Origin: Aequorivita sp. CIP111184
Lineage (GTDB): Bacteria; Bacteroidota; Bacteroidia; Flavobacteriales; Flavobacteriaceae
Assembly (NCBI RefSeq): GCF_900489465.1
Contig: NZ_UEFQ01000036.1
Location: 1-64,000 of the forward strand
Length of the DNA stretch: 64,000 bases
Direction: 5' to 3'
Part shown: positions 1 through 64,000 of the stretch, one piece after another
How the letters are laid out: each line of letters begins with the position of its first letter
Numbering within the stretch: the stretch's first letter is position 1
Program-made: the position numbers and the translations under genes
Notes under the pieces: generated by a model
Databases searched by the model: none
What the model saw: the letters and a program-made list of their open reading frames with translations, nothing else
What the model was told of the DNA's origin: nothing

Positions 1-48
1 ATAAAATGTATCAATTCAAAAGTTCAAATTTTAAAAAACTTAAAAATT

Positions 49-1530
49 ATGCAGGCCATCCTGAACCAGACTAACACTGCTAAAACACGACCACTTCAAA
101 AACCTTTTCAACAATCAAAAATGTATTCAATTGTACCCATCTTTATTTGGGTACTTTTTTTTGCCAATCTTGGTGCGCTTATTTATTATTTTCCAAACAC
201 GCCAACGTGGCATTGGGAAAACATCTTCAAAATTAATGGGTTCACGCTTTTAATTTGGACAACCGTAACATTTTTCAGCGCAATTGTAAGCACGTATGCT
301 CGTAATTATCTAAAAGGTTTTTTAAACCATTCACAATTCACAATATACAGTTTTGGATTTCTTTTTGTGGTAATGCTCTTGGTGATGTCCAACCACATCC
401 TTCCCTTTATAGGCTCTTGGTTGCTGATGGGTATATTTATGGCGCAACTGATTGGTGTTGATAAATCTTGGGTAGAAGCGCGAGAAGCTTCGGAATATGC
501 CCAAAAATTCTTTTTGCTTGGCACTTTTTTTCTGGGAAGTGGTTTATTTCTTTTAGCAAGCCAAACAAACTTTTATACCATTGAAGAAATAATTCAAAAT
601 CTTGAAACGCTACCAGCATACATAAAAATAATGGCGTCCGTTTGTATTATTATGGCCGCAATAATCCAGTCGGCAATGTATCCATTTCAACGCTGGCTGC
701 TTTCGGCGATGACCGCTCCCACGCCAGCTTCAGCATTAATGCATGCTGGTTTTGTAAACGGTGGTGGTATTCTGCTAGCCTTTTTTTCAACCCTACTTTT
801 TGACTCGCATACATTAACGCTACTCTTTGTAATTGGTGGAATTACTGCCATTACTGCGCAGTTCACAAAATTGCTACAAGTAAATGTGAAACAAAAATTA
901 GCCTGTTCTACAATTGCCCAAATGGGATTTATGATTATGCAATGTGGGCTCGGTTTTTTCAATGCCGCAGTTGCACACCTTATTTTACACGGGTTTTATA
1001 AAGCCTATTTATTTCTTTCCGCCGGAGATGAAATTCAAAATACAAACCCATCCAAACCTTATAAAATAGTAATTACACCGGTTCAAGCTTTGGTAGTACT
1101 TATTTTCGGAGCATTGGGAGCCGTATTGTTTTCCTATCTCACGGGAAAGGGCACGACTTTGGACAGTGGCATCATTCTTACCCTGATTGTCGCAATAACA
1201 GTAGGGCAGGTAACCTATAATATTGTAAAACAGGAAATTTTTACATCGTTCCAAAAAATCCTTTTCCCAATTATACTTTTCACAACCGGCATTGTGCTGT
1301 ACGCGCTACTTTATAATGGAGTAACCATTTTGATGGCAGATATGCCAATGATTGACGCACCGGTATCCATTTCCGCAATACATATCATTTTTGGAATCAT
1401 CTTTTTGATTGGCTTTTTTATAATGAAACTAGGTGTTTACAGAAAAGTACCTTGGCTCTACGTAAAACTGATGAATGATTCACAACCCTATAAAAAAACC
1501 ATTTTAACTTCAAATCAGAAATCTTTATGA
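49..1530 (+). CDS. dabB: DabB-like membrane subunit of inorganic carbon transporter
   Basis: Predicted proton-conducting membrane subunit of the DAB dissolved-inorganic-carbon accumulation system, which partners the next gene. The 493-residue protein is almost entirely hydrophobic, with about 13 membrane segments. It carries signatures of the NuoL/Mrp antiporter family: a TAPTPASALMHAG block near residues 220-235 and a HGFYKAYLFLSAG block near 315. It is not part of a complex I operon, because it overlaps dabA by 4 bases (ATGA) and has no nuo neighbours. The start at 49 lies close to the window edge. Met25 (MYSIVPIF) is a possible alternative start, since the 24 residues before it are polar. 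The function follows from pairing with DabA; ion coupling is inferred from the family. Confidence 0.85.
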   Translation: MQAILNQTNTAKTRPLQKPFQQSKMYSIVPIFIWVLFFANLGALIYYFPNTPTWHWENIFKINGFTLLIWTTVTFFSAIVSTYARNYLKGFLNHSQFTIYSFGFLFVVMLLVMSNHILPFIGSWLLMGIFMAQLIGVDKSWVEAREASEYAQKFFLLGTFFLGSGLFLLASQTNFYTIEEIIQNLETLPAYIKIMASVCIIMAAIIQSAMYPFQRWLLSAMTAPTPASALMHAGFVNGGGILLAFFSTLLFDSHTLTLLFVIGGITAITAQFTKLLQVNVKQKLACSTIAQMGFMIMQCGLGFFNAAVAHLILHGFYKAYLFLSAGDEIQNTNPSKPYKIVITPVQALVVLIFGALGAVLFSYLTGKGTTLDSGIILTLIVAITVGQVTYNIVKQEIFTSFQKILFPIILFTTGIVLYALLYNGVTILMADMPMIDAPVSISAIHIIFGIIFLIGFFIMKLGVYRKVPWLYVKLMNDSQPYKKTILTSNQKSL

Positions 1531-3911
1531 TGAATTCAAAATTGCAGCAAAGTTTAAATGAAGCTTCCGAAATTGTCGGTACAACCTGGCCGCTTTACGG
1601 TTTCGTAACTTCTAATCCGCTTGTAGGTTTTGAGAAAAATCATTTCTCTGAAGCATTAAACCAAGCCAAAACGCTTTTTGGTGCACGTTCCTTTCCCGAA
1701 GTTTCGGTTTATCGCCAAGCTTGGGAGCGCAATGAGATTGACGAAACCGAAATTTCTACGTTACTTTTAAAAAATGGTTTTTCAGAATCGCCCTTCGAAT
1801 CACTTAAAAAGATGGAGATTGAAACGCCTATAATTGAAAGAAATCAAAATCCAAAACTTAATCGGATTGTATCAAAATGGCTCGCTGCCTTTATGGACGA
1901 AGGTTTGGCTGAATGGGAAATGCCAAATAAAAATCAAGGTTTTTATAAATCTTGGCGAAAATTGGCAAAGTACGATTCTAAACTGCAGATTAAAAACAGT
2001 GATGAAATCCCTGAAAAAGCCTCAGAAACTTTAGAAAGTATTTTGAAATCATATTCAAAAGAAGAATGTGTTGAAATTTTTAAACAGCATTTGGCAGCGT
2101 TGCCCGGATGGACAGGCTATATAAAACATCGGAATAATTCCAACACGTTATGGCAAAAAGAGTACCCAATAACCTTTGAAGATTATTTAGCCGTTCGCTT
2201 TTTTATTGCGAAAAAATTGAATATAGAAATTCTTCCGAAGAAAATTGCAAGTAATAATAGTGAAACGGTTTCGCTGCGCCATCTTTGGCTGCAAGCCTGG
2301 GAAAATAGCTGGCAGAAAAAATTGACTAAAACGCTTGAAACGAACAAAACTGAATTGAATAAAAATGTTTCAACTTCAGAAATTCCCGATGCCCAATTTG
2401 CTTTATGCATAGACACGCGCTCAGAGTTAATGCGAAGACATATAGAGAATTCGGGTAACTACGAGACTTTTGGTTATGCAGGTTTCTTCGGAATTGCGAT
2501 GGATTATAAAAACGAAAATGACGGCGTGATTCGGAAATCCTGTCCGCCAATTGTAGGTTCTGCGTATCAAGTTTCAGAAATTCCACAGAAAACTAAAATA
2601 GCATCCGCTAAAAAATTCACCCAGCGAAACCAAAAGAAAATTTTTAGTGAATATTTTCTGAAAAGAATGAAAAACATGCTTCCATCTGCCTTTGGATACG
2701 TGGAAGGTTCAGGTCTTTTTTATGGATTCTCTTTAGTTGGTAGAACAGTTTTTCCGGGAAATTCCTATAGATGGAAGAATAGAAATGCCACTGATTATGA
2801 AAATGTTTATGAGCCGCAAATTGATAAATGTTCGGAAAGAAATCACTCGCATTTAGAAATTCCATTGACAGAAAAAGTTGCAATAGTGAAAGGGGCTTTC
2901 GATCTTACAGGTTGGAAAAACTTTGCACCACTCGTGCTTTTTGTTGGCCACGGAAGCCATTCTGCAAATAACCCTTTCGGCTCTAGCTTGGATTGTGGGG
3001 CTTGTGCCGCGAGTCCGGGAAGGCATAATGCGCGGATGCTCGCCAAAATAGCTAATTCAGAAGATGTAAAAGAAATTTTGCGGAAGGAATACGGGTTTAA
3101 TATTCCTGAAGAAACTGTATTTATAGGAGCTGAGCACAACACTACGACGGACGAAATTGTAATTTTTGACTCTGAAGTGCCCAAAACTCATTTGCTAGCT
3201 TTGCAAAACTTGAAAGCAAATCTTGCAAAAGCGCAACAAACCGCTACTGCAGAACGATTAAATACAAAGCATAAAAGCGTGAAAATAGCGCACGGAAATG
3301 CCAACAATTGGTCAGAAACGCGACCTGAATGGGGACTAGCGAAAAATGCCAGTTTTATAATTGCGCCACGAAAACTGACTAAAAATCTAAATCTCGATGG
3401 ACGCTGTTTTCTCCATTCCTATGATTGGGAATTAGATGCCGAAGGCGCCGCGCTGGAAGGAATAATGCAGGGCCCGATGGTTGTTACACAATGGATTAAC
3501 AATCACTATTACTTTTCTACGGTAGATAATGAAACCTTCGGCGGTGGTTCAAAAATTACGCATAACGTAACTGGAAAATTTGGAGTGGTTCAAGGCAACG
3601 GTGGCGATTTAAAAATGGGACTTCCCTTGCAATCGGTAAAACAAAGCGATACTGAAATGTATCACCAACCGCTGCGGCTTTCTGTTGTTATTCAAGCACC
3701 CATCGAGCGTATAAAAGGGATTTTAAAGCGGAATGCAAACATTCAAAATTTGTTGGACAACGAGTGGATTTATTTAATGGTAATGGATCCAAAAAATGAA
3801 AACCATATAAAAAGATATTCCAAGGGTATGCAATGGGAAAGCGTAACCAATTCTGAAAAAATTGAGAAGGTAAAAAGTGAAGTGAAAGAGGCGGTTGTTT
3901 CTCAACTATAA
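1527..3911 (+). CDS. dabA: DabA (DUF2309), inorganic carbon transporter catalytic subunit
   Basis: Large soluble subunit (794 aa) of the DAB system, a distant relative of beta-carbonic anhydrases thought to convert CO2 to bicarbonate in one direction at the membrane. The expected zinc site is complete: Cys294 and Asp296 in the CIDTRSE motif, His475 in GHGSHSANNPF, and Cys490 in LDCGACAASPGRHN. The 2- and 15-residue spacings match the C/D and H/C pairs of characterised DabA. Length is normal for the family. It is translationally coupled to dabB. In a presumed heterotroph the likely role is to supply bicarbonate for carboxylases rather than for carbon fixation. That physiological role is inference; the family call is firm. 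Confidence 0.9.
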   Translation: MMNSKLQQSLNEASEIVGTTWPLYGFVTSNPLVGFEKNHFSEALNQAKTLFGARSFPEVSVYRQAWERNEIDETEISTLLLKNGFSESPFESLKKMEIETPIIERNQNPKLNRIVSKWLAAFMDEGLAEWEMPNKNQGFYKSWRKLAKYDSKLQIKNSDEIPEKASETLESILKSYSKEECVEIFKQHLAALPGWTGYIKHRNNSNTLWQKEYPITFEDYLAVRFFIAKKLNIEILPKKIASNNSETVSLRHLWLQAWENSWQKKLTKTLETNKTELNKNVSTSEIPDAQFALCIDTRSELMRRHIENSGNYETFGYAGFFGIAMDYKNENDGVIRKSCPPIVGSAYQVSEIPQKTKIASAKKFTQRNQKKIFSEYFLKRMKNMLPSAFGYVEGSGLFYGFSLVGRTVFPGNSYRWKNRNATDYENVYEPQIDKCSERNHSHLEIPLTEKVAIVKGAFDLTGWKNFAPLVLFVGHGSHSANNPFGSSLDCGACAASPGRHNARMLAKIANSEDVKEILRKEYGFNIPEETVFIGAEHNTTTDEIVIFDSEVPKTHLLALQNLKANLAKAQQTATAERLNTKHKSVKIAHGNANNWSETRPEWGLAKNASFIIAPRKLTKNLNLDGRCFLHSYDWELDAEGAALEGIMQGPMVVTQWINNHYYFSTVDNETFGGGSKITHNVTGKFGVVQGNGGDLKMGLPLQSVKQSDTEMYHQPLRLSVVIQAPIERIKGILKRNANIQNLLDNEWIYLMVMDPKNENHIKRYSKGMQWESVTNSEKIEKVKSEVKEAVVSQL

Positions 3912-3929
3912 ATTTTAAATCTTACCGAA

Positions 3930-4790
3930 ATGAAAAGATATAATGGTTCCGAAATTTTTAGAAATAGATGTGTTGTTATAGCAACAATGCACAAAAAGGA
4001 AACAGTTATCGAGCCACTTTTAAAGCAAGAGTTTGGATTGAAAGCTATAACTCCAAAGAATTTTGATACTGATCAATTTGGAACATTTTCTGGAGAAATT
4101 GAACGTGTAAGAAATCCTTTGGAAACCGTTCGCGCCAAAGCGTTGGCAGCGCTTTTACAAACAAATGAAAACTTGGCAATTGCGAGTGAAGGTTCTTTTG
4201 GACCACATCCCGAAAGTCCCTTTATAATTGGAAATGAAGAACTTGTTATATTGATTGATACGAAAAATGGTTTCGAAATAATTGGTAGGCATTTTACGGA
4301 AAAGACCAACTTCAACCATCAAAAAATAGAAAATTTAAATGATTTGAAGGAGTTCTCGGAAAGAATAGGATTTCCTGAACACGGTATTATTCTGAAAATT
4401 TCCAATGAAAAGAATTCAGAAAGTATTTATAAGGATTTTAAAAGTTTTGATTTGTTGCATAACCAAGTTGTTAAACTGTTGGATGAAGAAAAGAAAGTTC
4501 AAGCTGAAACAGATATGCGCGCATTTCAGAATCCAACCCGGATGGAAGCTATAAAACAGGCGACAAAAAATCTTGTAAATATTATAAATACAAATTGTCC
4601 AAAATGCAATGCGCCCGGTTATTCAATAATTGAGGCCATTCGTGGCCTTCGGTGCGAGCTTTGCAATTTACCCACAAAAGGATTGAAGGGATATATTTTT
4701 TCTTGCCAAAAATGTAATTTCAGTTGTGAACGGAAAAAGGAAGATGTAAATTTTCAAAATGCTACATTTTGTGATTACTGCAATCCTTGA
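3930..4790 (+). CDS. DUF6671-type zinc-ribbon protein
   Basis: Protein of 286 residues whose molecular function I do not know. It resembles the DUF6671 family. Residues 1-190 form an alpha/beta domain containing a conserved-looking ASEGSFGPHPESPF segment, which may be an active or ligand site. The C-terminal 65 residues hold four CxxC pairs (Cys223/226, 242/245, 259/262, 281/284), enough for two zinc ribbons. It begins 18 bases after dabA on the same strand and is probably co-transcribed, so a role linked to inorganic carbon uptake is possible but unproven. It ends 9 bases before the convergent LysR gene, with no hairpin between them. Confidence 0.65.
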   Translation: MKRYNGSEIFRNRCVVIATMHKKETVIEPLLKQEFGLKAITPKNFDTDQFGTFSGEIERVRNPLETVRAKALAALLQTNENLAIASEGSFGPHPESPFIIGNEELVILIDTKNGFEIIGRHFTEKTNFNHQKIENLNDLKEFSERIGFPEHGIILKISNEKNSESIYKDFKSFDLLHNQVVKLLDEEKKVQAETDMRAFQNPTRMEAIKQATKNLVNIINTNCPKCNAPGYSIIEAIRGLRCELCNLPTKGLKGYIFSCQKCNFSCERKKEDVNFQNATFCDYCNP

Positions 4791-4799
4791 ATTTTTGAT

Positions 4800-5723
4800 T
4801 TAATAATTTTCAAGCCACTTATAATGTGTTTCAATTACAGTTTCAATGTTTTCCTTTAAAAATTCGAGATAGGTTAGTGCAGCGGGTGAAAATTTCTTGC
4901 CTTTAAGCCAGATAAGATTCCACGCGGTTTTTACTGGCAGCCCTTTTACGGGAACGATACTTATTTCTTTATCGTTCAGCTCATTTTTTAAACCAATCAA
5001 AGGCATAATACTAAAACCCAACCCCGCTAAAACCGCTTGTTTAACCGCTTCATTTGAGGTAAGTTGAATTTTTTTATTCACTTGAATATTGTTGCTGGCT
5101 ATAAAACGCTCCATGGATTGTCTTGTTGCTGAACCTTCCTCGCGGTAGATCCACGGTAAATTTTCAAAAATTTCAGTTCTCTTTTTTGAAATTGATTGTG
5201 TTAAGGCAGGGCTTCCCACTAAAAATAATTTATTCTCCATCAAGCCCATTTTTTCAACTTTCAGATTATCTGGCAATACGGAAACAAGTGCAAAATCTAC
5301 TTCATTTTTTTCCAGTGCTTCCAATACTTGATATCGATTGGTAACATCCATTACCAAGTCTACACCACTGTTTTCATTCAAAAAAGAGGACAGAAAAAAT
5401 GGCATTACATATTTTCCTGTAGAAACTACGGCAATAGTCAATCGGCCAGTTAGCTGTCCTTTAAAAGCGAGGCTTTTGTGTTTCATTGTTTCCACTTCTG
5501 CTAAAATACGTTTCGTAGCTTCGGCAATTTCTTGACCGAAAGACGTAACGTAAAGTTGTCTTCCAATAACTTCCGTTAAGGATATTTCAAACTGATCCTG
5601 AAAATTCTTTAGCTGAATTGATACAGCAGGTTGCGTTAAATAAAGGGCTTCCGCTGCTTTGGTTATACTTTTGAGTTCTGTTATTTTCAAAAATATAGTG
5701 AGTTGGTTGAGTGTATAATTCAT
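4800..5723 (-). CDS. LysR-family transcriptional regulator
   Basis: LysR-type regulator of 307 residues. An N-terminal winged helix-turn-helix (residues 3-62, with SITKAAEALYLTQPAVSIQL as the recognition region) is followed by a periplasmic-binding-like effector domain (about 90-295). It lies convergent to the dabBA/DUF6671 genes, an arrangement compatible with control of the carbon uptake operon, since LysR/CbbR-type regulators commonly accompany such genes. It is convergent rather than divergent, so the classic shared-promoter logic does not apply. The target assignment is inference. The region upstream of its start (5724-5815) is shared with a divergent small gene. Confidence 0.85.
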   Translation of the reverse strand: MNYTLNQLTIFLKITELKSITKAAEALYLTQPAVSIQLKNFQDQFEISLTEVIGRQLYVTSFGQEIAEATKRILAEVETMKHKSLAFKGQLTGRLTIAVVSTGKYVMPFFLSSFLNENSGVDLVMDVTNRYQVLEALEKNEVDFALVSVLPDNLKVEKMGLMENKLFLVGSPALTQSISKKRTEIFENLPWIYREEGSATRQSMERFIASNNIQVNKKIQLTSNEAVKQAVLAGLGFSIMPLIGLKNELNDKEISIVPVKGLPVKTAWNLIWLKGKKFSPAALTYLEFLKENIETVIETHYKWLENY

Positions 5724-5815
5724 TAATTAATTTTATTAATTGCATAGTAAATATAAATAAAAATATATGAGTAAACATCTTCATATTTGTAGTGAATATT
5801 TAAAAAATCAATTGA

Positions 5816-6091
5816 ATGAAAAAACAAGAAACAGTAGATCTAATTAAAGGAGAATTCACGCCAGATGAGGCATCGGAAATATTATTTTCAATTATTGGTG
5901 ATAAGATTAAATTTAATAATCGTCAGATTTTTAGTAGGGAAGAGCGTAATCTTGGAAATACGGACAGATATAAAAAAAGGCTTATAGAATTAAAACATTC
6001 TCAAGAAAAAGTTTCAAATCTAATTGATTTAGCCAAAGCCGAAGGTAAGATTATTGAGGTAAGTGGAATTATTGATATTACAGTTAGATAA
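5816..6091 (+). CDS. Small conserved-looking hypothetical protein (91 aa)
   Basis: A 91-residue, soluble, highly charged protein that I do not recognise. It appears mostly helical in residues 1-75 (many Lys/Glu/Leu) and ends in a short beta-like tail (GIIDITVR). The ATG is preceded by an A-rich leader, and the reading frame has normal flavobacterial codon use. It is divergent from the LysR gene and followed by the terminator of the converging tRNA operon. It has no signal peptide or cysteines. It is likely a real gene because of its isolated, clean frame between well-defined features. No function can be offered. Confidence 0.5.
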   Translation: MKKQETVDLIKGEFTPDEASEILFSIIGDKIKFNNRQIFSREERNLGNTDRYKKRLIELKHSQEKVSNLIDLAKAEGKIIEVSGIIDITVR

Positions 6092-6109
6092 ATCAATTGA
6101 ACAAAACAA

Positions 6110-6132
6110 AAAAATCCCCTATATAGGGGATT
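6110..6132 (-). terminator. Rho-independent terminator of the tRNA operon
   Basis: A perfect palindrome (AATCCCCTATATAGGGGATT) is followed, reading the minus strand, by a run of seven T residues. It lies just after the 3' end of tRNA-Arg and so ends the Ser-Pro-Arg transcript. It may also stop readthrough from the small plus-strand gene ending at 6091. Confidence 0.75.
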
Positions 6133-6137
6133 CGATG

Positions 6138-6211
<74 letters not shown>

Positions 6212-6223
6212 AATAAAAAACAA

Positions 6224-6250
6224 AAAAACCGAACTTTGTGTTCGGTTTTT
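6224..6250. terminator. Hairpin between tRNA-Pro and tRNA-Arg
   Basis: Perfect 11-bp inverted repeat (AAAAACCGAAC / GTTCGGTTTTT) with a 5-nt loop, located between two tRNA genes of the same transcript. It ends in T runs on both strands. It could be a partial terminator that lowers tRNA-Arg output or a processing structure. The evidence is structural only. Confidence 0.5.
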
Positions 6251-6251
6251 G

Positions 6252-6326
6252 TCGGGGTGGCAGGATTCGAACCTGCGGCCTCCTGCTCCCAAAGCAGGCG
6301 CGATAACCGGGCTACGCTACACCCCG
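6252..6326 (-). tRNA. tRNA-Pro (anticodon TGG)
   Basis: Minus-strand tRNA of 75 nt. The acceptor stem CGGGGTG/CACCCCG pairs fully, the discriminator is A, and the anticodon loop in CTGCTTTGGGAGCAG reads TGG. The T arm GCAGGTTCGAATCCTGC is intact. CCA is not encoded. It is the middle gene of the operon. Confidence 0.95.
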
Positions 6327-6384
6327 TGAACAGCAATCAATATTGTTCACTGTAATTTTGGAGTTTTTTTTTAACTCAATAATG

Positions 6385-6468
6385 CGGAGAGACAGGGATT
6401 CGAACCCTGGCGACGGTTGCCCGTCGACAGATTAGCAATCTGCTCCGTTACCACTCCGGCACCTCTCC
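6385..6468 (-). tRNA. tRNA-Ser (anticodon GCT)
   Basis: Minus-strand tRNA of 84 nt with the long variable arm of class II tRNAs (CGACGGGCAACCGTCG). The acceptor stem is GGAGAGG/TCTCTCC, the discriminator is G, and the anticodon GCT lies in CAGATTGCTAATCTG. It is the first gene of the operon, 36 nt downstream of a good promoter. Confidence 0.95.
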
Positions 6469-6504
6469 AATTTTTTATGAACGTGTCATCCTAAAATGCG
6501 GTTG

Positions 6505-6535
6505 CAAATGTAAGTTTTCAATTGTAATAACGCAA
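6505..6535 (-). promoter_or_regulatory. Bacteroidota-type promoter of the tRNA operon
   Basis: Reading the minus strand, TTG (6535-6533), a 20-nt spacer and TACATTTG (6512-6505) match the -33 TTG / -7 TAnnTTTG consensus of this phylum. It lies directly upstream of tRNA-Ser. It is the best two-box promoter match I found in the window. Confidence 0.6.
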
Positions 6536-6621
6536 GCAAAAAACGCCCTTTTTTAATGTTAATTTTTAAAGCGGTTTAAATCAAGGGAATGCTAGGCAAA
6601 TTGATTCAATAAAAAATAGAT

Positions 6622-7791
6622 TTAAACCTTAGAACAAATGAGCATCTCTTTTTTATCCTCTAAATTAGTCACAAAAAACAAATAGATATCGCCACCGTCT
6701 TTAATTTTCCACTTTTTACGAAGGGTTTCCACAGATTCTGGAAAATTTCTGGTAGTAATATTTGCTTTTTTGAAGGATAGGGCGGCACGCATCTCGATTT
6801 TGGTATAAGGAATAGCCTTTTCAATCAAAAAAACTCTTCCCGGAAAATCTATTAAAGTTTCACTGGTATAAAGATGTGTATTTTTATGAAGTTTATTCAC
6901 CTTAAATTTTTCGAACACCAAATCGAAGGCACCACTTTTTAAGATTGCAGCATTTGGCTCATAAAGATACTTTTTGGGTAAGCTATATAAAGCCGTGGGA
7001 GTTTCGTTCCATTTAAAATCAAATCTTTCAATCCCCGATTTTTTGATATTTACAGTTTTAATATGTGGTTCCTGAAAAGCATCCTTTTTCAATAACCAAA
7101 GCAATTCTTTTACTTCGTTATCAACCGCAACAATATGAATTTCGAAAACTTTCTGCAATTCAGCCAATCCAATTGAAACATCCAACATAGGCGAAGTTTT
7201 CAAAAGTAATTGATTGCAGTTAGTTAATATTTTGGATATATTTTCAGGTATATTCGGTTCGCAATCCCTAAGAAAGAAAACCTTTCCTTTACTTTCATGG
7301 CGCCGGGAAGGGTCTGCGTATACTACGCCATAATTCTTGCTTAAAACGGCCGTTAAACCATCTTCAGGAAAACATTGGACATTGTCTTTATGGAAAACTT
7401 TAAAATTATGCTTTGCCATCTCTGAGAGTGCTTCATTAATTTCAAAGTGATGCACAGTAGAAATTTTTTCAGAAAAGGAAAAACTATCAACCCCAAAGCC
7501 GCCAGTTATATCTGCAAGAATTTCACCTTTTACCAATGAAGCCTTATAATCGGCAGTTATTTCAGAAGAAGTCTGCTCTAGATTTAATTTTGGTGGAAAC
7601 AAAATATTTTGCGTTTCAAACCAGGTTGGCAGTTTTTTTTCAATCTTTTTTCGGCTTTCAATTTGCTGAATCAATTCATGGACTGAAACATCTTCAAACG
7701 GACTACCGGCGAAAGCAAGTTTTGAAATATCGTCTTCAAAATTTTTTATAAAATTCTGTACTTCGGTATTTAAAAGGGCAGAGTTAATCAA
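6622..7791 (-). CDS. PG_1098-type SAM-dependent methyltransferase (THUMP-like domain)
   Basis: Class I methyltransferase of 389 residues resembling the Porphyromonas PG_1098 family. A helical N-terminal region (1-85) is followed by a Rossmann methyltransferase core with motif I LADITGGFG (92-100), an acidic ribose-binding HHFEIN strand, and ADPSRR at 159-164 as the catalytic-site motif. The C-terminal 120 residues should form the ferredoxin-like and THUMP-like domains. The architecture suggests modification of RNA, probably tRNA or rRNA, but the exact base is unknown. It sits 3 bases after the AI-2E-type gene and close to the tRNA operon. Start ATG at 7791. Confidence 0.75.
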   Translation of the reverse strand: MINSALLNTEVQNFIKNFEDDISKLAFAGSPFEDVSVHELIQQIESRKKIEKKLPTWFETQNILFPPKLNLEQTSSEITADYKASLVKGEILADITGGFGVDSFSFSEKISTVHHFEINEALSEMAKHNFKVFHKDNVQCFPEDGLTAVLSKNYGVVYADPSRRHESKGKVFFLRDCEPNIPENISKILTNCNQLLLKTSPMLDVSIGLAELQKVFEIHIVAVDNEVKELLWLLKKDAFQEPHIKTVNIKKSGIERFDFKWNETPTALYSLPKKYLYEPNAAILKSGAFDLVFEKFKVNKLHKNTHLYTSETLIDFPGRVFLIEKAIPYTKIEMRAALSFKKANITTRNFPESVETLRKKWKIKDGGDIYLFFVTNLEDKKEMLICSKV

Positions 7792-7794
7792 ATA

Positions 7795-8889
7795 TTATAG
7801 ATTTCGGGTAAGGCGTTTCACAACTTTGTATTCCGATAGAAATTCTTTAGCTATTACTTTTAATGCCGTGTAAGTAGGAACGGCAAGTATCATTCCCGGA
7901 ATGCCAAAAACAAAACCTCCTATTAAAATTACAAGAAAAATTTCCAGCGGATGGGAGCGAACACTGTGACCAAAAATTACAGGCTGAGATATAAAATTAT
8001 CAAAAACCTGGGCAATAGCATATCCTCCCGAAGCAATCATTAATAATGGCAAGAGTCCTGTAGAAAAATCAGCTCCAAGGTTATTGGAGATTATTACAAG
8101 TAACATTAACCCCCAACCTATTATTGGACCCAGATAGGGAACAATATTTAAAAAGGCACATATTAGCGCCACTGCAATTGCATCACGAATATCTAGATAG
8201 AGCAGAAGTACGGAGTAAAAAAGTGAAAGTATAAAAATTTGTAAAAGCAGACCTATAAAATAACGGGAAAGCAGTTCTTTAATTTTTATTAATATCCTTT
8301 TAAATTTTTCTTCATCTCCAGTTTTTGCCAGGGAAAGTACTGTTCGGGCTATTAAGTATTCATCTTTCAAAAGAAAGAAAGAAATGAACAAAACCGAGAA
8401 TATACCAATAATAGTACCTGCAATATTTCCGAAGAAAATATCAATAAAACTTGGAATAATTTCAATATCCATATTTTGTACGTAGGTAGTACGCTTGATT
8501 GCTTCAACCAGCTGAAAATGGTCTACACCAAGATAATCACTGGCTTGGATGTTCAGTTCGTTTAAATCGCGCTTTACTTGTTCAAAATCAATTTGGGAAA
8601 TATGTTTTCCCTGTTCAATTATAATAGGAACAAAAATACTGAGAAGTAAACTAAAGGTTCCAATAATAATAAGAAGTGTAAAAACCGAAGCTAGCGTATT
8701 CCCGAAACGAAACCTTTTTCTTAAAAATAATACTAGCGGCCTTCCCATCAATGAAAGTACCAAAGCCAAGCCAACATATAGAATGAGTGCTTGTATTTCA
8801 TACAAAAACCAAATAAAAATTATGATACCCACCATTACAGCGAGGGCTCTTAATATACCTAGGGTTATTGCTTTTGCAGTAGTTTTCAA
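7795..8889 (-). CDS. AI-2E family transporter (PerM/YdiK-like)
   Basis: Polytopic inner-membrane protein of 364 residues with about eight hydrophobic segments. A soluble region at about 95-150 lies between the early and late membrane helices. Family-typical C-terminal motifs are present: FLNIVPYLGPIIG near 245-257 and the block from QPVIFGHSVRSHPLE through GIPGMILAVPTY near 300-345. Members export diverse small molecules or ions, and substrates usually cannot be predicted from sequence; autoinducer-2 transport should not be assumed. It is upstream of, and probably co-transcribed with, the methyltransferase gene. Confidence 0.85.
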   Translation of the reverse strand: MKTTAKAITLGILRALAVMVGIIIFIWFLYEIQALILYVGLALVLSLMGRPLVLFLRKRFRFGNTLASVFTLLIIIGTFSLLLSIFVPIIIEQGKHISQIDFEQVKRDLNELNIQASDYLGVDHFQLVEAIKRTTYVQNMDIEIIPSFIDIFFGNIAGTIIGIFSVLFISFFLLKDEYLIARTVLSLAKTGDEEKFKRILIKIKELLSRYFIGLLLQIFILSLFYSVLLLYLDIRDAIAVALICAFLNIVPYLGPIIGWGLMLLVIISNNLGADFSTGLLPLLMIASGGYAIAQVFDNFISQPVIFGHSVRSHPLEIFLVILIGGFVFGIPGMILAVPTYTALKVIAKEFLSEYKVVKRLTRNL

Positions 8890-8979
8890 GCAGTAAATAT
8901 ACTATATTCCACTATAGAAAAAATCAAAGTTTTGTTAAGGGATTGTAATGTTGATTAATGAATAATAGTATGCTGCGAA

Positions 8980-9624
8980 TTAATTTTCGAAAACGTATTT
9001 AATAATATTGGCACCCATTTGCAGGGCTTTAAGTCTTACTTCCTGCGGATCGTTATGAACTTCTGGGTTTTCCCATCCATCACCAAGATCTGTTTCAAAA
9101 GTGTAAAGCAGGACCAATCTATCTTCCACAAAAATACCGAAAGCCTGTGGACGCCCTCCGTCATGTTCATGAATTTTGGGCATTCCCTGTGGAAACTTAT
9201 AAACGTAACTAAACATCGGATAATTAGCGGGTAGCTCTTTCAATTCTTTGTTGGGGAAGATTTTCACAATTTCCTTGCGTATATATTGGTCTATTCCGTA
9301 ATTATCATCAATATGAAGAAAACCGCCGCTCATCAAATAATTACGAAGGTTTTCAGCCTCTTCGGAGGAAAAGAAAACATTTCCGTGACCCGTCATATGC
9401 AAAAAAGGATAATCAAAAATATCAATGCTACTAGGTGTAACGGTTTCTGGCTTTTCCTTTATAGAAGTGTCTATGTGTTGGTTGCAGAATTTCGCCAAAT
9501 TAGATAGCGAAGTTGGGTTTGCATACCAGTCACCACCACCGCCGTATTGCAAAAGAGCTATTTCCTGAGCTGAAATGTTGCCGATAAAAATAAAAATAAA
9601 AACTGTAAATATTGTTATTCGCAT
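8980..9624 (-). CDS. Secreted DUF4159 protein
   Basis: Protein of 214 residues with an N-terminal signal peptide (about residues 1-19, cut before QEIALLQYGG) followed by a single DUF4159 domain. This is a glutamine-amidotransferase-like fold of unknown activity, with HMTGHGNVFFSSEE and GGFLHIDDNYG as visible conserved stretches. Longer family members in Bacteroidota are linked to gliding or BatA-type loci, but nothing of that kind is adjacent here. It is expected in the periplasm. A TACTTTTG -7 box sits just upstream of the ATG. Confidence 0.75.
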   Translation of the reverse strand: MRITIFTVFIFIFIGNISAQEIALLQYGGGGDWYANPTSLSNLAKFCNQHIDTSIKEKPETVTPSSIDIFDYPFLHMTGHGNVFFSSEEAENLRNYLMSGGFLHIDDNYGIDQYIRKEIVKIFPNKELKELPANYPMFSYVYKFPQGMPKIHEHDGGRPQAFGIFVEDRLVLLYTFETDLGDGWENPEVHNDPQEVRLKALQMGANIIKYVFEN

Positions 9625-9629
9625 ATCTT

Positions 9630-9637
9630 CAAAAGTA
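9630..9637 (-). promoter_or_regulatory. Candidate -7 box upstream of the DUF4159 gene
   Basis: TACTTTTG on the minus strand matches TAnnTTTG and lies 5 bases before the ATG at 9624. That implies either a leaderless or very short leader, or a slightly later start. No clear TTG at the usual distance was found, so support is partial. Confidence 0.35.
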
Positions 9638-9731
9638 CAAATTCAGAAAGAATAAAAGTGAAACAATTTTCTAAAAATGGCTTACTGTAAGTTTTAAAGA
9701 AATAGACGGACAAACTTTTAAAATTGTTGGT

Positions 9732-10475
9732 ATGAAAAGGATATTATTAGTGCTTATTTTTCCGGTGATTTTTGCAATTTGCTCTTTTAATAAAGACTCT
9801 TCCGAATTAGAAAATAAACCTTTTGCCATAGTTCAACTTTTTACTTCGCAAGGTTGCAGCAGCTGTCCAAGTGCTGATATACTGTTAGAAAAAGTTGAAA
9901 AGGAATATGGAGGCAAAAACGTTTTCGTTCTTTCCTATCATGTAGATTATTGGAACCGTTTGGGCTGGAAAGATGTTTTTAGCAAGAAAGAATTTTCAGA
10001 TATACAGTATCGCTATAGTACTAAATTTGGAGGCTCAAGTGTTTATACTCCGCAGGCAGTGGTAAATGGCGATGTTCATTTTGTAGGCTCCAGTGAAGCA
10101 AAAATGGAGGATAATCTTTCAAGATTTCTAAAAATAAACCCTGAGAATACAATAGCTCTTTCTGAAATTAAAAAAACCGGAAATCAAATAACTTTCAGCT
10201 ATAAAACGGAAGGTGATATTTCCAGAAAAGATTTAAAAATTGCGCTTGCCATCGAGAAAAAAGAAACTAGTATTAAACGCGGCGAAAACAGCGGACGAAA
10301 GCTTTCAAGCGTAAATATTGTAGTAGAGCAGTTAAAGAATTCACTAACTGAATCTAGTGGAACAATGAGCATCAAAATTCCAGAGTTGGTTGAAAAAGGG
10401 GATCAACTTATTTTGATTGGATTCGTTCAGTCCCAGAATTTTGTCATAACTGCAGCGACACAACAAAAAATATAA
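9732..10475 (+). CDS. DUF1223 thioredoxin-like secreted protein
   Basis: Protein of 247 residues with a hydrophobic N-terminal signal (residues 1-18, possible lipobox-like FAICS). A DUF1223 domain follows, a thioredoxin-like fold with the redox-type motif SQGCSSCPSAD (Cys42 and Cys45). YHVDYWNRLGW and YTPQAVVNG are further family signatures. It is probably a periplasmic or lipid-anchored thiol protein whose partner is unknown. It is monocistronic, convergent with the rsmE operon, and followed by a weak stem-loop at 10482-10551. Confidence 0.8.
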   Translation: MKRILLVLIFPVIFAICSFNKDSSELENKPFAIVQLFTSQGCSSCPSADILLEKVEKEYGGKNVFVLSYHVDYWNRLGWKDVFSKKEFSDIQYRYSTKFGGSSVYTPQAVVNGDVHFVGSSEAKMEDNLSRFLKINPENTIALSEIKKTGNQITFSYKTEGDISRKDLKIALAIEKKETSIKRGENSGRKLSSVNIVVEQLKNSLTESSGTMSIKIPELVEKGDQLILIGFVQSQNFVITAATQQKI

Positions 10476-10481
10476 TTAAGG

Positions 10482-10551
10482 CCTAACAGGTTTTCCTCCA
10501 ATTTTGAAGCTTCCGCAATGGGCGGGTGGCAAAAAATTGAAATCTGTTGGG
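10482..10551 (+). terminator. Weak long-loop stem between convergent genes
   Basis: Arms 10482-10493 (CCTAACAGGTTT) and 10540-10551 (AAATCTGTTGGG) pair over 12 bp with two G-U wobbles and are followed by TTTT. The 46-nt loop is unusually long for a terminator, so this is tentative. Confidence 0.3.
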
Positions 10552-10553
10552 TT

Positions 10554-11264
10554 TTATTCATTTAAAAAAGCTACGCTGTGACAAGCCACCACAGCCGCAG
10601 TTTCCGTTCTTAAACGGCTTTCACCCAAGGTAACTGGAATGTATCCGCCCTTTTTTGCAAGCTCAATTTCTTCAGATGAAAAATCACCTTCGGGACCGAT
10701 AAGAATTGTTACTTTCTTATTTGGAAGTAAGATTGATTTTAAGGATTTTTTATCGGTTTCTTCGCAATGCGCTATACATTTTAAATCAGCGGAATTATTT
10801 TCCAAATTTATAAAATCCTTAAATGAAACGGAATCATTTAAAATGGGCAAATACGCCTTTAGCGATTGTTTCATGGCACTTTGAAGGATTTTTTCATACC
10901 GTTCAGGCTTAATGATTTTTCGTTCGCTGTGGGCGCAGATTATTGGGGTGATCTCTGTTATGCCTATTTCGGTAGCTTTTTCTAAAAACCATTCGTAACG
11001 ATCGTTCAGTTTTGTGGGTGCAACGGCTAAATGAAGCTGATAGGGTAGTGGTTGCTGAATATCTTGTGAAAGTATTTTTACCAAACACGCTTTAGGATTC
11101 GCATTCATTATTTCTGAATCGAAAAAAGAACCCTTTCCATTTGTGATTTTGAAAGTGTCGCCTTCTTTCATTCGTAAAACCTTTGCAATATGACGGCTTT
11201 CCTCTTTATCAAAAGTAATTTCCTTTGTGGATTCTGAAATGTTGGGATTGTAAAAAAGCTGCAT
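10554..11264 (-). CDS. rsmE: 16S rRNA (uracil-1498-N3)-methyltransferase
   Basis: SPOUT-class methyltransferase (236 aa) that methylates N3 of U1498 in 16S rRNA. The N-terminal PUA-like domain (1-70) contains SRHIAKVLRMKEGD. The C-terminal trefoil-knot domain has the SAM-binding signatures LIGPEGDFSSEEIELA (near 188-205) and LGESRLRTETAAV (near 213-226). Length and motifs are standard. The start at 11264 abuts the stop of the TfoX-like gene (11265), so the two are co-transcribed after tsaD. Confidence 0.93.
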   Translation of the reverse strand: MQLFYNPNISESTKEITFDKEESRHIAKVLRMKEGDTFKITNGKGSFFDSEIMNANPKACLVKILSQDIQQPLPYQLHLAVAPTKLNDRYEWFLEKATEIGITEITPIICAHSERKIIKPERYEKILQSAMKQSLKAYLPILNDSVSFKDFINLENNSADLKCIAHCEETDKKSLKSILLPNKKVTILIGPEGDFSSEEIELAKKGGYIPVTLGESRLRTETAAVVACHSVAFLNE

Positions 11265-11597
11265 TTATTTCAATTTTGTTTTAGCGTGTGCAACGCCTAT
11301 TTCTACCCATTGCTGTAGTTTTTCCTCTGTATTAAAACCTTGTGCTGTTACAAAAATGAATTCCTTCATCGGTTTTCCGGTAAAGTCCATTGGTTTTACG
11401 AAAGGACTTTTGGTTATTTCAGCCATTTTTTCAGCGGGGATGCGAACCATCAATCTTTCCTTGGTTTCTCCCACACACATTTTTCCTTTAAAAAGAAAAC
11501 AAGTACCTCCGAACATTCGCTTTTCTTCGATGTCCTTTTTCCAAGGATTGAGAGCAGTTCTAATGCGTTTTAATATTTCCTCGGAATTTGGATTCAT
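11265..11597 (-). CDS. TfoX N-terminal domain protein
   Basis: Protein of 110 residues consisting of a TfoX/Sxy N-terminal domain only (signature KRMFGGTCFLFKGKMCVG near residues 26-43). In gammaproteobacteria TfoX activates competence with CRP, but single-domain versions in Bacteroidota have no known target, so a competence role should not be inferred. It lies between tsaD and rsmE on the same strand with 0-4 base gaps and is clearly part of that operon. Confidence 0.8.
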   Translation of the reverse strand: MNPNSEEILKRIRTALNPWKKDIEEKRMFGGTCFLFKGKMCVGETKERLMVRIPAEKMAEITKSPFVKPMDFTGKPMKEFIFVTAQGFNTEEKLQQWVEIGVAHAKTKLK

Positions 11598-11601
11598 ATT
11601 C

Positions 11602-12624
11602 TCAAAACTTCATGCGTGCCGAAGCTACAACATTATTTTCGGCGAAATTTTGAGTTTTGTATTTTAGTTCGCCCACAATGGCAATCATTGCTGCGTTATC
11701 TGTGCAGAACTCAAATTTTGGAATATGGGTTTTCCAGCCGTATTTCGCTTCGGCTTCTTTTAAAGCCGTTCTAATACCACTATTGGCAGAAACCCCACCA
11801 CCAATAGCTATTTCCTTTATCCCTGTTTTTTTTACTGCGTTTTTTAGCTTATCCATTAAATAATCTACTATTGTAAACTGAAGGCTTGCGCAAATGTCTT
11901 CTATGTTTTCTGAAATAAAATCCGGGTTTTTATTTACTTCCTTTTCAACAAAATAAAGTACCGAGGTTTTTAAACCACTAAAACTGAAATCTAAAGGACT
12001 AACTTTTGGTTTTGGAAACTTGAAGGCTTTTGCATTTCCTTTTTGCGCATATTTATCAACCAAGGGACCACCAGGGTAGGGAAGCCCAAGTATTTTTGCA
12101 CTTTTATCAAAAGCTTCGCCTACGGCATCATCTATGGTTTGGCCTATTACTTCCATTTCAAAATAATCTTTCACTTTTACAATTTGTGTATGCCCACCAC
12201 TAATGGTCATCGCCAAAAATGGAAAGTTAGGTGCGGTTTGTTCTTCGGTCTTAATAAAATGTGCTAAAATATGTGCTTGCATATGGTTAACATCTATCAA
12301 CGGAATGCCCAAACCCATAGCCAAAGATTTTGAAAATGAGGTACCTACAAGTAGCGAACCCATCAAGCCAGGACCGCGCGTAAAAGCAATGGCGGATAAC
12401 TGATTTTTGTCGATATTTGCTTTTCGTAAAGCTTGATGCACAACTGGCACAATATTTTGTTGGTGTGCGCGTGAAGCAAGTTCGGGAACCACCCCGCCGT
12501 ATTGTTCGTGAATTGCCTGAGTGGCAACAACATTGCTGAGTATTTCACCGTTGTTGATAACAGCTGCAGCCGTGTCGTCACAGGAAGATTCAATACCGAG
12601 AATATAGCAATTTTTTTGTGTCAA
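11602..12624 (-). CDS. tsaD: tRNA N6-threonylcarbamoyladenosine transferase
   Basis: Transfers the threonylcarbamoyl group to A37 of ANN-decoding tRNAs, acting with TsaB/TsaE, which are not in this window. The protein has 340 residues, standard for the family. ASKHA-fold motifs are GIESSCDDTAAA (10-21), the metal-binding HMQAH near residue 112, GGGVSANSGIR and FCTDNAAMIA near the C terminus. The start is TTG at 12624; no ATG lies in frame upstream. It heads a minus-strand operon with the TfoX-like gene and rsmE, and is divergent from the tamB-like gene. Confidence 0.95.
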   Translation of the reverse strand: MTQKNCYILGIESSCDDTAAAVINNGEILSNVVATQAIHEQYGGVVPELASRAHQQNIVPVVHQALRKANIDKNQLSAIAFTRGPGLMGSLLVGTSFSKSLAMGLGIPLIDVNHMQAHILAHFIKTEEQTAPNFPFLAMTISGGHTQIVKVKDYFEMEVIGQTIDDAVGEAFDKSAKILGLPYPGGPLVDKYAQKGNAKAFKFPKPKVSPLDFSFSGLKTSVLYFVEKEVNKNPDFISENIEDICASLQFTIVDYLMDKLKNAVKKTGIKEIAIGGGVSANSGIRTALKEAEAKYGWKTHIPKFEFCTDNAAMIAIVGELKYKTQNFAENNVVASARMKF

Positions 12625-12709
12625 AGTAAAAGGGGTATATTTATTGGTTGTAAAATTAAAACTTTAAAAGCGTATCAAAAAACTTCGGAAAATAATAGTT
12701 CGCACATTC

Positions 12710-15700
12710 GTGATCATTGTATTGCTGCTCGTGCTTATAATTATTATTTTTTCAATACCGGCAGTACAGACTTGGGCTGCTAAAAAAGTAACCACAAATC
12801 TTAATGAAACTTACGGAACTGATATTCAAATAAAACGGTTGGGCCTCAATTGGAAAGGCGAAGTGGACGTCCGTGAAGTTTTTATTGCTGATCATCACGC
12901 AGATACATTAATTTATAGCAAAGAGCTGCAAACCAATATAATTAGCTTTCAAAATTTAATTAAAGGGGATCTTGGTTTTGGAAGTATTGCACTGGATTAC
13001 GCCAAATTGTACGTTAAAACTTATAAAGACGAAGAAACCGATAATCTTTCCATTTTCGCTAAAAAATTTGATACAGGCAAGCCTAGTACTTCTCCGTTTT
13101 CGCTATTTAGTAACGATGTAAGCTTAACCAATAGCAGGATTAAGATTACTAACGAAAATCTTGAAAACCCTGATGTTTTTATTTTAGACAATGTAAACGT
13201 AGTTGCAGATAATTTCAAAATTAATGGCCAAGACGTTAGTGCCAATATTAAGAAATTGTCCTTGATTGCTGCCCGTGGAATTACTATTAATGACTTACAA
13301 GCAGACTTCTCTTATACTGCTACAAATATTACTCTAAAAGATTTGAATCTTGAAACTACAGAATCAAAAATTGTGGGCGAAATTGATTTGGATTATTCAA
13401 AAAACGGGATGGCAGATTTTGTGAATGATGTAATTATAACAGCAAACATCAAGGATTCTAAAATTGCATCAAACGATTTAAATGGTTTTTATAACGAATT
13501 TGGCCCAGATCAAATAATCTTACTAGATACTGAGCTAAAAGGAACTTTAAATAACTTTACCGCTAACAACCTGAAATTTCAAACCGGTGATACAAATATT
13601 GAAGGAGATTACATTTTTAAAAACATTTTAGATTCAGAAAAAGAATACGCTATTACCGCCTCCAATCACAATATTTCAACTAATTATTTTGATCTCAGAC
13701 GCTTTATGCCGCGTGTTTTAGGCGACGTTGTGCCAGTAGAATTAAAAGAGTTAGGATCTTTTAATCTTAGCGGAAACACTTCAATTATTGGTAGTGAATT
13801 AAATACAAAAAGTAATTTACAAAGCACAATAGGACAAGCAGTTGTAGATTTAAAAATGGGCAATATCAATAATATTGACAATGCCTATTACAAGGGGAAT
13901 ATTGTGTTGATAAACTTCAATTTGGGCAAAATTGCCAATACAACTTCTTTGGGAAAAATGACCGCCAATTTAGATTTTGACGGTCGCGGTTTTAGCAAAA
14001 ACACAGTAAATACAGAGATTTCAGGAAAAATATCTTCTTTTAATTTTGAAGATTATAATTACAAAAATATTGTGGTTTCGGGAAATCTTAAAAATCCTCT
14101 TTTTAATGGTGAACTTTCTATTGACGACCCAAACTTAAAAATGCAATTTAAAGGTTTGATAGATGCATCAAAAGAAACCAACCAATTAGATTTTGAGGCA
14201 AATGTTGAATATGCAGAATTGAATCAACTAAACCTGATAAAGCGTGATAGTATTTCGGTCTTCACTGGGAAAGTGGTGGTTGACATGGAGGGAAAAACCA
14301 TTGACGACGTTGTTGGAACCATCAACTTCAACCAAACCTTTTATCAAAACGAGCGAGATTATTATTATTTTGATGATTTTAATATTACTTCATCATTTGA
14401 AGGCCCTAAGCGAACCATTGAGATAAATTCACCCGATATTTTAAATGGAAAAATTTCAGGCGAATTTTTAATTGCAGATATCCCCAATCTTTTTCAGAAT
14501 GGGATTGCCAGTATTTATACAAACTACATTCCCCAAGAGGTTACCACCAATCAATATATTGATTATGAATTTGTTATTTACAATAAAATTATTGATGTTT
14601 TTGTACCCCAATTGAAACTAGGTGATAACACCCGTGTAAAAGGATCTGTTTCTTCGGATGAATCAAAGTTTAAGCTCGATTTCCGTTCTCCGGAAATACT
14701 TCTTTTTGACAATTATATAGGTAAACTGAATATTCAAGTAGATAATGACAATCCATTGTATAATATATACATATCTGCAGATTCCGTATACACGGGATTC
14801 TATAATATTAAAGATTTAAACGTAATTAATAAAACTTTGAACGATACTATGTATGTACGTTCAGAATTTGCTGGAGGTCCAAAAAAAGAAGACCTTTTTA
14901 ACCTTTCATTATACCATACCATCAACCCCTCGGGTAAATCTGTGATTGGTGTAAAAAAATCTGATATCACTTATAAAGGCAATGTTTGGTATTTAAACGA
15001 AAACAACAATCGCCTAAATAAAGTTGTTTTTGATGATAATTTTTCCGAAATCAGGATTGATTCCTTGGTTTTAAGTAGAAATGACCAATTAATTCAAATG
15101 GCAGGCGTATTGCGAGATTCAACGTATAAAGATTTAAAGGTGCGCTTTAAAGACGTAAATATTGGAGAGATAACGCCGGAAATAGACAGTTTGCGTCTTA
15201 ATGGAAATATGAACGGAAAGTTTGATTTTCTTCAAAAGAATGGCGCATATTATCCAAATAGTACCGTAACAATTGATAACGTTAATATCAATGAAATTCC
15301 GTTCGGAGATTTGAATTTAAAAATAGACGGAAATGAAGATTTAACCAAATACCGGATAAACACATCCTTAACAAACAATGATGTTAAATCAATAAATGCC
15401 GTGGGTGAAATTGATGTTTCTTCCAAAAACCCCCAAATACAGCTCAATGTTGATTTAAATCAGTTCAACATGCAGGCTTTTAGTCCATTTGGAGGTGATG
15501 TAATTACCAATATTCGCGGACTTATTTCTGGAAATGCAAAAATTTCAGGTAGTTACAAATCTCCAGATATTTTAGGGCGTTTCTCTTTGGTTAAAAGTGG
15601 ATTAAAAATTCCTTATTTGAATACAGATTTTGATATTGAAGATAACGCACAGATTATAGTTACCAAAAATAAATTTCAAATAGGCTATACAAATATTACC

Positions 15701-17113
15701 GATACCAAATACAAAACTGAAGGACTACTATCGGGAAATGCTACACACACGAATTTCAGCAATTGGGAACTGAATTTGAATATTGACGCACCCGAACGAT
15801 TGCTGGTTTTGGACACGCCTCCCGAGGAAGATGCGCTTTATTACGGAACAGCTTTTATAAGCGGAGATGCCAAAATTAAAGGACCAATTAATGAGCTTGT
15901 AATTAATGTGAATGCCACTACGGAAGAGGGAACAACATTTAAAATTCCAATAAGTGATACAGAATCCATCAGTGACGATTCATTTGTGCATTTCCTTTCT
16001 CCCAAGGAAAAAGAGGCGCGTATAAATGGAGAGGATATAGTTTCAGAAGATGCGAAAGGACTTAGCCTCAACTTTGATCTTGACATTAATAGAAATGCCG
16101 AAGTAGAAGTAGTGGTAGATAAAGTGAACAATTCTACTTTAAAGGGCCGCGGGGCAGGTATTCTTCTTATAGAAATAAATACAAATGGAAAATTCCAAAT
16201 GTATGGCGATTTTCAGGTGTATGAAGGGACATATGATTTTAGATATGGCGGAATAATACAAAGAACCATTGGAGTAGTGCCTGGCGGAAATATTACTTGG
16301 GACGGTGCGCCCGAACGTGCCAATTTAAACTTAAGCGCAATTTATAAAACACAAGCTAATCCGTCTGTTCTATTAGACAATCCTTCCATAAATACAAAAA
16401 TACCTGTGGAAGTCTATGTAGGTTTGGAAGGCGAACTTGCAAAACCAGAATTATCTTTTAGCATAGATTTTCCGAGAGTAAGTTCAACATTAAAAAGTGA
16501 GTTGCAATACAAGCTGCAAAATCAAGAGCAGATGCAGAACCAGGCACTTTTCTTATTGGCTTCAAACTCTTTTGTAAATGACAATTATGCGGGTTCCAAC
16601 GCTTTTGCGGGGACAGTGGCCGATAGGGTTTCTGGATTGGTAAATAATATTTTTGCTGATCAGGATGGAAAGTTCCGTGTTGGTTTAGATTATTCTGTAG
16701 GTAATAGGACTCCAAATCAAGAAACATCAGACCGTTTTGGCATTACGCTTTCCACACAGATAAATGAACGTATTCTTATAAATGGAAAAGTAGGTGTTCC
16801 CGTGGGGGGAGCAAATGAAACCTCCGTTGCGGGTGATATTGAGGTACAGTGGCTTATAAACGATGATGGAAGCCTACGTATGAAATTTTTTAACCGACAA
16901 GCAGACCTTCAGTTTATTGGGGAGGATCAAATTTTTGAACAGGGTACAGGAATTTCGTATTCCGTAGATTTCAATACGTTCCGGGAACTTTACCAAAAAC
17001 TCTTCAATAAAAAAATGACCTTAGAGTCTGAAATGCCTGTAACGCCCGATGACGATACATACCCAGTGGATTTTAAACCAAAAGGCATAAAAACGGATGA
17101 GGAAGGGCAGTAA
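12710..17113 (+). CDS. tamB: TamB/DUF490 translocation and assembly module-like protein
   Basis: Giant envelope protein (1467 aa from a GTG at 12710) with one N-terminal membrane anchor and a long beta-helical body. It ends in the DUF490/TamB C-terminal domain (about residues 1020-1430, including LKGRGAGILLIEINTNG and VYEGTYDFRYGG). TamB-like proteins bridge inner and outer membranes and are implicated in phospholipid transport and outer-membrane protein assembly. The start is uncertain: the frame is open back to a TAA at 12665-12667, and the extra codons encode a basic stretch (KRIKKLRKIIVRTF), just what should precede the anchor, yet no ATG/GTG/TTG occurs there. Divergent from tsaD. Confidence 0.85.
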   Translation: MIIVLLLVLIIIIFSIPAVQTWAAKKVTTNLNETYGTDIQIKRLGLNWKGEVDVREVFIADHHADTLIYSKELQTNIISFQNLIKGDLGFGSIALDYAKLYVKTYKDEETDNLSIFAKKFDTGKPSTSPFSLFSNDVSLTNSRIKITNENLENPDVFILDNVNVVADNFKINGQDVSANIKKLSLIAARGITINDLQADFSYTATNITLKDLNLETTESKIVGEIDLDYSKNGMADFVNDVIITANIKDSKIASNDLNGFYNEFGPDQIILLDTELKGTLNNFTANNLKFQTGDTNIEGDYIFKNILDSEKEYAITASNHNISTNYFDLRRFMPRVLGDVVPVELKELGSFNLSGNTSIIGSELNTKSNLQSTIGQAVVDLKMGNINNIDNAYYKGNIVLINFNLGKIANTTSLGKMTANLDFDGRGFSKNTVNTEISGKISSFNFEDYNYKNIVVSGNLKNPLFNGELSIDDPNLKMQFKGLIDASKETNQLDFEANVEYAELNQLNLIKRDSISVFTGKVVVDMEGKTIDDVVGTINFNQTFYQNERDYYYFDDFNITSSFEGPKRTIEINSPDILNGKISGEFLIADIPNLFQNGIASIYTNYIPQEVTTNQYIDYEFVIYNKIIDVFVPQLKLGDNTRVKGSVSSDESKFKLDFRSPEILLFDNYIGKLNIQVDNDNPLYNIYISADSVYTGFYNIKDLNVINKTLNDTMYVRSEFAGGPKKEDLFNLSLYHTINPSGKSVIGVKKSDITYKGNVWYLNENNNRLNKVVFDDNFSEIRIDSLVLSRNDQLIQMAGVLRDSTYKDLKVRFKDVNIGEITPEIDSLRLNGNMNGKFDFLQKNGAYYPNSTVTIDNVNINEIPFGDLNLKIDGNEDLTKYRINTSLTNNDVKSINAVGEIDVSSKNPQIQLNVDLNQFNMQAFSPFGGDVITNIRGLISGNAKISGSYKSPDILGRFSLVKSGLKIPYLNTDFDIEDNAQIIVTKNKFQIGYTNITDTKYKTEGLLSGNATHTNFSNWELNLNIDAPERLLVLDTPPEEDALYYGTAFISGDAKIKGPINELVINVNATTEEGTTFKIPISDTESISDDSFVHFLSPKEKEARINGEDIVSEDAKGLSLNFDLDINRNAEVEVVVDKVNNSTLKGRGAGILLIEINTNGKFQMYGDFQVYEGTYDFRYGGIIQRTIGVVPGGNITWDGAPERANLNLSAIYKTQANPSVLLDNPSINTKIPVEVYVGLEGELAKPELSFSIDFPRVSSTLKSELQYKLQNQEQMQNQALFLLASNSFVNDNYAGSNAFAGTVADRVSGLVNNIFADQDGKFRVGLDYSVGNRTPNQETSDRFGITLSTQINERILINGKVGVPVGGANETSVAGDIEVQWLINDDGSLRMKFFNRQADLQFIGEDQIFEQGTGISYSVDFNTFRELYQKLFNKKMTLESEMPVTPDDDTYPVDFKPKGIKTDEEGQ

Positions 17114-17158
17114 AGGTTTTAATTCTAATGGTAAATTGAAGATTTAACTATTTTCTTT

Positions 17159-18616
17159 TTAGGATATTTTTTTCTTAATACAGCGTCCTCTCGGCTCATC
17201 AGCCTCATGAAGTACAATTTCGGAATGAAGGAACTGTGCAGCGGCAGCTGAATCCTTCACTTTGGATGCACTGCGTTCTAACATTTCGGATTCAAACTCA
17301 CTTAACACACTTTCTCTTACCCCAACTTTTCTCCATTGAGATAAGGGTCTGCATCCTAATGAGATTCCTCTAGCTAATGCCAAAGCATCCAGCAGCGCTT
17401 GATTCGCCCCTTGCCCTTTAAATGGACTCATAGGGTGAGCAGCATCACCAATTAGAGTCACTGGTCCGCCTTTTATTAATATCTCTTTCTTAAGTATTTC
17501 TCGGTCATACACAGGATATCCAGAAACTTGAGCTTCTGGGGTTGCCGCCAAAATTTGAGGAATAGGATTGTGCCACTGCGTTCTCTTGCATGCTTCTATC
17601 TTGAGTGCTCGAGCGCCTTTAGCACTTAATGCCTTGGCCTCTTTTTCTGGCATTGGAAAACTGAGTTGCCACATCACTGAGTCTGACGCATAGGGCATTA
17701 TGTAGATACGTTCATTACCATTGGCGGTTTGAAATACCGTCGCCGAATCTAACAAAGAACTATCAACACTTTTGAGCGCACTCAAAGAACAAATACCCAA
17801 TATCACAATACAATCTAGGTACCGTAAAGGGGAAATATTTTCATCCATCAATAAGCTCCGCACCGAACTACGAATTCCATCGGCTCCAACCACAATATCT
17901 GCCTTAGCGCTTTTTATTTCTCCGTTCACTTCAAAATTCAGTTCAACAACTTCATTATTAAAATTTTTAAAATTTATTAATTGGTGGCCCCACTGCACTA
18001 CATCATGGCTGCCAAGTTGTTCAAGCAGCGCTAAACGCAAAGACTGCCGTGCTATATGGACATTTGTGCGTTTTGAAAAGGTTTTTACATCAGACTGTAA
18101 CCACTTTCTCATACCCCATTCACCGATTACTTTTCCGTCTGTAGTGTGTACTAGATGTCTTTTTGAAATAACTCCTTTTTCTAAAGAGAATATACCAAAC
18201 CCCTCTATTGCTTTACTAGCTTGTTGCAAAGTGAGTCCATACCCCTGAGATCTTGCATTAAAGTTGCTATCGCGTTCATAAAGTGTAAAAGGTATTCTAC
18301 GGTGCAAACAAGCCACAGCTAGAGCCACTCCGCCTATACCGGCACCAATAATAGCAACGTGCGGGTAATTTTCTTTATCTGCTAAAGGAGGACTGGCAGA
18401 AGGAACTAAACCTGATCCAGAACAGTTTAAGCAAGAATATAAGTGACCCTTAGGACGAACTGGAACTGCTCCTTCGCCATTTGTTTTTTCAAATTGATCG
18501 AGTTCCCTCTGGTAACGAAGTCGCACTTTCTTTCGAATTCTTTGGCTTTTTTTGCCACGCCCTTGACATTCTTGACAAATAGTCCAGCTAGTGGCTGTAT
18601 TTTCCACCTTTTTCAC
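17159..18616 (-). CDS. FAD-dependent monooxygenase with N-terminal DnaJ-type zinc finger
   Basis: Fusion protein of 485 residues. Residues 10-70 carry two CxxCxGxG motifs (CQECQGRG at 14-21, CLNCSGSG at 62-69) separated by a very basic linker, resembling half of a DnaJ zinc finger. Residues 85-475 form a class A flavoprotein hydroxylase: GAGIGG dinucleotide-binding motif at 91-96, GADGIRSSVRSLL (DG motif) near 245, and IGDAAHPMSPFKGQGANQA (GD motif) near 390. The substrate is unknown. Two 60-base lines inside the gene (17401 and 17581) each count 48% G+C, against 30% in a line of the neighbouring gene (18841). This suggests acquisition from a higher-G+C donor. It is monocistronic and flanked by gene-free A+T-rich gaps. 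Confidence 0.8.
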   Translation of the reverse strand: MKKVENTATSWTICQECQGRGKKSQRIRKKVRLRYQRELDQFEKTNGEGAVPVRPKGHLYSCLNCSGSGLVPSASPPLADKENYPHVAIIGAGIGGVALAVACLHRRIPFTLYERDSNFNARSQGYGLTLQQASKAIEGFGIFSLEKGVISKRHLVHTTDGKVIGEWGMRKWLQSDVKTFSKRTNVHIARQSLRLALLEQLGSHDVVQWGHQLINFKNFNNEVVELNFEVNGEIKSAKADIVVGADGIRSSVRSLLMDENISPLRYLDCIVILGICSLSALKSVDSSLLDSATVFQTANGNERIYIMPYASDSVMWQLSFPMPEKEAKALSAKGARALKIEACKRTQWHNPIPQILAATPEAQVSGYPVYDREILKKEILIKGGPVTLIGDAAHPMSPFKGQGANQALLDALALARGISLGCRPLSQWRKVGVRESVLSEFESEMLERSASKVKDSAAAAQFLHSEIVLHEADEPRGRCIKKKIS

Positions 18617-18777
18617 TTTTCATTATTTAATTTGATATTGACTTCCTTCTATAATAAAAAACTTAGCCAGTACTATTGATAATAATAAGTTCTTAATCCC
18701 CAATGTTTAAAAACTTTTTTACCATATTCTTTTTTGAAATGGCCCCTAGTAATTGTTCAAAGTTACATGCTGTATTT

Positions 18778-20631
18778 TTATTCGATTTCATTTTTTGAAA
18801 TATTCGGTAAAATTTCAATTCCGCTCCTTTTCATAAGCTCACTTGCGTTAAAGTCAGTACATATACCTTGATCAAGTTTATAGCTAAAAATCATCGAATT
18901 ATCTTTAATTTCACTATTGAAACTATAATTTGTAACTAACTTTTTATTTCCTGATAATTTTGCAAGTTTAATATCGTGTGTGGCAATGATTCCTGAAGTT
19001 CTGAGCTTACTTAATTGATTAATCAATGAATTCCCTCCTTTATATCTATCTTCAGAGTTTGTGCCTTTAAACATCTCATCCAACAGGAAATAAATATTAT
19101 TATTACTTTTTATTTGTTTCAGCATATTTTCAATCCTACTTAATTCTGCATAAAAAGAAGAAATTCCTTTCATTAAATTATCTTGGGTTCGCATACTTGT
19201 ATATAACTTCAAATTAGAAACCTGTCCATATTTTGCACAACAAGGACCACCAGCTAATGCTAATACAAGGTTTACCCCAACACTTCTTAAAAAAGTGCTT
19301 TTTCCTCCCATATTAGAACCAGTAATCATAACGACATCACCTTGTCCTTCTGAATGAAAATCATTGCAAACACGTTTATTAGAGTCTATTAGCGGATGCT
19401 CTAACGCCTCGAATTGTATGTAGTGATCCTTTTCTGTTATCTCTGGAAATGCATAGCATGGATTGGAATAGCAAAAACCTGCAAAACTATTTATTACCTC
19501 AAACTCACTTACAACTTCTGCCCATAGTTTTAAAAACGCTTTATTCTTTAATTTCCATTTTTCTGTTCCAATAATCAAGTAAATATCCAAAAGCAGGAAA
19601 CTATTTAATAGTGGATACAAATAATTTCCATTTATCGGTATCTTTTTTATAGGTCTTTGATGTGAGAAGTCCAATAAGCCACATATCCTATTAATTTCAT
19701 TGCTCGCTGAATATTTGCCCTTTATAAGTATTGACTGTAATTCGTGTAATTTTTTAGATTTAAAACTGTTACTTTCTATTTCAGTAATAAGTGTCTGATA
19801 ACCCCTTAATGTGTTAAGATTTTCTGTGGAGGTTTCAACAATATTTTCGGCAATTGGTCTTAACTTTCTTAAAATGACTTGATTGATAAACAAGATTAGA
19901 ATCATTAGAGATAATGAAATAACAACAATTAATGAGCCCAGGTTAGCATAAAAAAAGTATGCGACAAACAAAAAAATAATTGGAAGAGATATTGCTATTG
20001 TTATGTATAAATAGCTATGTTTTAATAAAACTATAGGTTTCTCTACCCAAGCCATCAATTTAGAATAATCGCTTGTTTTATTTTGAAAGTGCATACCTGA
20101 CGCTTGAAAACCTTGCCTCCAATCCAAATTCGGAGATAATTCTTTTATCGCTTCTTGTCTGTCATATATTTCAGAATTAGGTGCAGCTTCAGATAGCCAT
20201 TGAGATAAATAAATCATACCAGACTCTGTGGTTGTTCTATTAAGCAACTGAAAAATGGAATGTTGTCCGAAAATATCTAGATCAGATGTATAAGGGTGAT
20301 TTGGATTTATAAATTTATGTCCGGTATCGAATTCTTCCAAATCACATTTTTCTCTTAGAATTTCTGATTCATTTATCTTTTTCAGGAATGTAGTATGCTT
20401 TTTTAAGTAATCTATTTTGTTATAGTGCTTTATAACAAAAGCAAAACATATAATTAAAATAGGAAGAACAATAAAAATAGGAGTAATTAATTTGATGGTA
20501 AAAGAGGTTATAAGGAAGGCAATTGAAATAACGAAAATTAATAATCTAAGAAATGAAAAACGGGCTAACAACTTGTTAAGCTTTAATAATCTGGCATCAT
20601 ATATTTTTATATTATCTGTATAAATTTTCAT
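18778..20631 (-). CDS. Membrane-anchored MutS-like ATPase
   Basis: Protein of 617 residues with a MutS-family ABC ATPase domain at the C terminus: Walker A GSNMGGKSTFLRS, Walker B IYFLLDEMFKGTNSEDR and the switch IIATHD. Two hydrophobic hairpins lie at about residues 26-68 and 205-255, so the protein is predicted to sit in the inner membrane with four helices. No MutS mismatch-recognition domain is visible. It is not the canonical MutS; relatives occur widely in Bacteroidota but I know of no established function. One sampled 60-base line is 30% G+C. It neighbours the presumed acquired monooxygenase without being co-transcribed. Confidence 0.75.
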   Translation of the reverse strand: MKIYTDNIKIYDARLLKLNKLLARFSFLRLLIFVISIAFLITSFTIKLITPIFIVLPILIICFAFVIKHYNKIDYLKKHTTFLKKINESEILREKCDLEEFDTGHKFINPNHPYTSDLDIFGQHSIFQLLNRTTTESGMIYLSQWLSEAAPNSEIYDRQEAIKELSPNLDWRQGFQASGMHFQNKTSDYSKLMAWVEKPIVLLKHSYLYITIAISLPIIFLFVAYFFYANLGSLIVVISLSLMILILFINQVILRKLRPIAENIVETSTENLNTLRGYQTLITEIESNSFKSKKLHELQSILIKGKYSASNEINRICGLLDFSHQRPIKKIPINGNYLYPLLNSFLLLDIYLIIGTEKWKLKNKAFLKLWAEVVSEFEVINSFAGFCYSNPCYAFPEITEKDHYIQFEALEHPLIDSNKRVCNDFHSEGQGDVVMITGSNMGGKSTFLRSVGVNLVLALAGGPCCAKYGQVSNLKLYTSMRTQDNLMKGISSFYAELSRIENMLKQIKSNNNIYFLLDEMFKGTNSEDRYKGGNSLINQLSKLRTSGIIATHDIKLAKLSGNKKLVTNYSFNSEIKDNSMIFSYKLDQGICTDFNASELMKRSGIEILPNISKNEIE

Positions 20632-21003
20632 TTTTCTTCAATTTAAAATATCCTTCAATATTCAAATATCGGTATAACTTATTTTTAAAATTATACATAA
20701 CCATTAATGGACGATTACGAAGCTCAAAAATTTGGTGTAAGTACAAGTTTTGATAAGAAATTAAAATCTTGATTTTACTAATTTTTCGTCTTTTATTATA
20801 TACATTTTTCTATGTCTATATTCATTAGCTTCAAATATAACATAAAAGCTATTACTTCCTAATAACAGTAACTTATTGCTAATTCCTTCTTCTATAAACC
20901 AGCAAATAAAATTTTAGAATAGAGTCAATAAAAAAGGTTTCCGCAAATGCGAAAACCTTTTTTGAGAATAGGAACGAAAGGATACTTTTTACACTATTTT
21001 TAT
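20632..21003. other. A+T-rich gene-free gap
   Basis: This 372-base gap contains the terminator listed separately at 20931-20963 and otherwise no convincing gene. A 21-codon frame (20707-20772) is present but too short and isolated to support. The promoter of the MutS-like gene must lie in its left part; I saw no clean TAnnTTTG there. Confidence 0.5.
20931..20963 (-). terminator. Terminator of the T9SS cargo gene
   Basis: Nearly perfect hairpin (AAAAAAGGTTTCCGC / GCGAAAACCTTTTTT, one mismatch, 3-4 nt loop) with T runs on either strand. It lies 40 bases past the stop of the minus-strand T9SS cargo gene. Confidence 0.7.
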
Positions 21004-22611
21004 TTACTTCTCAATAATTAATTTATGTGTTACTTTTCCAGCTGAAGTTTCAAGAGTGATAAGATATATACTGCCACTAGAAAGATTTTTAATCTCCTTA
21101 GAATACTTGTTTTTACCTTCTTTTAAATTTTTTAAAACAACTTTATCTACCAATATTCCTTTAACATCGAAAACATAAATTTTCACATCATCATTTTGGG
21201 TTAAATTGAACTGTAGATTTAAAATTCCATCATTCGGGTTTGGATAAATTTTTAAATTAAGCGCATCTGTACTAGCGGTATTAAAGTCATCAATTGATAG
21301 TGGAGAGGCCGCTTTTATAAAAACTTTAAATATTTGGTTGTTTGCAATACTTTGAGTTCCATCATTAATAAAAAAAATGTTTGGCTGAGAACTACTAATT
21401 CCACCAAATATATATCCTATTAAAGTGTTTTCGTTGGTGATGTTATCTAGTTTAAAAACCATATTGTCAAAATGTGGAAAATTTAAATTTGGAATAAACT
21501 CTGCGCCAGATCCAAGTAGTGCGGGCATCTCTATTGGCAATTTATGCTCAGACATTACACCATTTGCATCTCGTGTAACTCTTGCGATTGTATTTACAAA
21601 AGGCACATTGTCATCCTGAACCAAGGTGCCATTGCTATCATAAAATTGAGCAATCCCGCCAAAAAACACAGTATGCATTTCATTTTCTGTTGTAGAATAT
21701 AATGGTAAAACGGGACAATGATAATGATTATAATACTGTTGAAATGTATTGTTTACGGCATATCCTTGGGAATCTACTGTAACAGAATTTAAAAAAGGTA
21801 AATCTATATTTTGTTGAAAAACGCCGGAAAACATAGTAATTCCTTCAGTTCCATTTGGTAATATTTGAGCTTCTGCATTATAATCTCTTCGATGAAAATT
21901 TTCAATGTCTGTATAGGAAGGCAAATGATTAATTGTTATAGAAGTTCCGTCGTCCAAAATTGTAAATCTTCTAATTTGGTTAGAATATTCCTGTACAAAT
22001 GTTGGCTGGTTATTTGGATTATATCTTCCTATAAATTTTTGCCCTCCAAGCAAATAATAGATGTCATTAATTTTATTTAATCCACCACCCGTAACTTGAA
22101 ATTTTGGGTCTGTAATTTGTCTAAAATGACTTGTAAAGCTTGAATTTGTAATAATGGCATTAATTACATTAGAAACCTTAATAGCGGTAAGATTTGCATA
22201 TGTTGTATGATCACCCGCTATTGCACTATATCCATAACCACCAAAACAATATAAATAATCTCCCTCTTGAAAAAACTCCATATTAGTGGCGCTTAATTGT
22301 TCTTGGATTGATGTGGGCAATGAAGTAAGTGGTGCTGACCATTTTTGCTCTGTGAGTGGATCTACAACTATTAATTGGTTATTATTTCCCGCGATATCAA
22401 AAGCGGCAAAAGGCTGTCTTCGATGTAATCCATCTAAACGGCCCCCAACAATAAGCCATTTGCCATTGTCTTGACCAACGACATACGATTGAATTCCGCC
22501 TAAACCATTAATATTTATTGGCTCTATGCTAATTTCAAAAGGAGCTGTTTGCGAAAAACTGAAATATGAAATTAACGTTGCTGCTAGGAGTATTATAATT
22601 CTTTGTATCAT
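21004..22611 (-). CDS. T9SS-secreted protein with kelch-like repeats
   Basis: Exported protein of 535 residues. It has a Sec signal peptide (1-20), a large beta-rich region with kelch-type GG motifs (VGGRLDG, YCFGGYGYS, YLLGGQKF, FFGGIAQF, IFGGISSS), and a C-terminal type IX secretion sorting domain (about 455-535, with IYPNPNDGILNLQF and the final KVTHKLIIEK). It should be exported by T9SS and attached to or released from the cell surface. The repeats suggest a beta-propeller. The ligand or enzyme activity is not recognisable. A -7 box and a terminator bracket the gene, so it is transcribed alone. Confidence 0.85.
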   Translation of the reverse strand: MIQRIIILLAATLISYFSFSQTAPFEISIEPININGLGGIQSYVVGQDNGKWLIVGGRLDGLHRRQPFAAFDIAGNNNQLIVVDPLTEQKWSAPLTSLPTSIQEQLSATNMEFFQEGDYLYCFGGYGYSAIAGDHTTYANLTAIKVSNVINAIITNSSFTSHFRQITDPKFQVTGGGLNKINDIYYLLGGQKFIGRYNPNNQPTFVQEYSNQIRRFTILDDGTSITINHLPSYTDIENFHRRDYNAEAQILPNGTEGITMFSGVFQQNIDLPFLNSVTVDSQGYAVNNTFQQYYNHYHCPVLPLYSTTENEMHTVFFGGIAQFYDSNGTLVQDDNVPFVNTIARVTRDANGVMSEHKLPIEMPALLGSGAEFIPNLNFPHFDNMVFKLDNITNENTLIGYIFGGISSSQPNIFFINDGTQSIANNQIFKVFIKAASPLSIDDFNTASTDALNLKIYPNPNDGILNLQFNLTQNDDVKIYVFDVKGILVDKVVLKNLKEGKNKYSKEIKNLSSGSIYLITLETSAGKVTHKLIIEK

Positions 22612-22625
22612 TCTTAAATTTTAAT

Positions 22626-22633
22626 CAAAACTA
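22626..22633 (-). promoter_or_regulatory. Candidate -7 box of the T9SS cargo gene
   Basis: TAGTTTTG on the minus strand matches TAnnTTTG, 15 bases before the ATG at 22611. No TTG was found at the expected distance, so this is a one-box match. Confidence 0.35.
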
Positions 22634-22726
22634 ATTGTTAGGAATGATTTGTTTTGTAGCTTTTGATACAGACGGTTCTATTTATTTAATAATCTATTAG
22701 GCTATAATACCGTATTTTAACAAAAA

Positions 22727-22752
22727 AATCCCCAAGTCTAAACTTGGGGATT
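22727..22752 (-). terminator. Terminator after ridA
   Basis: Perfect 11-bp hairpin (AATCCCCAAGT / ACTTGGGGATT, 4-nt loop) followed on the minus strand by seven T residues, 21 bases past the ridA stop. It ends the lptD-ridA transcript. Confidence 0.85.
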
Positions 22753-22773
22753 TTCTAATTCTATTACAATAAC

Positions 22774-23154
22774 TTATAATGATGCAATCACTGAAATTTC
22801 CACATTTACAAACTTGGGTAGATTTGCAACTTCCACAGTCTCGCGGGCTGGGGCAGTGGTTTCGTTAAAATAGGTGGCATATACTTCGTTAATAGCAGCA
22901 AAATTGTGCATATCGCTAATAAAAATACTAGTTTTTAAAATGTTTTCAAACGTCATGCCGGCTTCGGTAAGGATAGCCTTTAGGTTTTCCATTACCAGCT
23001 TGGTTTCGGTTTTAATATCATCAATCACTAAATTTCCAGTTTTTGGATCAATAGCAATCTGCCCAGAAGTATAAAGCATATTTCCATTAAGCACCGCTTG
23101 GTTATATGGGCCAATAGGAGCAGGGGCGTTGGGTGTAGTGATTATTTTTTTCAT
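22774..23154 (-). CDS. ridA: RidA family reactive intermediate deaminase
   Basis: Protein of 126 residues from ATG 23154 (MKKIITTPNAPAPIGPYNQA). RidA hydrolyses reactive enamine/imine intermediates such as 2-aminoacrylate released by PLP enzymes. Signature segments are PIGPYNQAV, LYTSGQIAIDP and ARETVEVANLP, the last supplying the catalytic Arg. The frame stays open upstream to 23244, but those extra 30 residues overlap the end of lptD and are absent from normal RidA, so the later start is chosen. It follows lptD by 43 bases on the same strand. Confidence 0.93.
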   Translation of the reverse strand: MKKIITTPNAPAPIGPYNQAVLNGNMLYTSGQIAIDPKTGNLVIDDIKTETKLVMENLKAILTEAGMTFENILKTSIFISDMHNFAAINEVYATYFNETTAPARETVEVANLPKFVNVEISVIASL

Positions 23155-23197
23155 TGAAAGTTGAATTTGTGAATCTATGAGTAAACTATATAATTCA

Positions 23198-25909
23198 TTA
23201 AAGTCTTTTGTCGCTTTCTCGGCGCTTGTCATATTTAATATCACTAAGCACTGACGATTTTATTCCAACAAAGAAATACCAGGCGGTGTTAATACTGCCA
23301 ATGGGTGTCCAATTGAAACTCATCTGCCAACTTTCCAAATCGCGCTGGAAACGGAACTGTGTAAGTGTAACCCCTTTGTTTTTAAAATCATACCCAGAGG
23401 AAACGCCCACGGTCCATCGCGGTGCAAGTTCCATATTGGTACTCATCATAAACGATTGGCTGGAAATTTCATTCTGTCGCTGGTTGTTTCCGTAGGTTAT
23501 TGTGTATGCAAAGCGCACATCCCACGGAATACTGTAATTGTACCATTCAATATTGGTTTTGTCTTCATCTTCGTTTTCATCGTTCTTATAAATCTGCCCT
23601 TCATAAACATCTGCAGCTTCACCAAAGAGGTCGTCGGGTCGCCCACCATTTCGGAAGGTTTCGTTTTCTATTCGGTCTGTATCTTTTGTTTTTGTTTCAA
23701 AATCTTTACTGGAGAAGGAATAGTTTATACTAACATTGGCATTTGTAAGCCTAAAAAGACTTCCCCCATTGTCAATATTAAAAACATCAATCTTTTTATT
23801 ATTGCTATCGAGAGCATAAGGATCTAAAGTTCCACTAAAGTTGAATTCCAGCTTTTTTACAATTGGAATACTTCCCGTAAATTGCAACGGACTCCATTGT
23901 AAAGAATCACCAGCAAGATTATAAGCTGTAGAAAAGTTAAGGTTGTTCAGTAAAGTAACTTTTTTGGGTTCTAAAGCAGTAGTATCTCTATCACGTACTT
24001 TAGCTTCAAAAGTATTACTGAGCGACATCCCGATGCTACTTGAATAAACTTTACTTGGAGGCCCGTAAAGCGTATTTTCAAATCTGGAGTATTCTACAAC
24101 CTGCGCTGCCTCATCTGCGGTGGCAGGTATAATAAATTCATCATAATATCTATCAAAAGATGGATTGATGTTATAACTAATGGAAGGACGAACTACGTGC
24201 CTTAGGGCCTGTATTTTACTGTCTTTTCCAAAGTTGAAAATTCCGTAAAGAGTGGTTCCTAAACTGGTTGAAAAATTATAGGTTCTATAACTCTCAAAGC
24301 CTGAAAGAGTATCCTGCACAATGCCCCCCAAACCATTGTCTACGGTTTCATCATAGCGTTTTCGCGTACTTTTCAATACCCAAGTTTCACGATAATTAGT
24401 TCCTGCAGAAGCACTTAAATATTTTAAAATCTTAAAGTTTGTTGTTAGAGGAATATTGTGCTGTGCGCCAATCTGTGCCGAATTGAACATTTCTGGTTTA
24501 AAGAAAAGTGAATCTGTGGTCAGGATTCGGTTTTCAGCAGTAAGATCATACTGAAAGTTTATATTTTGAATAATCCCTTTTTTGGTACCATCTTTTGGTG
24601 CGAATGGATAGATTCTTGAAACACTGGTATTCAAATTTGGTAAAGACATGGATATTTCCTGTGTTCTCGTATTTTGTGAATGTGTAGCTGCTACCGACAA
24701 ATTTACCTGCGGTTCGCCCTCAAACGTTTTTGAATAGGAAATGGAGGAACTCAGTGTATTTACCAATGCGCTTGCATTGTTTGTTTGGTTGATGGATTGC
24801 GTAAAATATTTACTGCTCCCTATGTTCACAGAAGCTGAAAAACGGGAGCTTGGGCTGCTTTTAGTATCTTGTGAGTGAGTCCAGCGTATGTTGTAAATAC
24901 TGCTTTCGCTAAAGTCGGGGAAACCGCGTTCACTATTAACAAGGCTTTCAAACCGCGCACTTAAATTTCCTTTAAATTTATAGCGAATGGCATACGTGGT
25001 TTCTCCACGCAATGCATAACTTCCGTTGGTGTAATAATCGCCCAGCAAACTAAAATCCAGATAATCGTTAATGGCAAAATAATACCCACCATTTTGTAAG
25101 AAGAAACCACGGTTGTTATTTTCCCCAAATGATGGAATAATAACCCCCGAAGTACGATCTTCCGTCAACGGGAAATATGCAAAAGGGAGTCCGATGGGCG
25201 TTGGTACATCGGCAATATACATGTTTGTAAGACCGGTTACAATTTTTTTCTTTGGAACAAATTTCGCCTTTCGGGTATAGAAATAATATTCGGGATCGTC
25301 AATATTTTTTGAAGTGGTAAACTTCACATTTCGCAGATAGACTACAGAATCATTCACTTTTTTAGTTACTTCGGCAATCACCTTGAATCCATTTTGCTCC
25401 GTTCGGCTATTATATACAAGTGCTTTTTCACTATTAAAATTATACCGAATGGAATCTGGCTCCACACGATTGGCTCCCTGTACAAAAATAGGCCGCTGAC
25501 TGTAAATACCAGAACTATCAATACCCTTGGCATATACTTCGTTCTTATTGTAGTCAAGAATTATTAACCCAGCATTTATGCGCATATCTCCATAAATTAT
25601 GAAGGCTTGGTTGTACATATATACTTTATTCTCCTTTCTATTTAGAAATACATAATCTTCTCCATAATATTCTACCACATCAGTTAAGGTTTCTTTGGCA
25701 GGCTTTATGGAATCAGTTTTTACAGTGTCTCGGACCTGTTCATTTATTTCGTCAATAACAGGTTTTAAATTTACGGAGAGAGTATCGTCTTTAGTTGTTT
25801 TTTGAATATTCGCTTCATTCTTCGGCGGAATATCTTGTGCATGTATAACAGCGCTGCCAAGAAGCAGGAATGTTAAGAAGATTGTTAAGTAATGCCTGTT
25901 AGTCTGCAA
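23198..25909 (-). CDS. lptD: LPS assembly protein LptD
   Basis: Outer-membrane barrel that inserts lipopolysaccharide into the outer leaflet. An N-terminal OstA/LptA-like jellyroll (about residues 80-230) is followed by a long beta-barrel of LptD type. I favour a TTG start at 25909, giving 903 residues and an ideal signal peptide (MQTNRHYLTIFLTFLLLGSA, cleaved after IHA). The longest frame begins at another TTG (25960; 920 aa), but that codon is itself part of a TATTTTTG -7 box (25958-25965). No ATG exists in frame. It is divergent from the amidase gene and upstream of ridA. Confidence 0.88.
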   Translation of the reverse strand: MQTNRHYLTIFLTFLLLGSAVIHAQDIPPKNEANIQKTTKDDTLSVNLKPVIDEINEQVRDTVKTDSIKPAKETLTDVVEYYGEDYVFLNRKENKVYMYNQAFIIYGDMRINAGLIILDYNKNEVYAKGIDSSGIYSQRPIFVQGANRVEPDSIRYNFNSEKALVYNSRTEQNGFKVIAEVTKKVNDSVVYLRNVKFTTSKNIDDPEYYFYTRKAKFVPKKKIVTGLTNMYIADVPTPIGLPFAYFPLTEDRTSGVIIPSFGENNNRGFFLQNGGYYFAINDYLDFSLLGDYYTNGSYALRGETTYAIRYKFKGNLSARFESLVNSERGFPDFSESSIYNIRWTHSQDTKSSPSSRFSASVNIGSSKYFTQSINQTNNASALVNTLSSSISYSKTFEGEPQVNLSVAATHSQNTRTQEISMSLPNLNTSVSRIYPFAPKDGTKKGIIQNINFQYDLTAENRILTTDSLFFKPEMFNSAQIGAQHNIPLTTNFKILKYLSASAGTNYRETWVLKSTRKRYDETVDNGLGGIVQDTLSGFESYRTYNFSTSLGTTLYGIFNFGKDSKIQALRHVVRPSISYNINPSFDRYYDEFIIPATADEAAQVVEYSRFENTLYGPPSKVYSSSIGMSLSNTFEAKVRDRDTTALEPKKVTLLNNLNFSTAYNLAGDSLQWSPLQFTGSIPIVKKLEFNFSGTLDPYALDSNNKKIDVFNIDNGGSLFRLTNANVSINYSFSSKDFETKTKDTDRIENETFRNGGRPDDLFGEAADVYEGQIYKNDENEDEDKTNIEWYNYSIPWDVRFAYTITYGNNQRQNEISSQSFMMSTNMELAPRWTVGVSSGYDFKNKGVTLTQFRFQRDLESWQMSFNWTPIGSINTAWYFFVGIKSSVLSDIKYDKRRESDKRL

Positions 25910-25957
25910 TGCTACGATGCTATTATTTTGTAGTTTTGGCTCAGTATTTGAAACGGT

Positions 25958-25965
25958 CAAAAATA
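25958..25965 (-). promoter_or_regulatory. Candidate -7 box of lptD that decides its start
   Basis: TATTTTTG on the minus strand matches TAnnTTTG. Its last base is the G of the most upstream TTG of the lptD frame. If it is used, transcription begins just downstream and translation should start at TTG 25909. The -33 box is not evident. Confidence 0.35.
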
Positions 25966-26211
25966 AACATATTTTTTCGGGTACGTTTTTTTAAATGATT
26001 TTTTTAGAAAAAAGAAAATGTGGCTGAAATTGAACCAGGCACAAGGACAAAAAGGAATCACAACAAATAAAAAATGCTTTATAATTTATTTTTTTTACCT
26101 AATAGTTTTTACATAAAATAAAATCCCTTATATATCGTATATAAATGTGGTCTTGGTCCATATAGTCAATTTTTAAAATATTAATCAATAATAACAATCG
26201 TTAATAGATTT

Positions 26212-27333
26212 ATGCAAACGAAAATATTTTCATCTTTCGTATTAATAATAATTTTTTCAATAACCAGTTTTACTGCTTCTGCGGCTGAAAATCCCATAAA
26301 ACCATTTATTGTAGTTTTGGACGCAGGGCACGGTGGACACGATACGGGAAATATAGGCAATGGTTACAAGGAATCTGAAATAGCACTAAACATTGTTCTG
26401 AAAGTTGGTGCAGAACTGGAAAAGCTTCCAAATGTAAAAGTTATTTACACCCGTAAAACCAATGTTTTTATTGAATTGCGTGAACGCGCCGCCATTGCAA
26501 ATAGGGCAGATGCAGATCTTTTTGTTTCGGTGCACTGCAACGCTCACAAAAGCCAAGCATATGGTACTGAAACATTTGTACTTGGACTTCATAAAAGCCA
26601 AGCTAATTTTGAAGTTGCCAAAAAGGAAAACGAAGTTATCTATCTGGAGGATAACTACAAAGAAAAATATGGCGGTTTTGATCCAAATGCTCCAGAATCA
26701 TTGATAGGGATGGTATTAATGCAGGAAGAATATTTAGACCAAAGTATCCTTTTGGCAAGTTTGGTGCAAAACAATATCGTAAACAACTTAAAGCAAAATG
26801 ACAGAAGTGTAAAACAAGCTGGATTTTGGGTTTTACACAATACATACATGCCAAGCGTATTAATTGAAACGGGGCTTCTTACAAATAAAAATGAAGGAGC
26901 ATATCTAAATTCTGCAAAAGGACAGTCAGAAATGTCACGAGAGATAGGCAATGCTATTAAAACATATATTAGTAGCCTTTCAGTTGCCACTGAAAAAATA
27001 AAAGATCCGGAAATAGAACAGATACAAGTTGAGAAAACCATCGAAACTACGAAGGAAAATGTTTATGAAGGCGTAATTTTTAAGGTTCAACTCGCAGCTA
27101 CCAGTAAAAAGATAGATCCTAAACCCAGTAACTTCAGAGGTATTAAAGAAATAAATCGTGAAAAGGAGGATAAACTTTATAAATACTATTATGGGGAAAC
27201 ATCAGATTATAATAAAATTCAGGTAATGAAAACATTTGCACAGCAAAAAGGATATCCCTCTGCATATATAGTAGCATTTAAAAGTGGGAAAAAAGTTAAT
27301 GTATCGGAAGTGTTAAAATCCAAAGCCAATTAA
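26212..27333 (+). CDS. N-acetylmuramoyl-L-alanine amidase with SPOR-like tail
   Basis: Periplasmic zinc amidase that cleaves the stem peptide from muramic acid during cell separation. It has 373 residues. A signal peptide (1-25) precedes an Amidase_3 catalytic domain (about 32-250) with zinc ligands His40 (LDAGHGGHD), Glu54 (GYKESE) and His108 (FVSVHCNAH). The C-terminal region (about 285-365) reads like a SPOR peptidoglycan-binding domain (VIFKVQLAATS, YYGETSDYN, AYIVAFKSG). It is divergent from lptD and is followed by the MCE gene 54 bases on. Confidence 0.92.
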   Translation: MQTKIFSSFVLIIIFSITSFTASAAENPIKPFIVVLDAGHGGHDTGNIGNGYKESEIALNIVLKVGAELEKLPNVKVIYTRKTNVFIELRERAAIANRADADLFVSVHCNAHKSQAYGTETFVLGLHKSQANFEVAKKENEVIYLEDNYKEKYGGFDPNAPESLIGMVLMQEEYLDQSILLASLVQNNIVNNLKQNDRSVKQAGFWVLHNTYMPSVLIETGLLTNKNEGAYLNSAKGQSEMSREIGNAIKTYISSLSVATEKIKDPEIEQIQVEKTIETTKENVYEGVIFKVQLAATSKKIDPKPSNFRGIKEINREKEDKLYKYYYGETSDYNKIQVMKTFAQQKGYPSAYIVAFKSGKKVNVSEVLKSKAN

Positions 27334-27387
27334 TAGGCTTTCTTTATATTTATCACTTAAATTTGTTGAAAATCTAAAAATAGAATC

Positions 27388-28338
27388 TTGAGACTATCGA
27401 AAGAAGTTAAAACCGGAATCCTCGCCATTGGCGCTATATTATTATTGATTTTTGGTTACAGTTTTTTAAAGGGAACTAACCTTTTGGACAAAAACCGAGA
27501 ATTTTTTGTGAAATATAATAACGTTGAAGGTTTAGCACAAGCAGCTCCCGTTACTATCAATGGTCTTACCGTTGGTAAAGTTCAGGACATTACATTTGCA
27601 AATTCAAAAGGTGGATTGATAGTAAAATTTACTGTTGAGAAGGATTTCGAATTTTCAAAAAACAGTGTAGTTAGAATTTATAGCACAGGGCTTATTGGCG
27701 GAAAATCCTTGGGAATTTTCCCCGAATACGATGTGAAAAATATCGCTAAAAGTGGTGATACGCTTCGTGGGGATGTTGAAGACGGCATGCTAACAGCGGT
27801 TTCAAAGGCTTTGGGGCCGTTAGAGAAAAAAGTAAACAATACTTTGGCTACTGTTGATACACTACTGCTAAACGTAAACGCAATAATTGATGAAAAAACC
27901 CGTCAAAATTTAAAAGAAGCTATTGAAAATTTAAACAATACCTTAAATTCATTTTCGGGTGTTTCAGAAAACCTGAATCATATTCTTGCAAATAATACAG
28001 GTAAACTTGATAATACCTTTACCAATCTAGATCAAACCGCAGGTAATCTTTCCAAATTGACAGATTCTTTAGCGCAATTAGATACAGGAAAACTTGTAAC
28101 AGATTTGCAAAATGTAGTAGATAAAATGGACAAGATTGTGTCTGGTGTTGATAATGGCGAGGGTTCAATTGGAAAGCTCTTAAAAGACGATAAATTATAC
28201 GAAAATCTAGAAGGTGCTTCAAGACAGTTGGAACAACTTCTTCAAGACGTGAAATTGAATCCAAAACGTTACGTTCACATTTCTGTTTTCGGAAAAAAGA
28301 ACAAAGAATACGAAACGCCGGACAACCCAGACGAATAA
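27388..28338 (+). CDS. MlaD-family MCE domain protein
   Basis: Inner-membrane anchored MCE protein of 316 residues (TTG start, N terminus MRLSKEVKTG). One membrane helix (about 10-29) precedes a single MCE domain (about 37-115, with GLAQAAPVTINGLTVGKV). A long helical, Asn/Leu/Thr-rich tail probably forms a coiled tube. MCE proteins carry lipids between membranes as substrate-binding subunits of Mla-type ABC transporters. The ATPase and permease are not adjacent here, so they must be elsewhere. Transcribed between the amidase and Fe-S protein genes, 3 bases from the latter. Confidence 0.88.
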   Translation: MRLSKEVKTGILAIGAILLLIFGYSFLKGTNLLDKNREFFVKYNNVEGLAQAAPVTINGLTVGKVQDITFANSKGGLIVKFTVEKDFEFSKNSVVRIYSTGLIGGKSLGIFPEYDVKNIAKSGDTLRGDVEDGMLTAVSKALGPLEKKVNNTLATVDTLLLNVNAIIDEKTRQNLKEAIENLNNTLNSFSGVSENLNHILANNTGKLDNTFTNLDQTAGNLSKLTDSLAQLDTGKLVTDLQNVVDKMDKIVSGVDNGEGSIGKLLKDDKLYENLEGASRQLEQLLQDVKLNPKRYVHISVFGKKNKEYETPDNPDE

Positions 28339-28341
28339 ACC

Positions 28342-29673
28342 ATGCAGTACATTCCGAATATACTTTTCTCAATCGCCCTTGCAGTGGGTATTGGTTATTT
28401 TACCATTAACATTCGTAAAATAATCCGAAATATAAAATTGGGGCATGAAATTGATGCTTCAGATAATACAGCCCAAAGATGGAGCAACGTATTCCGAATT
28501 GCCCTCGGGCAGTCAAAAATGGTTGTTCGCCCAATTCCTGGATTGCTTCACATCTTTGTTTATGTAGGTTTTGTCATTATAAATATTGAAGTACTCGAAA
28601 TAATTATTGATGGTATTTTCGGAACGCACAGAGTTCTTTTTTCAATACTCCCTACTGGTTTATACAACTTTTTGATTGCTTCTTTTGAAATTCTTGCTTT
28701 CCTCGTTTTAATAGGAGTTATTCTTTTTTGGACTCGAAGAAACATTCAAAAATTAAAACGTTTCTGGGCTAATGAAATGAAAGGCTGGCCAAAAAACGAC
28801 GGAAATATCATCCTTTATTTTGAAATGGTGTTGATGGTTCTTTTTCTAACAATGAATGCGGCTGATCAATCTTTACAATCATTGGGCGCAAGCCATTATG
28901 TTGAAGCTGGATCATTTCCTATAAGTCAATTTATCGCTCCACTTTTCAACGGACTTTCTGAAGGGACATTAATTGCAATAGAGCGCGGTGCTTGGTGGTT
29001 GCATATTTTAGGAATACTTGTGTTTCTTAATTACCTGTACTTTTCAAAACACCTTCACATTATCTTGGCGTTCCCAAATGTTTATTTCGGAAAAGTAGTT
29101 CCAAAAGGAAAATTTAAAAACCTTGATTCCGTTACTAATGAAGTGAAAATGATGATGGATCCAAATGTAGATCCATTTGCAGCGCCCGCGGAAGGAGTAG
29201 CGGAAGCACCTGCAAAATTTGGCGCCAGCGATGTGATGGATTTAAACCGAATTCAATTGTTGAATGCTTATACCTGCACAGAATGTGGCCGATGTACCAG
29301 TGAATGTCCCGCAAATATTACTGGCAAAAAACTTTCTCCCAGAAAGATAATGATGGACACCCGTGATCGTTTAGAAGAAATAGGGGAGAACATCAATAAA
29401 AATGGGGAGTTCAAACCAGACGGAAAACAATTGCTTGACGATTACATTTCAAGAGAAGAACTTTGGGCTTGCACCACTTGTAATGCTTGTGTAGAAGCTT
29501 GCCCTGTAAGCATAGATCCATTGAGTATTATTATGGATATGCGCCAGTATTTGGTAATGGAACAATCTGCAGCACCCACAGAGTTGAATGTTTCAATGAC
29601 CAACATTGAAAACAATGGCGCCCCTTGGCCTTACAACCAAATGGATCGTTTAAACTGGAAAGATGAAAACTAG
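28342..29673 (+). CDS. Membrane Fe-S protein, heterodisulfide reductase C/GlcF-like
   Basis: Electron-transfer protein of 443 residues with an N-terminal membrane region of about five helices (residues 5-250). A ferredoxin-like pair of [4Fe-4S] motifs follows: Cys312/315/318/322 (CTECGRCTSEC) and Cys377/380/383/387 (CTTCNACVEAC). The CCG domain found in single-chain relatives is missing and is instead supplied by the separate gene at 30211. The two therefore look like split subunits of a quinone-linked oxidoreductase. The electron donor is unknown. Family comparisons include HdrC and the C-terminal part of ETF-quinone-type reductases. Operonic with the MCE gene. Confidence 0.82.
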   Translation: MQYIPNILFSIALAVGIGYFTINIRKIIRNIKLGHEIDASDNTAQRWSNVFRIALGQSKMVVRPIPGLLHIFVYVGFVIINIEVLEIIIDGIFGTHRVLFSILPTGLYNFLIASFEILAFLVLIGVILFWTRRNIQKLKRFWANEMKGWPKNDGNIILYFEMVLMVLFLTMNAADQSLQSLGASHYVEAGSFPISQFIAPLFNGLSEGTLIAIERGAWWLHILGILVFLNYLYFSKHLHIILAFPNVYFGKVVPKGKFKNLDSVTNEVKMMMDPNVDPFAAPAEGVAEAPAKFGASDVMDLNRIQLLNAYTCTECGRCTSECPANITGKKLSPRKIMMDTRDRLEEIGENINKNGEFKPDGKQLLDDYISREELWACTTCNACVEACPVSIDPLSIIMDMRQYLVMEQSAAPTELNVSMTNIENNGAPWPYNQMDRLNWKDEN

Positions 29674-29710
29674 TAATTAATTCAATTTATTGAATTAAAA
29701 ATTAAACAAG

Positions 29711-30145
29711 ATGAAGAAAGAAGAAGTAGAAAAAATGCTGCACGAGAAAGTAGAAAAAGGCGAACACGTAAGCCCTATTCTTCCCGAAGGAACAAAAAAC
29801 TACTTGATTGATATAGACGGTACCATTACAGATGATATTCCAAACGAAGAGCCTGAAAGAATGGCAACATGTGAACCGTTTCCCGATGCTTTAAAAACAT
29901 TGAATAAATGGTATGACGAAGGCCATATTATATGCTTTTTTACATCGCGCACAGAAGCCCATCGGGAAGTAACCGAAAATTGGCTAAACAAACACGGCTT
30001 TAAATATCATAGTATGTTGATGGGAAAACCACGCGGTGGAAACTATCATTGGGTGGATAACCATTTGGTGAAAGCCACGAGGTACAAAGGAAAATTTACA
30101 GATCTAGTAGAAAAAGAAGTAACTATCGAAGTTTTTGAAGATTAA
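29711..30145 (+). CDS. HAD-like phosphatase domain protein
   Basis: Small HAD-superfamily protein (144 aa). Motif I is LIDIDGTITDD with nucleophile Asp34 and acid/base Asp36, motif II is FFTSRTEAH, and a late YHWVDNH segment is a weak match to the acidic motif IV. The cap domain is minimal, as in magnesium-dependent phosphatases acting on larger or phospho-sugar substrates. Homologues are sometimes labelled phosphoheptose isomerase, which the sequence does not support. It sits between the two Fe-S subunit genes, so a link to that system is possible but unproven. Confidence 0.7.
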   Translation: MKKEEVEKMLHEKVEKGEHVSPILPEGTKNYLIDIDGTITDDIPNEEPERMATCEPFPDALKTLNKWYDEGHIICFFTSRTEAHREVTENWLNKHGFKYHSMLMGKPRGGNYHWVDNHLVKATRYKGKFTDLVEKEVTIEVFED

Positions 30146-30163
30146 TTAGATAGAAATATAAAT

Positions 30164-30190
30164 TGTCACCCTGAGCGCAGTTGAAGGGTT
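30164..30190. repeat. Intergenic TCACCCTGAGCGCAG-type repeat unit
   Basis: TGTCACCCTGAGCGCAGTTGAAGGGTT is an imperfect palindrome (ACCCT...AGGGT) resembling short dispersed intergenic repeats that I know from many Bacteroidota genomes. A single copy lies between the HAD and Fe-S genes. Confidence 0.45.
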
Positions 30191-30210
30191 GAAAATAGAA
30201 ACTTAAAAAA

Positions 30211-31002
30211 ATGACTGAACAAATAAAAGTCCCAACAATGGCCGAATATATGGCCCAAGGCAAAAAACCCGAAGTTTTATTTTGGGTAGGTTGTGCAGGG
30301 AGTTTTGACGACCGTGCAAAAAAAATTACCAAAGCCTTTGTGAGGTTGCTCAACAAAGCAAATATAGATTTCGCCGTTCTTGGAACTGAGGAAAGTTGTA
30401 CCGGTGATCCCGCAAAAAGAGCAGGGAATGAGTTTCTGTTCCAAATGCAGGCAATGACCAATATTGAAGTACTTAACGGATACGAAATAAAAAAAATAGT
30501 TACTGCGTGTCCGCATTGCTTCAACACAATAAAAAACGAATATCCTGGTCTTGGTGGCAATTATGAAATAATGCATCACACCCAGTTCCTCAAATCTTTG
30601 ATGGAAGAAGGACGTTTGAAAGTGGAGGGAGGTAAATTCAAAGGAAAACGTATTACATTCCACGATCCATGTTATTTGGGAAGAGCGAATGGGGAGTATG
30701 AAGCACCGCGAGAATTGCTTCAAAAACTTGAAGTAGAGCTAGTAGAAATGAAACGCTGTAAAAGCCGCGGATTATGTTGTGGTGCTGGTGGTGGCCAAAT
30801 GTTTAAGGAGCCAGAAGCTGGAAATAAAGATATTAATGTGGAGCGCACAGAAGAAGCTTTGGAAACCGCTCCTAAAATTATTGCGGCGGCCTGCCCGTTT
30901 TGCAATACCATGATGACAGATGGAGTTAAGGCTAAACACGCCGAAGAAGATGTTCAGGTTTTGGACATTGCGGAAATGATTGCAAATGCAGAAGATTTAT
31001 AA
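30211..31002 (+). CDS. CCG-domain Fe-S protein, heterodisulfide reductase B-like
   Basis: Soluble protein of 263 residues with two CCG-type cysteine-rich domains. The first contains the WVGCAGSFD and ACPHCFNTIKNEY cysteines. The second contains the FHDPCYLGR and GLCCGAGGGQMF cysteines plus AACPFCNTMM. Such domains bind a non-cubane [4Fe-4S] cluster or similar and form the catalytic site of HdrB-like subunits. It complements the membrane ferredoxin-type protein encoded 0.5 kb upstream, and the two should form one complex. It is followed 2 bases later by a conserved small protein in the same operon. Confidence 0.85.
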   Translation: MTEQIKVPTMAEYMAQGKKPEVLFWVGCAGSFDDRAKKITKAFVRLLNKANIDFAVLGTEESCTGDPAKRAGNEFLFQMQAMTNIEVLNGYEIKKIVTACPHCFNTIKNEYPGLGGNYEIMHHTQFLKSLMEEGRLKVEGGKFKGKRITFHDPCYLGRANGEYEAPRELLQKLEVELVEMKRCKSRGLCCGAGGGQMFKEPEAGNKDINVERTEEALETAPKIIAAACPFCNTMMTDGVKAKHAEEDVQVLDIAEMIANAEDL

Positions 31003-31004
31003 AA

Positions 31005-31490
31005 ATGCTGACAGATTTTAAAAACCTCCCCGATGATTCAAGAGTATGGATTTATCAGGCCAATAGAAAATTAAGTGACGATGAAGTTGCTGAAATCTCC
31101 AAATTAACAGAAGATTTCTTAACTAAATGGACCGCCCACGGCGCTGAGTTGGAAGCGGGCTTAGAAATAAAATACAATCGTTTTATTGTTTTAGGATTAA
31201 ATCAAGCAAATGCCTCAGCTTCTGGCTGTAGCATAGATTCATCTGTACATTTTATTCAATCGCTTCAGGAAAAATTTGATGTTGATTTACTTGATAAAAT
31301 GAATGTTACTTTCTATTCTGGCGAATATATTGCGTATAAAACTTTGGCCGATTTTAGAAAAATGGCGAAAGACAAATCTGTATCAAAAAACACTGTTGTC
31401 TTTAATAACCTTGTAAATACAAAAGCAGAATATCTTGAAAATTGGGAAGTTCCCGCGAACGAAAGTTGGCACAATAGATTTTTATCATAA
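31005..31490 (+). CDS. Conserved flavobacterial protein (161 aa), not an ATPase
   Basis: Soluble protein of 161 residues. Homologues are commonly labelled ABC transporter ATPase, but no Walker A, Walker B or signature motif is present. Visible features are an acidic N-terminal half, a SGCSIDSSVHFIQ segment, and a C-terminal WEVPANESWHNRFL tail. It is tightly coupled (2-base gap) to the HdrB-like gene, which suggests an accessory role for the Fe-S system. No activity can be assigned. Confidence 0.6.
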   Translation: MLTDFKNLPDDSRVWIYQANRKLSDDEVAEISKLTEDFLTKWTAHGAELEAGLEIKYNRFIVLGLNQANASASGCSIDSSVHFIQSLQEKFDVDLLDKMNVTFYSGEYIAYKTLADFRKMAKDKSVSKNTVVFNNLVNTKAEYLENWEVPANESWHNRFLS

Positions 31491-31506
31491 AAAACATTTT
31501 AAAATT

Positions 31507-34425
31507 ATGAAAAAATTATTGTTTGCACTTGCATTCTTTATTCTGTGTTTTCCTGCTTTTTCTCAGGATAAAAACCCATTAATCGTTAAAAAAGATTTTC
31601 AAAACCAAAAAAAATGGGTCGATAGTATTTACGACAATATGACTTTGGAAGAAAAAATGGGCCAACTGTTTATGGCTGATATTTTCAGCAGCGACCCGAA
31701 GGAAAAAACTGATAAAATAAAAGACTTAATTAGCAACTACAATCTTGGAGGAGTAATCTTTTCAAAAGGTGGTCCAGTTCGGCAAGCCCGATTAAATAAC
31801 GAGTTTCAATCACTCGCAAAAATTCCGTTACTAGTTGGAATGGATGCAGAATGGGGGCTAGCTATGCGTCTCGATTCAACATATGCTTTTCCGTGGAATA
31901 TGACATTGGGTGCAATTACAGATAACAAAATAATTGAAAAAATAGGACATCGCATTGGCGAACAGTCTAAACGCTTGGGGGTCCACATAAACTTTGCGCC
32001 AGTTGTTGATATAAATACAAATCCTAAAAACCCAATTATAGGGAACCGTTCTTTTGGAGAAGAAAGGGATAATGTAACAGAAAAAGCGCTCGCTTTTATG
32101 AAAGGAATGCAGAGTGCTGGGGTTATGGGCAGTGCAAAGCATTTTCCTGGTCACGGCGATACCGATATGGATAGCCACAAAGCTCTACCCACTGTTGATT
32201 TTTCTAGAGAAAGACTTGACACCTTGGAGCTGTTTCCTTACAAAAGATTGATAAATGAAGGATTAAATAGTGTAATGGTCGCACATTTGAATGTCCCTGC
32301 ATTGGAAGAACAAGCCAATTACCCTTCATCGCTCTCCGCTAAAGTGGTGACAGATCTTTTAAAAAATGAAATGGGGTTTAATGGCCTTATTTTTACCGAT
32401 GCGCTTAATATGAAAGGTGCTTCTAACTTTAAAAAACCTGGCGAAATTGAATTGGCAGCTTTTTTGGCCGGAAATGACGTGCTTTTGATTTCTGAAGATA
32501 TTCCGAAGGCAATGGAATTTCTAATCAATTCATTTAATGAAGGCGTTATTAGTGAAAAGCGATTGGCTTATTCCGTAAAGAAAATTCTTTATGCCAAATA
32601 TAAAGTAGGCTTAAATCACTATAAGCCCGTAAATACTACTTATTTGGTAGAAGATTTAAATTCGGTTAATGACAATGCGCTCTATGAAGAGGCTATGGAT
32701 AATGCATTGACCGTGATCAAGAATGATCGCGCCATTCTTCCCATAAAAGATCTTCAAAAAAAGAAAATTGCCTATATAAATTTTGGAGATGACTCTGGAG
32801 AAGAGTTTTTAGAAGAATTAAGAAAATATGGCAATGTTACTTGGGTAAAGGCAAATAGTTTGGACGATTATGTTCAGAATTTAAAAGAGTATAATTATGT
32901 AATTATTGGTTTTCATAAATCAAATGATAACCCTTGGAAAAAGTTTGAATTTTCTGAAAATGAACTTGTTTGGCTTTATGAAATTGCACGAACCAACACT
33001 GTTATTCTTGATGTTTTTGCAAGGCCTTATGCAATGTTAGATTTGAAAACTACCTCTAATTTTGAAGGTGTAATTATGTCTTATCAAAACAGCAAAATTT
33101 CACAACAAATATCGGCACAGTTAATTTTTGGCGCTCGGGAGGCTAAAGGAAAATTACCTGTTTCATTGGGTGCGGATTTTCCTTTAAATAGTAGTTTAAA
33201 AACAAAATCACTTAAAAGACTTCAATACGGAACCCCCGAAAGTGTTGGTGTAAATAGTTATAAGCTAAAAAAAATAGACTCTCTTGCAAACTTAGGTATT
33301 AGTCAAGGAATGTATCCCGGAGCTCAAATTCTAGTAGCACGTAAAGGAAAGATTATCTATCAGAAGGACTTTGGCTATCATGAATATGATAAAAATCTCG
33401 CAGTTCGTGACACCAATGTGTACGATCTTGCTTCCCTTACAAAAATTCTTGCCAGTTTACCGTTAATAATGCAGCTAGTAGATCAAGAGGAATTGAGTTT
33501 AGACACCAAACTTTCCGATATGCTTCCGGAGTATAAAAATTCAAACAAAGCAAACATAACTTTAAAGCAAATGCTCTCGCATTACGCTCGCCTTAAAGCT
33601 TGGATTCCTTTTTATCGCCATACTTTTAATGAAGAAAAAACAGGTATTTCCTCAAAATACTATTCAGATATTCCCGGGAAAGACTTCAACGTGCAAGTGG
33701 CCGAAAATCTATATATGCGAAGGGATTATATGGATACTATTTTTAAAGATATCCGTGAAAGTGATTTGAATCCAAAATTAGAATACAAATACAGTGATCT
33801 ACCATATTATATCTTGAAGCAGTATTTTGAGCGAAAATATGGAAAACCTTTGGAAATCATTGTACAAGAGAATATTTATGAATCTTTGGGAGCCAATTAT
33901 ACAGGCTACCATCCTTTGGAAAAATTTTCAAAAGATAATATTCCCCCGACAGAACAAGATGATCTTTTCAGAAAGCAGAAAGTTCAAGGGTATGTGCACG
34001 ACCAAGGAGCAGCAATGCTGGGCGGTGTGAGTGGTCACGCGGGATTATTCAGTAATTCTAACGATGTAGCCAAAATAATGCAGATGTATCTCTGGGAGGG
34101 ATTTTATGGAGGAAAACGATATTTTAAACCAGAAACCATGGAGATTTTTAACACCTGCTATTATTGTGATAAAAACGTAAGACGAGGTGTTGGTTTTGAT
34201 AAACCACAATTGGGAACCTCGGGTCCAACTTGTGGTTGTGTGTCTATGACTAGTTTTGGACACAGTGGTTTTACAGGTACTTTTGCCTGGGCAGACCCTG
34301 AACAGGAAATTGTTTATATATTTTTATCAAATAGAACTTTTCCCGACTCTGAAAATAGAAAACTGATCCAGAGCGATTTGCGAAGCAAAATTCAGGAAGC
34401 TATTTATGATGCAATTGATTATTAA
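31507..34425 (+). CDS. Glycoside hydrolase family 3 fused to class C-like serine hydrolase
   Basis: Exported two-enzyme fusion of 972 residues from ATG 31507, chosen because it begins the signal peptide MKKLLFALAFFILCFPAFSQ. The longer frame from 31435 would bury it. Residues 35-370 form a GH3 N-terminal domain with the NagZ-type motif KHFPGHGDTDMDSH (Lys211-His212) and nucleophile Asp298 in FTDALNMKG, predicting beta-N-acetylhexosaminidase activity on muropeptides. Residues about 570-970 form a beta-lactamase/PBP4b-like serine hydrolase with Ser643-x-x-Lys646 (SLTK). A GH3 C-terminal-like domain lies between. It probably trims cell-wall fragments in the periplasm. Confidence 0.85.
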   Translation: MKKLLFALAFFILCFPAFSQDKNPLIVKKDFQNQKKWVDSIYDNMTLEEKMGQLFMADIFSSDPKEKTDKIKDLISNYNLGGVIFSKGGPVRQARLNNEFQSLAKIPLLVGMDAEWGLAMRLDSTYAFPWNMTLGAITDNKIIEKIGHRIGEQSKRLGVHINFAPVVDINTNPKNPIIGNRSFGEERDNVTEKALAFMKGMQSAGVMGSAKHFPGHGDTDMDSHKALPTVDFSRERLDTLELFPYKRLINEGLNSVMVAHLNVPALEEQANYPSSLSAKVVTDLLKNEMGFNGLIFTDALNMKGASNFKKPGEIELAAFLAGNDVLLISEDIPKAMEFLINSFNEGVISEKRLAYSVKKILYAKYKVGLNHYKPVNTTYLVEDLNSVNDNALYEEAMDNALTVIKNDRAILPIKDLQKKKIAYINFGDDSGEEFLEELRKYGNVTWVKANSLDDYVQNLKEYNYVIIGFHKSNDNPWKKFEFSENELVWLYEIARTNTVILDVFARPYAMLDLKTTSNFEGVIMSYQNSKISQQISAQLIFGAREAKGKLPVSLGADFPLNSSLKTKSLKRLQYGTPESVGVNSYKLKKIDSLANLGISQGMYPGAQILVARKGKIIYQKDFGYHEYDKNLAVRDTNVYDLASLTKILASLPLIMQLVDQEELSLDTKLSDMLPEYKNSNKANITLKQMLSHYARLKAWIPFYRHTFNEEKTGISSKYYSDIPGKDFNVQVAENLYMRRDYMDTIFKDIRESDLNPKLEYKYSDLPYYILKQYFERKYGKPLEIIVQENIYESLGANYTGYHPLEKFSKDNIPPTEQDDLFRKQKVQGYVHDQGAAMLGGVSGHAGLFSNSNDVAKIMQMYLWEGFYGGKRYFKPETMEIFNTCYYCDKNVRRGVGFDKPQLGTSGPTCGCVSMTSFGHSGFTGTFAWADPEQEIVYIFLSNRTFPDSENRKLIQSDLRSKIQEAIYDAIDY

Positions 34426-34505
34426 AGGGAAACAGGAAAAAAGACCACTTCGCTGCACCTCCCACAACAAATTTTAATTAAATAACAAATTGTCCTGTTT
34501 CCTTT
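34424..34505. repeat. 82-base inverted-repeat element between genes
   Basis: Arms 34424-34437 (AAAGGGAAACAGGA) and 34493-34505 (TCCTGTTTCCTTT) are complementary except for one extra G and enclose about 55 bases. It fills the gap between the GH3 fusion and bshA. It could be a large hairpin terminator or a small non-coding repeat. The arm core AAACAGGA recurs in the terminator at 37183-37204. Confidence 0.4.
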
Positions 34506-34537
34506 AGTTTTGGGTCTTAGTTCAAAATAGAAAAATT

Positions 34538-35674
34538 ATGAGAATAGCAATAGTATGTTATCCAACCTTTGGTGGGAGTGGGGTAGTAGCCACAGAACTT
34601 GGTTTGGCACTTGCCGAAAATGGACATGAAATTCATTTTATTACATACAAGCAACCTGTGCGATTAGAACTGCTTTCAAAAAATATTCACTTTCACGAAG
34701 TTTCTGTTCCAATGTATCCACTTTTCCATTATCAACCTTACGAGCTTGCTCTTTCCAGCAAATTGGTAGATATGGTGAAACTTCATAAAATTGAAGTCCT
34801 CCACGTGCATTATGCTATTCCACATGCCTATGCAGGCTATATGGCGAAAAAAATGCTGGAAGAAGAAAATATATATATTCCAATGGTTACCACGCTTCAC
34901 GGAACCGATATTACATTGGTTGGAAATCATCCATTTTATAAACCTGCAGTTACTTTCAGTATCAATAACAGTGATGTGGTAACTTCAGTTTCAAAAAGCT
35001 TAAAAGATGATACTTTGCACCTTTTTGACATAAGAAAGGAAATACACGTTGTTCCCAATTTTATAGACATCCCAAAAAAAATAAATACGTTTACCGATTG
35101 TCAGCGGGATATGATGGCGGCTAGAGATGAACGTATAATAACACATGTAAGTAATCTCCGTAAAGTAAAAAGGGTAAAAGATGTAATAGAAGTATTTTAC
35201 CGTATTCAGAAAAAAATTCCATCAAAATTGATAATTGTGGGCGAAGGTCCAGAACGCGAAGCTTGCGAAAACTTGTGTGCAAAAAGAGGAATAGAAGAAA
35301 AAGTACTTTTTCTGGGAAATAGTAATGAAGTGGATAAAATTTTATGTTTTACAGATCTATTTATTCTCCCGTCGGAAAAAGAAAGTTTTGGTCTTGCAGC
35401 TCTAGAAGCAATGGCTTGCGGAGTACCGGTAATTTCAAGCAACACTGGAGGTCTTCCTGAAGTAAACATTCAAGGCGTAAGTGGATTTTTAAGCGATGTA
35501 GGTAACGTTGACGAGATGGCCGAAAATGCATTAAAAATTCTTAGTTCGGATGAATCGTTAAGTATATTTAAAAAGCAGGCCGTTGAATCTGCAATGATTT
35601 ATGATACCAAGAAAATAGTGCCTTTGTATGAAAAATTATATGAAGAAGCAATCCTTCAAATGAAACAGTTCTAA
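34538..35674 (+). CDS. bshA: N-acetyl-alpha-D-glucosaminyl L-malate synthase
   Basis: GT4-family glycosyltransferase (378 aa) that makes the first bacillithiol intermediate from UDP-GlcNAc and L-malate in the cytoplasm. Signatures are the N-terminal PTFGGSGVVATELG loop, TLHGTDITLVG near residue 125, and the nucleotide-sugar binding block PSEKESFGLAALEAMACGVP near 290. Length equals that of characterised BshA. Bacillithiol is the expected low-molecular-weight thiol of Flavobacteriaceae. bshB/bshC are not in the window. Separated from the upstream gene by the inverted-repeat element. Confidence 0.93.
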   Translation: MRIAIVCYPTFGGSGVVATELGLALAENGHEIHFITYKQPVRLELLSKNIHFHEVSVPMYPLFHYQPYELALSSKLVDMVKLHKIEVLHVHYAIPHAYAGYMAKKMLEEENIYIPMVTTLHGTDITLVGNHPFYKPAVTFSINNSDVVTSVSKSLKDDTLHLFDIRKEIHVVPNFIDIPKKINTFTDCQRDMMAARDERIITHVSNLRKVKRVKDVIEVFYRIQKKIPSKLIIVGEGPEREACENLCAKRGIEEKVLFLGNSNEVDKILCFTDLFILPSEKESFGLAALEAMACGVPVISSNTGGLPEVNIQGVSGFLSDVGNVDEMAENALKILSSDESLSIFKKQAVESAMIYDTKKIVPLYEKLYEEAILQMKQF

Positions 35675-35677
35675 TTT

Positions 35678-37132
35678 TTAATAATTTGTTTTTATAAATT
35701 CCATTGCATTATCATGCATCACTCGCTCTACAATAGTTTCAGCGTTGATCCTGTTAAAGTCATTGAGCATAATTAAATTTTTTGAAAGGTAACTTTCAGC
35801 ATGATTAAGTAATTCTTCGGATAGATCCTTCATATTTTCTGCAGTCCACAAGCCATTGATAGGGTTTACAATTCCATCAAAATCACTACCAATACTTTGT
35901 ATTCCCCAGCAAAATAAACCTTTTCTATCAAGAACTTCTGCAATATGTTGCACTTGCCGCCAAACCAACAGTGCTTTTTTATTTAGCTGTTTGCGTTTGT
36001 TAGGGAAAATCATTTTACTTTCTGAAATGGCTTTACTACTACCAATGCGCCTTTCGTCCAACTGTATTCCGAAGATTCCACTACTTCTTGCAATTCGAAT
36101 TAATTCATCATCATAGAAATTAATGTCAATATCACAAAACCAATCTTCGTGTCCCATAAAATCCCTTAGATTCCATTCAACAATAGAACGTTTGCCATTA
36201 CACGCTCCGTGACTTGCGATTATTGGTATCTTTTCAGAAACATATTTTGTGTCCAATAAGTTATAATATGCTTTTCGCGAAGAAGTACTCAAGTGCTTTA
36301 CATCTATCGGGATTCTTTTGCCGTCAGTATTGTCAAGTAACAAATCAATCGCATCAAAGCCTAGATCCGTAATCCCAGTATTTAAACCTCTATCTTGATT
36401 TTTTTTGAGCATACCAATAGAGATGCTTCGTGCGTGCCCACAAAGTTCATTGTAAAAATGATGGGCTAGCGTAAGAAACATCGGGCGATGCTCCCAGTTT
36501 TTTATGGCGTTTATGTTTCCAATTACTTCGGTACGGCTTGCCATGTCTTTGTTTAAGTCTAATCCAGTATTAAAACTATGACCACCCTCAATGGTGATGA
36601 TAATATTTATAATTTTTTTTGAATCAGTTTCCTGTGAAAGATTTTTTTCTACATCCTTATAACTTCGTACAATTCGATAGGTGTAAATTACTCCATCAAT
36701 ATTTTCTACCTGATTATGGAGCTGTTTGTAATAATGATATTCATCCATCAAATCCAGATAATAGTCATTATTACTTCGTATATAATCCATCCTGGATTGA
36801 CTAATACTTGCAGCAAGATTAACTAATACGTCTGTAACTCCTTTTATTCCGATGATTTCTTTGCCAAAAAAATGTTTTTCAAAAGGGTAGAGGGCAACAA
36901 CAACTACTTTGGTTTTGGATTTTGCTAAAGCAGTTAAATCAGTTTGAGTGAATTTGGTAAGAGTAACAATTCGATTGACAAATTTTTCAAGGAAATTGGG
37001 AGGACTATAATGCCAAATTGAGTTTTTTCTATTTGGATCTAGCGCATTTTGTTTGGTTGGTTTATTCTTAAAACTTTTGCTATAAGGTTTTAACGAGGGG
37101 TGGCAATGAATATCAACATAATTCTTTTTCAT
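35678..37132 (-). CDS. Peptidase M19-like membrane dipeptidase / amidohydrolase
   Basis: Cytoplasmic-looking protein of 484 residues related to the M19 (renal dipeptidase) branch of the amidohydrolase superfamily. The metal-binding start DIHCHPSLKPYSKSF is at residues 7-21. GIQSIGSDFDGIVNPINGLW near residue 415 matches the M19 GSDFDG signature, and ITIEGGHSF and PIIASHGACNG supply further candidate ligands. It has no signal peptide. It should hydrolyse a dipeptide or a related amide. Convergent with bshA with a 3-base gap. The substrate is unknown. Confidence 0.75.
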   Translation of the reverse strand: MKKNYVDIHCHPSLKPYSKSFKNKPTKQNALDPNRKNSIWHYSPPNFLEKFVNRIVTLTKFTQTDLTALAKSKTKVVVVALYPFEKHFFGKEIIGIKGVTDVLVNLAASISQSRMDYIRSNNDYYLDLMDEYHYYKQLHNQVENIDGVIYTYRIVRSYKDVEKNLSQETDSKKIINIIITIEGGHSFNTGLDLNKDMASRTEVIGNINAIKNWEHRPMFLTLAHHFYNELCGHARSISIGMLKKNQDRGLNTGITDLGFDAIDLLLDNTDGKRIPIDVKHLSTSSRKAYYNLLDTKYVSEKIPIIASHGACNGKRSIVEWNLRDFMGHEDWFCDIDINFYDDELIRIARSSGIFGIQLDERRIGSSKAISESKMIFPNKRKQLNKKALLVWRQVQHIAEVLDRKGLFCWGIQSIGSDFDGIVNPINGLWTAENMKDLSEELLNHAESYLSKNLIMLNDFNRINAETIVERVMHDNAMEFIKTNY

Positions 37133-37182
37133 AATCCTTTATTTTATGGAACTTTTAAAATTGCAATAAAATTTAAAGCTAC

Positions 37183-37204
37183 AAAACAGGATTTTTCCTG
37201 TTTT
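37183..37204. terminator. Hairpin terminator, first of a tandem pair
   Basis: Perfect 9-bp stem AAAACAGGA / TCCTGTTTT with a TTTT loop and T-rich flanks on both strands. It lies between the minus-strand outer-membrane protein gene and the dipeptidase gene. Confidence 0.6.
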
Positions 37205-37212
37205 TTAAAAGG

Positions 37213-37240
37213 AAAATGCCCCTTTAAAAAGGGGCATTTT
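37213..37240 (-). terminator. Strong terminator of the outer-membrane protein gene
   Basis: Perfect 12-bp stem AAAATGCCCCTT / AAGGGGCATTTT with a 4-nt loop, 26 bases beyond the stop of the outer-membrane protein gene. It has T runs in both directions. Confidence 0.85.
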
Positions 37241-37266
37241 TTGTAAAATAATATGTTGAATTAATT

Positions 37267-37767
37267 TTAAAACTGATAACGAGCACTCAAACCTACATCA
37301 AAACTAACATCATCTCTGTACCCCAAGTTTGCCTGTGGTCTGAAATCAAAAGAAATAAGTAACGGGAAATCAAAATTGTATTCTATCCCAACATCGCCCG
37401 TTAAAAAGGCAAATGCTTCAGAATCATTATACCTGTCGTCATAAGGGTAATCGTTATTCTTACGATCATAACTTACAACACCTGCACCCAAACCAGGACC
37501 AGCATACCAATTGAACCCACCATCAATATTCCAAACCCATTGATAGATTCCGGTAAGCTTTACGGCATCCCAATAACGCTTACTGTGAAACGCCAATCCA
37601 AGTTCCAGCCGGTTATCATCACCAACCGCACGTTGGTAGTTTACTTCTGGGCCAAAACCATCACTTTCGCTTAGGCGAATACCAATGGCATTTTTTGAAA
37701 TTTCTTGTGCACTAGCTTGCCATCCAAATGCAGAAACCATAAACATTAAAAAAATTGCTTTTTTCAT
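37267..37767 (-). CDS. Small outer-membrane beta-barrel protein
   Basis: Exported protein of 166 residues. A signal peptide (1-20, SASAQ-type cut after QASA) precedes an 8-stranded-looking barrel with alternating hydrophobic/polar strands, a Gly-rich FNWYAGPGLGAGV strand and an aromatic C-terminal residue (LSARYQF) typical of BAM substrates. An Asp/Tyr-rich loop (DRKNNDYPYDDRYND) is probably surface-exposed and could bind cations. Family-level function is unknown. Transcribed alone, with tandem terminators downstream. Confidence 0.8.
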   Translation of the reverse strand: MKKAIFLMFMVSAFGWQASAQEISKNAIGIRLSESDGFGPEVNYQRAVGDDNRLELGLAFHSKRYWDAVKLTGIYQWVWNIDGGFNWYAGPGLGAGVVSYDRKNNDYPYDDRYNDSEAFAFLTGDVGIEYNFDFPLLISFDFRPQANLGYRDDVSFDVGLSARYQF

Positions 37768-37898
37768 AATTATTCTATTAGTTAATAAGCTGTAAAAGTA
37801 ACTCTATTACTAAGTAGCAATAGTTAATAGCGTGCCAATCCTTAATTAAATATCTACAAATTTTTGTTAAGGAATTTTCTACATTTACAGTCTGTGCT

Positions 37899-40832
37899 AT
37901 GAAAAAAGAACTCCAAGATTTCAATAATACTTTTGAAGGTGAATTTTTTAAAGATTCACTCCATAAAAGCATTTATGCAACGGATGCATCCGTATATAGA
38001 AAAATACCATTCGCTGTAGCGTATCCAAAAAATGAAGCGGATATTAAACAGTTAATTTCATTTGCTGCCAAAAATAATACATCGCTAATTCCTAGAACTG
38101 CAGGTACATCGTTGGCCGGACAATGTGTAGGCGATGGAATTGTAGTGGATGTATCAAAATATTTCACTAAAATTCTTTCGGTAGATACAGAAAAGAGAAC
38201 TGTTACGCTTCAGCCTGGAGTGATTCGGGATGTATTGAATGCATATTTAAAACCTTTTGGACTTTTCTTCGGGCCGAATACTTCCACCAGTAATCGGTGT
38301 ATGATTGGCGGAATGGTAGGAAACAACAGCTGCGGCACAACCTCTATTCAATATGGAGTTACACGCGACAAAGTTTTAAAACTAAAAACCATTCTTTCCA
38401 ATGGAAGTGAAGCAATTTTTGCCCCCCTTTCAAAAGAAGAATTTTTAATAAAAACGGAACTGGATTCTTTGGAAGGAAAAATTTATAAAACAATTTACAA
38501 TGAATTAATTTCCAAAGAAGCACAGCAAGAAATCTGGAAGGAATTTCCAAAGCTCGGAATCCACCGCAGAAATACAGGGTATGCAATAGATAGTTTACTC
38601 AATACTTCTGTTTTTGGTGAATGTAACGATGAAATAAACATTTGCTCCTTACTGTGCGGTAGCGAGGGGACTCTTGCCTTTACAACAGAAATCACACTGC
38701 AATTAGATCCATTGCCACCAAAATTTACCGCCATGGTGGCTACTCATTACCACACTTTGGAGGATTGTTTGAACGATGTGGTAATCGCTATGCAGCACAA
38801 TCTGCATACCTGCGAAATGATGGATAATGTAATTTTGGATTGTACGAAAAAAAACAAAACCTACGAACCGTATCGTTTTTTTGTAAAAGACAATCCGAAG
38901 GCTATATTGCTTTTAGAACTTAAAAGCCATTCAGAAGCAGATTTAAATAGACAGACAGAAGCTTTATTGGAATCATTAAAGATTTCTGCACATAGCTACC
39001 ACAGCCCCATTTTAAGAGGCGAAGAGATTGATATGGCGCTCGAACTTCGAAAAGCTGGCTTGGGACTTTTGGGGAATATGGTTGGTGATAAAAAAGCAGT
39101 TGCTTGTATTGAAGACACAGCAGTTGCTTTGGAGGATTTATCTGCTTACATACAGGAATTTTCCGCTTTGATGAAAAAGTACGATCAGCAAGCTGTTTAC
39201 TATGCACACGCTGGGGCAGGTGAGTTGCATTTGCGACCCATTCTTAATTTGAAAGAAACAGAAGGGGTTGACTATTTCCGAAAAATCACCACTGATGTTG
39301 CAAAGCTTTGTAAAAAATATAATGGGTCCTTTAGCGGCGAGCACGGTGATGGCATTGTTCGCGCAGAATTTATTCCTTTAATGATTGGGGAAAAGAATTA
39401 TGAAGTTTTAAAAGAAATTAAATCTGCCTTCGATCCAAAAAATATATTTAATCCGGGAAAGATTGTCGATGCTTTTAAAATGGACGAGTCATTACGTTAT
39501 GTAATTGATAGAGAGGAGCCAACTATTGAAACCTTACTTGATTTCAGTGATTCTGAGGGAATTTTACGGTTAGCAGAAAAATGTAATGGTAGTGGCGATT
39601 GCCGAAAAAGTGAAAACGCTGCTGGAGCAATGTGCCCCAGTTATCACGCTACAAAAAATGAAAAAGATACAACTCGTGCAAGAGCCAATGCATTGCGGGA
39701 GGTATTAACAAATAATGAAGCTGTTAATAAATTTAATTCTAAGGAGTTAAAAGAAGTTTTTGATTTGTGTATTAGCTGTAAAGCCTGTGCTAGTGAATGC
39801 CCAAGTAACGTGGATATCAGTTCTGCAAAAGCAGAATTTTTATATCAGTACAACAAATCAAATGGCGTCTCACTTTCCAATAAATTATTTGGAAAAAGCA
39901 CAAAGCTTAATAGAATGGCATCGAGTATTCCGAAGTTATCAAATTGGTTTTTTTCAAATGGTTTTACTTCAAATATTATTAAAAATATAAGTGGAGTCCA
40001 TCAAAATAGATCCTTGCCAATAATTTCAACTAATAGTTTTAGTAAAATACATCAATCCATTAAAAAACAACATATTAAAGAAAATTTTATCGAAACTAAA
40101 TTTCATAAAAATCTATTGTTATTTGTTGATGAATTTAGTAATTATTTGGATGCCGAAATAGCACTGGATTCTTTTTTACTTTTAACGGGTTTAGGTTACA
40201 AAGTTACAGTTATTGATACTTTAGATAGCGGTAGGGCATTGATTTCAAAAGGGTTTTTGGAGGAAGCAAAAAAGGAAGCCAATAAAAATATTTCTTATTT
40301 AAAAGACAAGGTTTCAGAAATGATTCCGTTGGTAGGTATTGAACCGTCTGCAATTCTTTCTTTTCGCGATGAATATTTGCGATTGGCGGATGATAAATTA
40401 GCCGCAGCTAATATTTCAAAAAATGCATTCTTGATAGAGGAGTTTTTGGCATCTGAAATCCAAAATAAAACTATTTCTGCAGCACAGTTCACTTCTGAAG
40501 CAAAAAATATTAAAATTCATTCACACTGTCACCAAAAATCATTGAGTAACCAAAAAGTGACTTTTGATATTTTAAATCTTCCCATAAATTATAAACCCAC
40601 CATCATTGCTTCTGGCTGTTGTGGGATGGCCGGAAGTTTTGGGTATGAAAAGAAACATTACGAAGTAAGTATGAAAATAGGGGAGTTGAAGCTATTTCCC
40701 TCAGTGAGAAAAACAACCGAAGAAACGATTATTTCAGCTAATGGCACAAGTTGTAGGCATCAAATTTTGGATGGAACTGGAAGGAAAGTTTTACATCCTG
40801 TCACTATTTTAAAAAATGCATTAAAAAAGTAA
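37899..40832 (+). CDS. FAD-binding and Fe-S oxidoreductase (GlcD-GlcF-type fusion)
   Basis: Large cytoplasmic oxidoreductase of 977 residues. An N-terminal PCMH-type FAD domain (about 35-240, with PRTAGTSLAGQCVG) and an FAD-linked oxidase C-terminal domain (about 280-530, with the GEHGDGIVRAEF signature) come first. Ferredoxin motifs follow from Cys562 (CNGSGDC) and Cys624/627/630/634 (CISCKACASEC), then a CCG-type end (SGCCGMAGSFGYE). This order matches D-lactate / 2-hydroxyacid dehydrogenases that pass electrons to quinone. The exact 2-hydroxyacid cannot be read from sequence. It stands alone, convergent with the LpxH-like gene. Confidence 0.87.
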   Translation: MKKELQDFNNTFEGEFFKDSLHKSIYATDASVYRKIPFAVAYPKNEADIKQLISFAAKNNTSLIPRTAGTSLAGQCVGDGIVVDVSKYFTKILSVDTEKRTVTLQPGVIRDVLNAYLKPFGLFFGPNTSTSNRCMIGGMVGNNSCGTTSIQYGVTRDKVLKLKTILSNGSEAIFAPLSKEEFLIKTELDSLEGKIYKTIYNELISKEAQQEIWKEFPKLGIHRRNTGYAIDSLLNTSVFGECNDEINICSLLCGSEGTLAFTTEITLQLDPLPPKFTAMVATHYHTLEDCLNDVVIAMQHNLHTCEMMDNVILDCTKKNKTYEPYRFFVKDNPKAILLLELKSHSEADLNRQTEALLESLKISAHSYHSPILRGEEIDMALELRKAGLGLLGNMVGDKKAVACIEDTAVALEDLSAYIQEFSALMKKYDQQAVYYAHAGAGELHLRPILNLKETEGVDYFRKITTDVAKLCKKYNGSFSGEHGDGIVRAEFIPLMIGEKNYEVLKEIKSAFDPKNIFNPGKIVDAFKMDESLRYVIDREEPTIETLLDFSDSEGILRLAEKCNGSGDCRKSENAAGAMCPSYHATKNEKDTTRARANALREVLTNNEAVNKFNSKELKEVFDLCISCKACASECPSNVDISSAKAEFLYQYNKSNGVSLSNKLFGKSTKLNRMASSIPKLSNWFFSNGFTSNIIKNISGVHQNRSLPIISTNSFSKIHQSIKKQHIKENFIETKFHKNLLLFVDEFSNYLDAEIALDSFLLLTGLGYKVTVIDTLDSGRALISKGFLEEAKKEANKNISYLKDKVSEMIPLVGIEPSAILSFRDEYLRLADDKLAAANISKNAFLIEEFLASEIQNKTISAAQFTSEAKNIKIHSHCHQKSLSNQKVTFDILNLPINYKPTIIASGCCGMAGSFGYEKKHYEVSMKIGELKLFPSVRKTTEETIISANGTSCRHQILDGTGRKVLHPVTILKNALKK

Positions 40833-40833
40833 G

Positions 40834-41670
40834 TTATAGTGTTGTTTTAAATGCTTTCATCGCGGCTAACATTACTTCAAATCCTCCGTTTTCTTCCTCA
40901 AGCAAAGGTTCTTCAGGAGCTAAAAGATGTTGCCGGTCTTGGTATGAATATAAAGTCCAGCGTTCATTATTATACTCCAGAGCAGTTAAGTTTTCAATCC
41001 AATCGCCACTATTTAAATATTCACAACTTCCCTTAGCAGTTTTTATTTTTTTTATACACGGCTGATGAATGTGGCCGCAAACAACGTAATCAAACTCATT
41101 GTCAATTGCCAAGTCTGTAGCTGTAGTTTCAAAATCATCAATAAACTTCAAGGCACTTTTTACACTGTTTTTTATTTTTTTGGAAAGAGAATATTTTTCA
41201 CGCCCCGCTTTTTCAAGAAAATAATTTATGAATCTGTTGAAAAGAATTAAAAGATCATATCCCCAACCACCAAGTTTTGCAATCCATTTTGCGTGTTGTA
41301 TAGAAGCATCAAATACATCACCATGAAAAAACCAAGCTCTTTTACCATCCAAATTGAGCAAAAGTTTATCTACAATTTGAATGTTGCCCATTTTGGTATC
41401 GCTAAATCTGCGCAACTTTTCATCGTGATTACCAGTTATGTAATACACTTTGGTGCCTTTGGTGGCAAGTGATAGTAGTTTTTTTATTATTAGCAGATGT
41501 GCTTTTGGAAAATAACGCTTTCGGAATTGCCAGATATCAATAATATCACCGTTCAAAATTATTTTTTTTGGCTTTACGGAATTTAAATAATTTAGTAATT
41601 CTTTAGCGTGGCAGCCGTAGGTCCCAAGGTGGACGTCTGATATTACAACTAGCTCAACTTTTCTTTTCAA
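40834..41670 (-). CDS. LpxH-like metallophosphoesterase
   Basis: Calcineurin-type metallophosphoesterase of 278 residues. The full metal-binding set is visible: SDVHLG near residue 11, NGDIID near 41, TGNHDE near 78 and CGHIHQ near 197. The closest named relative is UDP-2,3-diacylglucosamine diphosphatase of lipid A synthesis. This protein is longer than typical LpxH (about 240), and paralogues of this subfamily exist in Bacteroidota, so the lipid A step is likely but not certain. Its stop is 2 bases from the stop of the convergent FAD/Fe-S gene. Confidence 0.78.
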   Translation of the reverse strand: MKRKVELVVISDVHLGTYGCHAKELLNYLNSVKPKKIILNGDIIDIWQFRKRYFPKAHLLIIKKLLSLATKGTKVYYITGNHDEKLRRFSDTKMGNIQIVDKLLLNLDGKRAWFFHGDVFDASIQHAKWIAKLGGWGYDLLILFNRFINYFLEKAGREKYSLSKKIKNSVKSALKFIDDFETTATDLAIDNEFDYVVCGHIHQPCIKKIKTAKGSCEYLNSGDWIENLTALEYNNERWTLYSYQDRQHLLAPEEPLLEEENGGFEVMLAAMKAFKTTL

Positions 41671-41821
41671 TCAAAAATATTTATACTACAAACTTCTAAA
41701 ATTTAAAGAGTAAATATTTTACGTCAATGTTACGTTTGCTGTGCTTTATGGTTATTTGGGTTGTAGTATGTTTCTAAAATATTAAGGATAGTGTTTATTT
41801 TCATTATTCGTCCCTATCGTT

Positions 41822-41829
41822 TACATTTG
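41822..41829 (+). promoter_or_regulatory. Candidate -7 box of aroC
   Basis: TACATTTG matches TAnnTTTG and lies 14 bases before the aroC ATG. No TTG was found at the expected spacing. Confidence 0.4.
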
Positions 41830-41843
41830 TTGAAAACCATTAT

Positions 41844-42917
41844 ATGGCGGGAAATTCCTTCGGAACAATATTTAAACTTGCAACATTTGGCGAATCGCAC
41901 GGTCCTTCTATCGGTGGAATTATAGATGGCTGTCCAGCAGGTATTTCATTAGATATTGAAGCGATACATGCTGAAATGCAGCGCAGAAAACCAGGTCAGT
42001 CTGCTATTGTTACCCAACGAAAAGAAGAAGATGAGGTAAAATTTCTTTCAGGAATTTTTGAAGGTAAAACAACTGGTATGCCCATTGGATTTCAAATTGA
42101 AAACACTGACCAAAAAAGCAAAGATTACAGCCACATAAAAGATATCTATCGTCCCTCACACGCTGATTTTACGTATGATAAAAAATACGGAATACGTGAT
42201 TACCGCGGTGGAGGGCGTTCTTCTGCACGTGAAACTGCTTGCAGGGTTGTTGCCGGAGCGATTGCAAAACAATTATTGAAGAATATAAAGATCATCGCCT
42301 ACGTTTCTTCTGTGGGTGAAATGGAACTGAAAAAACACTATTCCGAACTTGACTTTTCTGAAATCGAAAAAAACCCTGTTCGGTGTGCTGATGCAGCAAT
42401 GGCTTCAAAAATGGAAGATTATATAAAGTCCATTCGAAAGGAAGGCGATACTGTTGGGGGAATAATTACCTGTGTTATCCAAAATGTTCCTATTGGTTTA
42501 GGCGAACCGGTTTTTGATAAATTACATGCTGAATTAGGAAAAGCAATGCTATCCATAAACGCCGTAAAAGGGTTTGAATACGGAAGCGGTTTTGCAGGAA
42601 CCAAGATGAAAGGTAGTGAGCATAATGATGCGATTAATGAAAACGGAACCACGAAAAGCAACCACAGCGGCGGAATTCAAGGCGGAATAAGTAATGGCGA
42701 GGATATCTATTTTAAAGTTGCCTTTAAGCCTGTAGCTACCATTATGCAAAAACAGGAAACCATTAACAGCAAAGGAGAAAAAGCCGTTGCTGAGGGCAAA
42801 GGCCGTCACGATCCTTGTGTGGTTCCACGTGCTGTACCCATTGTTGAAGCCATGGCAGCATTGGTTTTGGCAGATTTTTATTTATTAAACAAAATTTCAA
42901 AATACGGAACAATTTAA
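41844..42917 (+). CDS. aroC: Chorismate synthase
   Basis: Final enzyme of the shikimate pathway (357 aa), converting EPSP to chorismate with reduced FMN. The family signatures are intact: [18 protein letters not shown] near residue 13, [20 protein letters not shown] near 115-135, and the C-terminal [20 protein letters not shown] near 325. Length is normal. Its stop is 7 bases from the start of a dicarboxylate symporter gene, so the two are probably co-transcribed although functionally unrelated. Confidence 0.95.
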
Positions 42918-42924
42918 TATTTCT

Positions 42925-44370
42925 ATGAAAAAACTAGCGCTACACTGGAAGATAATCATCGGACTTGTTTTAGGTATAATTTGGGCATTGCTTTCAAGTA
43001 AATTGGGCTGGAGCGAATTTACTATTGATTGGATAGCACCCTTTGGAAAAATTTTCATCAATCTCCTAAAGCTAATAGCTGTTCCTTTGGTGTTGGTTTC
43101 AATTATTACAGGTGTGGCAAACATTGGAGATCCTTCAAGCCTTGGAAGAATGGGAGGGAAGACACTACTTGCATATTTGCTTACAACACTTTTTGCAGTA
43201 GGTTTAGGTCTCGCGCTTGTTAACATTATTCAACCTGGAAAATTAATTGATGAACAAAGCAGAATTGACAACCGTATTAGTTATGAGGTTTGGGCCGCAT
43301 CTGAAGGCTACGAAATAAAAGATGGAGTTAATTATTTACAGGATCCTGCATTCTTTGAACGTGCCCAAAAAATAACCGACCTTTCAAAGGGGGAACTGAG
43401 AGATGCCGCTGTAAGCGATAAAATGCAGACTGCTGAACAAACAAAAGAAGCTACACCCCTTCAACCTTTAGTAGATTTAGTTCCTGAAAACTTTTTCTTC
43501 TCGTTGACAAACAATGGGTTGATGCTTCAAATTATATTCTTCGGAATATTTTTTGGGGTTTGCCTCTTGCTTATTCCGAATGAAAAATCAAAACCCGTAA
43601 CAGACTTTATGGATAGCGCAATGGAAGTTTTCCTAAAAATGGTAGACTTGGTTATGCAGGCAGCTCCTTTTTTCGTTTTTGCACTATTGGCGGGGGTTGT
43701 AAGTAAAATGGCTGGAGATGATATTGGAAAAGTATATGAAATATTTAAAGGCTTAAGCTGGTATTCACTAACCGTCTTTTTAGGATTGATGCTGATGATT
43801 TTTATTGTGTACCCTTTATTGATGAAGCTTTTTGTTAAAAAAATACCTTACAAAGGGTTTTTTAATGCAATTGCTCCCGCACAGACCTTGGCATTTTCAA
43901 CTTCAAGTAGCGCCGCCACACTACCGGTAACTATGGAATGTGTGGAAGAAAATCTTGGGGTTGATAAAAAGATAACTAGTTTTGTTTTGCCAATTGGAGC
44001 AACAGTAAATATGGATGGAACTTGCTTGTATCAAGCTGTTGCTGTTGTTTTTCTCGCACAACTGCATATGATTGATTTAACATTCGGACAACAATTAACT
44101 ATCGTACTTACTGCTACATTGGCCTCAATTGGTTCAGCCGCAGTACCGAGTGCAGGTCTAGTAATGCTTATAATTGTTCTGGAATCTGTTGGATTAAATC
44201 CGGCTTGGATTGCTATAATTTTTCCAGTAGATAGAATTTTAGATATGTTCCGAACCGTTGTAAACGTTACGGGAGATGCAACCGTTTGTACCATAATTGC
44301 TGATGGCGAAGGCATGCTTAATTACGATCCACAGGAAAATCCTTCTGAAACATTCGATTTAGATTCTTAA
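42925..44370 (+). CDS. Dicarboxylate/amino acid:cation symporter (DAACS)
   Basis: Inner-membrane symporter of 481 residues in the glutamate/C4-dicarboxylate family. The signature elements are the serine-rich re-entrant loop (FSTSSSAATLPVTMECVEE, near 330), the sodium-site motif GATVNMDGT near 355, and MFRTVVNVTGDATVC near 455. The Arg in the substrate-selecting TM8 position is not obvious, so aspartate, glutamate, succinate and neutral amino acids all remain possible. A 75-residue polar loop (about 100-175) is longer than in bacterial GltP. A weak CGGG/CCCG stem with a T run lies 150 bases downstream. Confidence 0.87.
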   Translation: MKKLALHWKIIIGLVLGIIWALLSSKLGWSEFTIDWIAPFGKIFINLLKLIAVPLVLVSIITGVANIGDPSSLGRMGGKTLLAYLLTTLFAVGLGLALVNIIQPGKLIDEQSRIDNRISYEVWAASEGYEIKDGVNYLQDPAFFERAQKITDLSKGELRDAAVSDKMQTAEQTKEATPLQPLVDLVPENFFFSLTNNGLMLQIIFFGIFFGVCLLLIPNEKSKPVTDFMDSAMEVFLKMVDLVMQAAPFFVFALLAGVVSKMAGDDIGKVYEIFKGLSWYSLTVFLGLMLMIFIVYPLLMKLFVKKIPYKGFFNAIAPAQTLAFSTSSSAATLPVTMECVEENLGVDKKITSFVLPIGATVNMDGTCLYQAVAVVFLAQLHMIDLTFGQQLTIVLTATLASIGSAAVPSAGLVMLIIVLESVGLNPAWIAIIFPVDRILDMFRTVVNVTGDATVCTIIADGEGMLNYDPQENPSETFDLDS

Positions 44371-44592
44371 ATAATTTAATGTTCATTAAACTTTTTTTAT
44401 GACTAATCATTTAATAGAATAATGATGCGTCAAAGGTTTGAATTTCTTATATGATTATATTTTAACAGTTTAGTTTTTTGAAAAAAGATTAAATTTCAGT
44501 AATTTAGATTATTACTTCTCCCCGGGAACAAATGCCCGATCTAATTTTTTTTCTTGAATTTACCTATTTAGCTATGACTAAATATCATAGTT

Positions 44593-45378
44593 ATGAAAAA
44601 AATTATCTTATTATTTTGTGCTGGCTGTACATTAGTAAATGTATTTGGCCAGGTGGGGATTGGAACCGTAAATCCCACTAATTCTTCAATGCTTGAAATT
44701 AGCAGTACCTCTGATGGAGGCACTACTTACAAAGGTTTTATGCCGCCTAGAGTTGATGTTGCTGCACAGCGGGATTTAATAAACCCTTCGGTAAACGATG
44801 TTGGTTTAATGGTTTTTGTGGAATCTATTGGATGTCTACAAATTTGGAACGGTACTAACTGGGAAAACATCAATTGTCTCGATAGAATAGCGGTTGAGCC
44901 TTGGATAAACGAATTTCATTATGACAATATTGGTGCAGACCTTGGTGAATTTGTAGAAATCGCTGGGCCTACTGGATTGGATTTAGGTAATTATAGATTA
45001 TTGTTTTATAATGGGGTTGATGGATCTGTTTATTACGGACTTAATTTATCTGGAATAATTGATAATGAATCGAACAATTTTGGGGCTTTAAGTTTTTCTC
45101 CTCCTTCTATTCAAAATGAAATGGAAGGAATCGCTCTAATCAAAAGATCAAATGGTCAAGTCATACAGTTTATTAGTTATGAAGGCTCTTTTACAGCTAC
45201 AGAGAATTTAGCTAATGGAATGACTTCAATTGATATAGTAGTTTTCGAGGATGGAACTGATTCTGCCGGGCTTTCCATTCAATTAACTGGAACTGGAGAT
45301 TTTTATGGCGATTTTATTTGGAATGCCCCTACAGATGATTCTCCAGGAGATTTGAATGTGGGGCAAAATATTAATTGA
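44593..45378 (+). CDS. Secreted protein with lamin-tail-like domain
   Basis: Exported protein of 261 residues with a signal peptide (1-19, cut before QVGIGT). The N-terminal segment (20-95: GIGTVNPTNSSMLEIS, GFMPPRV, IWNGTNWENI) is of a type that recurs in flavobacterial surface proteins. The C-terminal region (about 105-255, beginning WINEFHYDNIGADLGEFVE) resembles lamin-tail/LTD modules found on secreted nucleases. No catalytic domain and no type IX sorting tail are present. A 6-bp inverted repeat (44572-44590) sits immediately before the start codon and may affect translation. Biological role unknown. Confidence 0.65.
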   Translation: MKKIILLFCAGCTLVNVFGQVGIGTVNPTNSSMLEISSTSDGGTTYKGFMPPRVDVAAQRDLINPSVNDVGLMVFVESIGCLQIWNGTNWENINCLDRIAVEPWINEFHYDNIGADLGEFVEIAGPTGLDLGNYRLLFYNGVDGSVYYGLNLSGIIDNESNNFGALSFSPPSIQNEMEGIALIKRSNGQVIQFISYEGSFTATENLANGMTSIDIVVFEDGTDSAGLSIQLTGTGDFYGDFIWNAPTDDSPGDLNVGQNIN

Positions 45379-45399
45379 GAATTTATTTAGTTTGCTGAA

Positions 45400-45801
45400 T
45401 TAAAGAAACCTTTCCTTCAATTCCGCAGTTGGAATCATACAGCTTTCTTTTTTTCCGAACCACTTGTAACGATTACGGGCAATATAATCGTAAACAGCGT
45501 TGCGAATAAATTTTGGAACAATCATAAACCCAAAAAGTAGAGGATAAGCTCCAGATAGATCTTTAGAGATCCGAAGGGCAGCGGTAGATTTTTCGTAATG
45601 TTTTTCACCATCAATAAAAATAATGGAATCTACTTTTTTTGTATCAATTTTGAATTTTGCAACCAATTGTTTCCCAATCTCACTCTGAAGCGCCGCAAAT
45701 TTGAAGATGTTTTTTTTATCTCGTTGAATGATATATGTAACCGCGCCATTGCATAGGTTGCAAACGCCGTCGAACAATATTATTTTGTGTTTTGCATTCA
45801 T
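45400..45801 (-). CDS. DCC1-like thiol-disulfide oxidoreductase family protein (DUF393)
   Basis: Protein of 133 residues with the family-defining N-terminal motif FDGVCNLCNG (Cys14, Cys17), a thioredoxin-like CxxC, and the YDYIARNRYKWFG signature near residue 110. Members are predicted thiol oxidoreductases, but their electron partners are unknown. It is cytoplasmic, with no signal peptide. Convergent with the lamin-tail-like gene. Confidence 0.88.
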   Translation of the reverse strand: MNAKHKIILFDGVCNLCNGAVTYIIQRDKKNIFKFAALQSEIGKQLVAKFKIDTKKVDSIIFIDGEKHYEKSTAALRISKDLSGAYPLLFGFMIVPKFIRNAVYDYIARNRYKWFGKKESCMIPTAELKERFL

Positions 45802-45860
45802 AATAATCTCTCGCTAAACTTAAGGAGACAAATATCCTGTCGAGTGCAGTCAAGAATTAA

Positions 45861-48035
45861 TTAAACTTTTTCTAATTCCTCCAGACTTACATTAGTCGTA
45901 AACATTCCATAATTAACGATTGCTTTGTTTTTTTCAATAGTATCAATTGTTCCAATAGCCTTTCCGTCAATCATTCGAACCCTGTCGCCAATTTTGAGTG
46001 CAACTTTCGGTTTTGGGGAAGGTAATTTTTTTGCTTGTTCTTTTTCTTCCTTCTTCCGCTCACGAATTATTTCAACTTTTTGCTCAACTTCCTTAATAAC
46101 ATTTTGCTCTTTAACTTTTACAGCCTTTTTTACTTTTGGAGTCAACTTTTTTCGCTTGCTGTTTTCTATCATTACCAGCTTCATCAACTCATCAATCAAC
46201 TGTTTTTTCTGCTTGTTGTTGAAATACTTTTCAGAAAGTACATCCACCTTTTTGCCTAAACTGATTAGTTTTTGGTTGGCATCAAATAATTCTTGATAGC
46301 TTTCCAGTTTTTCCTGTACGCGAGCATTTACTTCTTCTAATTGTTTGCCTTCAACTCGAGCTTTTTGTTCTTCATTTTTTAAAGATTCTGAAGTTTTCCG
46401 AAGATTTGAGCGCTCTTTTTGAAGGTTGGCAATCGTTTTATCAAAGCGAACTTTACCGCGTTCAATTTTTTTCTTTGCCTTATTTATAAGACTGTAGGGA
46501 ATACCGTTTTTCTGAGCAACTTCAAACGTATAACTGCTTCCCGCTTCGCCCAAATGCAGATGATACAAGGGCTCCAAAGATTTATTGTCAAACTGCATAT
46601 TGGCATTTATCGCGTCTGGCAGTTCGTTGGCCAATAGCTTTAAATTGGTATAATGCGTTGTGATTATCCCGAAAGCTTCACGCTCGTAAAAAACTTCCAA
46701 AAATGTTTCTGCCAATGCGCCACCAAGTTCGGGGTCGCTTCCAGTTCCAAATTCATCAATCAAAAAAAGTGTTTTATTGTTGCACTTTTTCAGAAATTGA
46801 TTCATTTTTTTTAAGCGATAACTATAGGTACTCAAATGATTTTCAATGGATTGATTGTCGCCAATATCAGTTAAAATCCTTTTGAAAAAGCACATTTCAC
46901 TTTGCGGTTCAGCGGAAATCAACATACCACTTTGCAACATTACCTGCAAAAGCCCAACTGTTTTAAGTGTAATACTTTTACCACCAGCATTTGGCCCAGA
47001 GATAACAATTATTCGTTTGTCGGGAACCAATTCAATGCTTTGCGGAAAGGTTTTTTCTTTCCTTTTATTGTTTGAAACCAACAGTAATGGGTGGAATGCT
47101 TTCTGAAGCGAAATCTTTTTTTCTGAAGTTATAATTGGCAAAACACCGTTTATTTTTAGAGCATATTTTGTCTTCGCGTATAGTACGTCCATTGTTATCA
47201 AGTATTCCTGATAACTCGCTAAAAGTGATGCATACGGTCGGACAAATTCAGTTAAAGCTTTTAATATTCGCTTTACTTCTTCGTCTTCTTCATAAAGCAA
47301 ATTGCTAAGTTCATTAGCATATTCAAGGGTTTCCTGTGGTTCAATATAAACAATGCTTCCGGTTTTTGAACTACCCAAAACAGCGCCCTTTACTTTTTTT
47401 CGGTGCATCGCCTTTACGGCAAGAACACGACGATTTTCAACAACAGATTCGCGAATTTCATCCAAATAATCATTTTGAATGTATTGCGAAAGTGCTTTTG
47501 TAAAAGAGGAATTAATTTTTCCTTTTACCACATTCAATCTTCTGCGAATCATCCCTAACTCCGTAGAAGCTTCGTCTTTTATTTCGCCGTATTTGTCAAC
47601 CCGTTTGTTTATTTCTTCAGAAATGATTGAAGTATAACTTACTTCTTCCGAAAAAGAATTCAAGTGAATGTAAAACTCTTCAAACTTTTTGAAAAATTTT
47701 AAAAGTATCCGAGTAGTTTCAGAAATGGAAAGAATTTTTCGAAAACCTGAAATTTCAAGCGAGCTGTTTTCAATATCCAGCAATCGCAACTCTCTAAAAA
47801 TTGTATCAAAACCGTGGTTTGGAATTCTATTGTCTCCATCAAACGAAGCCGTAAATTCCTTTACACGTTGTAACTCAGGTTCAATTTCTTCAAAATCCTG
47901 AAATGGCGCTATTTCAAGTACCTGCTCACGCCCCGGTTCGGTTACACAAAATTCCGAGACTTGACGCAACACCGAAGGGAATTCAAGGTCTTCTAAAGTT
48001 TTACTGTCTATACGGAGTTTCCGTTTTATTTCCAT
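45861..48035 (-). CDS. mutS2: MutS2 family ATPase lacking the Smr domain
   Basis: MutS2-type protein of 724 residues from ATG 48035. Core and clamp helices (about 1-310) precede the ABC ATPase domain (Walker A SGPNAGGKSITLKT, Walker B LFLIDEFGTGSDPELGG, switch TTHYTNLK). A long coiled coil (about 500-660) and a short beta-rich end (IGDRVRMIDGKAIGTIDTIE) follow. The C-terminal Smr endonuclease domain of many MutS2 proteins is absent. Known roles of the family are suppression of recombination or rescue of collided ribosomes. ATG 48059 would add 8 residues but lies 2 bases from a -7 box, so the later ATG is preferred. Divergent from ung. Confidence 0.88.
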   Translation of the reverse strand: MEIKRKLRIDSKTLEDLEFPSVLRQVSEFCVTEPGREQVLEIAPFQDFEEIEPELQRVKEFTASFDGDNRIPNHGFDTIFRELRLLDIENSSLEISGFRKILSISETTRILLKFFKKFEEFYIHLNSFSEEVSYTSIISEEINKRVDKYGEIKDEASTELGMIRRRLNVVKGKINSSFTKALSQYIQNDYLDEIRESVVENRRVLAVKAMHRKKVKGAVLGSSKTGSIVYIEPQETLEYANELSNLLYEEDEEVKRILKALTEFVRPYASLLASYQEYLITMDVLYAKTKYALKINGVLPIITSEKKISLQKAFHPLLLVSNNKRKEKTFPQSIELVPDKRIIVISGPNAGGKSITLKTVGLLQVMLQSGMLISAEPQSEMCFFKRILTDIGDNQSIENHLSTYSYRLKKMNQFLKKCNNKTLFLIDEFGTGSDPELGGALAETFLEVFYEREAFGIITTHYTNLKLLANELPDAINANMQFDNKSLEPLYHLHLGEAGSSYTFEVAQKNGIPYSLINKAKKKIERGKVRFDKTIANLQKERSNLRKTSESLKNEEQKARVEGKQLEEVNARVQEKLESYQELFDANQKLISLGKKVDVLSEKYFNNKQKKQLIDELMKLVMIENSKRKKLTPKVKKAVKVKEQNVIKEVEQKVEIIRERKKEEKEQAKKLPSPKPKVALKIGDRVRMIDGKAIGTIDTIEKNKAIVNYGMFTTNVSLEELEKV

Positions 48036-48060
48036 TAATTTTACTTTTTCAGCAATCATA

Positions 48061-48068
48061 CAAAAGTA
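48061..48068 (-). promoter_or_regulatory. -7 box that decides the mutS2 start
   Basis: TACTTTTG on the minus strand ends 2 bases before the ATG at 48059. Transcription from it would begin around or after that ATG, so translation must use the second ATG at 48035. The -33 box would fall inside ung. Confidence 0.4.
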
Positions 48069-48074
48069 ATAATA

Positions 48075-48740
48075 ATGCAGGTAACAATCGAACCCACATG
48101 GAAGGCGATTTTAAAGGATGAATTTGAGAAACCCTATTTTAAAGATTTAACCGAATTTGTTAAAGATGAGTATGCTTCAACCCTATGTTTTCCACCAGCG
48201 AAGGAGATTTTTTCAGCTTTTAACCACACTCATTTTGAGGAAGTAAAAGTTGTAATAATTGGGCAGGATCCTTATCACGGTCCGGGACAGGCGCACGGTC
48301 TTTGTTTTTCTGTTGGTGAAAATGTTGCTGTTCCACCTTCACTTAAAAATATTTTTGGGGAAATAAAAACAGACATTGGTTCATCACTTCCCCACAATGG
48401 AAATTTGGAACGTTGGGCAGATCAAGGCGTTCTACTTTTGAATGCAACACTAACGGTTCGCGCCCATCAAGCTGCAAGCCATCAAAATAAAGGTTGGGAA
48501 AAATTTACGGATGCAGTGATTGAAAAGCTTTCAAAAGAAAGAGAGGGATTGGTTTTTATGCTCTGGGGTGGACCCGCAAAGAAAAAAGGGGCAAAGGTGG
48601 ATACTTCAAAACATTTGGTATTAACAAGTGGCCATCCTTCACCATTAGCAGCAAATAGGGGTTATTGGTTTGGAAACAAACACTTCAGTAAAACAAATGA
48701 ATATTTAATAGGGAAAGGAAAAAAACCAATTGATTGGTGA
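48075..48740 (+). CDS. ung: Uracil-DNA glycosylase
   Basis: Family 1 UDG (221 aa), removing uracil from DNA at the start of base-excision repair. Catalytic Asp65 lies in GQDPYHGPGQAHG, and the DNA-intercalation loop with the second catalytic His is GHPSPLAANRG near residue 180. LLNATLTVR is also conserved. Length is standard. It is divergent from mutS2; the intergenic space is only 39 bases when the later mutS2 start is used, so promoters overlap the neighbouring genes. Confidence 0.95.
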   Translation: MQVTIEPTWKAILKDEFEKPYFKDLTEFVKDEYASTLCFPPAKEIFSAFNHTHFEEVKVVIIGQDPYHGPGQAHGLCFSVGENVAVPPSLKNIFGEIKTDIGSSLPHNGNLERWADQGVLLLNATLTVRAHQAASHQNKGWEKFTDAVIEKLSKEREGLVFMLWGGPAKKKGAKVDTSKHLVLTSGHPSPLAANRGYWFGNKHFSKTNEYLIGKGKKPIDW

Positions 48741-48772
48741 TTTTAGGAAAAGAAAAGAAATGGGGATATTTC

Positions 48773-48880
48773 TTATTCTTCTTCCGGTACTTCTGATTCG
48801 GTTGCGTCATTGCAGCTAAATTGCAATAGCAAGAAGTTTGTGACTAACAACGCTCCCAAAACGATTAAAAAAGTAGTCAT
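48773..48880 (-). CDS. 35-residue single-span membrane peptide
   Basis: Small open frame (ATG 48880, stop 48773) encoding a hydrophobic helix (residues 3-22, TFLIVLGALLVTNFLLLQFS) followed by a cysteine and a strongly acidic tail (ATESEVPEEE). The gap between ung and the substrate-binding protein gene contains nothing else. Composition and clean membrane topology support a real micro-gene, possibly a lipoprotein or a small regulatory membrane peptide. Function unknown. Confidence 0.5.
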   Translation of the reverse strand: MTTFLIVLGALLVTNFLLLQFSCNDATESEVPEEE

Positions 48881-48947
48881 AATATTTGATTTTATATCAA
48901 TAAGATGCAGCTAACACTTTCGGGTTGCGTAAAAATTAAGATTTTTT

Positions 48948-49802
48948 TTAGAAATTTTGTAAAATGTTGTTTTCCTGAATTTTACCTTCTATCAAATCCA
49001 ATTCCAATAGTTTTTGTTGAATTTTTTCCAGCTCTTCTGAAGTTAATTGACGGTCACTCCATTCAGTTAACGATAGCCATTCACGCACATCTTCAATTTT
49101 TTGACCGTAGCGTTTGGCTATCATTTCATCAATACTTGGCAGTGTATTAAAATTTTCTGTCATGGAATTTATTACTTCCAAAATATATTTGACACTTTCG
49201 GTATCATTTTCCAAAACATCATTTCGAACAGCTATAACAAAACTTGGCCACGGAGTAGGGGATTCGCCAATTAATCGAAACGTACCATTATCCACATGTG
49301 GTTTGGTCATAAACTTTTCCCACATAAAATAATCACCGTTTCCTTTTGGAAGCCCCTCTAAAGCCCCATCCAGATCTTTTATTACCTTAAAATACAAATC
49401 GTTCTTCAAATCCCATTCAAGGTTTTCAGCATTCACGAAAGCCATTAAATGTGAACCAGAACCAAAACGGCTTATTGCGGCTTTTGTTCCTTTTAAATCT
49501 GAAACCGTTTCATAATCTGAATTTGCAGCCACATGAATTCCCCAAAGCAGCGGAGATTTTACAAAAACTTGGACAATCTTGCTTTCATTGCCATTAATAA
49601 TATCGCGTACCATTCCTTCGGTTAGAATTACAGCCATATCAATTTCTTTATCCCGCAAAGCACGACACATTTGACCTGTTCCGCCGGGATAATCCTTCCA
49701 TCGCAGATTAATTCCTTTTTCGTTAAATTTCTTATCGCGAAGTGCGATGTACCAAGGCAAATTAAAATGTTCCGGCACGCCGCCAATTAAAAAGTTTTTC
49801 AT
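48948..49802 (-). CDS. Cytoplasmic periplasmic-binding-like (NMT1/THI5-type) protein
   Basis: Type II periplasmic-binding fold protein of 284 residues, similar to ABC transporter substrate-binding proteins of the NMT1/THI5/SsuA group (GGVPEHFNLPWYIALRDKKF at 7-26, YPGGTGQMCRAL, DMAVILTEGMV). Unlike transporter components it has no signal peptide or lipobox, and no permease or ATPase is adjacent. It is coupled to the nucleoside phosphorylase gene by a 4-base ATGA overlap. It may bind a metabolite in the cytoplasm or be an enzyme on the binding-protein fold. That interpretation is inference. Confidence 0.7.
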   Translation of the reverse strand: MKNFLIGGVPEHFNLPWYIALRDKKFNEKGINLRWKDYPGGTGQMCRALRDKEIDMAVILTEGMVRDIINGNESKIVQVFVKSPLLWGIHVAANSDYETVSDLKGTKAAISRFGSGSHLMAFVNAENLEWDLKNDLYFKVIKDLDGALEGLPKGNGDYFMWEKFMTKPHVDNGTFRLIGESPTPWPSFVIAVRNDVLENDTESVKYILEVINSMTENFNTLPSIDEMIAKRYGQKIEDVREWLSLTEWSDRQLTSEELEKIQQKLLELDLIEGKIQENNILQNF

Positions 49803-50692
49803 TCTGTAATTTTTCCCAAAGTGTATTGAATAAGCGCTTCAATGGTTTTTGCTGCATCTTTGCTGAAATTTCCCGAAGCACGATTTGCGATAATCGCATT
49901 CATTGAAACTGCACGATGCCCAAGCAATTTAGACATTCCGTACATTGTGGCCGTTTCCATTTCTAAATTGGTTATTTTTTTCTTTTTATATCGGAAGGAA
50001 GTCAGTTTTTCATTCAAATTTATATCCTTCAATTTTGCGCGAAGCACGCGGCCTTGTGGCCCATAAAATCCAACATTGGTAATAGTTATACCAGAATATG
50101 TCTTTTCTGAAGAGAATTTTTTAAATAAAGCTTTATCTGCTTCCACAACATAAGGCACAGAATTGTCAGGATTCCATTGGGTATGATCTATAAAAGCTTG
50201 TGCAAATTCACGATTAAAAATTTTGTCTGTCTTGTCGTAATAATGCATTACGTTGTCCAAGCCAATACCCAAACTACTTATTAGAAAACTATCAACTTCA
50301 ATCTCTGGCGTTAACCCTCCTGAAGTCCCAATTCTGATGATTTCAAGAGATATTAGCTTTTTTTTTGGTTGACGTTTTTCAAAATCTATGTTAACCAAAG
50401 CATCCAGCTCATTAAATACAATATCAATATTATCTGGACCAATTCCTGTGGAAATCACACTAATTCGTTTTCCTTTATAAGTTCCGGTGTGGGTTTTGAA
50501 CTCTCTATGCTGTGCAGTTGTTTCAATAGTGTCAAAATATTTTGAAACCATTTCCACACGGTCAGGATCACCAACAGTAATTATTGTTGGGGCAAGTTGT
50601 GAAGGTTCCAAATCCAAATGGTAGATTTTTCCTTCTGGAGTCAATATTAATTCAGATTCCTCTATTCTCATCTTATCATTTTTATCCACCAA
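49799..50692 (-). CDS. Nucleoside phosphorylase (uridine phosphorylase-like)
   Basis: PNP/UDP family enzyme of 297 residues. TVGDPDRVEMVSKYFD (near 36-51) and ISTGIGPDNIDIV (near 78) form the phosphate and ribose sites. RIGTSGG (near 112) and NLEMETATMYGMSKL (near 240) are nucleoside-site signatures. It probably cleaves uridine or another nucleoside with phosphate for salvage; base specificity is not certain. Met8 (50671) is likely the real start because the longer frame overlaps the upstream SUI1 gene by 11 bases. Confidence 0.85.
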   Translation of the reverse strand: MVDKNDKMRIEESELILTPEGKIYHLDLEPSQLAPTIITVGDPDRVEMVSKYFDTIETTAQHREFKTHTGTYKGKRISVISTGIGPDNIDIVFNELDALVNIDFEKRQPKKKLISLEIIRIGTSGGLTPEIEVDSFLISSLGIGLDNVMHYYDKTDKIFNREFAQAFIDHTQWNPDNSVPYVVEADKALFKKFSSEKTYSGITITNVGFYGPQGRVLRAKLKDINLNEKLTSFRYKKKKITNLEMETATMYGMSKLLGHRAVSMNAIIANRASGNFSKDAAKTIEALIQYTLGKITE

Positions 50693-51011
50693 CTCTTTTT
50701 ACTTTAAAGCCCTTATCTTTTAAAAACTGCATAATCTTATCACGATAATCACCTTGAATGATTATTTGTTCATTTTTAAAACTTCCGCCAACGCTCAATA
50801 ATTGTTTTATTTCCTTTGCAAGAATTTTAAAATCTGAATCTGCGCCGGTATAGCCTTCAATAATAGTTATCGGTTTGCCTTTTCGCTTTTCATATTTACA
50901 AATCAATGGATCATCTTGCATCCAAATAGTAGATTCCTCCTCGGTTTCAGGAACCTCTTTTGGTTCGTGATCGGGGAAAAGGTTTTTTAATTGGTCTTCT
51001 AGAGATTTCAA
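50682..51011 (-). CDS. SUI1/eIF1-like translation factor (YciH family)
   Basis: Protein of 109 residues. A disordered acidic N terminus (PDHEPKEVPETEEES) precedes a SUI1 domain (about 40-108) with the signature PITIIEGYTGADSDFKILAKEIKQLL (cited by its ends at about 46-71) and GGSFKNEQIIIQGDYRDKI. Bacterial YciH may monitor initiation fidelity on non-standard starts or act in stress. It lies between the dioxygenase and phosphorylase genes in one operon. Confidence 0.88.
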   Translation of the reverse strand: MKSLEDQLKNLFPDHEPKEVPETEEESTIWMQDDPLICKYEKRKGKPITIIEGYTGADSDFKILAKEIKQLLSVGGSFKNEQIIIQGDYRDKIMQFLKDKGFKVKRVGG

Positions 51012-51055
51012 TGTATTAGATTTCAGGTTTAATTATAAACTGTCTTGGGCACTGC

Positions 51056-52006
51056 TTACTTCTTTATGAGTCCTATTTCTACTAAACGTTGGTGTAAAAA
51101 TTTACCTGCGGTTATATCTTCGTAGGCTTTTGGGTGTTCAGCGTCAATACATTCTTCCAAACAATTCAGTTTCATATCGCTTCGCGGATGCATAAAGAAA
51201 GGGATGGAATATCTTGGACTGCCCCATTCCTCGCGAGGTGGATTTACAACTCTATGGATTGTAGAACGCAATTTATTATTAGTAAGTCGTTCCAGCATAT
51301 CGCCCACATTTATAACCAACTCATCCTCATTTGGGATTGCGTCAATCCATTCGCCATCTTTTCGCAACACTTGAAGTCCGCCAGCAGATGCGCCCATTAA
51401 TAATGTAATCAAATTTATATCTCCGTGAGCTCCCGCACGCACTGCGCCTTTGGGTTCTTCGGTTATAGGTGGGTAGTGAATTGGTCTTAAAATACTATTT
51501 CCATTTGTTGCCCAATGGTCAAAATAAAACTCATCCAGACCTATATATATAGCTAAGGCCCTAAGCACATAAATCCCTGTTTTTTCAAGCATTCGGTATG
51601 CTTCCATACCTGTATGGTTAAAATCCAGCAATTCTTTAACATGTACGTTTTTCGGATATTCTTCTTCAAGATTGGCATCGGCAGTAGGTTCTTGTCCAAA
51701 GTGCCAAAACTCTTTTAAATCACCTTCTTTCTTTCCTTTAGCATGCTCTTTTCCAAAAGAAATATAACCTCGCTGGCCGCCAAGTCCTTCAATTTCATAT
51801 TTTTCCTTTACTTCAATCGGCAGGGCAAAAAAACTTTTTACTTCTTTATAAAGTTCGTCCACCAAATTATCACTGAGAAAATGGTTTTTAAGCGAAACAA
51901 AGCCTATATCTTCATAAGCGGAGCCTATTTCATTTACAAATTTTTGTTTTCTATTTGGGTCTTCGGAAATAAAGTCGGCCAAATCTACGCTGGGTATATT
52001 ATTCAT
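51056..52006 (-). CDS. 2-oxoglutarate/Fe(II)-dependent dioxygenase (isopenicillin N synthase family)
   Basis: Enzyme of 316 residues with the DIOX_N domain at 3-120 (SVDLADFISED, YEDIGFVSLKNH) and the 2OG-FeII domain at about 165-275. The iron triad is visible as H-x-D in AGAHGDINLI near 193 and the distal His in STIHRVVNPP near 250. The 2OG-binding RxS is in PRYSIPFF. Substrates of this family vary widely. The operon partners (SUI1, nucleoside phosphorylase) do not reveal it. First gene of the minus-strand operon, with a -7 box just upstream. Confidence 0.85.
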   Translation of the reverse strand: MNNIPSVDLADFISEDPNRKQKFVNEIGSAYEDIGFVSLKNHFLSDNLVDELYKEVKSFFALPIEVKEKYEIEGLGGQRGYISFGKEHAKGKKEGDLKEFWHFGQEPTADANLEEEYPKNVHVKELLDFNHTGMEAYRMLEKTGIYVLRALAIYIGLDEFYFDHWATNGNSILRPIHYPPITEEPKGAVRAGAHGDINLITLLMGASAGGLQVLRKDGEWIDAIPNEDELVINVGDMLERLTNNKLRSTIHRVVNPPREEWGSPRYSIPFFMHPRSDMKLNCLEECIDAEHPKAYEDITAGKFLHQRLVEIGLIKK

Positions 52007-52025
52007 AGCAATTAAATTTAGGGTA

Positions 52026-52033
52026 CAAAGATA
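52026..52033 (-). promoter_or_regulatory. Candidate -7 box of the dioxygenase operon
   Basis: TATCTTTG on the minus strand matches TAnnTTTG and lies 19 bases before the ATG at 52006. A TTG at the normal spacing is not apparent. Confidence 0.4.
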
Positions 52034-52100
52034 CCAAATTGTAAAAGTTTTTCCGAAGATAAAATTTGCTTTAATAATCCGTATTACAATGGTTTTTTTC

Positions 52101-52108
52101 TACTTTTG
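52101..52108 (+). promoter_or_regulatory. Candidate -7 box of the fused E1 gene
   Basis: TACTTTTG matches TAnnTTTG and lies 16 bases before the first ATG at 52125. It is divergent from the dioxygenase promoter in the same gap. Only one box is recognisable. Confidence 0.4.
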
Positions 52109-52124
52109 AATCTTCTAATTACTA

Positions 52125-54134
52125 ATGATGAAACCTGAAACAACTCCACATATTTTTTTTGATTATAACCGAAAGGATCTTGACAATAAAACCTTGCTAA
52201 AACTCTATCGCGGAATGTTGAAGCCGCGAATGATAGAAGAAAAAATGCTAATTCTGTTGCGTCAGGGAAAAGTGTCAAAATGGTTTAGTGGAATAGGGCA
52301 GGAAGCAATTTCAGTAGGAATCACGGCTGTTTTAGACAAAGACGAGTACATATTGCCTATGCATAGAAATCTCGCAGTATTCACTATGCGCGATATTCCC
52401 CTTCACAGATTATTTTCGCAATGGCAGGGAAAAGCCAACGGTTTTACAAAAGGACGCGATAGAAGTTTTCATTTTGGAACTCAGGAATTCCATATTATTG
52501 GAATGATTTCGCATTTAGGCCCACAATTTGGCGTTGCTGATGGAATTGCTTTGGCTAACAAATTAAAAGGGAACAATAAAGTGTGTGCCGTATTTACAGG
52601 TGAAGGCGGAACAAGCGAAGGAGATATTCACGAAGCACTAAACGTTGCTTCTGTCTGGCAACTCCCGGTTTTATTCTGTATTGAAAATAATGGTTACGGA
52701 CTTTCAACCCCCACCAATGAACAATATAATTGTGAGAACCTTGCAGATAGAGGCAAAGGCTACGGCATGGAATCACATATTATTGAAGGTAACGACATTT
52801 TGGAAGTTTACACAAAATTGAAAGATCTAGTGGAAAGCATACGTACAAATCCACGTCCTGTGCTTTTAGAATTCAAAACTTTTAGAATGCGTGGCCACGA
52901 AGAAGCTAGTGGGACAAAATACGTTCCAACAGATTTAATTGACGAATGGGGCTTACGTGACCCCCTTCTAAATTTTGAAAGTTATTTGCTATCCGAAGGA
53001 ATTCTTTCTGATGAAAAGATCCAACAGTTTAAAAATGAGTTTAAGCACGAGATTGATGAAAATTTGGATATAGCTTTTGCAGAACCAAAAATAGAATCTA
53101 CTGAAGCTAATGAATTAAATGATGTTTACAAAGAATTTAAATATCAAGAAGTTAAGGAAAATTTAGAAACAGAAAATATACGTTTAATTGATGCGATTTC
53201 TCACGGTTTGAAACAGTCCATGGAACGTCATGACAATCTTGTGATAATGGGTCAAGACGTTGCTGAATACGGGGGTGTTTTCAAAATTACTGAAGGTTTT
53301 GTAGAGCAATTCGGTAAAGAGCGGGTACGTAATACACCTATATGTGAATCTGCTATTGTTTCTGCAGCAATGGGTCTTTCAATAAATGGATTTAAAGCTG
53401 TGGTAGAAATGCAGTTTGCAGATTTTGTTACTTCTGGTTTTAACCCAATCATTAATTACCTGGCAAAAAATTATTACCGTTGGAACGAAAAAGCTGATGT
53501 GGTTGTACGTATGCCTTGCGGGGCAGGAGTAGGCGCAGGACCTTTTCACAGCCAGACAAATGAAGCTTGGTTTACACATACACCAGGTTTAAAAGTAGTT
53601 TATCCCGCATTTCCGTATGATGCAAAAGGTTTATTAGCTACGAGCATTGAAGACCCAAACCCCGTAATGTTTTTTGAACACAAAGCACTATATAGAAGTA
53701 TACGTCAAGATGTGCCTACTGATTATTATACAATCCCATTGGGGAAAGCATCTTTATTAAAAGAAGGAAAAGATGTCACTATTATAACCTACGGCGCAGG
53801 TGTTCATTGGGCTTTAGAAACTTTAGATCAAAACCAGGAAATTAGCGCAGACTTAATTGATCTAAGAACATTGATACCTTTGGATACTGAAACTATTTAT
53901 AAATCTGTTGAAAAAACAGGAAAGGTTATTATACTTCAAGAAGATTCTTTGTTTGGAGGTATTGCGTCAGATATTTCAGCATTGATAATGGAAAATTGTT
54001 TTGAACACTTAGACGCTCCCGTTAAAAGAGTTGCCAGTTTGGAAACGCCTGTTCCGTTTGCTTCAAATTTAGAATCTGCCTATCTTCCTAAGAATAAATT
54101 CAAAGAAAACCTATTAGATTTGCTTTCTTACTAG
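52125..54134 (+). CDS. Fused alpha-beta E1 component of a 2-oxoacid dehydrogenase
   Basis: Thiamine-diphosphate enzyme of 669 residues. The E1 alpha half (about 1-335) has the TPP motif GEGGTSEGDIHEALN...NNGYG near 155-188 and the phosphorylation-loop region RMRGHEE. The E1 beta half (about 345-669) includes MGQDVAEYGGVFKITEG and PCGAGVGAGPFHSQTNE. Such fusions in Bacteroidota act as branched-chain 2-oxoacid or pyruvate-type E1, giving acyl-CoA with lipoyl E2/E3 encoded elsewhere. The branched-chain version would supply iso-fatty-acid precursors. MMKPE gives two possible ATG starts (52125 or 52128). Single-gene unit. Confidence 0.88.
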   Translation: MMKPETTPHIFFDYNRKDLDNKTLLKLYRGMLKPRMIEEKMLILLRQGKVSKWFSGIGQEAISVGITAVLDKDEYILPMHRNLAVFTMRDIPLHRLFSQWQGKANGFTKGRDRSFHFGTQEFHIIGMISHLGPQFGVADGIALANKLKGNNKVCAVFTGEGGTSEGDIHEALNVASVWQLPVLFCIENNGYGLSTPTNEQYNCENLADRGKGYGMESHIIEGNDILEVYTKLKDLVESIRTNPRPVLLEFKTFRMRGHEEASGTKYVPTDLIDEWGLRDPLLNFESYLLSEGILSDEKIQQFKNEFKHEIDENLDIAFAEPKIESTEANELNDVYKEFKYQEVKENLETENIRLIDAISHGLKQSMERHDNLVIMGQDVAEYGGVFKITEGFVEQFGKERVRNTPICESAIVSAAMGLSINGFKAVVEMQFADFVTSGFNPIINYLAKNYYRWNEKADVVVRMPCGAGVGAGPFHSQTNEAWFTHTPGLKVVYPAFPYDAKGLLATSIEDPNPVMFFEHKALYRSIRQDVPTDYYTIPLGKASLLKEGKDVTIITYGAGVHWALETLDQNQEISADLIDLRTLIPLDTETIYKSVEKTGKVIILQEDSLFGGIASDISALIMENCFEHLDAPVKRVASLETPVPFASNLESAYLPKNKFKENLLDLLSY

Positions 54135-54136
54135 TA

Positions 54137-54186
54137 TTTTAACATTCGTTGTTAAACTTTAGATAAAGGAAATCCAAATGTTAAAA
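54137..54186 (+). terminator. Alternative A+T-rich stem-loops after E1
   Basis: TTTAACA-TTCGT-TGTTAAA (54138-54156) is a perfect 7-bp hairpin. The overlapping TTTTAACATT (54137-54146) also pairs exactly with AATGTTAAAA (54177-54186). The two folds are mutually exclusive. Low G+C makes a terminator only possible. Confidence 0.3.
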
Positions 54187-54231
54187 TTGTTGTTTACTTT
54201 AGTATCATACTAATCATTAAAACACATTATT

Positions 54232-54393
54232 ATGATACGCTGGATTGTTATTTTTCTAGTCATTGCATTGATTGCAGCAGTTTTTGGATTTGGAGGCATC
54301 GCAGAAGGTGCAGCTGATATAGCCAAAATTATTTTTTACATTTTTATTGTACTATTAGTACTATCGTTACTTTCAAGTCTATTTAGAAAGTAA
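54232..54393 (+). CDS. DUF1328 small membrane protein
   Basis: Protein of 53 residues ([20 protein letters not shown]...) with two hydrophobic helices separated by [12 protein letters not shown], exactly the layout of the DUF1328/YtjA family of small inner-membrane proteins. It was probably missed by length filters. Function is unknown; relatives are often stress-associated. Followed 37 bases later by a lipocalin lipoprotein gene, with which it may be co-transcribed. Confidence 0.88.
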
Positions 54394-54430
54394 AATTACT
54401 TAACCCTTTTTTAAAAACAAACTATCATTT

Positions 54431-54910
54431 ATGAAAAAAATCCTCATTTTGGCCCTTATTGCGGTCACAGCTTTTTCGTGTGGAACACCTAAGACTGTTC
54501 AAGAATCCCGAAAAGTTATTAAAGGCTATTGGGCTTTAAACAGTATCTCTTATGACTCTTCAGGAAAATATAATGTTACCTTATTTAATGACACTTCAGT
54601 AGAGTGTTTTGAAGGAAGTAACTGGAGATTTATACCAAATAATAATACAGGTAATTATACTATTGAAAATTCAAATTGTCCAACGGGACAACGTGATTTT
54701 ATCTTTACAATTCAAGAAATTGACCCCGCAACTGGTTTGTATGATTTCCTTTTAAAACCCACAAATGCCAAAGGTAAATCAGATACAAATGTTGGTTTCA
54801 GACTTCGTCTTGCTCAATTAAACGAATCTTCGATGCGTTGGGAGCAAACAGTAAATTTGGACGGGAAACCATTCAAAATAAATATGAACTTTTCTAAAAT
54901 TCAAGAATAA
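54431..54910 (+). CDS. Lipocalin-family lipoprotein
   Basis: Lipoprotein of 159 residues with signal peptide and lipobox TAFSC (Cys17). The body is a lipocalin-like beta-barrel (KGYWALNSISYDSSG, GSNWRFIPNNNTGNYTI, FRLRLAQLNESSMRWEQT). It probably binds a small hydrophobic ligand at the periplasmic side of the outer membrane. It is coupled to the OmpA lipoprotein gene by a 2-base gap and may work with it in envelope integrity. Confidence 0.82.
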   Translation: MKKILILALIAVTAFSCGTPKTVQESRKVIKGYWALNSISYDSSGKYNVTLFNDTSVECFEGSNWRFIPNNNTGNYTIENSNCPTGQRDFIFTIQEIDPATGLYDFLLKPTNAKGKSDTNVGFRLRLAQLNESSMRWEQTVNLDGKPFKINMNFSKIQE

Positions 54911-54912
54911 TT

Positions 54913-55620
54913 ATGAAGACATTTTTTAAACAAACTGCATTAGTAACTTTAGCTTTAACCCTTATTGTTAGTTTAGGGAGCTGTGAAGCTACCCGTAATG
55001 CAAATAATAAACAAAAAGGTGCTGTAATTGGCGCTACCGGCGGAGCTATTTTGGGAGCCATTATAGGTAATAATGTCGGAAAAGGTGGAAACGGAGAGCT
55101 TGGGGCTGTAATTGGCGGTGTAGTAGGCGGTGGAGCAGGTGTTCTTATCGGAAACAAAATGGACAAGCAAGCTCAAAAGATTGAAGAAGAAATTCCTGGT
55201 GCTCAAGTAGTAAGAGTAGATGATGGAATCGTTGTAACTTTTGATGAAAACAGCGGTGTTTATTTTGATACAGCTAAATATAACATCAACACAGCATCAC
55301 AAAACACGTTAGACAAACTAGCAAATGTGCTAAAAGAATATCCTGATACTGATGTTCTTGTGGTAGGTCATACAGATAGCGTAGGTGCTGAAGAGATGAA
55401 TTTAACACTTTCTAAAAACAGAGCTCAATCTGTAACAAATTATTTTGTTCAAAACAAAGGATTGAGTTCCGGAAGATTTACTACTAACTGGTATGGAGAA
55501 ACTGCTCCAGTAGCAGATAACTCAACAGCTGAAGGCCGTGCAAAAAACAGACGTGTTAACCTTGCAATCGTTCCAAATCAAAAAATGAAGAACGAGGCTA
55601 AACAACAAGCTGGCGAATAA
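54913..55620 (+). CDS. OmpA-family lipoprotein with glycine-zipper domain
   Basis: Lipoprotein of 235 residues with lipobox LGSC (Cys24). A glycine-zipper region (about 36-80: GAVIGATGGAILGAIIG, GAVIGGVVGGGAGVLIG) is followed by an OmpA C-terminal peptidoglycan-binding domain (about 110-225, with VVGHTDSVGAEEMN and NRRVNLAIVPN). It should tether the outer membrane to peptidoglycan. The operon with the lipocalin gene ends at a strong terminator. Confidence 0.92.
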   Translation: MKTFFKQTALVTLALTLIVSLGSCEATRNANNKQKGAVIGATGGAILGAIIGNNVGKGGNGELGAVIGGVVGGGAGVLIGNKMDKQAQKIEEEIPGAQVVRVDDGIVVTFDENSGVYFDTAKYNINTASQNTLDKLANVLKEYPDTDVLVVGHTDSVGAEEMNLTLSKNRAQSVTNYFVQNKGLSSGRFTTNWYGETAPVADNSTAEGRAKNRRVNLAIVPNQKMKNEAKQQAGE

Positions 55621-55643
55621 TATTGAAATAAAAATAAATTTTA

Positions 55644-55678
55644 AATCCCGTACCATAATTGGACGGGATTTTTTTTAG
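55644..55678 (+). terminator. Terminator of the lipocalin-OmpA operon
   Basis: Stem AATCCCGT (55644-55651) / ACGGGATT (55663-55670) with an 11-nt loop, followed by a run of T. It isolates the downstream biosynthetic cluster from the OmpA gene. Confidence 0.85.
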
Positions 55679-55692
55679 TTTTAAAGGAACGG

Positions 55693-56820
55693 ATGACAAA
55701 CTTAAAAAAATGGGATATTATTGTAATAGGGGGCGGACTTGCCGGTCTCTGCACTGCATTACATCTAGCAAATAATAATTGTAAAGTCTGTTTGATTGAA
55801 AAAACTGATTACCCACATCACAAAGTTTGCGGTGAATATGTAAGCAATGAAGTATTGCCCTATTTACAATCTTTAGGAATTGATCCTTTTTCAATTGGGG
55901 CCAAAAAAATAAATAAATTTGAATTTACCGATAAAAGCGGTTTCCCCTTAAACGTAAATCTACCGTTGGGCGGATTTGGATTGAGTAGATATGCTTTTGA
56001 CAATTTAATATATCAAACCCTCAAAAACAAAGCAACAATTGTTTTTGACACCGTTGAAAAAATTGATTTTGATAAAAATCAATTCACTGTTTCCACACAA
56101 AGTAAAACTGTTTATAAAACAGACTTTGTTGTCGGTTCTTTCGGAAAACGTTCTAATATTGATTCCTTTTTAAAACGAGACTTTATGAAGCAAACTTCTT
56201 CTTGGCTTGCTGTAAAAAGTCATTATGAATATGATTTGCCAGAAGATACTGTTGCCCTTCATAATTTTAACGGCGGTTATTGTGGCTTAAGCAAAACAGA
56301 AACTAATGCAGTTAATGCCTGTTATCTTACTACTTTCAAATCATTTAAAAAATATGGAGATATTAAAAATTTTCAAAAAAAGGAACTTTCAAAAAATCCT
56401 TTTTTAGAAAAATTCTTTCGAGAAGCAACCCCAATTTTTAAAAACCCATTAACCATTAGTCAGATCTCATTCAATAAAAAGATGCCTGTTGAAAATCATA
56501 TTTTTATGGTTGGAGACAGTGCTGGTTTAATACACCCTTTGTGCGGCAATGGTATGGCAATGGCCATTAAAAGCGCTCAGATTTTTTCAAATATATTTTT
56601 AAAAGCTTTCCAAAATAACAGTTTTGATAGATTAAAATTGGAAGAAGCCTACACAAAGAAATGGCAAAATGAATTCGGCGAACGCTTAAAAACAGGAAGA
56701 TTAATTCAGCGAGTCCTATTGAATCCTTATGCTTCTAAAATAGGATTTTCAATGGCGAGAGCCGTACCTTCCATTGTGCCAAAAATTATCAAAAAAACCC
56801 ACGGAACCAAATCTCTATGA
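55693..56820 (+). CDS. FAD-dependent oxidoreductase (geranylgeranyl reductase/hydroxylase type) of the PKS cluster
   Basis: Flavoprotein of 375 residues. Signatures are the dinucleotide-binding IGGGLAGLCTALHLA at 12-26, the family motif PHHKVCGEYVSNEVLPYL near 41-58, and GDSAGLIHPLCGNGMAMA (GD motif) near 275-292. Members reduce isoprenoid double bonds or hydroxylate aromatic rings; the sequence does not tell which. It is the first gene of the seven-gene cluster, starts 15 bases after a terminator, and overlaps the methyltransferase gene by 4 bases. By analogy to the flavoprotein hydroxylase of Streptomyces alkylresorcinol (srs) clusters it may oxidise the type III PKS product. Confidence 0.82.
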   Translation: MTNLKKWDIIVIGGGLAGLCTALHLANNNCKVCLIEKTDYPHHKVCGEYVSNEVLPYLQSLGIDPFSIGAKKINKFEFTDKSGFPLNVNLPLGGFGLSRYAFDNLIYQTLKNKATIVFDTVEKIDFDKNQFTVSTQSKTVYKTDFVVGSFGKRSNIDSFLKRDFMKQTSSWLAVKSHYEYDLPEDTVALHNFNGGYCGLSKTETNAVNACYLTTFKSFKKYGDIKNFQKKELSKNPFLEKFFREATPIFKNPLTISQISFNKKMPVENHIFMVGDSAGLIHPLCGNGMAMAIKSAQIFSNIFLKAFQNNSFDRLKLEEAYTKKWQNEFGERLKTGRLIQRVLLNPYASKIGFSMARAVPSIVPKIIKKTHGTKSL

Positions 56821-57536
56821 TAACTTTCAACAATAAACAAAGATCCCATCAAATAGAAATAATGGACGATTTGGATTTTCAAGGGGAAGAAATGAAAAAT
56901 GTATTAAACGATCTAAAAAACGTAAACAGATGGCTTGGCGGCAACAATATAACTATTGACGGAATAGAGAAACTCCTAAATGGCTATTCAAAAAATTCTT
57001 TAATTACTATATTAGACTTAGGTTGTGGAGATGGAGAGTTGCTTCGTAAATGTGCAGACTACGGAAAAAATAATAATTACAATTTTGAATGTATAGGAAT
57101 AGATTTCAACGAAAATATTTTGGAATTCGCCAAAAAAAAGAGTTTCAACTATCCAAACATAAAATTTAAAAAAATTGATGTTTTTTTAGAAGAGGAATTA
57201 CTTCCCAATTGCGATATTGCAATATGTACATTGTTTTTACATCATTTCAGCAGTGAAAAAATTGAAACACTACTAAAAATAATTCTTGAAAAATCTAAAA
57301 AAGGATTGATAATTAACGATTTGCAGAGAAGCCTAACCGCATTTAAACTTTTTAAATTTGTTAGTCAAATGTTTTTGAAAACAAAAACTGCCCAACACGA
57401 TGGTTTGGTTTCCATTGCCAGAGGCTTCAAGAAAGATGAGCTTGAGAATATTTCAAAAAAAATCCCAAATCAAAAAAGCAAAATCCAATGGCGATGGGCT
57501 TTCCGTTATCAGTGGATACTTAAAAAAAATATATGA
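56817..57536 (+). CDS. SAM-dependent methyltransferase of the PKS cluster
   Basis: Class I methyltransferase of 239 residues. Motif I is TILDLGCGDGELL near 62-74, the acidic loop CIGIDFNENILEFA is near 94-107, and the post-motif is ICTLFLHHFSSEKIE. A C-terminal R-W-A-F-R-Y-Q end is typical of methyltransferases paired with type III PKS genes. It overlaps both neighbours by 4 bases (ATGA), so the FAD enzyme, methyltransferase and PKS are translated as a unit. It probably O- or C-methylates the polyketide; the position is unknown. Met16 is an alternative start but the coupling favours 56817. Confidence 0.82.
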   Translation: MITFNNKQRSHQIEIMDDLDFQGEEMKNVLNDLKNVNRWLGGNNITIDGIEKLLNGYSKNSLITILDLGCGDGELLRKCADYGKNNNYNFECIGIDFNENILEFAKKKSFNYPNIKFKKIDVFLEEELLPNCDIAICTLFLHHFSSEKIETLLKIILEKSKKGLIINDLQRSLTAFKLFKFVSQMFLKTKTAQHDGLVSIARGFKKDELENISKKIPNQKSKIQWRWAFRYQWILKKNI

Positions 57537-58585
57537 ACGTAAAAATAACAACCGTAGCAAAACAACTGCCGCCGTACAGTAGAAATACCGATGAAGTAAT
57601 TCCATTTGTAAAGCAATGGATGCACGAGCAAGATACCCGTTTTCAGAGAAAAGTGATAAAAATATTTGAAGGTGCGGGGGTGGACAAACGCTACTCCATT
57701 ATGGATCCCATAGAGGTTTTCACCAATACAAGTTTTGAGGCACGCAATGATATTTATATCCGAGAAATTACTAAGCTTGGCAAACAATGCGTTGAAAAAG
57801 CATTGGAAAAAGCGAATTGGGAACCCACAGATATTGATTTTATAATTACCGTAAGTTGTACGGGAATAATGATTCCATCTGTTGATGCATATTTAATAAA
57901 CGAACTTAAAATGAAACAGGACATCGTTCGGCTACCGGTAACAGAGATGGGCTGTGCCGCAGGTGTTTCGGGAATTATTTACGCAAATAATTTTTTAAAG
58001 GCAAACCCTGGGAAACGCGCTGCAGTAATTGCGTTGGAGGCACCAACTGCCACTTTTCAGCTAGATGATTTTTCAATGGTAAACATTGTGAGCGCAGCAA
58101 TTTTTGGTGATGGCGCAGCTTGTGTTTTACTATCTTCCAACGAAGAAGATACCGGTCCCGAAATACTTGCTGAAGAAATGTACCACTTTTATGATTCTAC
58201 AGATATGATGGGCTTTAAGCTTGTAAATACAGGATTACAAATGATTCTTGATAAAGGAGTACCTGAAAAAATTGCTGAACATTTTCCTGCTATTGTACAT
58301 CCATTTTTGAAAAAAAATAATTTTGATATTAAGGATATTGATCACCTCATTTTTCATCCCGGAGGACGAAAAATACTAGAAACAGTTGAGGATTTATTCG
58401 GCAGTTTGGGCAAAAACATTGAAGATACTAAAGAAGTGCTTAAATTGTACGGAAATATGAGCAGCGCGACCGTACTTTATGTTTTGGAAAGATTTATGGA
58501 CCAAAAACCTACAAAAGGAGATTTAGGTTTAATGCTAAGTTTTGGTCCTGGATTTTCGGCACAGCGCGTTTTACTGAAATTTTAA
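57533..58585 (+). CDS. Type III polyketide synthase
   Basis: Chalcone-synthase-superfamily enzyme of 350 residues that extends an acyl starter with malonyl units and cyclises the chain. The catalytic triad is complete: Cys141 in EMGCAAGVSG, His275 in IFHPGGRKILE and Asn308 in YGNMSSATVLYVLE. C-terminal LMLSFGPGFSAQ matches the family GFGPG signature. Bacterial homologues make alkylpyrones or alkylresorcinols from fatty acyl starters. Here a dedicated ACP, ketosynthase, dehydratase and SDR follow, so the starter is probably ACP-bound. Translationally coupled to the methyltransferase. Confidence 0.93.
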   Translation: MNVKITTVAKQLPPYSRNTDEVIPFVKQWMHEQDTRFQRKVIKIFEGAGVDKRYSIMDPIEVFTNTSFEARNDIYIREITKLGKQCVEKALEKANWEPTDIDFIITVSCTGIMIPSVDAYLINELKMKQDIVRLPVTEMGCAAGVSGIIYANNFLKANPGKRAAVIALEAPTATFQLDDFSMVNIVSAAIFGDGAACVLLSSNEEDTGPEILAEEMYHFYDSTDMMGFKLVNTGLQMILDKGVPEKIAEHFPAIVHPFLKKNNFDIKDIDHLIFHPGGRKILETVEDLFGSLGKNIEDTKEVLKLYGNMSSATVLYVLERFMDQKPTKGDLGLMLSFGPGFSAQRVLLKF

Positions 58586-58615
58586 AATTTCTTTATTCCA
58601 AATGAAATAATATTT

Positions 58616-59389
58616 ATGAAAGAATTCGAAAATCAATGGGCAATTATTCTTGGAGGCAGTAGCGGCCTTGGACTTGCAAGCGCCAAAAAACTTGCTTTCC
58701 ACGGAATGAACATCTGCATTGTCCATAGAGATCGAAAAAGTAATTTAGCCGCATTTGATGAAGAAGTAAATAAAATGGAATCGTATGGAGTAAGGGTTAA
58801 AACTTTTAATCAAGATGCTTTAAGCAATGATGTTAGAAATGCCATTGTTCAAGAATTTCCAAAGAATAGCGTTAAACTATTGGTGCACAGTATCGCCAAG
58901 GGAAGTTTAAAAAAAATGAATGGAAGCGAGGAAGAATTACTTTCAAAACAGGATTTTGACATTACCATTCACGCCATGGCCACAAGTTGGTATGAATGGA
59001 GCCAAGCTTTAATACATAACGAAATATTCACGAAAAAAGCGAGAAATGTTGCTTTCACCAGTGAAGGAAATAGTAGAGTATGGCCAGGTTACGGCGCGGT
59101 TTCAGCAGCAAAATCTGTACTTGAGGCACTAATGCGAAATATGGCTGTGGAATTAGCTCCGCTGGAAATAACGACCAATTGCATTCAGGCTGGAACCACA
59201 GAAACTCCTTCATTTTTAGTAATTCCGGGTAGCGATGAACTTGCAAAAATGGCAAAAAAGAGGAATCCTTTTCAGAAACTAACACAACCTGAGTATGTTG
59301 CGAATGTATTGTATTTGCTCTGCAAAGATGAAGCCGATTGGATAAATGGAACCATACTGAAAGTAGATGGCGGGGAAAGCCTGAGATGA
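58616..59389 (+). CDS. SDR-family enoyl-ACP reductase-like protein
   Basis: Short-chain dehydrogenase of 257 residues. The cofactor motif GGSSGLG lies at 14-20, and the active site is Tyr159-x6-Lys166 (YGAVSAAK). That Y-x6-K spacing is the pattern of FabI/FabL enoyl-ACP reductases rather than the Y-x3-K of ketoreductases. VHSIAKGSLKKM also parallels the FabI/FabL substrate loop. It probably reduces an enoyl-ACP made by the adjacent dehydratase. It follows the PKS gene by 30 bases. Ketoreductase activity cannot be excluded by sequence alone. Confidence 0.8.
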   Translation: MKEFENQWAIILGGSSGLGLASAKKLAFHGMNICIVHRDRKSNLAAFDEEVNKMESYGVRVKTFNQDALSNDVRNAIVQEFPKNSVKLLVHSIAKGSLKKMNGSEEELLSKQDFDITIHAMATSWYEWSQALIHNEIFTKKARNVAFTSEGNSRVWPGYGAVSAAKSVLEALMRNMAVELAPLEITTNCIQAGTTETPSFLVIPGSDELAKMAKKRNPFQKLTQPEYVANVLYLLCKDEADWINGTILKVDGGESLR

Positions 59390-59405
59390 TTAACGATTTT
59401 AAATT

Positions 59406-59855
59406 TTGAAACATAACTATATTCTTAATTCACTTCCGTATTCCGAACCATTTTTGTTTGTGGATGAAATACTCTCTGTGTCGGAATATGCTATAAAGGG
59501 AACATATACATTTGAGCACGATGCTTACTTTTATAAAGGACATTTTAAGGACTATCCAATTACACCGGGTGTAATTTTAACGGAATGTATGGCACAGATT
59601 GGCTTGGTATGTTTTGGAATCTATCTTTTAAATGGAAAAACTATTTCAGAGAAATCCACATTTGCATTGAGTAGTACTGAAATTGATTTTTATCTTCCTG
59701 TCTATCCAGGTGAAAAAGTTTCCGTTGTTTCAGAAAAAATATATTTTAGATTTCAAAAATTAAAGTGTAAAGTAAAAATGCTAAATGCAAAAGAGCAAGT
59801 TATTGCTAAAGGAACTATTAGCGGAATGATTTTGAAAGAGAATAAATCCAAATGA
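59406..59855 (+). CDS. 3-hydroxyacyl-ACP dehydratase-like hotdog protein
   Basis: Hotdog-fold protein of 149 residues (TTG start). FabZ-type catalytic residues are His46 (YKGHFKDYP) and Glu60 (GVILTECMAQ); the 14-residue spacing equals that of FabZ. The usual PHRxPF entry motif is changed to LPYSEPFLFVDEIL. It likely dehydrates a beta-hydroxyacyl-ACP in the cluster. It overlaps the ketosynthase gene by 4 bases (ATGA). Thioesterase or isomerase activity is possible in this fold but less consistent with the His/Glu pair. Confidence 0.82.
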   Translation: MKHNYILNSLPYSEPFLFVDEILSVSEYAIKGTYTFEHDAYFYKGHFKDYPITPGVILTECMAQIGLVCFGIYLLNGKTISEKSTFALSSTEIDFYLPVYPGEKVSVVSEKIYFRFQKLKCKVKMLNAKEQVIAKGTISGMILKENKSK

Positions 59856-61123
59856 AGAAACGCGTTGTAATTACTGGTCTGGGAATTGTTTCTCCAAATG
59901 GGGTAGGGATTCCAGCATTTACGAAAGCAATTAAAAAGGGCGTTTCTGGAATCCAGTTTTTCCCCGAACTGCGCGATCTCAATTTTTCTTGTCAGCTGGG
60001 TGCAATGCCAACTATTTCCGAAGAAAAAAAAAGGGAATATCTTTCAGAGCTACAACTTCGAAATTTTAATAGCAGTGGGATTTTATATGGAATAATAGCA
60101 GGAATGGATGCATTTAAAGATGCAAAATTGGAACCTGCAAAAAATGATGATGAACCACTCTGGGATTTGGGAATAATATTTGGAAGTGGTACAAGTGGCG
60201 TTGAAAAATTTCGCGAAGCAATTTATAAAATTGACGATAAAAACGTGCGGCGACTGGGAAGCAATTCCGTAGCCCAAACTATGACAAGTGGGGTAAGCGC
60301 TTATCTAGGTGGGCTCATTGGCGCTGGAAATATGGTTACAGCCAATTCTTCTGCTTGCGCAACTGGCACAGAATCACTCTTGATGGGTTATGAGCACATT
60401 GCCAATGGAAAAGCTACCTATATGCTTTGCGGCAGTACAAGTGATCAAGGACCGTATATTTGGGGCGGTTTTGATGCCATGAAAGTTACAACCTATAAAT
60501 ACAATAATACTCCCAAAAAGGTTGCAGGCCCCATGAGCGCAGATGCTAGCGGATTTGTTCCTGGAAGTGGGGCAGGGGCTTATTTATTAGAATCATTGGA
60601 AAATGCGCAAAATCGCGGTGCCACTATTTATGCAGAAATTTTGGGCGGAGCTATAAACAATGGAGGCCAAAGAGGAGGAGGAAGTATGACGGCACCCAAT
60701 AGTTTAGCAATTCAAAAATGTATAAAACACGCATTGAAAGATGCAAATATTTCCGCATCGGAGATTGAATATATAAATGGTCACTTAACTGCAACAATTA
60801 AAGATCCGGACGAGATTGAAAACTGGAGCATTGCATTGGATCGAAAAGGGAATGACTTTCCGTATATAAATTCTCTAAAAGGAATGGTAGGTCATTGCTT
60901 GGCGGCAAGTGGAAGTATTGAAATTGTTTCAGCAATTCTTCAACTTTACGAGGGCTTTATTTTTCCAAATGTAAATTGTGAAAATTTGCATCCAAGAATT
61001 ACTGAAGTCATTTCTCAAGAAAGAATTTCGACGAAATTAGTTAAAACCTCGTTACATACCATAGCCAAGGCTAGTTTTGGTTTTGGTGATGTAAATGCTT
61101 GTGCTATCTTTAAAAAAATTTAA
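59852..61123 (+). CDS. Beta-ketoacyl-ACP synthase (KAS I/II type)
   Basis: Thiolase-fold ketosynthase of 423 residues. The catalytic triad is Cys169 (NSSACATGTESLL), His311 (INGHLTATIKDPDE) and His348 (MVGHCLAASG). The first His motif departs from the usual NAHGTSTxxND, and YGIIAGMDAF and AGPMSADASGFVPGSG retain the FabF framework. It should condense acyl and malonyl units on the ACP encoded 4 bases downstream. It is distinct from housekeeping FabF by its context and altered loop. The TTANSSACATG region is intact, so it is an elongating enzyme rather than a chain-length factor. Confidence 0.88.
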   Translation: MKKRVVITGLGIVSPNGVGIPAFTKAIKKGVSGIQFFPELRDLNFSCQLGAMPTISEEKKREYLSELQLRNFNSSGILYGIIAGMDAFKDAKLEPAKNDDEPLWDLGIIFGSGTSGVEKFREAIYKIDDKNVRRLGSNSVAQTMTSGVSAYLGGLIGAGNMVTANSSACATGTESLLMGYEHIANGKATYMLCGSTSDQGPYIWGGFDAMKVTTYKYNNTPKKVAGPMSADASGFVPGSGAGAYLLESLENAQNRGATIYAEILGGAINNGGQRGGGSMTAPNSLAIQKCIKHALKDANISASEIEYINGHLTATIKDPDEIENWSIALDRKGNDFPYINSLKGMVGHCLAASGSIEIVSAILQLYEGFIFPNVNCENLHPRITEVISQERISTKLVKTSLHTIAKASFGFGDVNACAIFKKI

Positions 61124-61127
61124 AACT

Positions 61128-61379
61128 ATGAATTCAGAAGAAATTTACAGGCTTCTTGAACCTATTATAAAAACCTACTTGCCTGAGGACATTTCAGCAA
61201 AAGAAATAAATAGAAACAGTGATTTGACCCGAGAACTGAATATAAACTCGGCCCATCTTGTAGATATAGTTTTAGATATTGAGGATGTGTTCAATATTGA
61301 ATTCAAAAATGAAGATATGGAAAGTCTTCGCAATGTAAACGATGCAATTTCACTCATTCAACAAAAGATTTCTGGCTAA
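61128..61379 (+). CDS. Acyl carrier protein of the PKS cluster
   Basis: Protein of 83 residues from ATG 61128; an upstream ATG at 61095 lies inside the ketosynthase frame and is not credible. The sequence is acidic and four-helical with the phosphopantetheine Ser41 in ELNINSAHLVDIVLD. The usual DSL is replaced by NSA, as in several ACPs of secondary or aryl-polyene-like systems. It is the last gene of the cluster, so this pathway carries its own ACP rather than relying only on the fatty-acid one. No clear hairpin terminator follows. Confidence 0.9.
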   Translation: MNSEEIYRLLEPIIKTYLPEDISAKEINRNSDLTRELNINSAHLVDIVLDIEDVFNIEFKNEDMESLRNVNDAISLIQQKISG

Positions 61380-61498
61380 ATAATTATTTAAACAGTTGTC
61401 TTATCATTTTGTTAATTCTTCTTTATAAACCAGTTAAAGTGGGTTAATTTTTTTGTTTCGCCTTTATGAATGATTAATTTTAAGTAAATTAAAATATT

Positions 61499-61867
61499 AT
61501 GAAAAAATTATTTCTATTATTATTTGTTTTTACTACGTTTTCGGCATTCTCACAAGATCCATTTTTGCAAAAATCGAATCCAGAATCAAAAAAGGAAGCT
61601 GTTAAAATTACAAATAGTTATATTCCAAAACTTGCCTTAACTGGTAAGCAACAGCTTTTATTTCAACAAAAAGTTGAGGAATTTTTGATTAGAAGATATA
61701 AAATTGAAGCAGAATTTGAAGGAAAAGAAAAACTCAACATGCTCTATCAACTTCAACAGCAAGAAACTGATGAAATGAATAACATAATTACACTTCCGCA
61801 AATGGAAGTCTACAAAAAGGTAAAACCAACTATTCAACCATTGGAAACAGTAAAAAAGGACGAATAA
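61499..61867 (+). CDS. Small secreted helical protein (122 aa)
   Basis: Exported protein of 122 residues. A signal peptide (1-19, cut before QDPF) precedes a basic, largely helical mature part rich in Gln/Lys/Glu (residues 45-105). I do not recognise a family. It is expected in the periplasm. Its stop abuts that of the convergent gene at 61868. It is separated from the PKS cluster by 119 A+T-rich bases and is probably unrelated to it. Confidence 0.55.
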   Translation: MKKLFLLLFVFTTFSAFSQDPFLQKSNPESKKEAVKITNSYIPKLALTGKQQLLFQQKVEEFLIRRYKIEAEFEGKEKLNMLYQLQQQETDEMNNIITLPQMEVYKKVKPTIQPLETVKKDE

Positions 61868-62341
61868 TTATTCGTCCTTTTCAATAAAATTTTCATCTTC
61901 TGTTGTGCTCTCAATATCTGGATCGTCACCGTCCATTGGGCTTTGTTCCAAACCAGCTGAATCTACCTCAAAAAATTCCATAATTTCTGGGGGATTATCT
62001 ATTTGTTTGGTTCGTTTTCCTTTAATAGCAATAGGTCTTGAAATTACGCAATCATTTTTTTGTATGATCTTAAGCCAGTCGTTGGAGCTAAATTCTGCAG
62101 TACTCTCATCACTCAAATCGAGTTCTCTTTTATCTACCAAATCTCCAATTTTCACCCCCAGAGCCTCAGCAATTTCTGCCCATTGTGTATCTGAAACTTT
62201 AGTTTTCGCTATATCTATGGCCAAGTATTTTTCGTTAAGTCCCGTTAAATAACTTAAAGTATGTCTGCCCACGCGGGTATTGCTACTGTAAATAAGGGTT
62301 AACTGCCTTTCATTTCTTGCTATCACTCCCATATCATTCAT
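61868..62341 (-). CDS. ArsC/Spx-like protein lacking the redox cysteine
   Basis: Protein of 157 residues whose first 115 residues match the arsenate-reductase/Spx thioredoxin-like fold: beta strand LTLIYSSNTRVGRHTLSYL in place of the NPRCSKSR loop, LVDKRELD, and NDWLKIIQKNDCVISRPI as the conserved C-terminal helix and Pro turn. The catalytic CxxS/CxxC is replaced by TRVG, so classical arsenate reduction or disulfide switching is impossible. Residues 118-157 form an acidic, disordered tail (GDDPDIESTTEDENF). It may bind a protein partner such as RNA polymerase, as Spx does; this is inference. Met4 (62332) could also be the start. Confidence 0.65.
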   Translation of the reverse strand: MNDMGVIARNERQLTLIYSSNTRVGRHTLSYLTGLNEKYLAIDIAKTKVSDTQWAEIAEALGVKIGDLVDKRELDLSDESTAEFSSNDWLKIIQKNDCVISRPIAIKGKRTKQIDNPPEIMEFFEVDSAGLEQSPMDGDDPDIESTTEDENFIEKDE

Positions 62342-62424
62342 CTGTATTAGTCTTTTTTTATTTAAGGTATAGTGCCAAGTAGTATTTACATATTTTTTTA
62401 CGAAATGTTATTTGGCATTTTAAA

Positions 62425-62727
62425 TTAATGTGAATTCAGTTTTTCTTTTCTTTTTTGAAGTTGTGAACGAAGTTCTGTAATAACTTTTGCCACAGAAGCT
62501 TCAAAAGAGCCTAAAGATGTTTCGGCAAAAATAGTGGGGCCAGGCATAGCCAAACGAATACTGCATATTTTTCCGAGCTCAGGATTGGAAGTATTTTCTT
62601 TTTTAAAATAAACATCTGCACTTACAATTGCATCATATTTATTTTCAAGTTTATTTAGTTTTTCAGCTACAAAAGCTTCCAATCTCGGACTCCCTGCCAC
62701 CTCGTGGTATTCAAAATTTATATTCAT
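62425..62727 (-). CDS. hpf: Ribosome hibernation-promoting factor (HPF/RaiA family)
   Basis: Short-form HPF of 100 residues with the beta-alpha-beta-beta-beta-alpha fold signature: FEYHEVAGSPRLEAFVAEKL in strand 1-helix 1, VSADVYFKKENT, and SFEASVAKVITELRSQLQKRKEK as the final helix. It binds the 30S decoding region in slow growth to inactivate ribosomes. It lacks the long C-terminal dimerisation domain. A near-consensus TATCTTTA lies upstream on the minus strand. Confidence 0.85.
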   Translation of the reverse strand: MNINFEYHEVAGSPRLEAFVAEKLNKLENKYDAIVSADVYFKKENTSNPELGKICSIRLAMPGPTIFAETSLGSFEASVAKVITELRSQLQKRKEKLNSH

Positions 62728-62806
62728 AATCGTTGGTTTTATTTATCAATTTTAAAGATACAATAGCCAAAAATCCATTCCAAACTTTTAATAGGATTTT
62801 GTGAAA

Positions 62807-63766
62807 TTAATCTTCTTCAGCGGGCTGCGGGTTTGGATCGGGGATGAGGAGAGAGGCAATTATACCTCCCGCCAATGAAAAACCAATTACACTAAGCGAA
62901 AGCCATTCAGGGATTTCAATATTGTGGGAAAGAATCATTTTTACACCAACAAAAGCTAGTATTACTACCAAACTATAATTAATATATCTAAACTTGGTCA
63001 ACATCCGTGATATTAAAAAATACATAGATCGTAGTCCTAAAATTGCTAAAATATTCGAACTGAAAACTATAAACGGATCTGCTGTTATGGCAAGGATGGC
63101 AGGAATACTATCCAGGGCAAAAAGAATGTCCGTCAATTCAATTATTATTAGTGCAACAAAAAGTGGAGTAGCAGCGCGAATACCCATGCGTTTGATGAAA
63201 AACTTATCCCCGTCCATCTTGTAACTTATCGGAAAAAGCTTTTTTAGGAAACGGAACATCTTTGATTTTTTAGGATCGAATTCCTCCTCTTTGTGGAACA
63301 ACATTCTAAAAGCAGTAATCAAAAGAAAACCACCAAAAACATAAATTATCCAATCAAACTTATTGATTAAAGCAACGCCAAAAAAGATCATTAACGCCCT
63401 AAATACAATTGCTCCTAAAATTCCCCAAAACAGAACTTCGTGTTGGTACTTCTTCGGAATAGCGAAGGAAGAAAAAATTACCGCTATTACAAAAACGTTG
63501 TCAATACTTAATGAGAGCTCTATTAAATAGCCTGTTATATATTTTAATACTGCAAGTTTTGGTGTAAGATCTGTTGGATTCTCAATCAAACCATCCTTAA
63601 AGAGCCAATAAATTACCCCAGAAAAACTAAGCGCTACAGTTACCCAAATTGCGGTCCAAATAGCAGCTTCTTTAGTTTTTATTACATGTGGATTTCGGTT
63701 AAAAACACCCAAGTCCAAAGCCAGAAATAATATAATAAAAGCAATAAAAATTACCCAGACAATCAT
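62807..63766 (-). CDS. TerC/Alx family membrane protein
   Basis: Inner-membrane protein of 319 residues with about nine helices. The family signature is intact: ELSLSIDNVFVIAVIFSSF near 93-111, FWGILGAIVFRALMIF, and IIELTDILFALDSIPAI near 210-226. The acidic residues in the helices form the presumed metal path. TerC/Alx proteins export Mn2+ or other metals, often for secreted metalloenzymes. No ter operon is nearby, so this is the Alx-like type rather than a tellurite gene. A TATTTTTG -7 box is upstream. Confidence 0.9.
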   Translation of the reverse strand: MIVWVIFIAFIILFLALDLGVFNRNPHVIKTKEAAIWTAIWVTVALSFSGVIYWLFKDGLIENPTDLTPKLAVLKYITGYLIELSLSIDNVFVIAVIFSSFAIPKKYQHEVLFWGILGAIVFRALMIFFGVALINKFDWIIYVFGGFLLITAFRMLFHKEEEFDPKKSKMFRFLKKLFPISYKMDGDKFFIKRMGIRAATPLFVALIIIELTDILFALDSIPAILAITADPFIVFSSNILAILGLRSMYFLISRMLTKFRYINYSLVVILAFVGVKMILSHNIEIPEWLSLSVIGFSLAGGIIASLLIPDPNPQPAEED

Positions 63767-63782
63767 TAATTAATATTTTGAA

Positions 63783-63790
63783 CAAAAATA
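63783..63790 (-). promoter_or_regulatory. Candidate -7 box of the TerC gene
   Basis: TATTTTTG on the minus strand matches TAnnTTTG, 16 bases before the ATG at 63766. The -33 box was not identified. Confidence 0.35.
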
Positions 63791-63904
63791 AGTGCAAATA
63801 CTGTCTTAAAAATATAGGAAAATGTTAATAATAGAATAGAGCGTTAAATCTTTTTTAAAAACTTTTTAAGACAATACAAACTTGGTACATTTAAAATAAA
63901 AAAC

Positions 63905-64000
63905 ATGGAAAAATTGACTACAATTCAAAAAATCACCCCATTAGATTACCCTGTTTTAGATAATATAAAAAATAGATGGAGCCCTAGAAATTTTGCAGAA
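63905..64000 (+). CDS. N-terminus of a nitroreductase-like gene, cut by the window end
   Basis: The first 32 codons of a plus-strand gene starting MEKLTTIQKITPLDYPVLDN. The ending NRWSPRNFAE matches the start motif RWSPRxF of the FMN-dependent nitroreductase family. The rest lies beyond the window. The call rests on that short motif. Confidence 0.55.
   Translation, partial: MEKLTTIQKITPLDYPVLDNIKNRWSPRNFAE

Follow-up and report, generated by a model that had tools for sequence, protein, structure and literature searches.

A seven-gene cluster in the window (the whole stretch of Aequorivita DNA that was analysed, 64,000 nucleotides) has about an even chance of encoding two cooperating modules that make a modified phenolic lipid, one supplying an acyl chain to a type III polyketide synthase (PKS), whose product a methyltransferase (MT) and an FAD-dependent enzyme then tailor. 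Module A comprises the FAD enzyme, the MT and the PKS, often with an adjacent SDR; module B comprises a dehydratase (DH), a ketosynthase (KS) and an acyl carrier protein (ACP), often with a PPTase, and would build or lengthen the acyl chain on its own ACP. If this is correct, a phenolic lipid that has gone unrecognised is widespread in Bacteroidota, and the cluster offers a natural example of a type III PKS being fed by type II acyl machinery.

Gene content and active sites

All seven proteins fall in the expected Pfam superfamily (Table 1). As an earlier note on this DNA had described, and as the open reading frames and junctions confirm, the genes are contiguous on the plus strand, with 4-base ATGA overlaps at the FAD/MT, MT/PKS and DH/KS junctions and gaps of 30 (PKS-SDR), 16 (SDR-DH) and 4 bases (KS-ACP) elsewhere. 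The ACP start was set by choice at 61128, a longer frame from 61095 giving 94 aa. Where the note placed a strong terminator before the cluster there is a terminator-like hairpin: it has a folding energy of -16.3 kcal/mol (z -3.9), none of 200 shuffles was equally stable, and its CCC/GGG arms and T run are retained, as judged by eye, in 13 other aligned upstream regions, although a consensus terminator scan did not include it among its sites (2 elsewhere vs 4.1 expected). A promoter scan returned 18 promoter-like sites, against 20.8 expected from shuffles.

Table 1. Coordinates of the cluster genes and the upstream hairpin
Feature	Position	Strand	Basis
FAD-dependent oxidoreductase gene, 375 aa	55693..56820	+	PF01494/PF01266 above cut-off
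SAM-dependent methyltransferase (MT) gene, 239 aa	56817..57536	+	PF13847 and others above cut-off
Type III polyketide synthase (PKS) gene, 350 aa	57533..58585	+	PF00195/PF02797; Cys141-His275-Asn308
FabL-like SDR gene, YX6K, probably for an enoyl-ACP reductase	58616..59389	+	PF13561; Y159/K166
FabZ-like dehydratase (DH) gene, 149 aa, TTG start	59406..59855	+	PF07977; H46/E60
Divergent FabF-like ketosynthase (KS) gene, 423 aa	59852..61123	+	PF00109/PF02801
Acyl carrier protein (ACP) gene, 83 aa, Ser41 in NINS context	61128..61379	+	PF00550, 22.5 vs 20.8 bits
Terminator-like hairpin and U run	about 55644..55677	+	folding; directly 5′ of first gene

The complete sets of catalytic residues that had been listed for the PKS, KS, DH, SDR and ACP are all present and are conserved among relatives. 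In alignment rows passing identity and length limits, among which the window's own protein may count twice, C141/H275/N308 of the PKS are found in 146/146, C169 and H311 of the KS in 136/136 (H348 in 129/136, the other 7 rows being gapped), H46/E60 of the DH in 145/145, Y159/K166 of the SDR in 72/72, and S41 and N40 of the ACP in 119/119.

The claim that the cluster owns its KS, DH and ACP is supported: elsewhere the genome carries a housekeeping acpP-fabF pair and, apart from that, a flexirubin cluster in which FlxA, FlxB, DarB and DarH score above cut-off. The cluster KS scores 251 of 494 bits against the FabF NCBIfam model, below the equivalog cut-off, compared with 600 for the genome's own FabF; it is 31% identical to the other KSs of the genome, and the ACP is 25% identical to the housekeeping ACP. 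The description of the set as a mini fatty-acid synthase is, in that form, unsupported: KS, DH and ACP are there, but Pfam and NCBIfam searches of the seven genes turned up neither a ketoreductase nor a malonyl transferase nor KAS III, and lacking a ketoreductase the cluster is not a complete one. The SDR is FabL-like in sequence and probably an enoyl-ACP reductase: its best solved relative is 3oic, an enoyl-ACP reductase, and it carries the YX6K motif, which we take to be the FabL signature, although at 127 of 328 bits it lies below the equivalog cut-off of the FabL model. It is often absent, lacking in 8 of the 63 PKS-bearing family genomes described below and at 61/80 named-species loci.

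The MT is nearest to NCBIfam model PRK06202 (119 of 243 bits). The FAD enzyme, which matches the geranylgeranyl-reductase superfamily model TIGR02032 below its cut-off, is probably a ring hydroxylase or oxidase. Fold comparison as a route to its specific reaction was given up, and none is assigned, because halogenases, phenol hydroxylases and Tet-type enzymes matched at similar scores and the five predicted models disagree with one another (pLDDT 85.9 to 47.2).

Inheritance of the two modules

Among 199 Flavobacteriaceae genomes drawn from 198 genera, the PKS clade, and with it the cluster, is present in about a third (63, a count that includes G150, whose PKS match spans residues 115-349 only, and excludes G072, with a PKS at 33%). 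The FAD gene occurs in the same 63 and the KS in 62, the single miss being at a contig end, and no KS or FAD gene was detected in the other 136 at the cut-offs used (KS with PKS: Fisher p 2.5e-51, a value that, like the counts, ignores relatedness). At the gene level, FAD and MT genes lie beside the PKS at 71/71 named-species loci (80 minus 9 with too little flank) and at 43/43 loci of the G genomes (46 hand-chosen, minus 3 with too little flank or <50% identity).

On the PKS contig, and within about 4 kb, lie 59 of the 62 KSs; in G066 the PKS and KS occupy two contig ends, and in G190 and G144 the DH-KS-ACP genes are far from FAD-MT-PKS-SDR, both halves being retained. The idea that DH-KS-ACP is dispensable in the last two genomes was rejected because the trio is present elsewhere in each. 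Co-occurrence in related genomes, the check that the earlier note had put forward, was thus run genome-wide for the PKS, FAD, KS and SDR genes and did not refute its proposal, the PKS, FAD and KS being almost perfectly associated. The view of the cluster as a single evolutionary unit is supported, and in two relatives the KS part sits at another locus. Plasmid relatives were found in 261 records, with <60% identity among the matches listed (25 of 261); of two neighbourhoods examined, one has neither MT nor FAD nor KS among the annotated genes around it, and the other lies in an almost unannotated record.

A PPTase adjoins the ACP, above the PF01648 cut-off, in the 3 relatives tested, and PPTase matches lie near the ACP at 51/71 named-species loci and 18/43 G loci; the set in G294, with a borderline match of 24.9 vs 25 bits, was not counted as PPTase-bearing. 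DH-KS-ACP also occurs without a cluster-type PKS in 4/296 phylum genomes. In one of these a related SDR-DH-KS-ACP set adjoins DarB and DarH, the resorcinol-making pair, and in three a related DH-KS-ACP set adjoins glycosyltransferase genes, which suggests that DH-KS-ACP is a portable acyl module in Bacteroidota. The companion PPTase, the split clusters and this reuse of the module are subjects on which the earlier note was silent.

Proposed pathway and its alternatives

Chalcone-synthase-like domains and a Cys-His-Asn triad identify the PKS as a type III enzyme. Its predicted model (pLDDT 93.5) is closest in fold to Pks11 (TM 0.95), and by E-value the folds most like it are those of Pks11, CylI and PKS18, enzymes that use acyl starters. 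The match to the DarB model is only 20.9 of 550 bits. The best NCBIfam model is DpgA (170 vs 425 bits, below the equivalog cut-off), and a VSCTG stretch, invariant among relatives, matches THNS; DpgA and THNS are malonyl-primed enzymes. Phe228, aligned opposite Trp281 of ArsB, was dropped as a predictor of ring type because the same place is occupied by Trp in Pks11, which makes pyrones, and by Leu in CylI, which makes a resorcinol.

In the pathway that we propose, module B may build the chain by drawing its malonyl supply and a ketoreductase from primary metabolism; in genomes that have the FabL-like SDR, that enzyme would saturate the chain. The PKS may then accept the ACP-borne chain as starter, add malonyl units and close the ring, which the MT would methylate and the FAD enzyme hydroxylate or oxidise; we weakly favour a resorcinol over a pyrone. 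The co-inheritance of PKS, FAD and KS, retained even where they are unlinked, argues for this two-module reading, as do the divergence of the dedicated KS and ACP from their housekeeping counterparts, the PPTase near the ACP in many relatives, the related set beside DarB/DarH and the acyl-primed enzymes among the nearest folds. Precedents point the same way, since in the sections of the literature cited below operons of MT, FAD and type III PKS genes yield alkylresorcinols on expression of the PKS and some type III PKSs accept acyl-ACP. Counted against it are the malonyl-primed character of DpgA and of the THNS-like stretch, the lack of a ketoreductase together with the frequent absence of the SDR, and the four genomes with module B but no cluster-type PKS.

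The resemblance to DpgA and THNS would be explained if the product were a two-part molecule, in which a malonyl-primed PKS makes a small phenolic ring alone and the module B chain is joined to it later, in the manner of flexirubin, described in the cited passage as a polyene joined to a resorcinol (PMC3992019). Co-inheritance fits such a scheme equally well, but we consider it unlikely, as none of the seven genes encodes a ligase or acyltransferase to link the parts and the nearest folds are long-chain enzymes, the latter a weak hint given that this fold is common to type III PKSs as a whole. An alkyl-alpha-pyrone ring, made by an otherwise identical two-module pathway with the KS module providing an acyl or beta-ketoacyl starter, is also rather improbable. 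The closest solved relative of the PKS, Pks11, is an alkylpyrone synthase, and germicidin-type pyrone synthases accept acyl-ACP according to the cited excerpt (PMC6274091); however, the MT and FAD trios studied go with alkylresorcinols in the portions cited (PMC10896814, PMC8086630), and an FAD hydroxylase would be better suited to an aromatic ring. That module B is a mere neighbour serving ordinary or envelope lipid synthesis while the PKS draws acyl-CoA from the general pool is very unlikely, for although related sets lie beside glycosyltransferase (3 genomes) or DarB/DarH genes (1) and planctomycete PKSs expressed alone run on host acyl-CoA in the cited passage (PMC10896814), 0/199 family genomes have the KS without the PKS and the two unlinked KS copies have been retained alongside the PKS.

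Returning to the two-module reading, we tentatively suggest a more specific form of it, possible though on balance doubtful: a discrete type II acyl line (KS, DH, ACP, optional FabL-like reductase, often PPTase) would load the type III PKS through its dedicated ACP, in a hybrid stably maintained across lineages as far apart as Flavobacteriaceae and Pedobacter. The chains would be saturated in genomes carrying the FabL-like gene and unsaturated, or polyenes, in those that have lost it, and the same portable module would feed DarB-type and glycolipid-type end enzymes elsewhere in Bacteroidota. The natural losses of SDR and PPTase and the two split clusters open the function of the system to comparative testing.

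Comparison with known systems

The Streptomyces srs operon brings a type III PKS together with a methyltransferase and a flavoprotein hydroxylase, as does the Aequorivita cluster; unlike the latter, it has, to our knowledge, no KS/DH/ACP module. A planctomycete operon of MT, oxidoreductase and type III PKS genes, whose PKS makes alkylresorcinols when expressed in a host (PMC10896814), and the cyanobacterial hidABC operon for hierridins, whose HidC is proposed to accept acyl-ACP (PMC8086630, PMC10896814), are, in the passages cited, similarly compact, with the type III PKS last. The likeness is one of gene content, MT and FAD genes adjoining the PKS in the cluster as well; the order differs (FAD-MT-PKS vs MT-FAD-PKS), and the KS, DH and ACP of the cluster, like a PPTase, are missing from the operons as there described (PMC8086630, PMC10896814). 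ArsB/ArsC and germicidin synthase belong to the type III PKSs whose chain is handed over by an ACP or a fatty acid synthase, according to the cited passages (PMC6274091). The ars system of Azotobacter vinelandii employs a type I FAS, according to the title of a reference cited in that source and to the earlier note, whereas the cluster has discrete type II proteins and no ketoreductase.

In the literature that we searched, the cluster appears only as a genome-mining label, with no product described. A T3PKS-arylpolyene region of an Aequorivita strain, whose type III PKS shares 69% identity with the Zobellia galactanivorans enzyme, is probably the same cluster; the relevant passage names it by genome mining alone ('data not shown') and gives no gene analysis, product or mechanism (PMC6139392). 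No biochemistry of the Zobellia enzyme was found, including in the cited parts of PMC8307928, PMC10752948 and PMC11225308, and a type III PKS cluster of Fulvivirga is listed without analysis in the portion cited (PMC12565237). Koreenceine was rejected as a Flavobacterium link because its cluster belongs, according to the passage cited, to Pseudomonas and only acts on Flavobacterium (PMC6498172).

Within Bacteroidota, the flexirubin/dialkylresorcinol clusters resemble this one in having discrete KS, DH, SDR and ACP proteins beside a ring-forming enzyme; in those clusters the resorcinol-forming enzyme is DarB, whereas this cluster has a type III PKS in its place.

Layout of the cluster and its proteins

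The earlier note had described a run of seven plus-strand genes, and all seven were recovered as ORFs of the window (Table). Three junctions are ATGA overlaps and the remaining gaps measure 30, 16 and 4 bases; the dehydratase (DH) gene starts with TTG, and in GC content the cluster matches the window as a whole (0.354 and 0.355). The upstream hairpin with its U run (fold z -3.9) ends ~15 bases 5′ of the first ATG, and its arms and T run are conserved in an alignment with 13 other upstream regions; a consensus terminator scan of the window did not place it among its sites. Because the U run lies so close to the first start codon, the operon promoter must overlap the hairpin or precede it, or transcription must arrive by read-through. 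In most Aequorivita loci the ACP gene is followed by a small, conserved, secreted-looking protein of 122 aa with no Pfam or NCBIfam match; weaker matches to it lie near the DH-KS-ACP genes of two other genomes (G190 and G144).

Each protein falls in its expected superfamily (Pfam), and among the NCBIfam matches listed (the best 25 for two proteins) none of the seven reaches a family cut-off: DpgA against the PKS scores 170 bits (cut-off 425), FabL against the SDR 127 (328), FabZ against the dehydratase 66 (113) and FabF against the ketosynthase (KS) 251 (494). In the same genome the housekeeping FabF reaches 600 bits and AcpP 138 (cut-off 92). To these housekeeping copies the cluster KS and ACP show only 31% and 25% identity, which marks them as dedicated paralogues. 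A Y-X6-K motif, typical of FabL-type enoyl-ACP reductases, is present in the SDR, whose best related solved structure is 3oic, an enoyl-ACP reductase; of the two possible assignments, enoyl reductase is therefore likelier than ketoreductase. Neither a ketoreductase nor a malonyl transferase was found among the seven genes. In rows drawn from the loci of relatives, the catalytic residues are invariant in the PKS (146/146), dehydratase (145/145), SDR (72/72) and ACP (Ser, 119/119), as are the KS Cys and first His (136/136); the second KS His is present in 129 of 136 rows, the other seven being gapped.

Coordinates of the cluster and of related features
Feature	Source	Position
FAD enzyme, methyltransferase, type III PKS, SDR, FabZ-like dehydratase, ketosynthase, ACP (in order, + strand)	window	55693-61379
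Upstream hairpin region	window	55644-55693
122-aa protein	window	61499-61867
Flexirubin/dialkylresorcinol cluster	own genome, C35 (L215)	803000-822999
Orphan FabL-like SDR copy	G031, C17 (L188)	213180-213947
SDR-DH-KS-ACP	G294 (L211)	8425-11286
DarB + DarH	G294 (L211)	12962-15544
START/polyketide-cyclase-like ORF	G535 (L142)	7232-7819
ICMT-family methyltransferase	L149	8345-8836
ICMT-family methyltransferase	L151	9852-10361
ICMT-family methyltransferase	L152	10257-10769

Co-inheritance of the PKS and the acyl module

Genome-wide profiles of the PKS, FAD enzyme, KS and SDR were compared across 199 Flavobacteriaceae genomes of 198 genera, the PKS clade being limited to relatives of at least 57% identity, which places a 33% match in G072 outside it. 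The clade is present in 63 genomes (G150 counted with a partial PKS match only), and the FAD gene occurs in exactly the same 63. At E 1e-90 the KS was found in 62 of these, and the remaining 136 genomes gave no match; in the single exception, G138, the contig stops at the dehydratase. Of the 63 genomes, 55 have the SDR, which also occurs as an orphan copy (51%) in a single genome that lacks the PKS, G031. Fisher p values for this co-occurrence ignore relatedness. Within one genus (g127) of the phylum-wide survey described below, the distribution is patchy, 12 of the 17 genomes listed having both PKS and KS and five having neither. The FAD genes of G026, G018 and G118 each contain one in-frame stop in the matched stretch, from decay or assembly error.

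By coordinates, 59 of the 62 KSs lie within ~4 kb of the PKS on the same contig. In G066 the two genes sit on two contig ends; in G190 and G144 unrelated genes follow the SDR at the PKS locus, and DH-KS-ACP lies elsewhere, at a distance of ~0.36 Mb on one contig with the PKS in G190 and on a separate contig in G144. In the 199-genome sample the two halves are separable in place and not in occurrence, and we regard their being split yet co-occurring as the strongest evidence that the acyl module works with the PKS; their biochemical coupling is predicted as likely.

Of 80 named-species loci, 71 extended 2 kb or more upstream and 5 kb or more downstream; the FAD enzyme, methyltransferase, DH and KS were found in all 71, ACP in 69, a PPTase in 51 and the SDR in 18. 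SDR matches in the full 80 number 19, with a single Flavobacterium (L088) and no Pedobacter. Of 46 hand-picked loci, 43 passed the flank and 50% identity limits: FAD enzyme and methyltransferase 43, KS and ACP 40, DH 39, SDR 36, PPTase 18. Four of these are incomplete: G190 and G144 with their split clusters, the case at a contig end, and a further locus in which no DH was detected. The PPTase call reflects PF01648 above cut-off in three cluster examples; in the window genome (3.54 Mb, 44 contigs) one PF01648 gene was seen, outside the cluster. Among the named-species loci the PKSs closest to that of the window, at 87-93% identity, belong to Aequorivita and one Flavobacteriaceae MAG (L034-L046), which places the window in that genus or close to it. 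At L142 a YitT-family ORF lies between PKS and SDR, and an ORF between the FAD enzyme and methyltransferase genes matches START (22.4 bits, cut-off 22) and Polyketide_cyc (21.2, cut-off 23.4).

The acyl module outside the PKS clade

Across 296 genomes of the phylum, the clade PKS was found in 25 and the KS (E 1e-70) in 29; in the four extra genomes DH-KS-ACP is present, joined by the SDR in two, and a clade PKS is absent. G294 and G272 each carry, on another contig, a distant type III PKS (38% and 33%, respectively). In G294 the module is divergent from DarB and DarH (634.8 and 453.7 bits; cut-offs 550 and 300), with a borderline PPTase-like gene (24.9 bits, cut-off 25); this neighbourhood, seen in one genome, is suggestive only. 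In G272, G242 and G319 (L212, L213 and L214) the module adjoins family-2 glycosyltransferase genes and perhaps serves another lipid pathway. A 377-aa-class ORF also lies beside it at these three loci, with no Pfam match at L212 and L213, where tested. In the KS tree, the cluster KSs and those of PKS-less modules form one clade, of unresolved inner order, separate from FabF and from the KSs of flexirubin clusters. The window genome has a separate flexirubin/dialkylresorcinol cluster, with FlxA, FlxB, DarB and DarH above NCBIfam cut-offs.

The other cluster proteins gave no tblastn match at 11 distant Bacteroidota PKS loci (31-37%; L141, L149-L158). An ICMT-family methyltransferase lies beside the PKS at all three such loci tested (Table), which is a different kind of pair.

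Starter, ring type and comparison with known operons

The PKS model (pLDDT 93.5) has Pks11, CylI and PKS18 as its top structures by E-value. This ranking hints at acyl starters, but weakly, since the fold is common to all type III PKSs (TM ~0.9 for most matches listed); the DpgA match and a VSCTG stretch also found in THNS count against an acyl starter. Trp281 of ArsB is reported, in the available part of PMC6274091, as favouring resorcinols. Phe228 of the PKS, invariant in relatives, lies opposite it in our interpretation, ArsB itself being outside the alignment; the corresponding residue is Trp in Pks11 and Leu in CylI, which contradicts a simple ring rule. A resorcinol is weakly favoured over a pyrone, mainly by analogy with the methyltransferase-FAD-PKS operons of planctomycetes and cyanobacteria, in which the role of the FAD enzyme is still open according to the available parts of PMC10896814 and PMC8086630.

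A T3PKS-arylpolyene region of an Aequorivita strain is mentioned in the available part of PMC6139392, and that of PMC7440613 gives T3PKS as 9% of Flavobacteriaceae clusters. Our literature search, which covered few subscription journals, so that publication elsewhere is possible, returned no characterised product; the cluster is real and conserved, and uncharacterised as far as that search reached. To a known kind, the type III PKS phenolic-lipid operons with methyltransferase and FAD tailoring, it adds a co-inherited type II acyl module.
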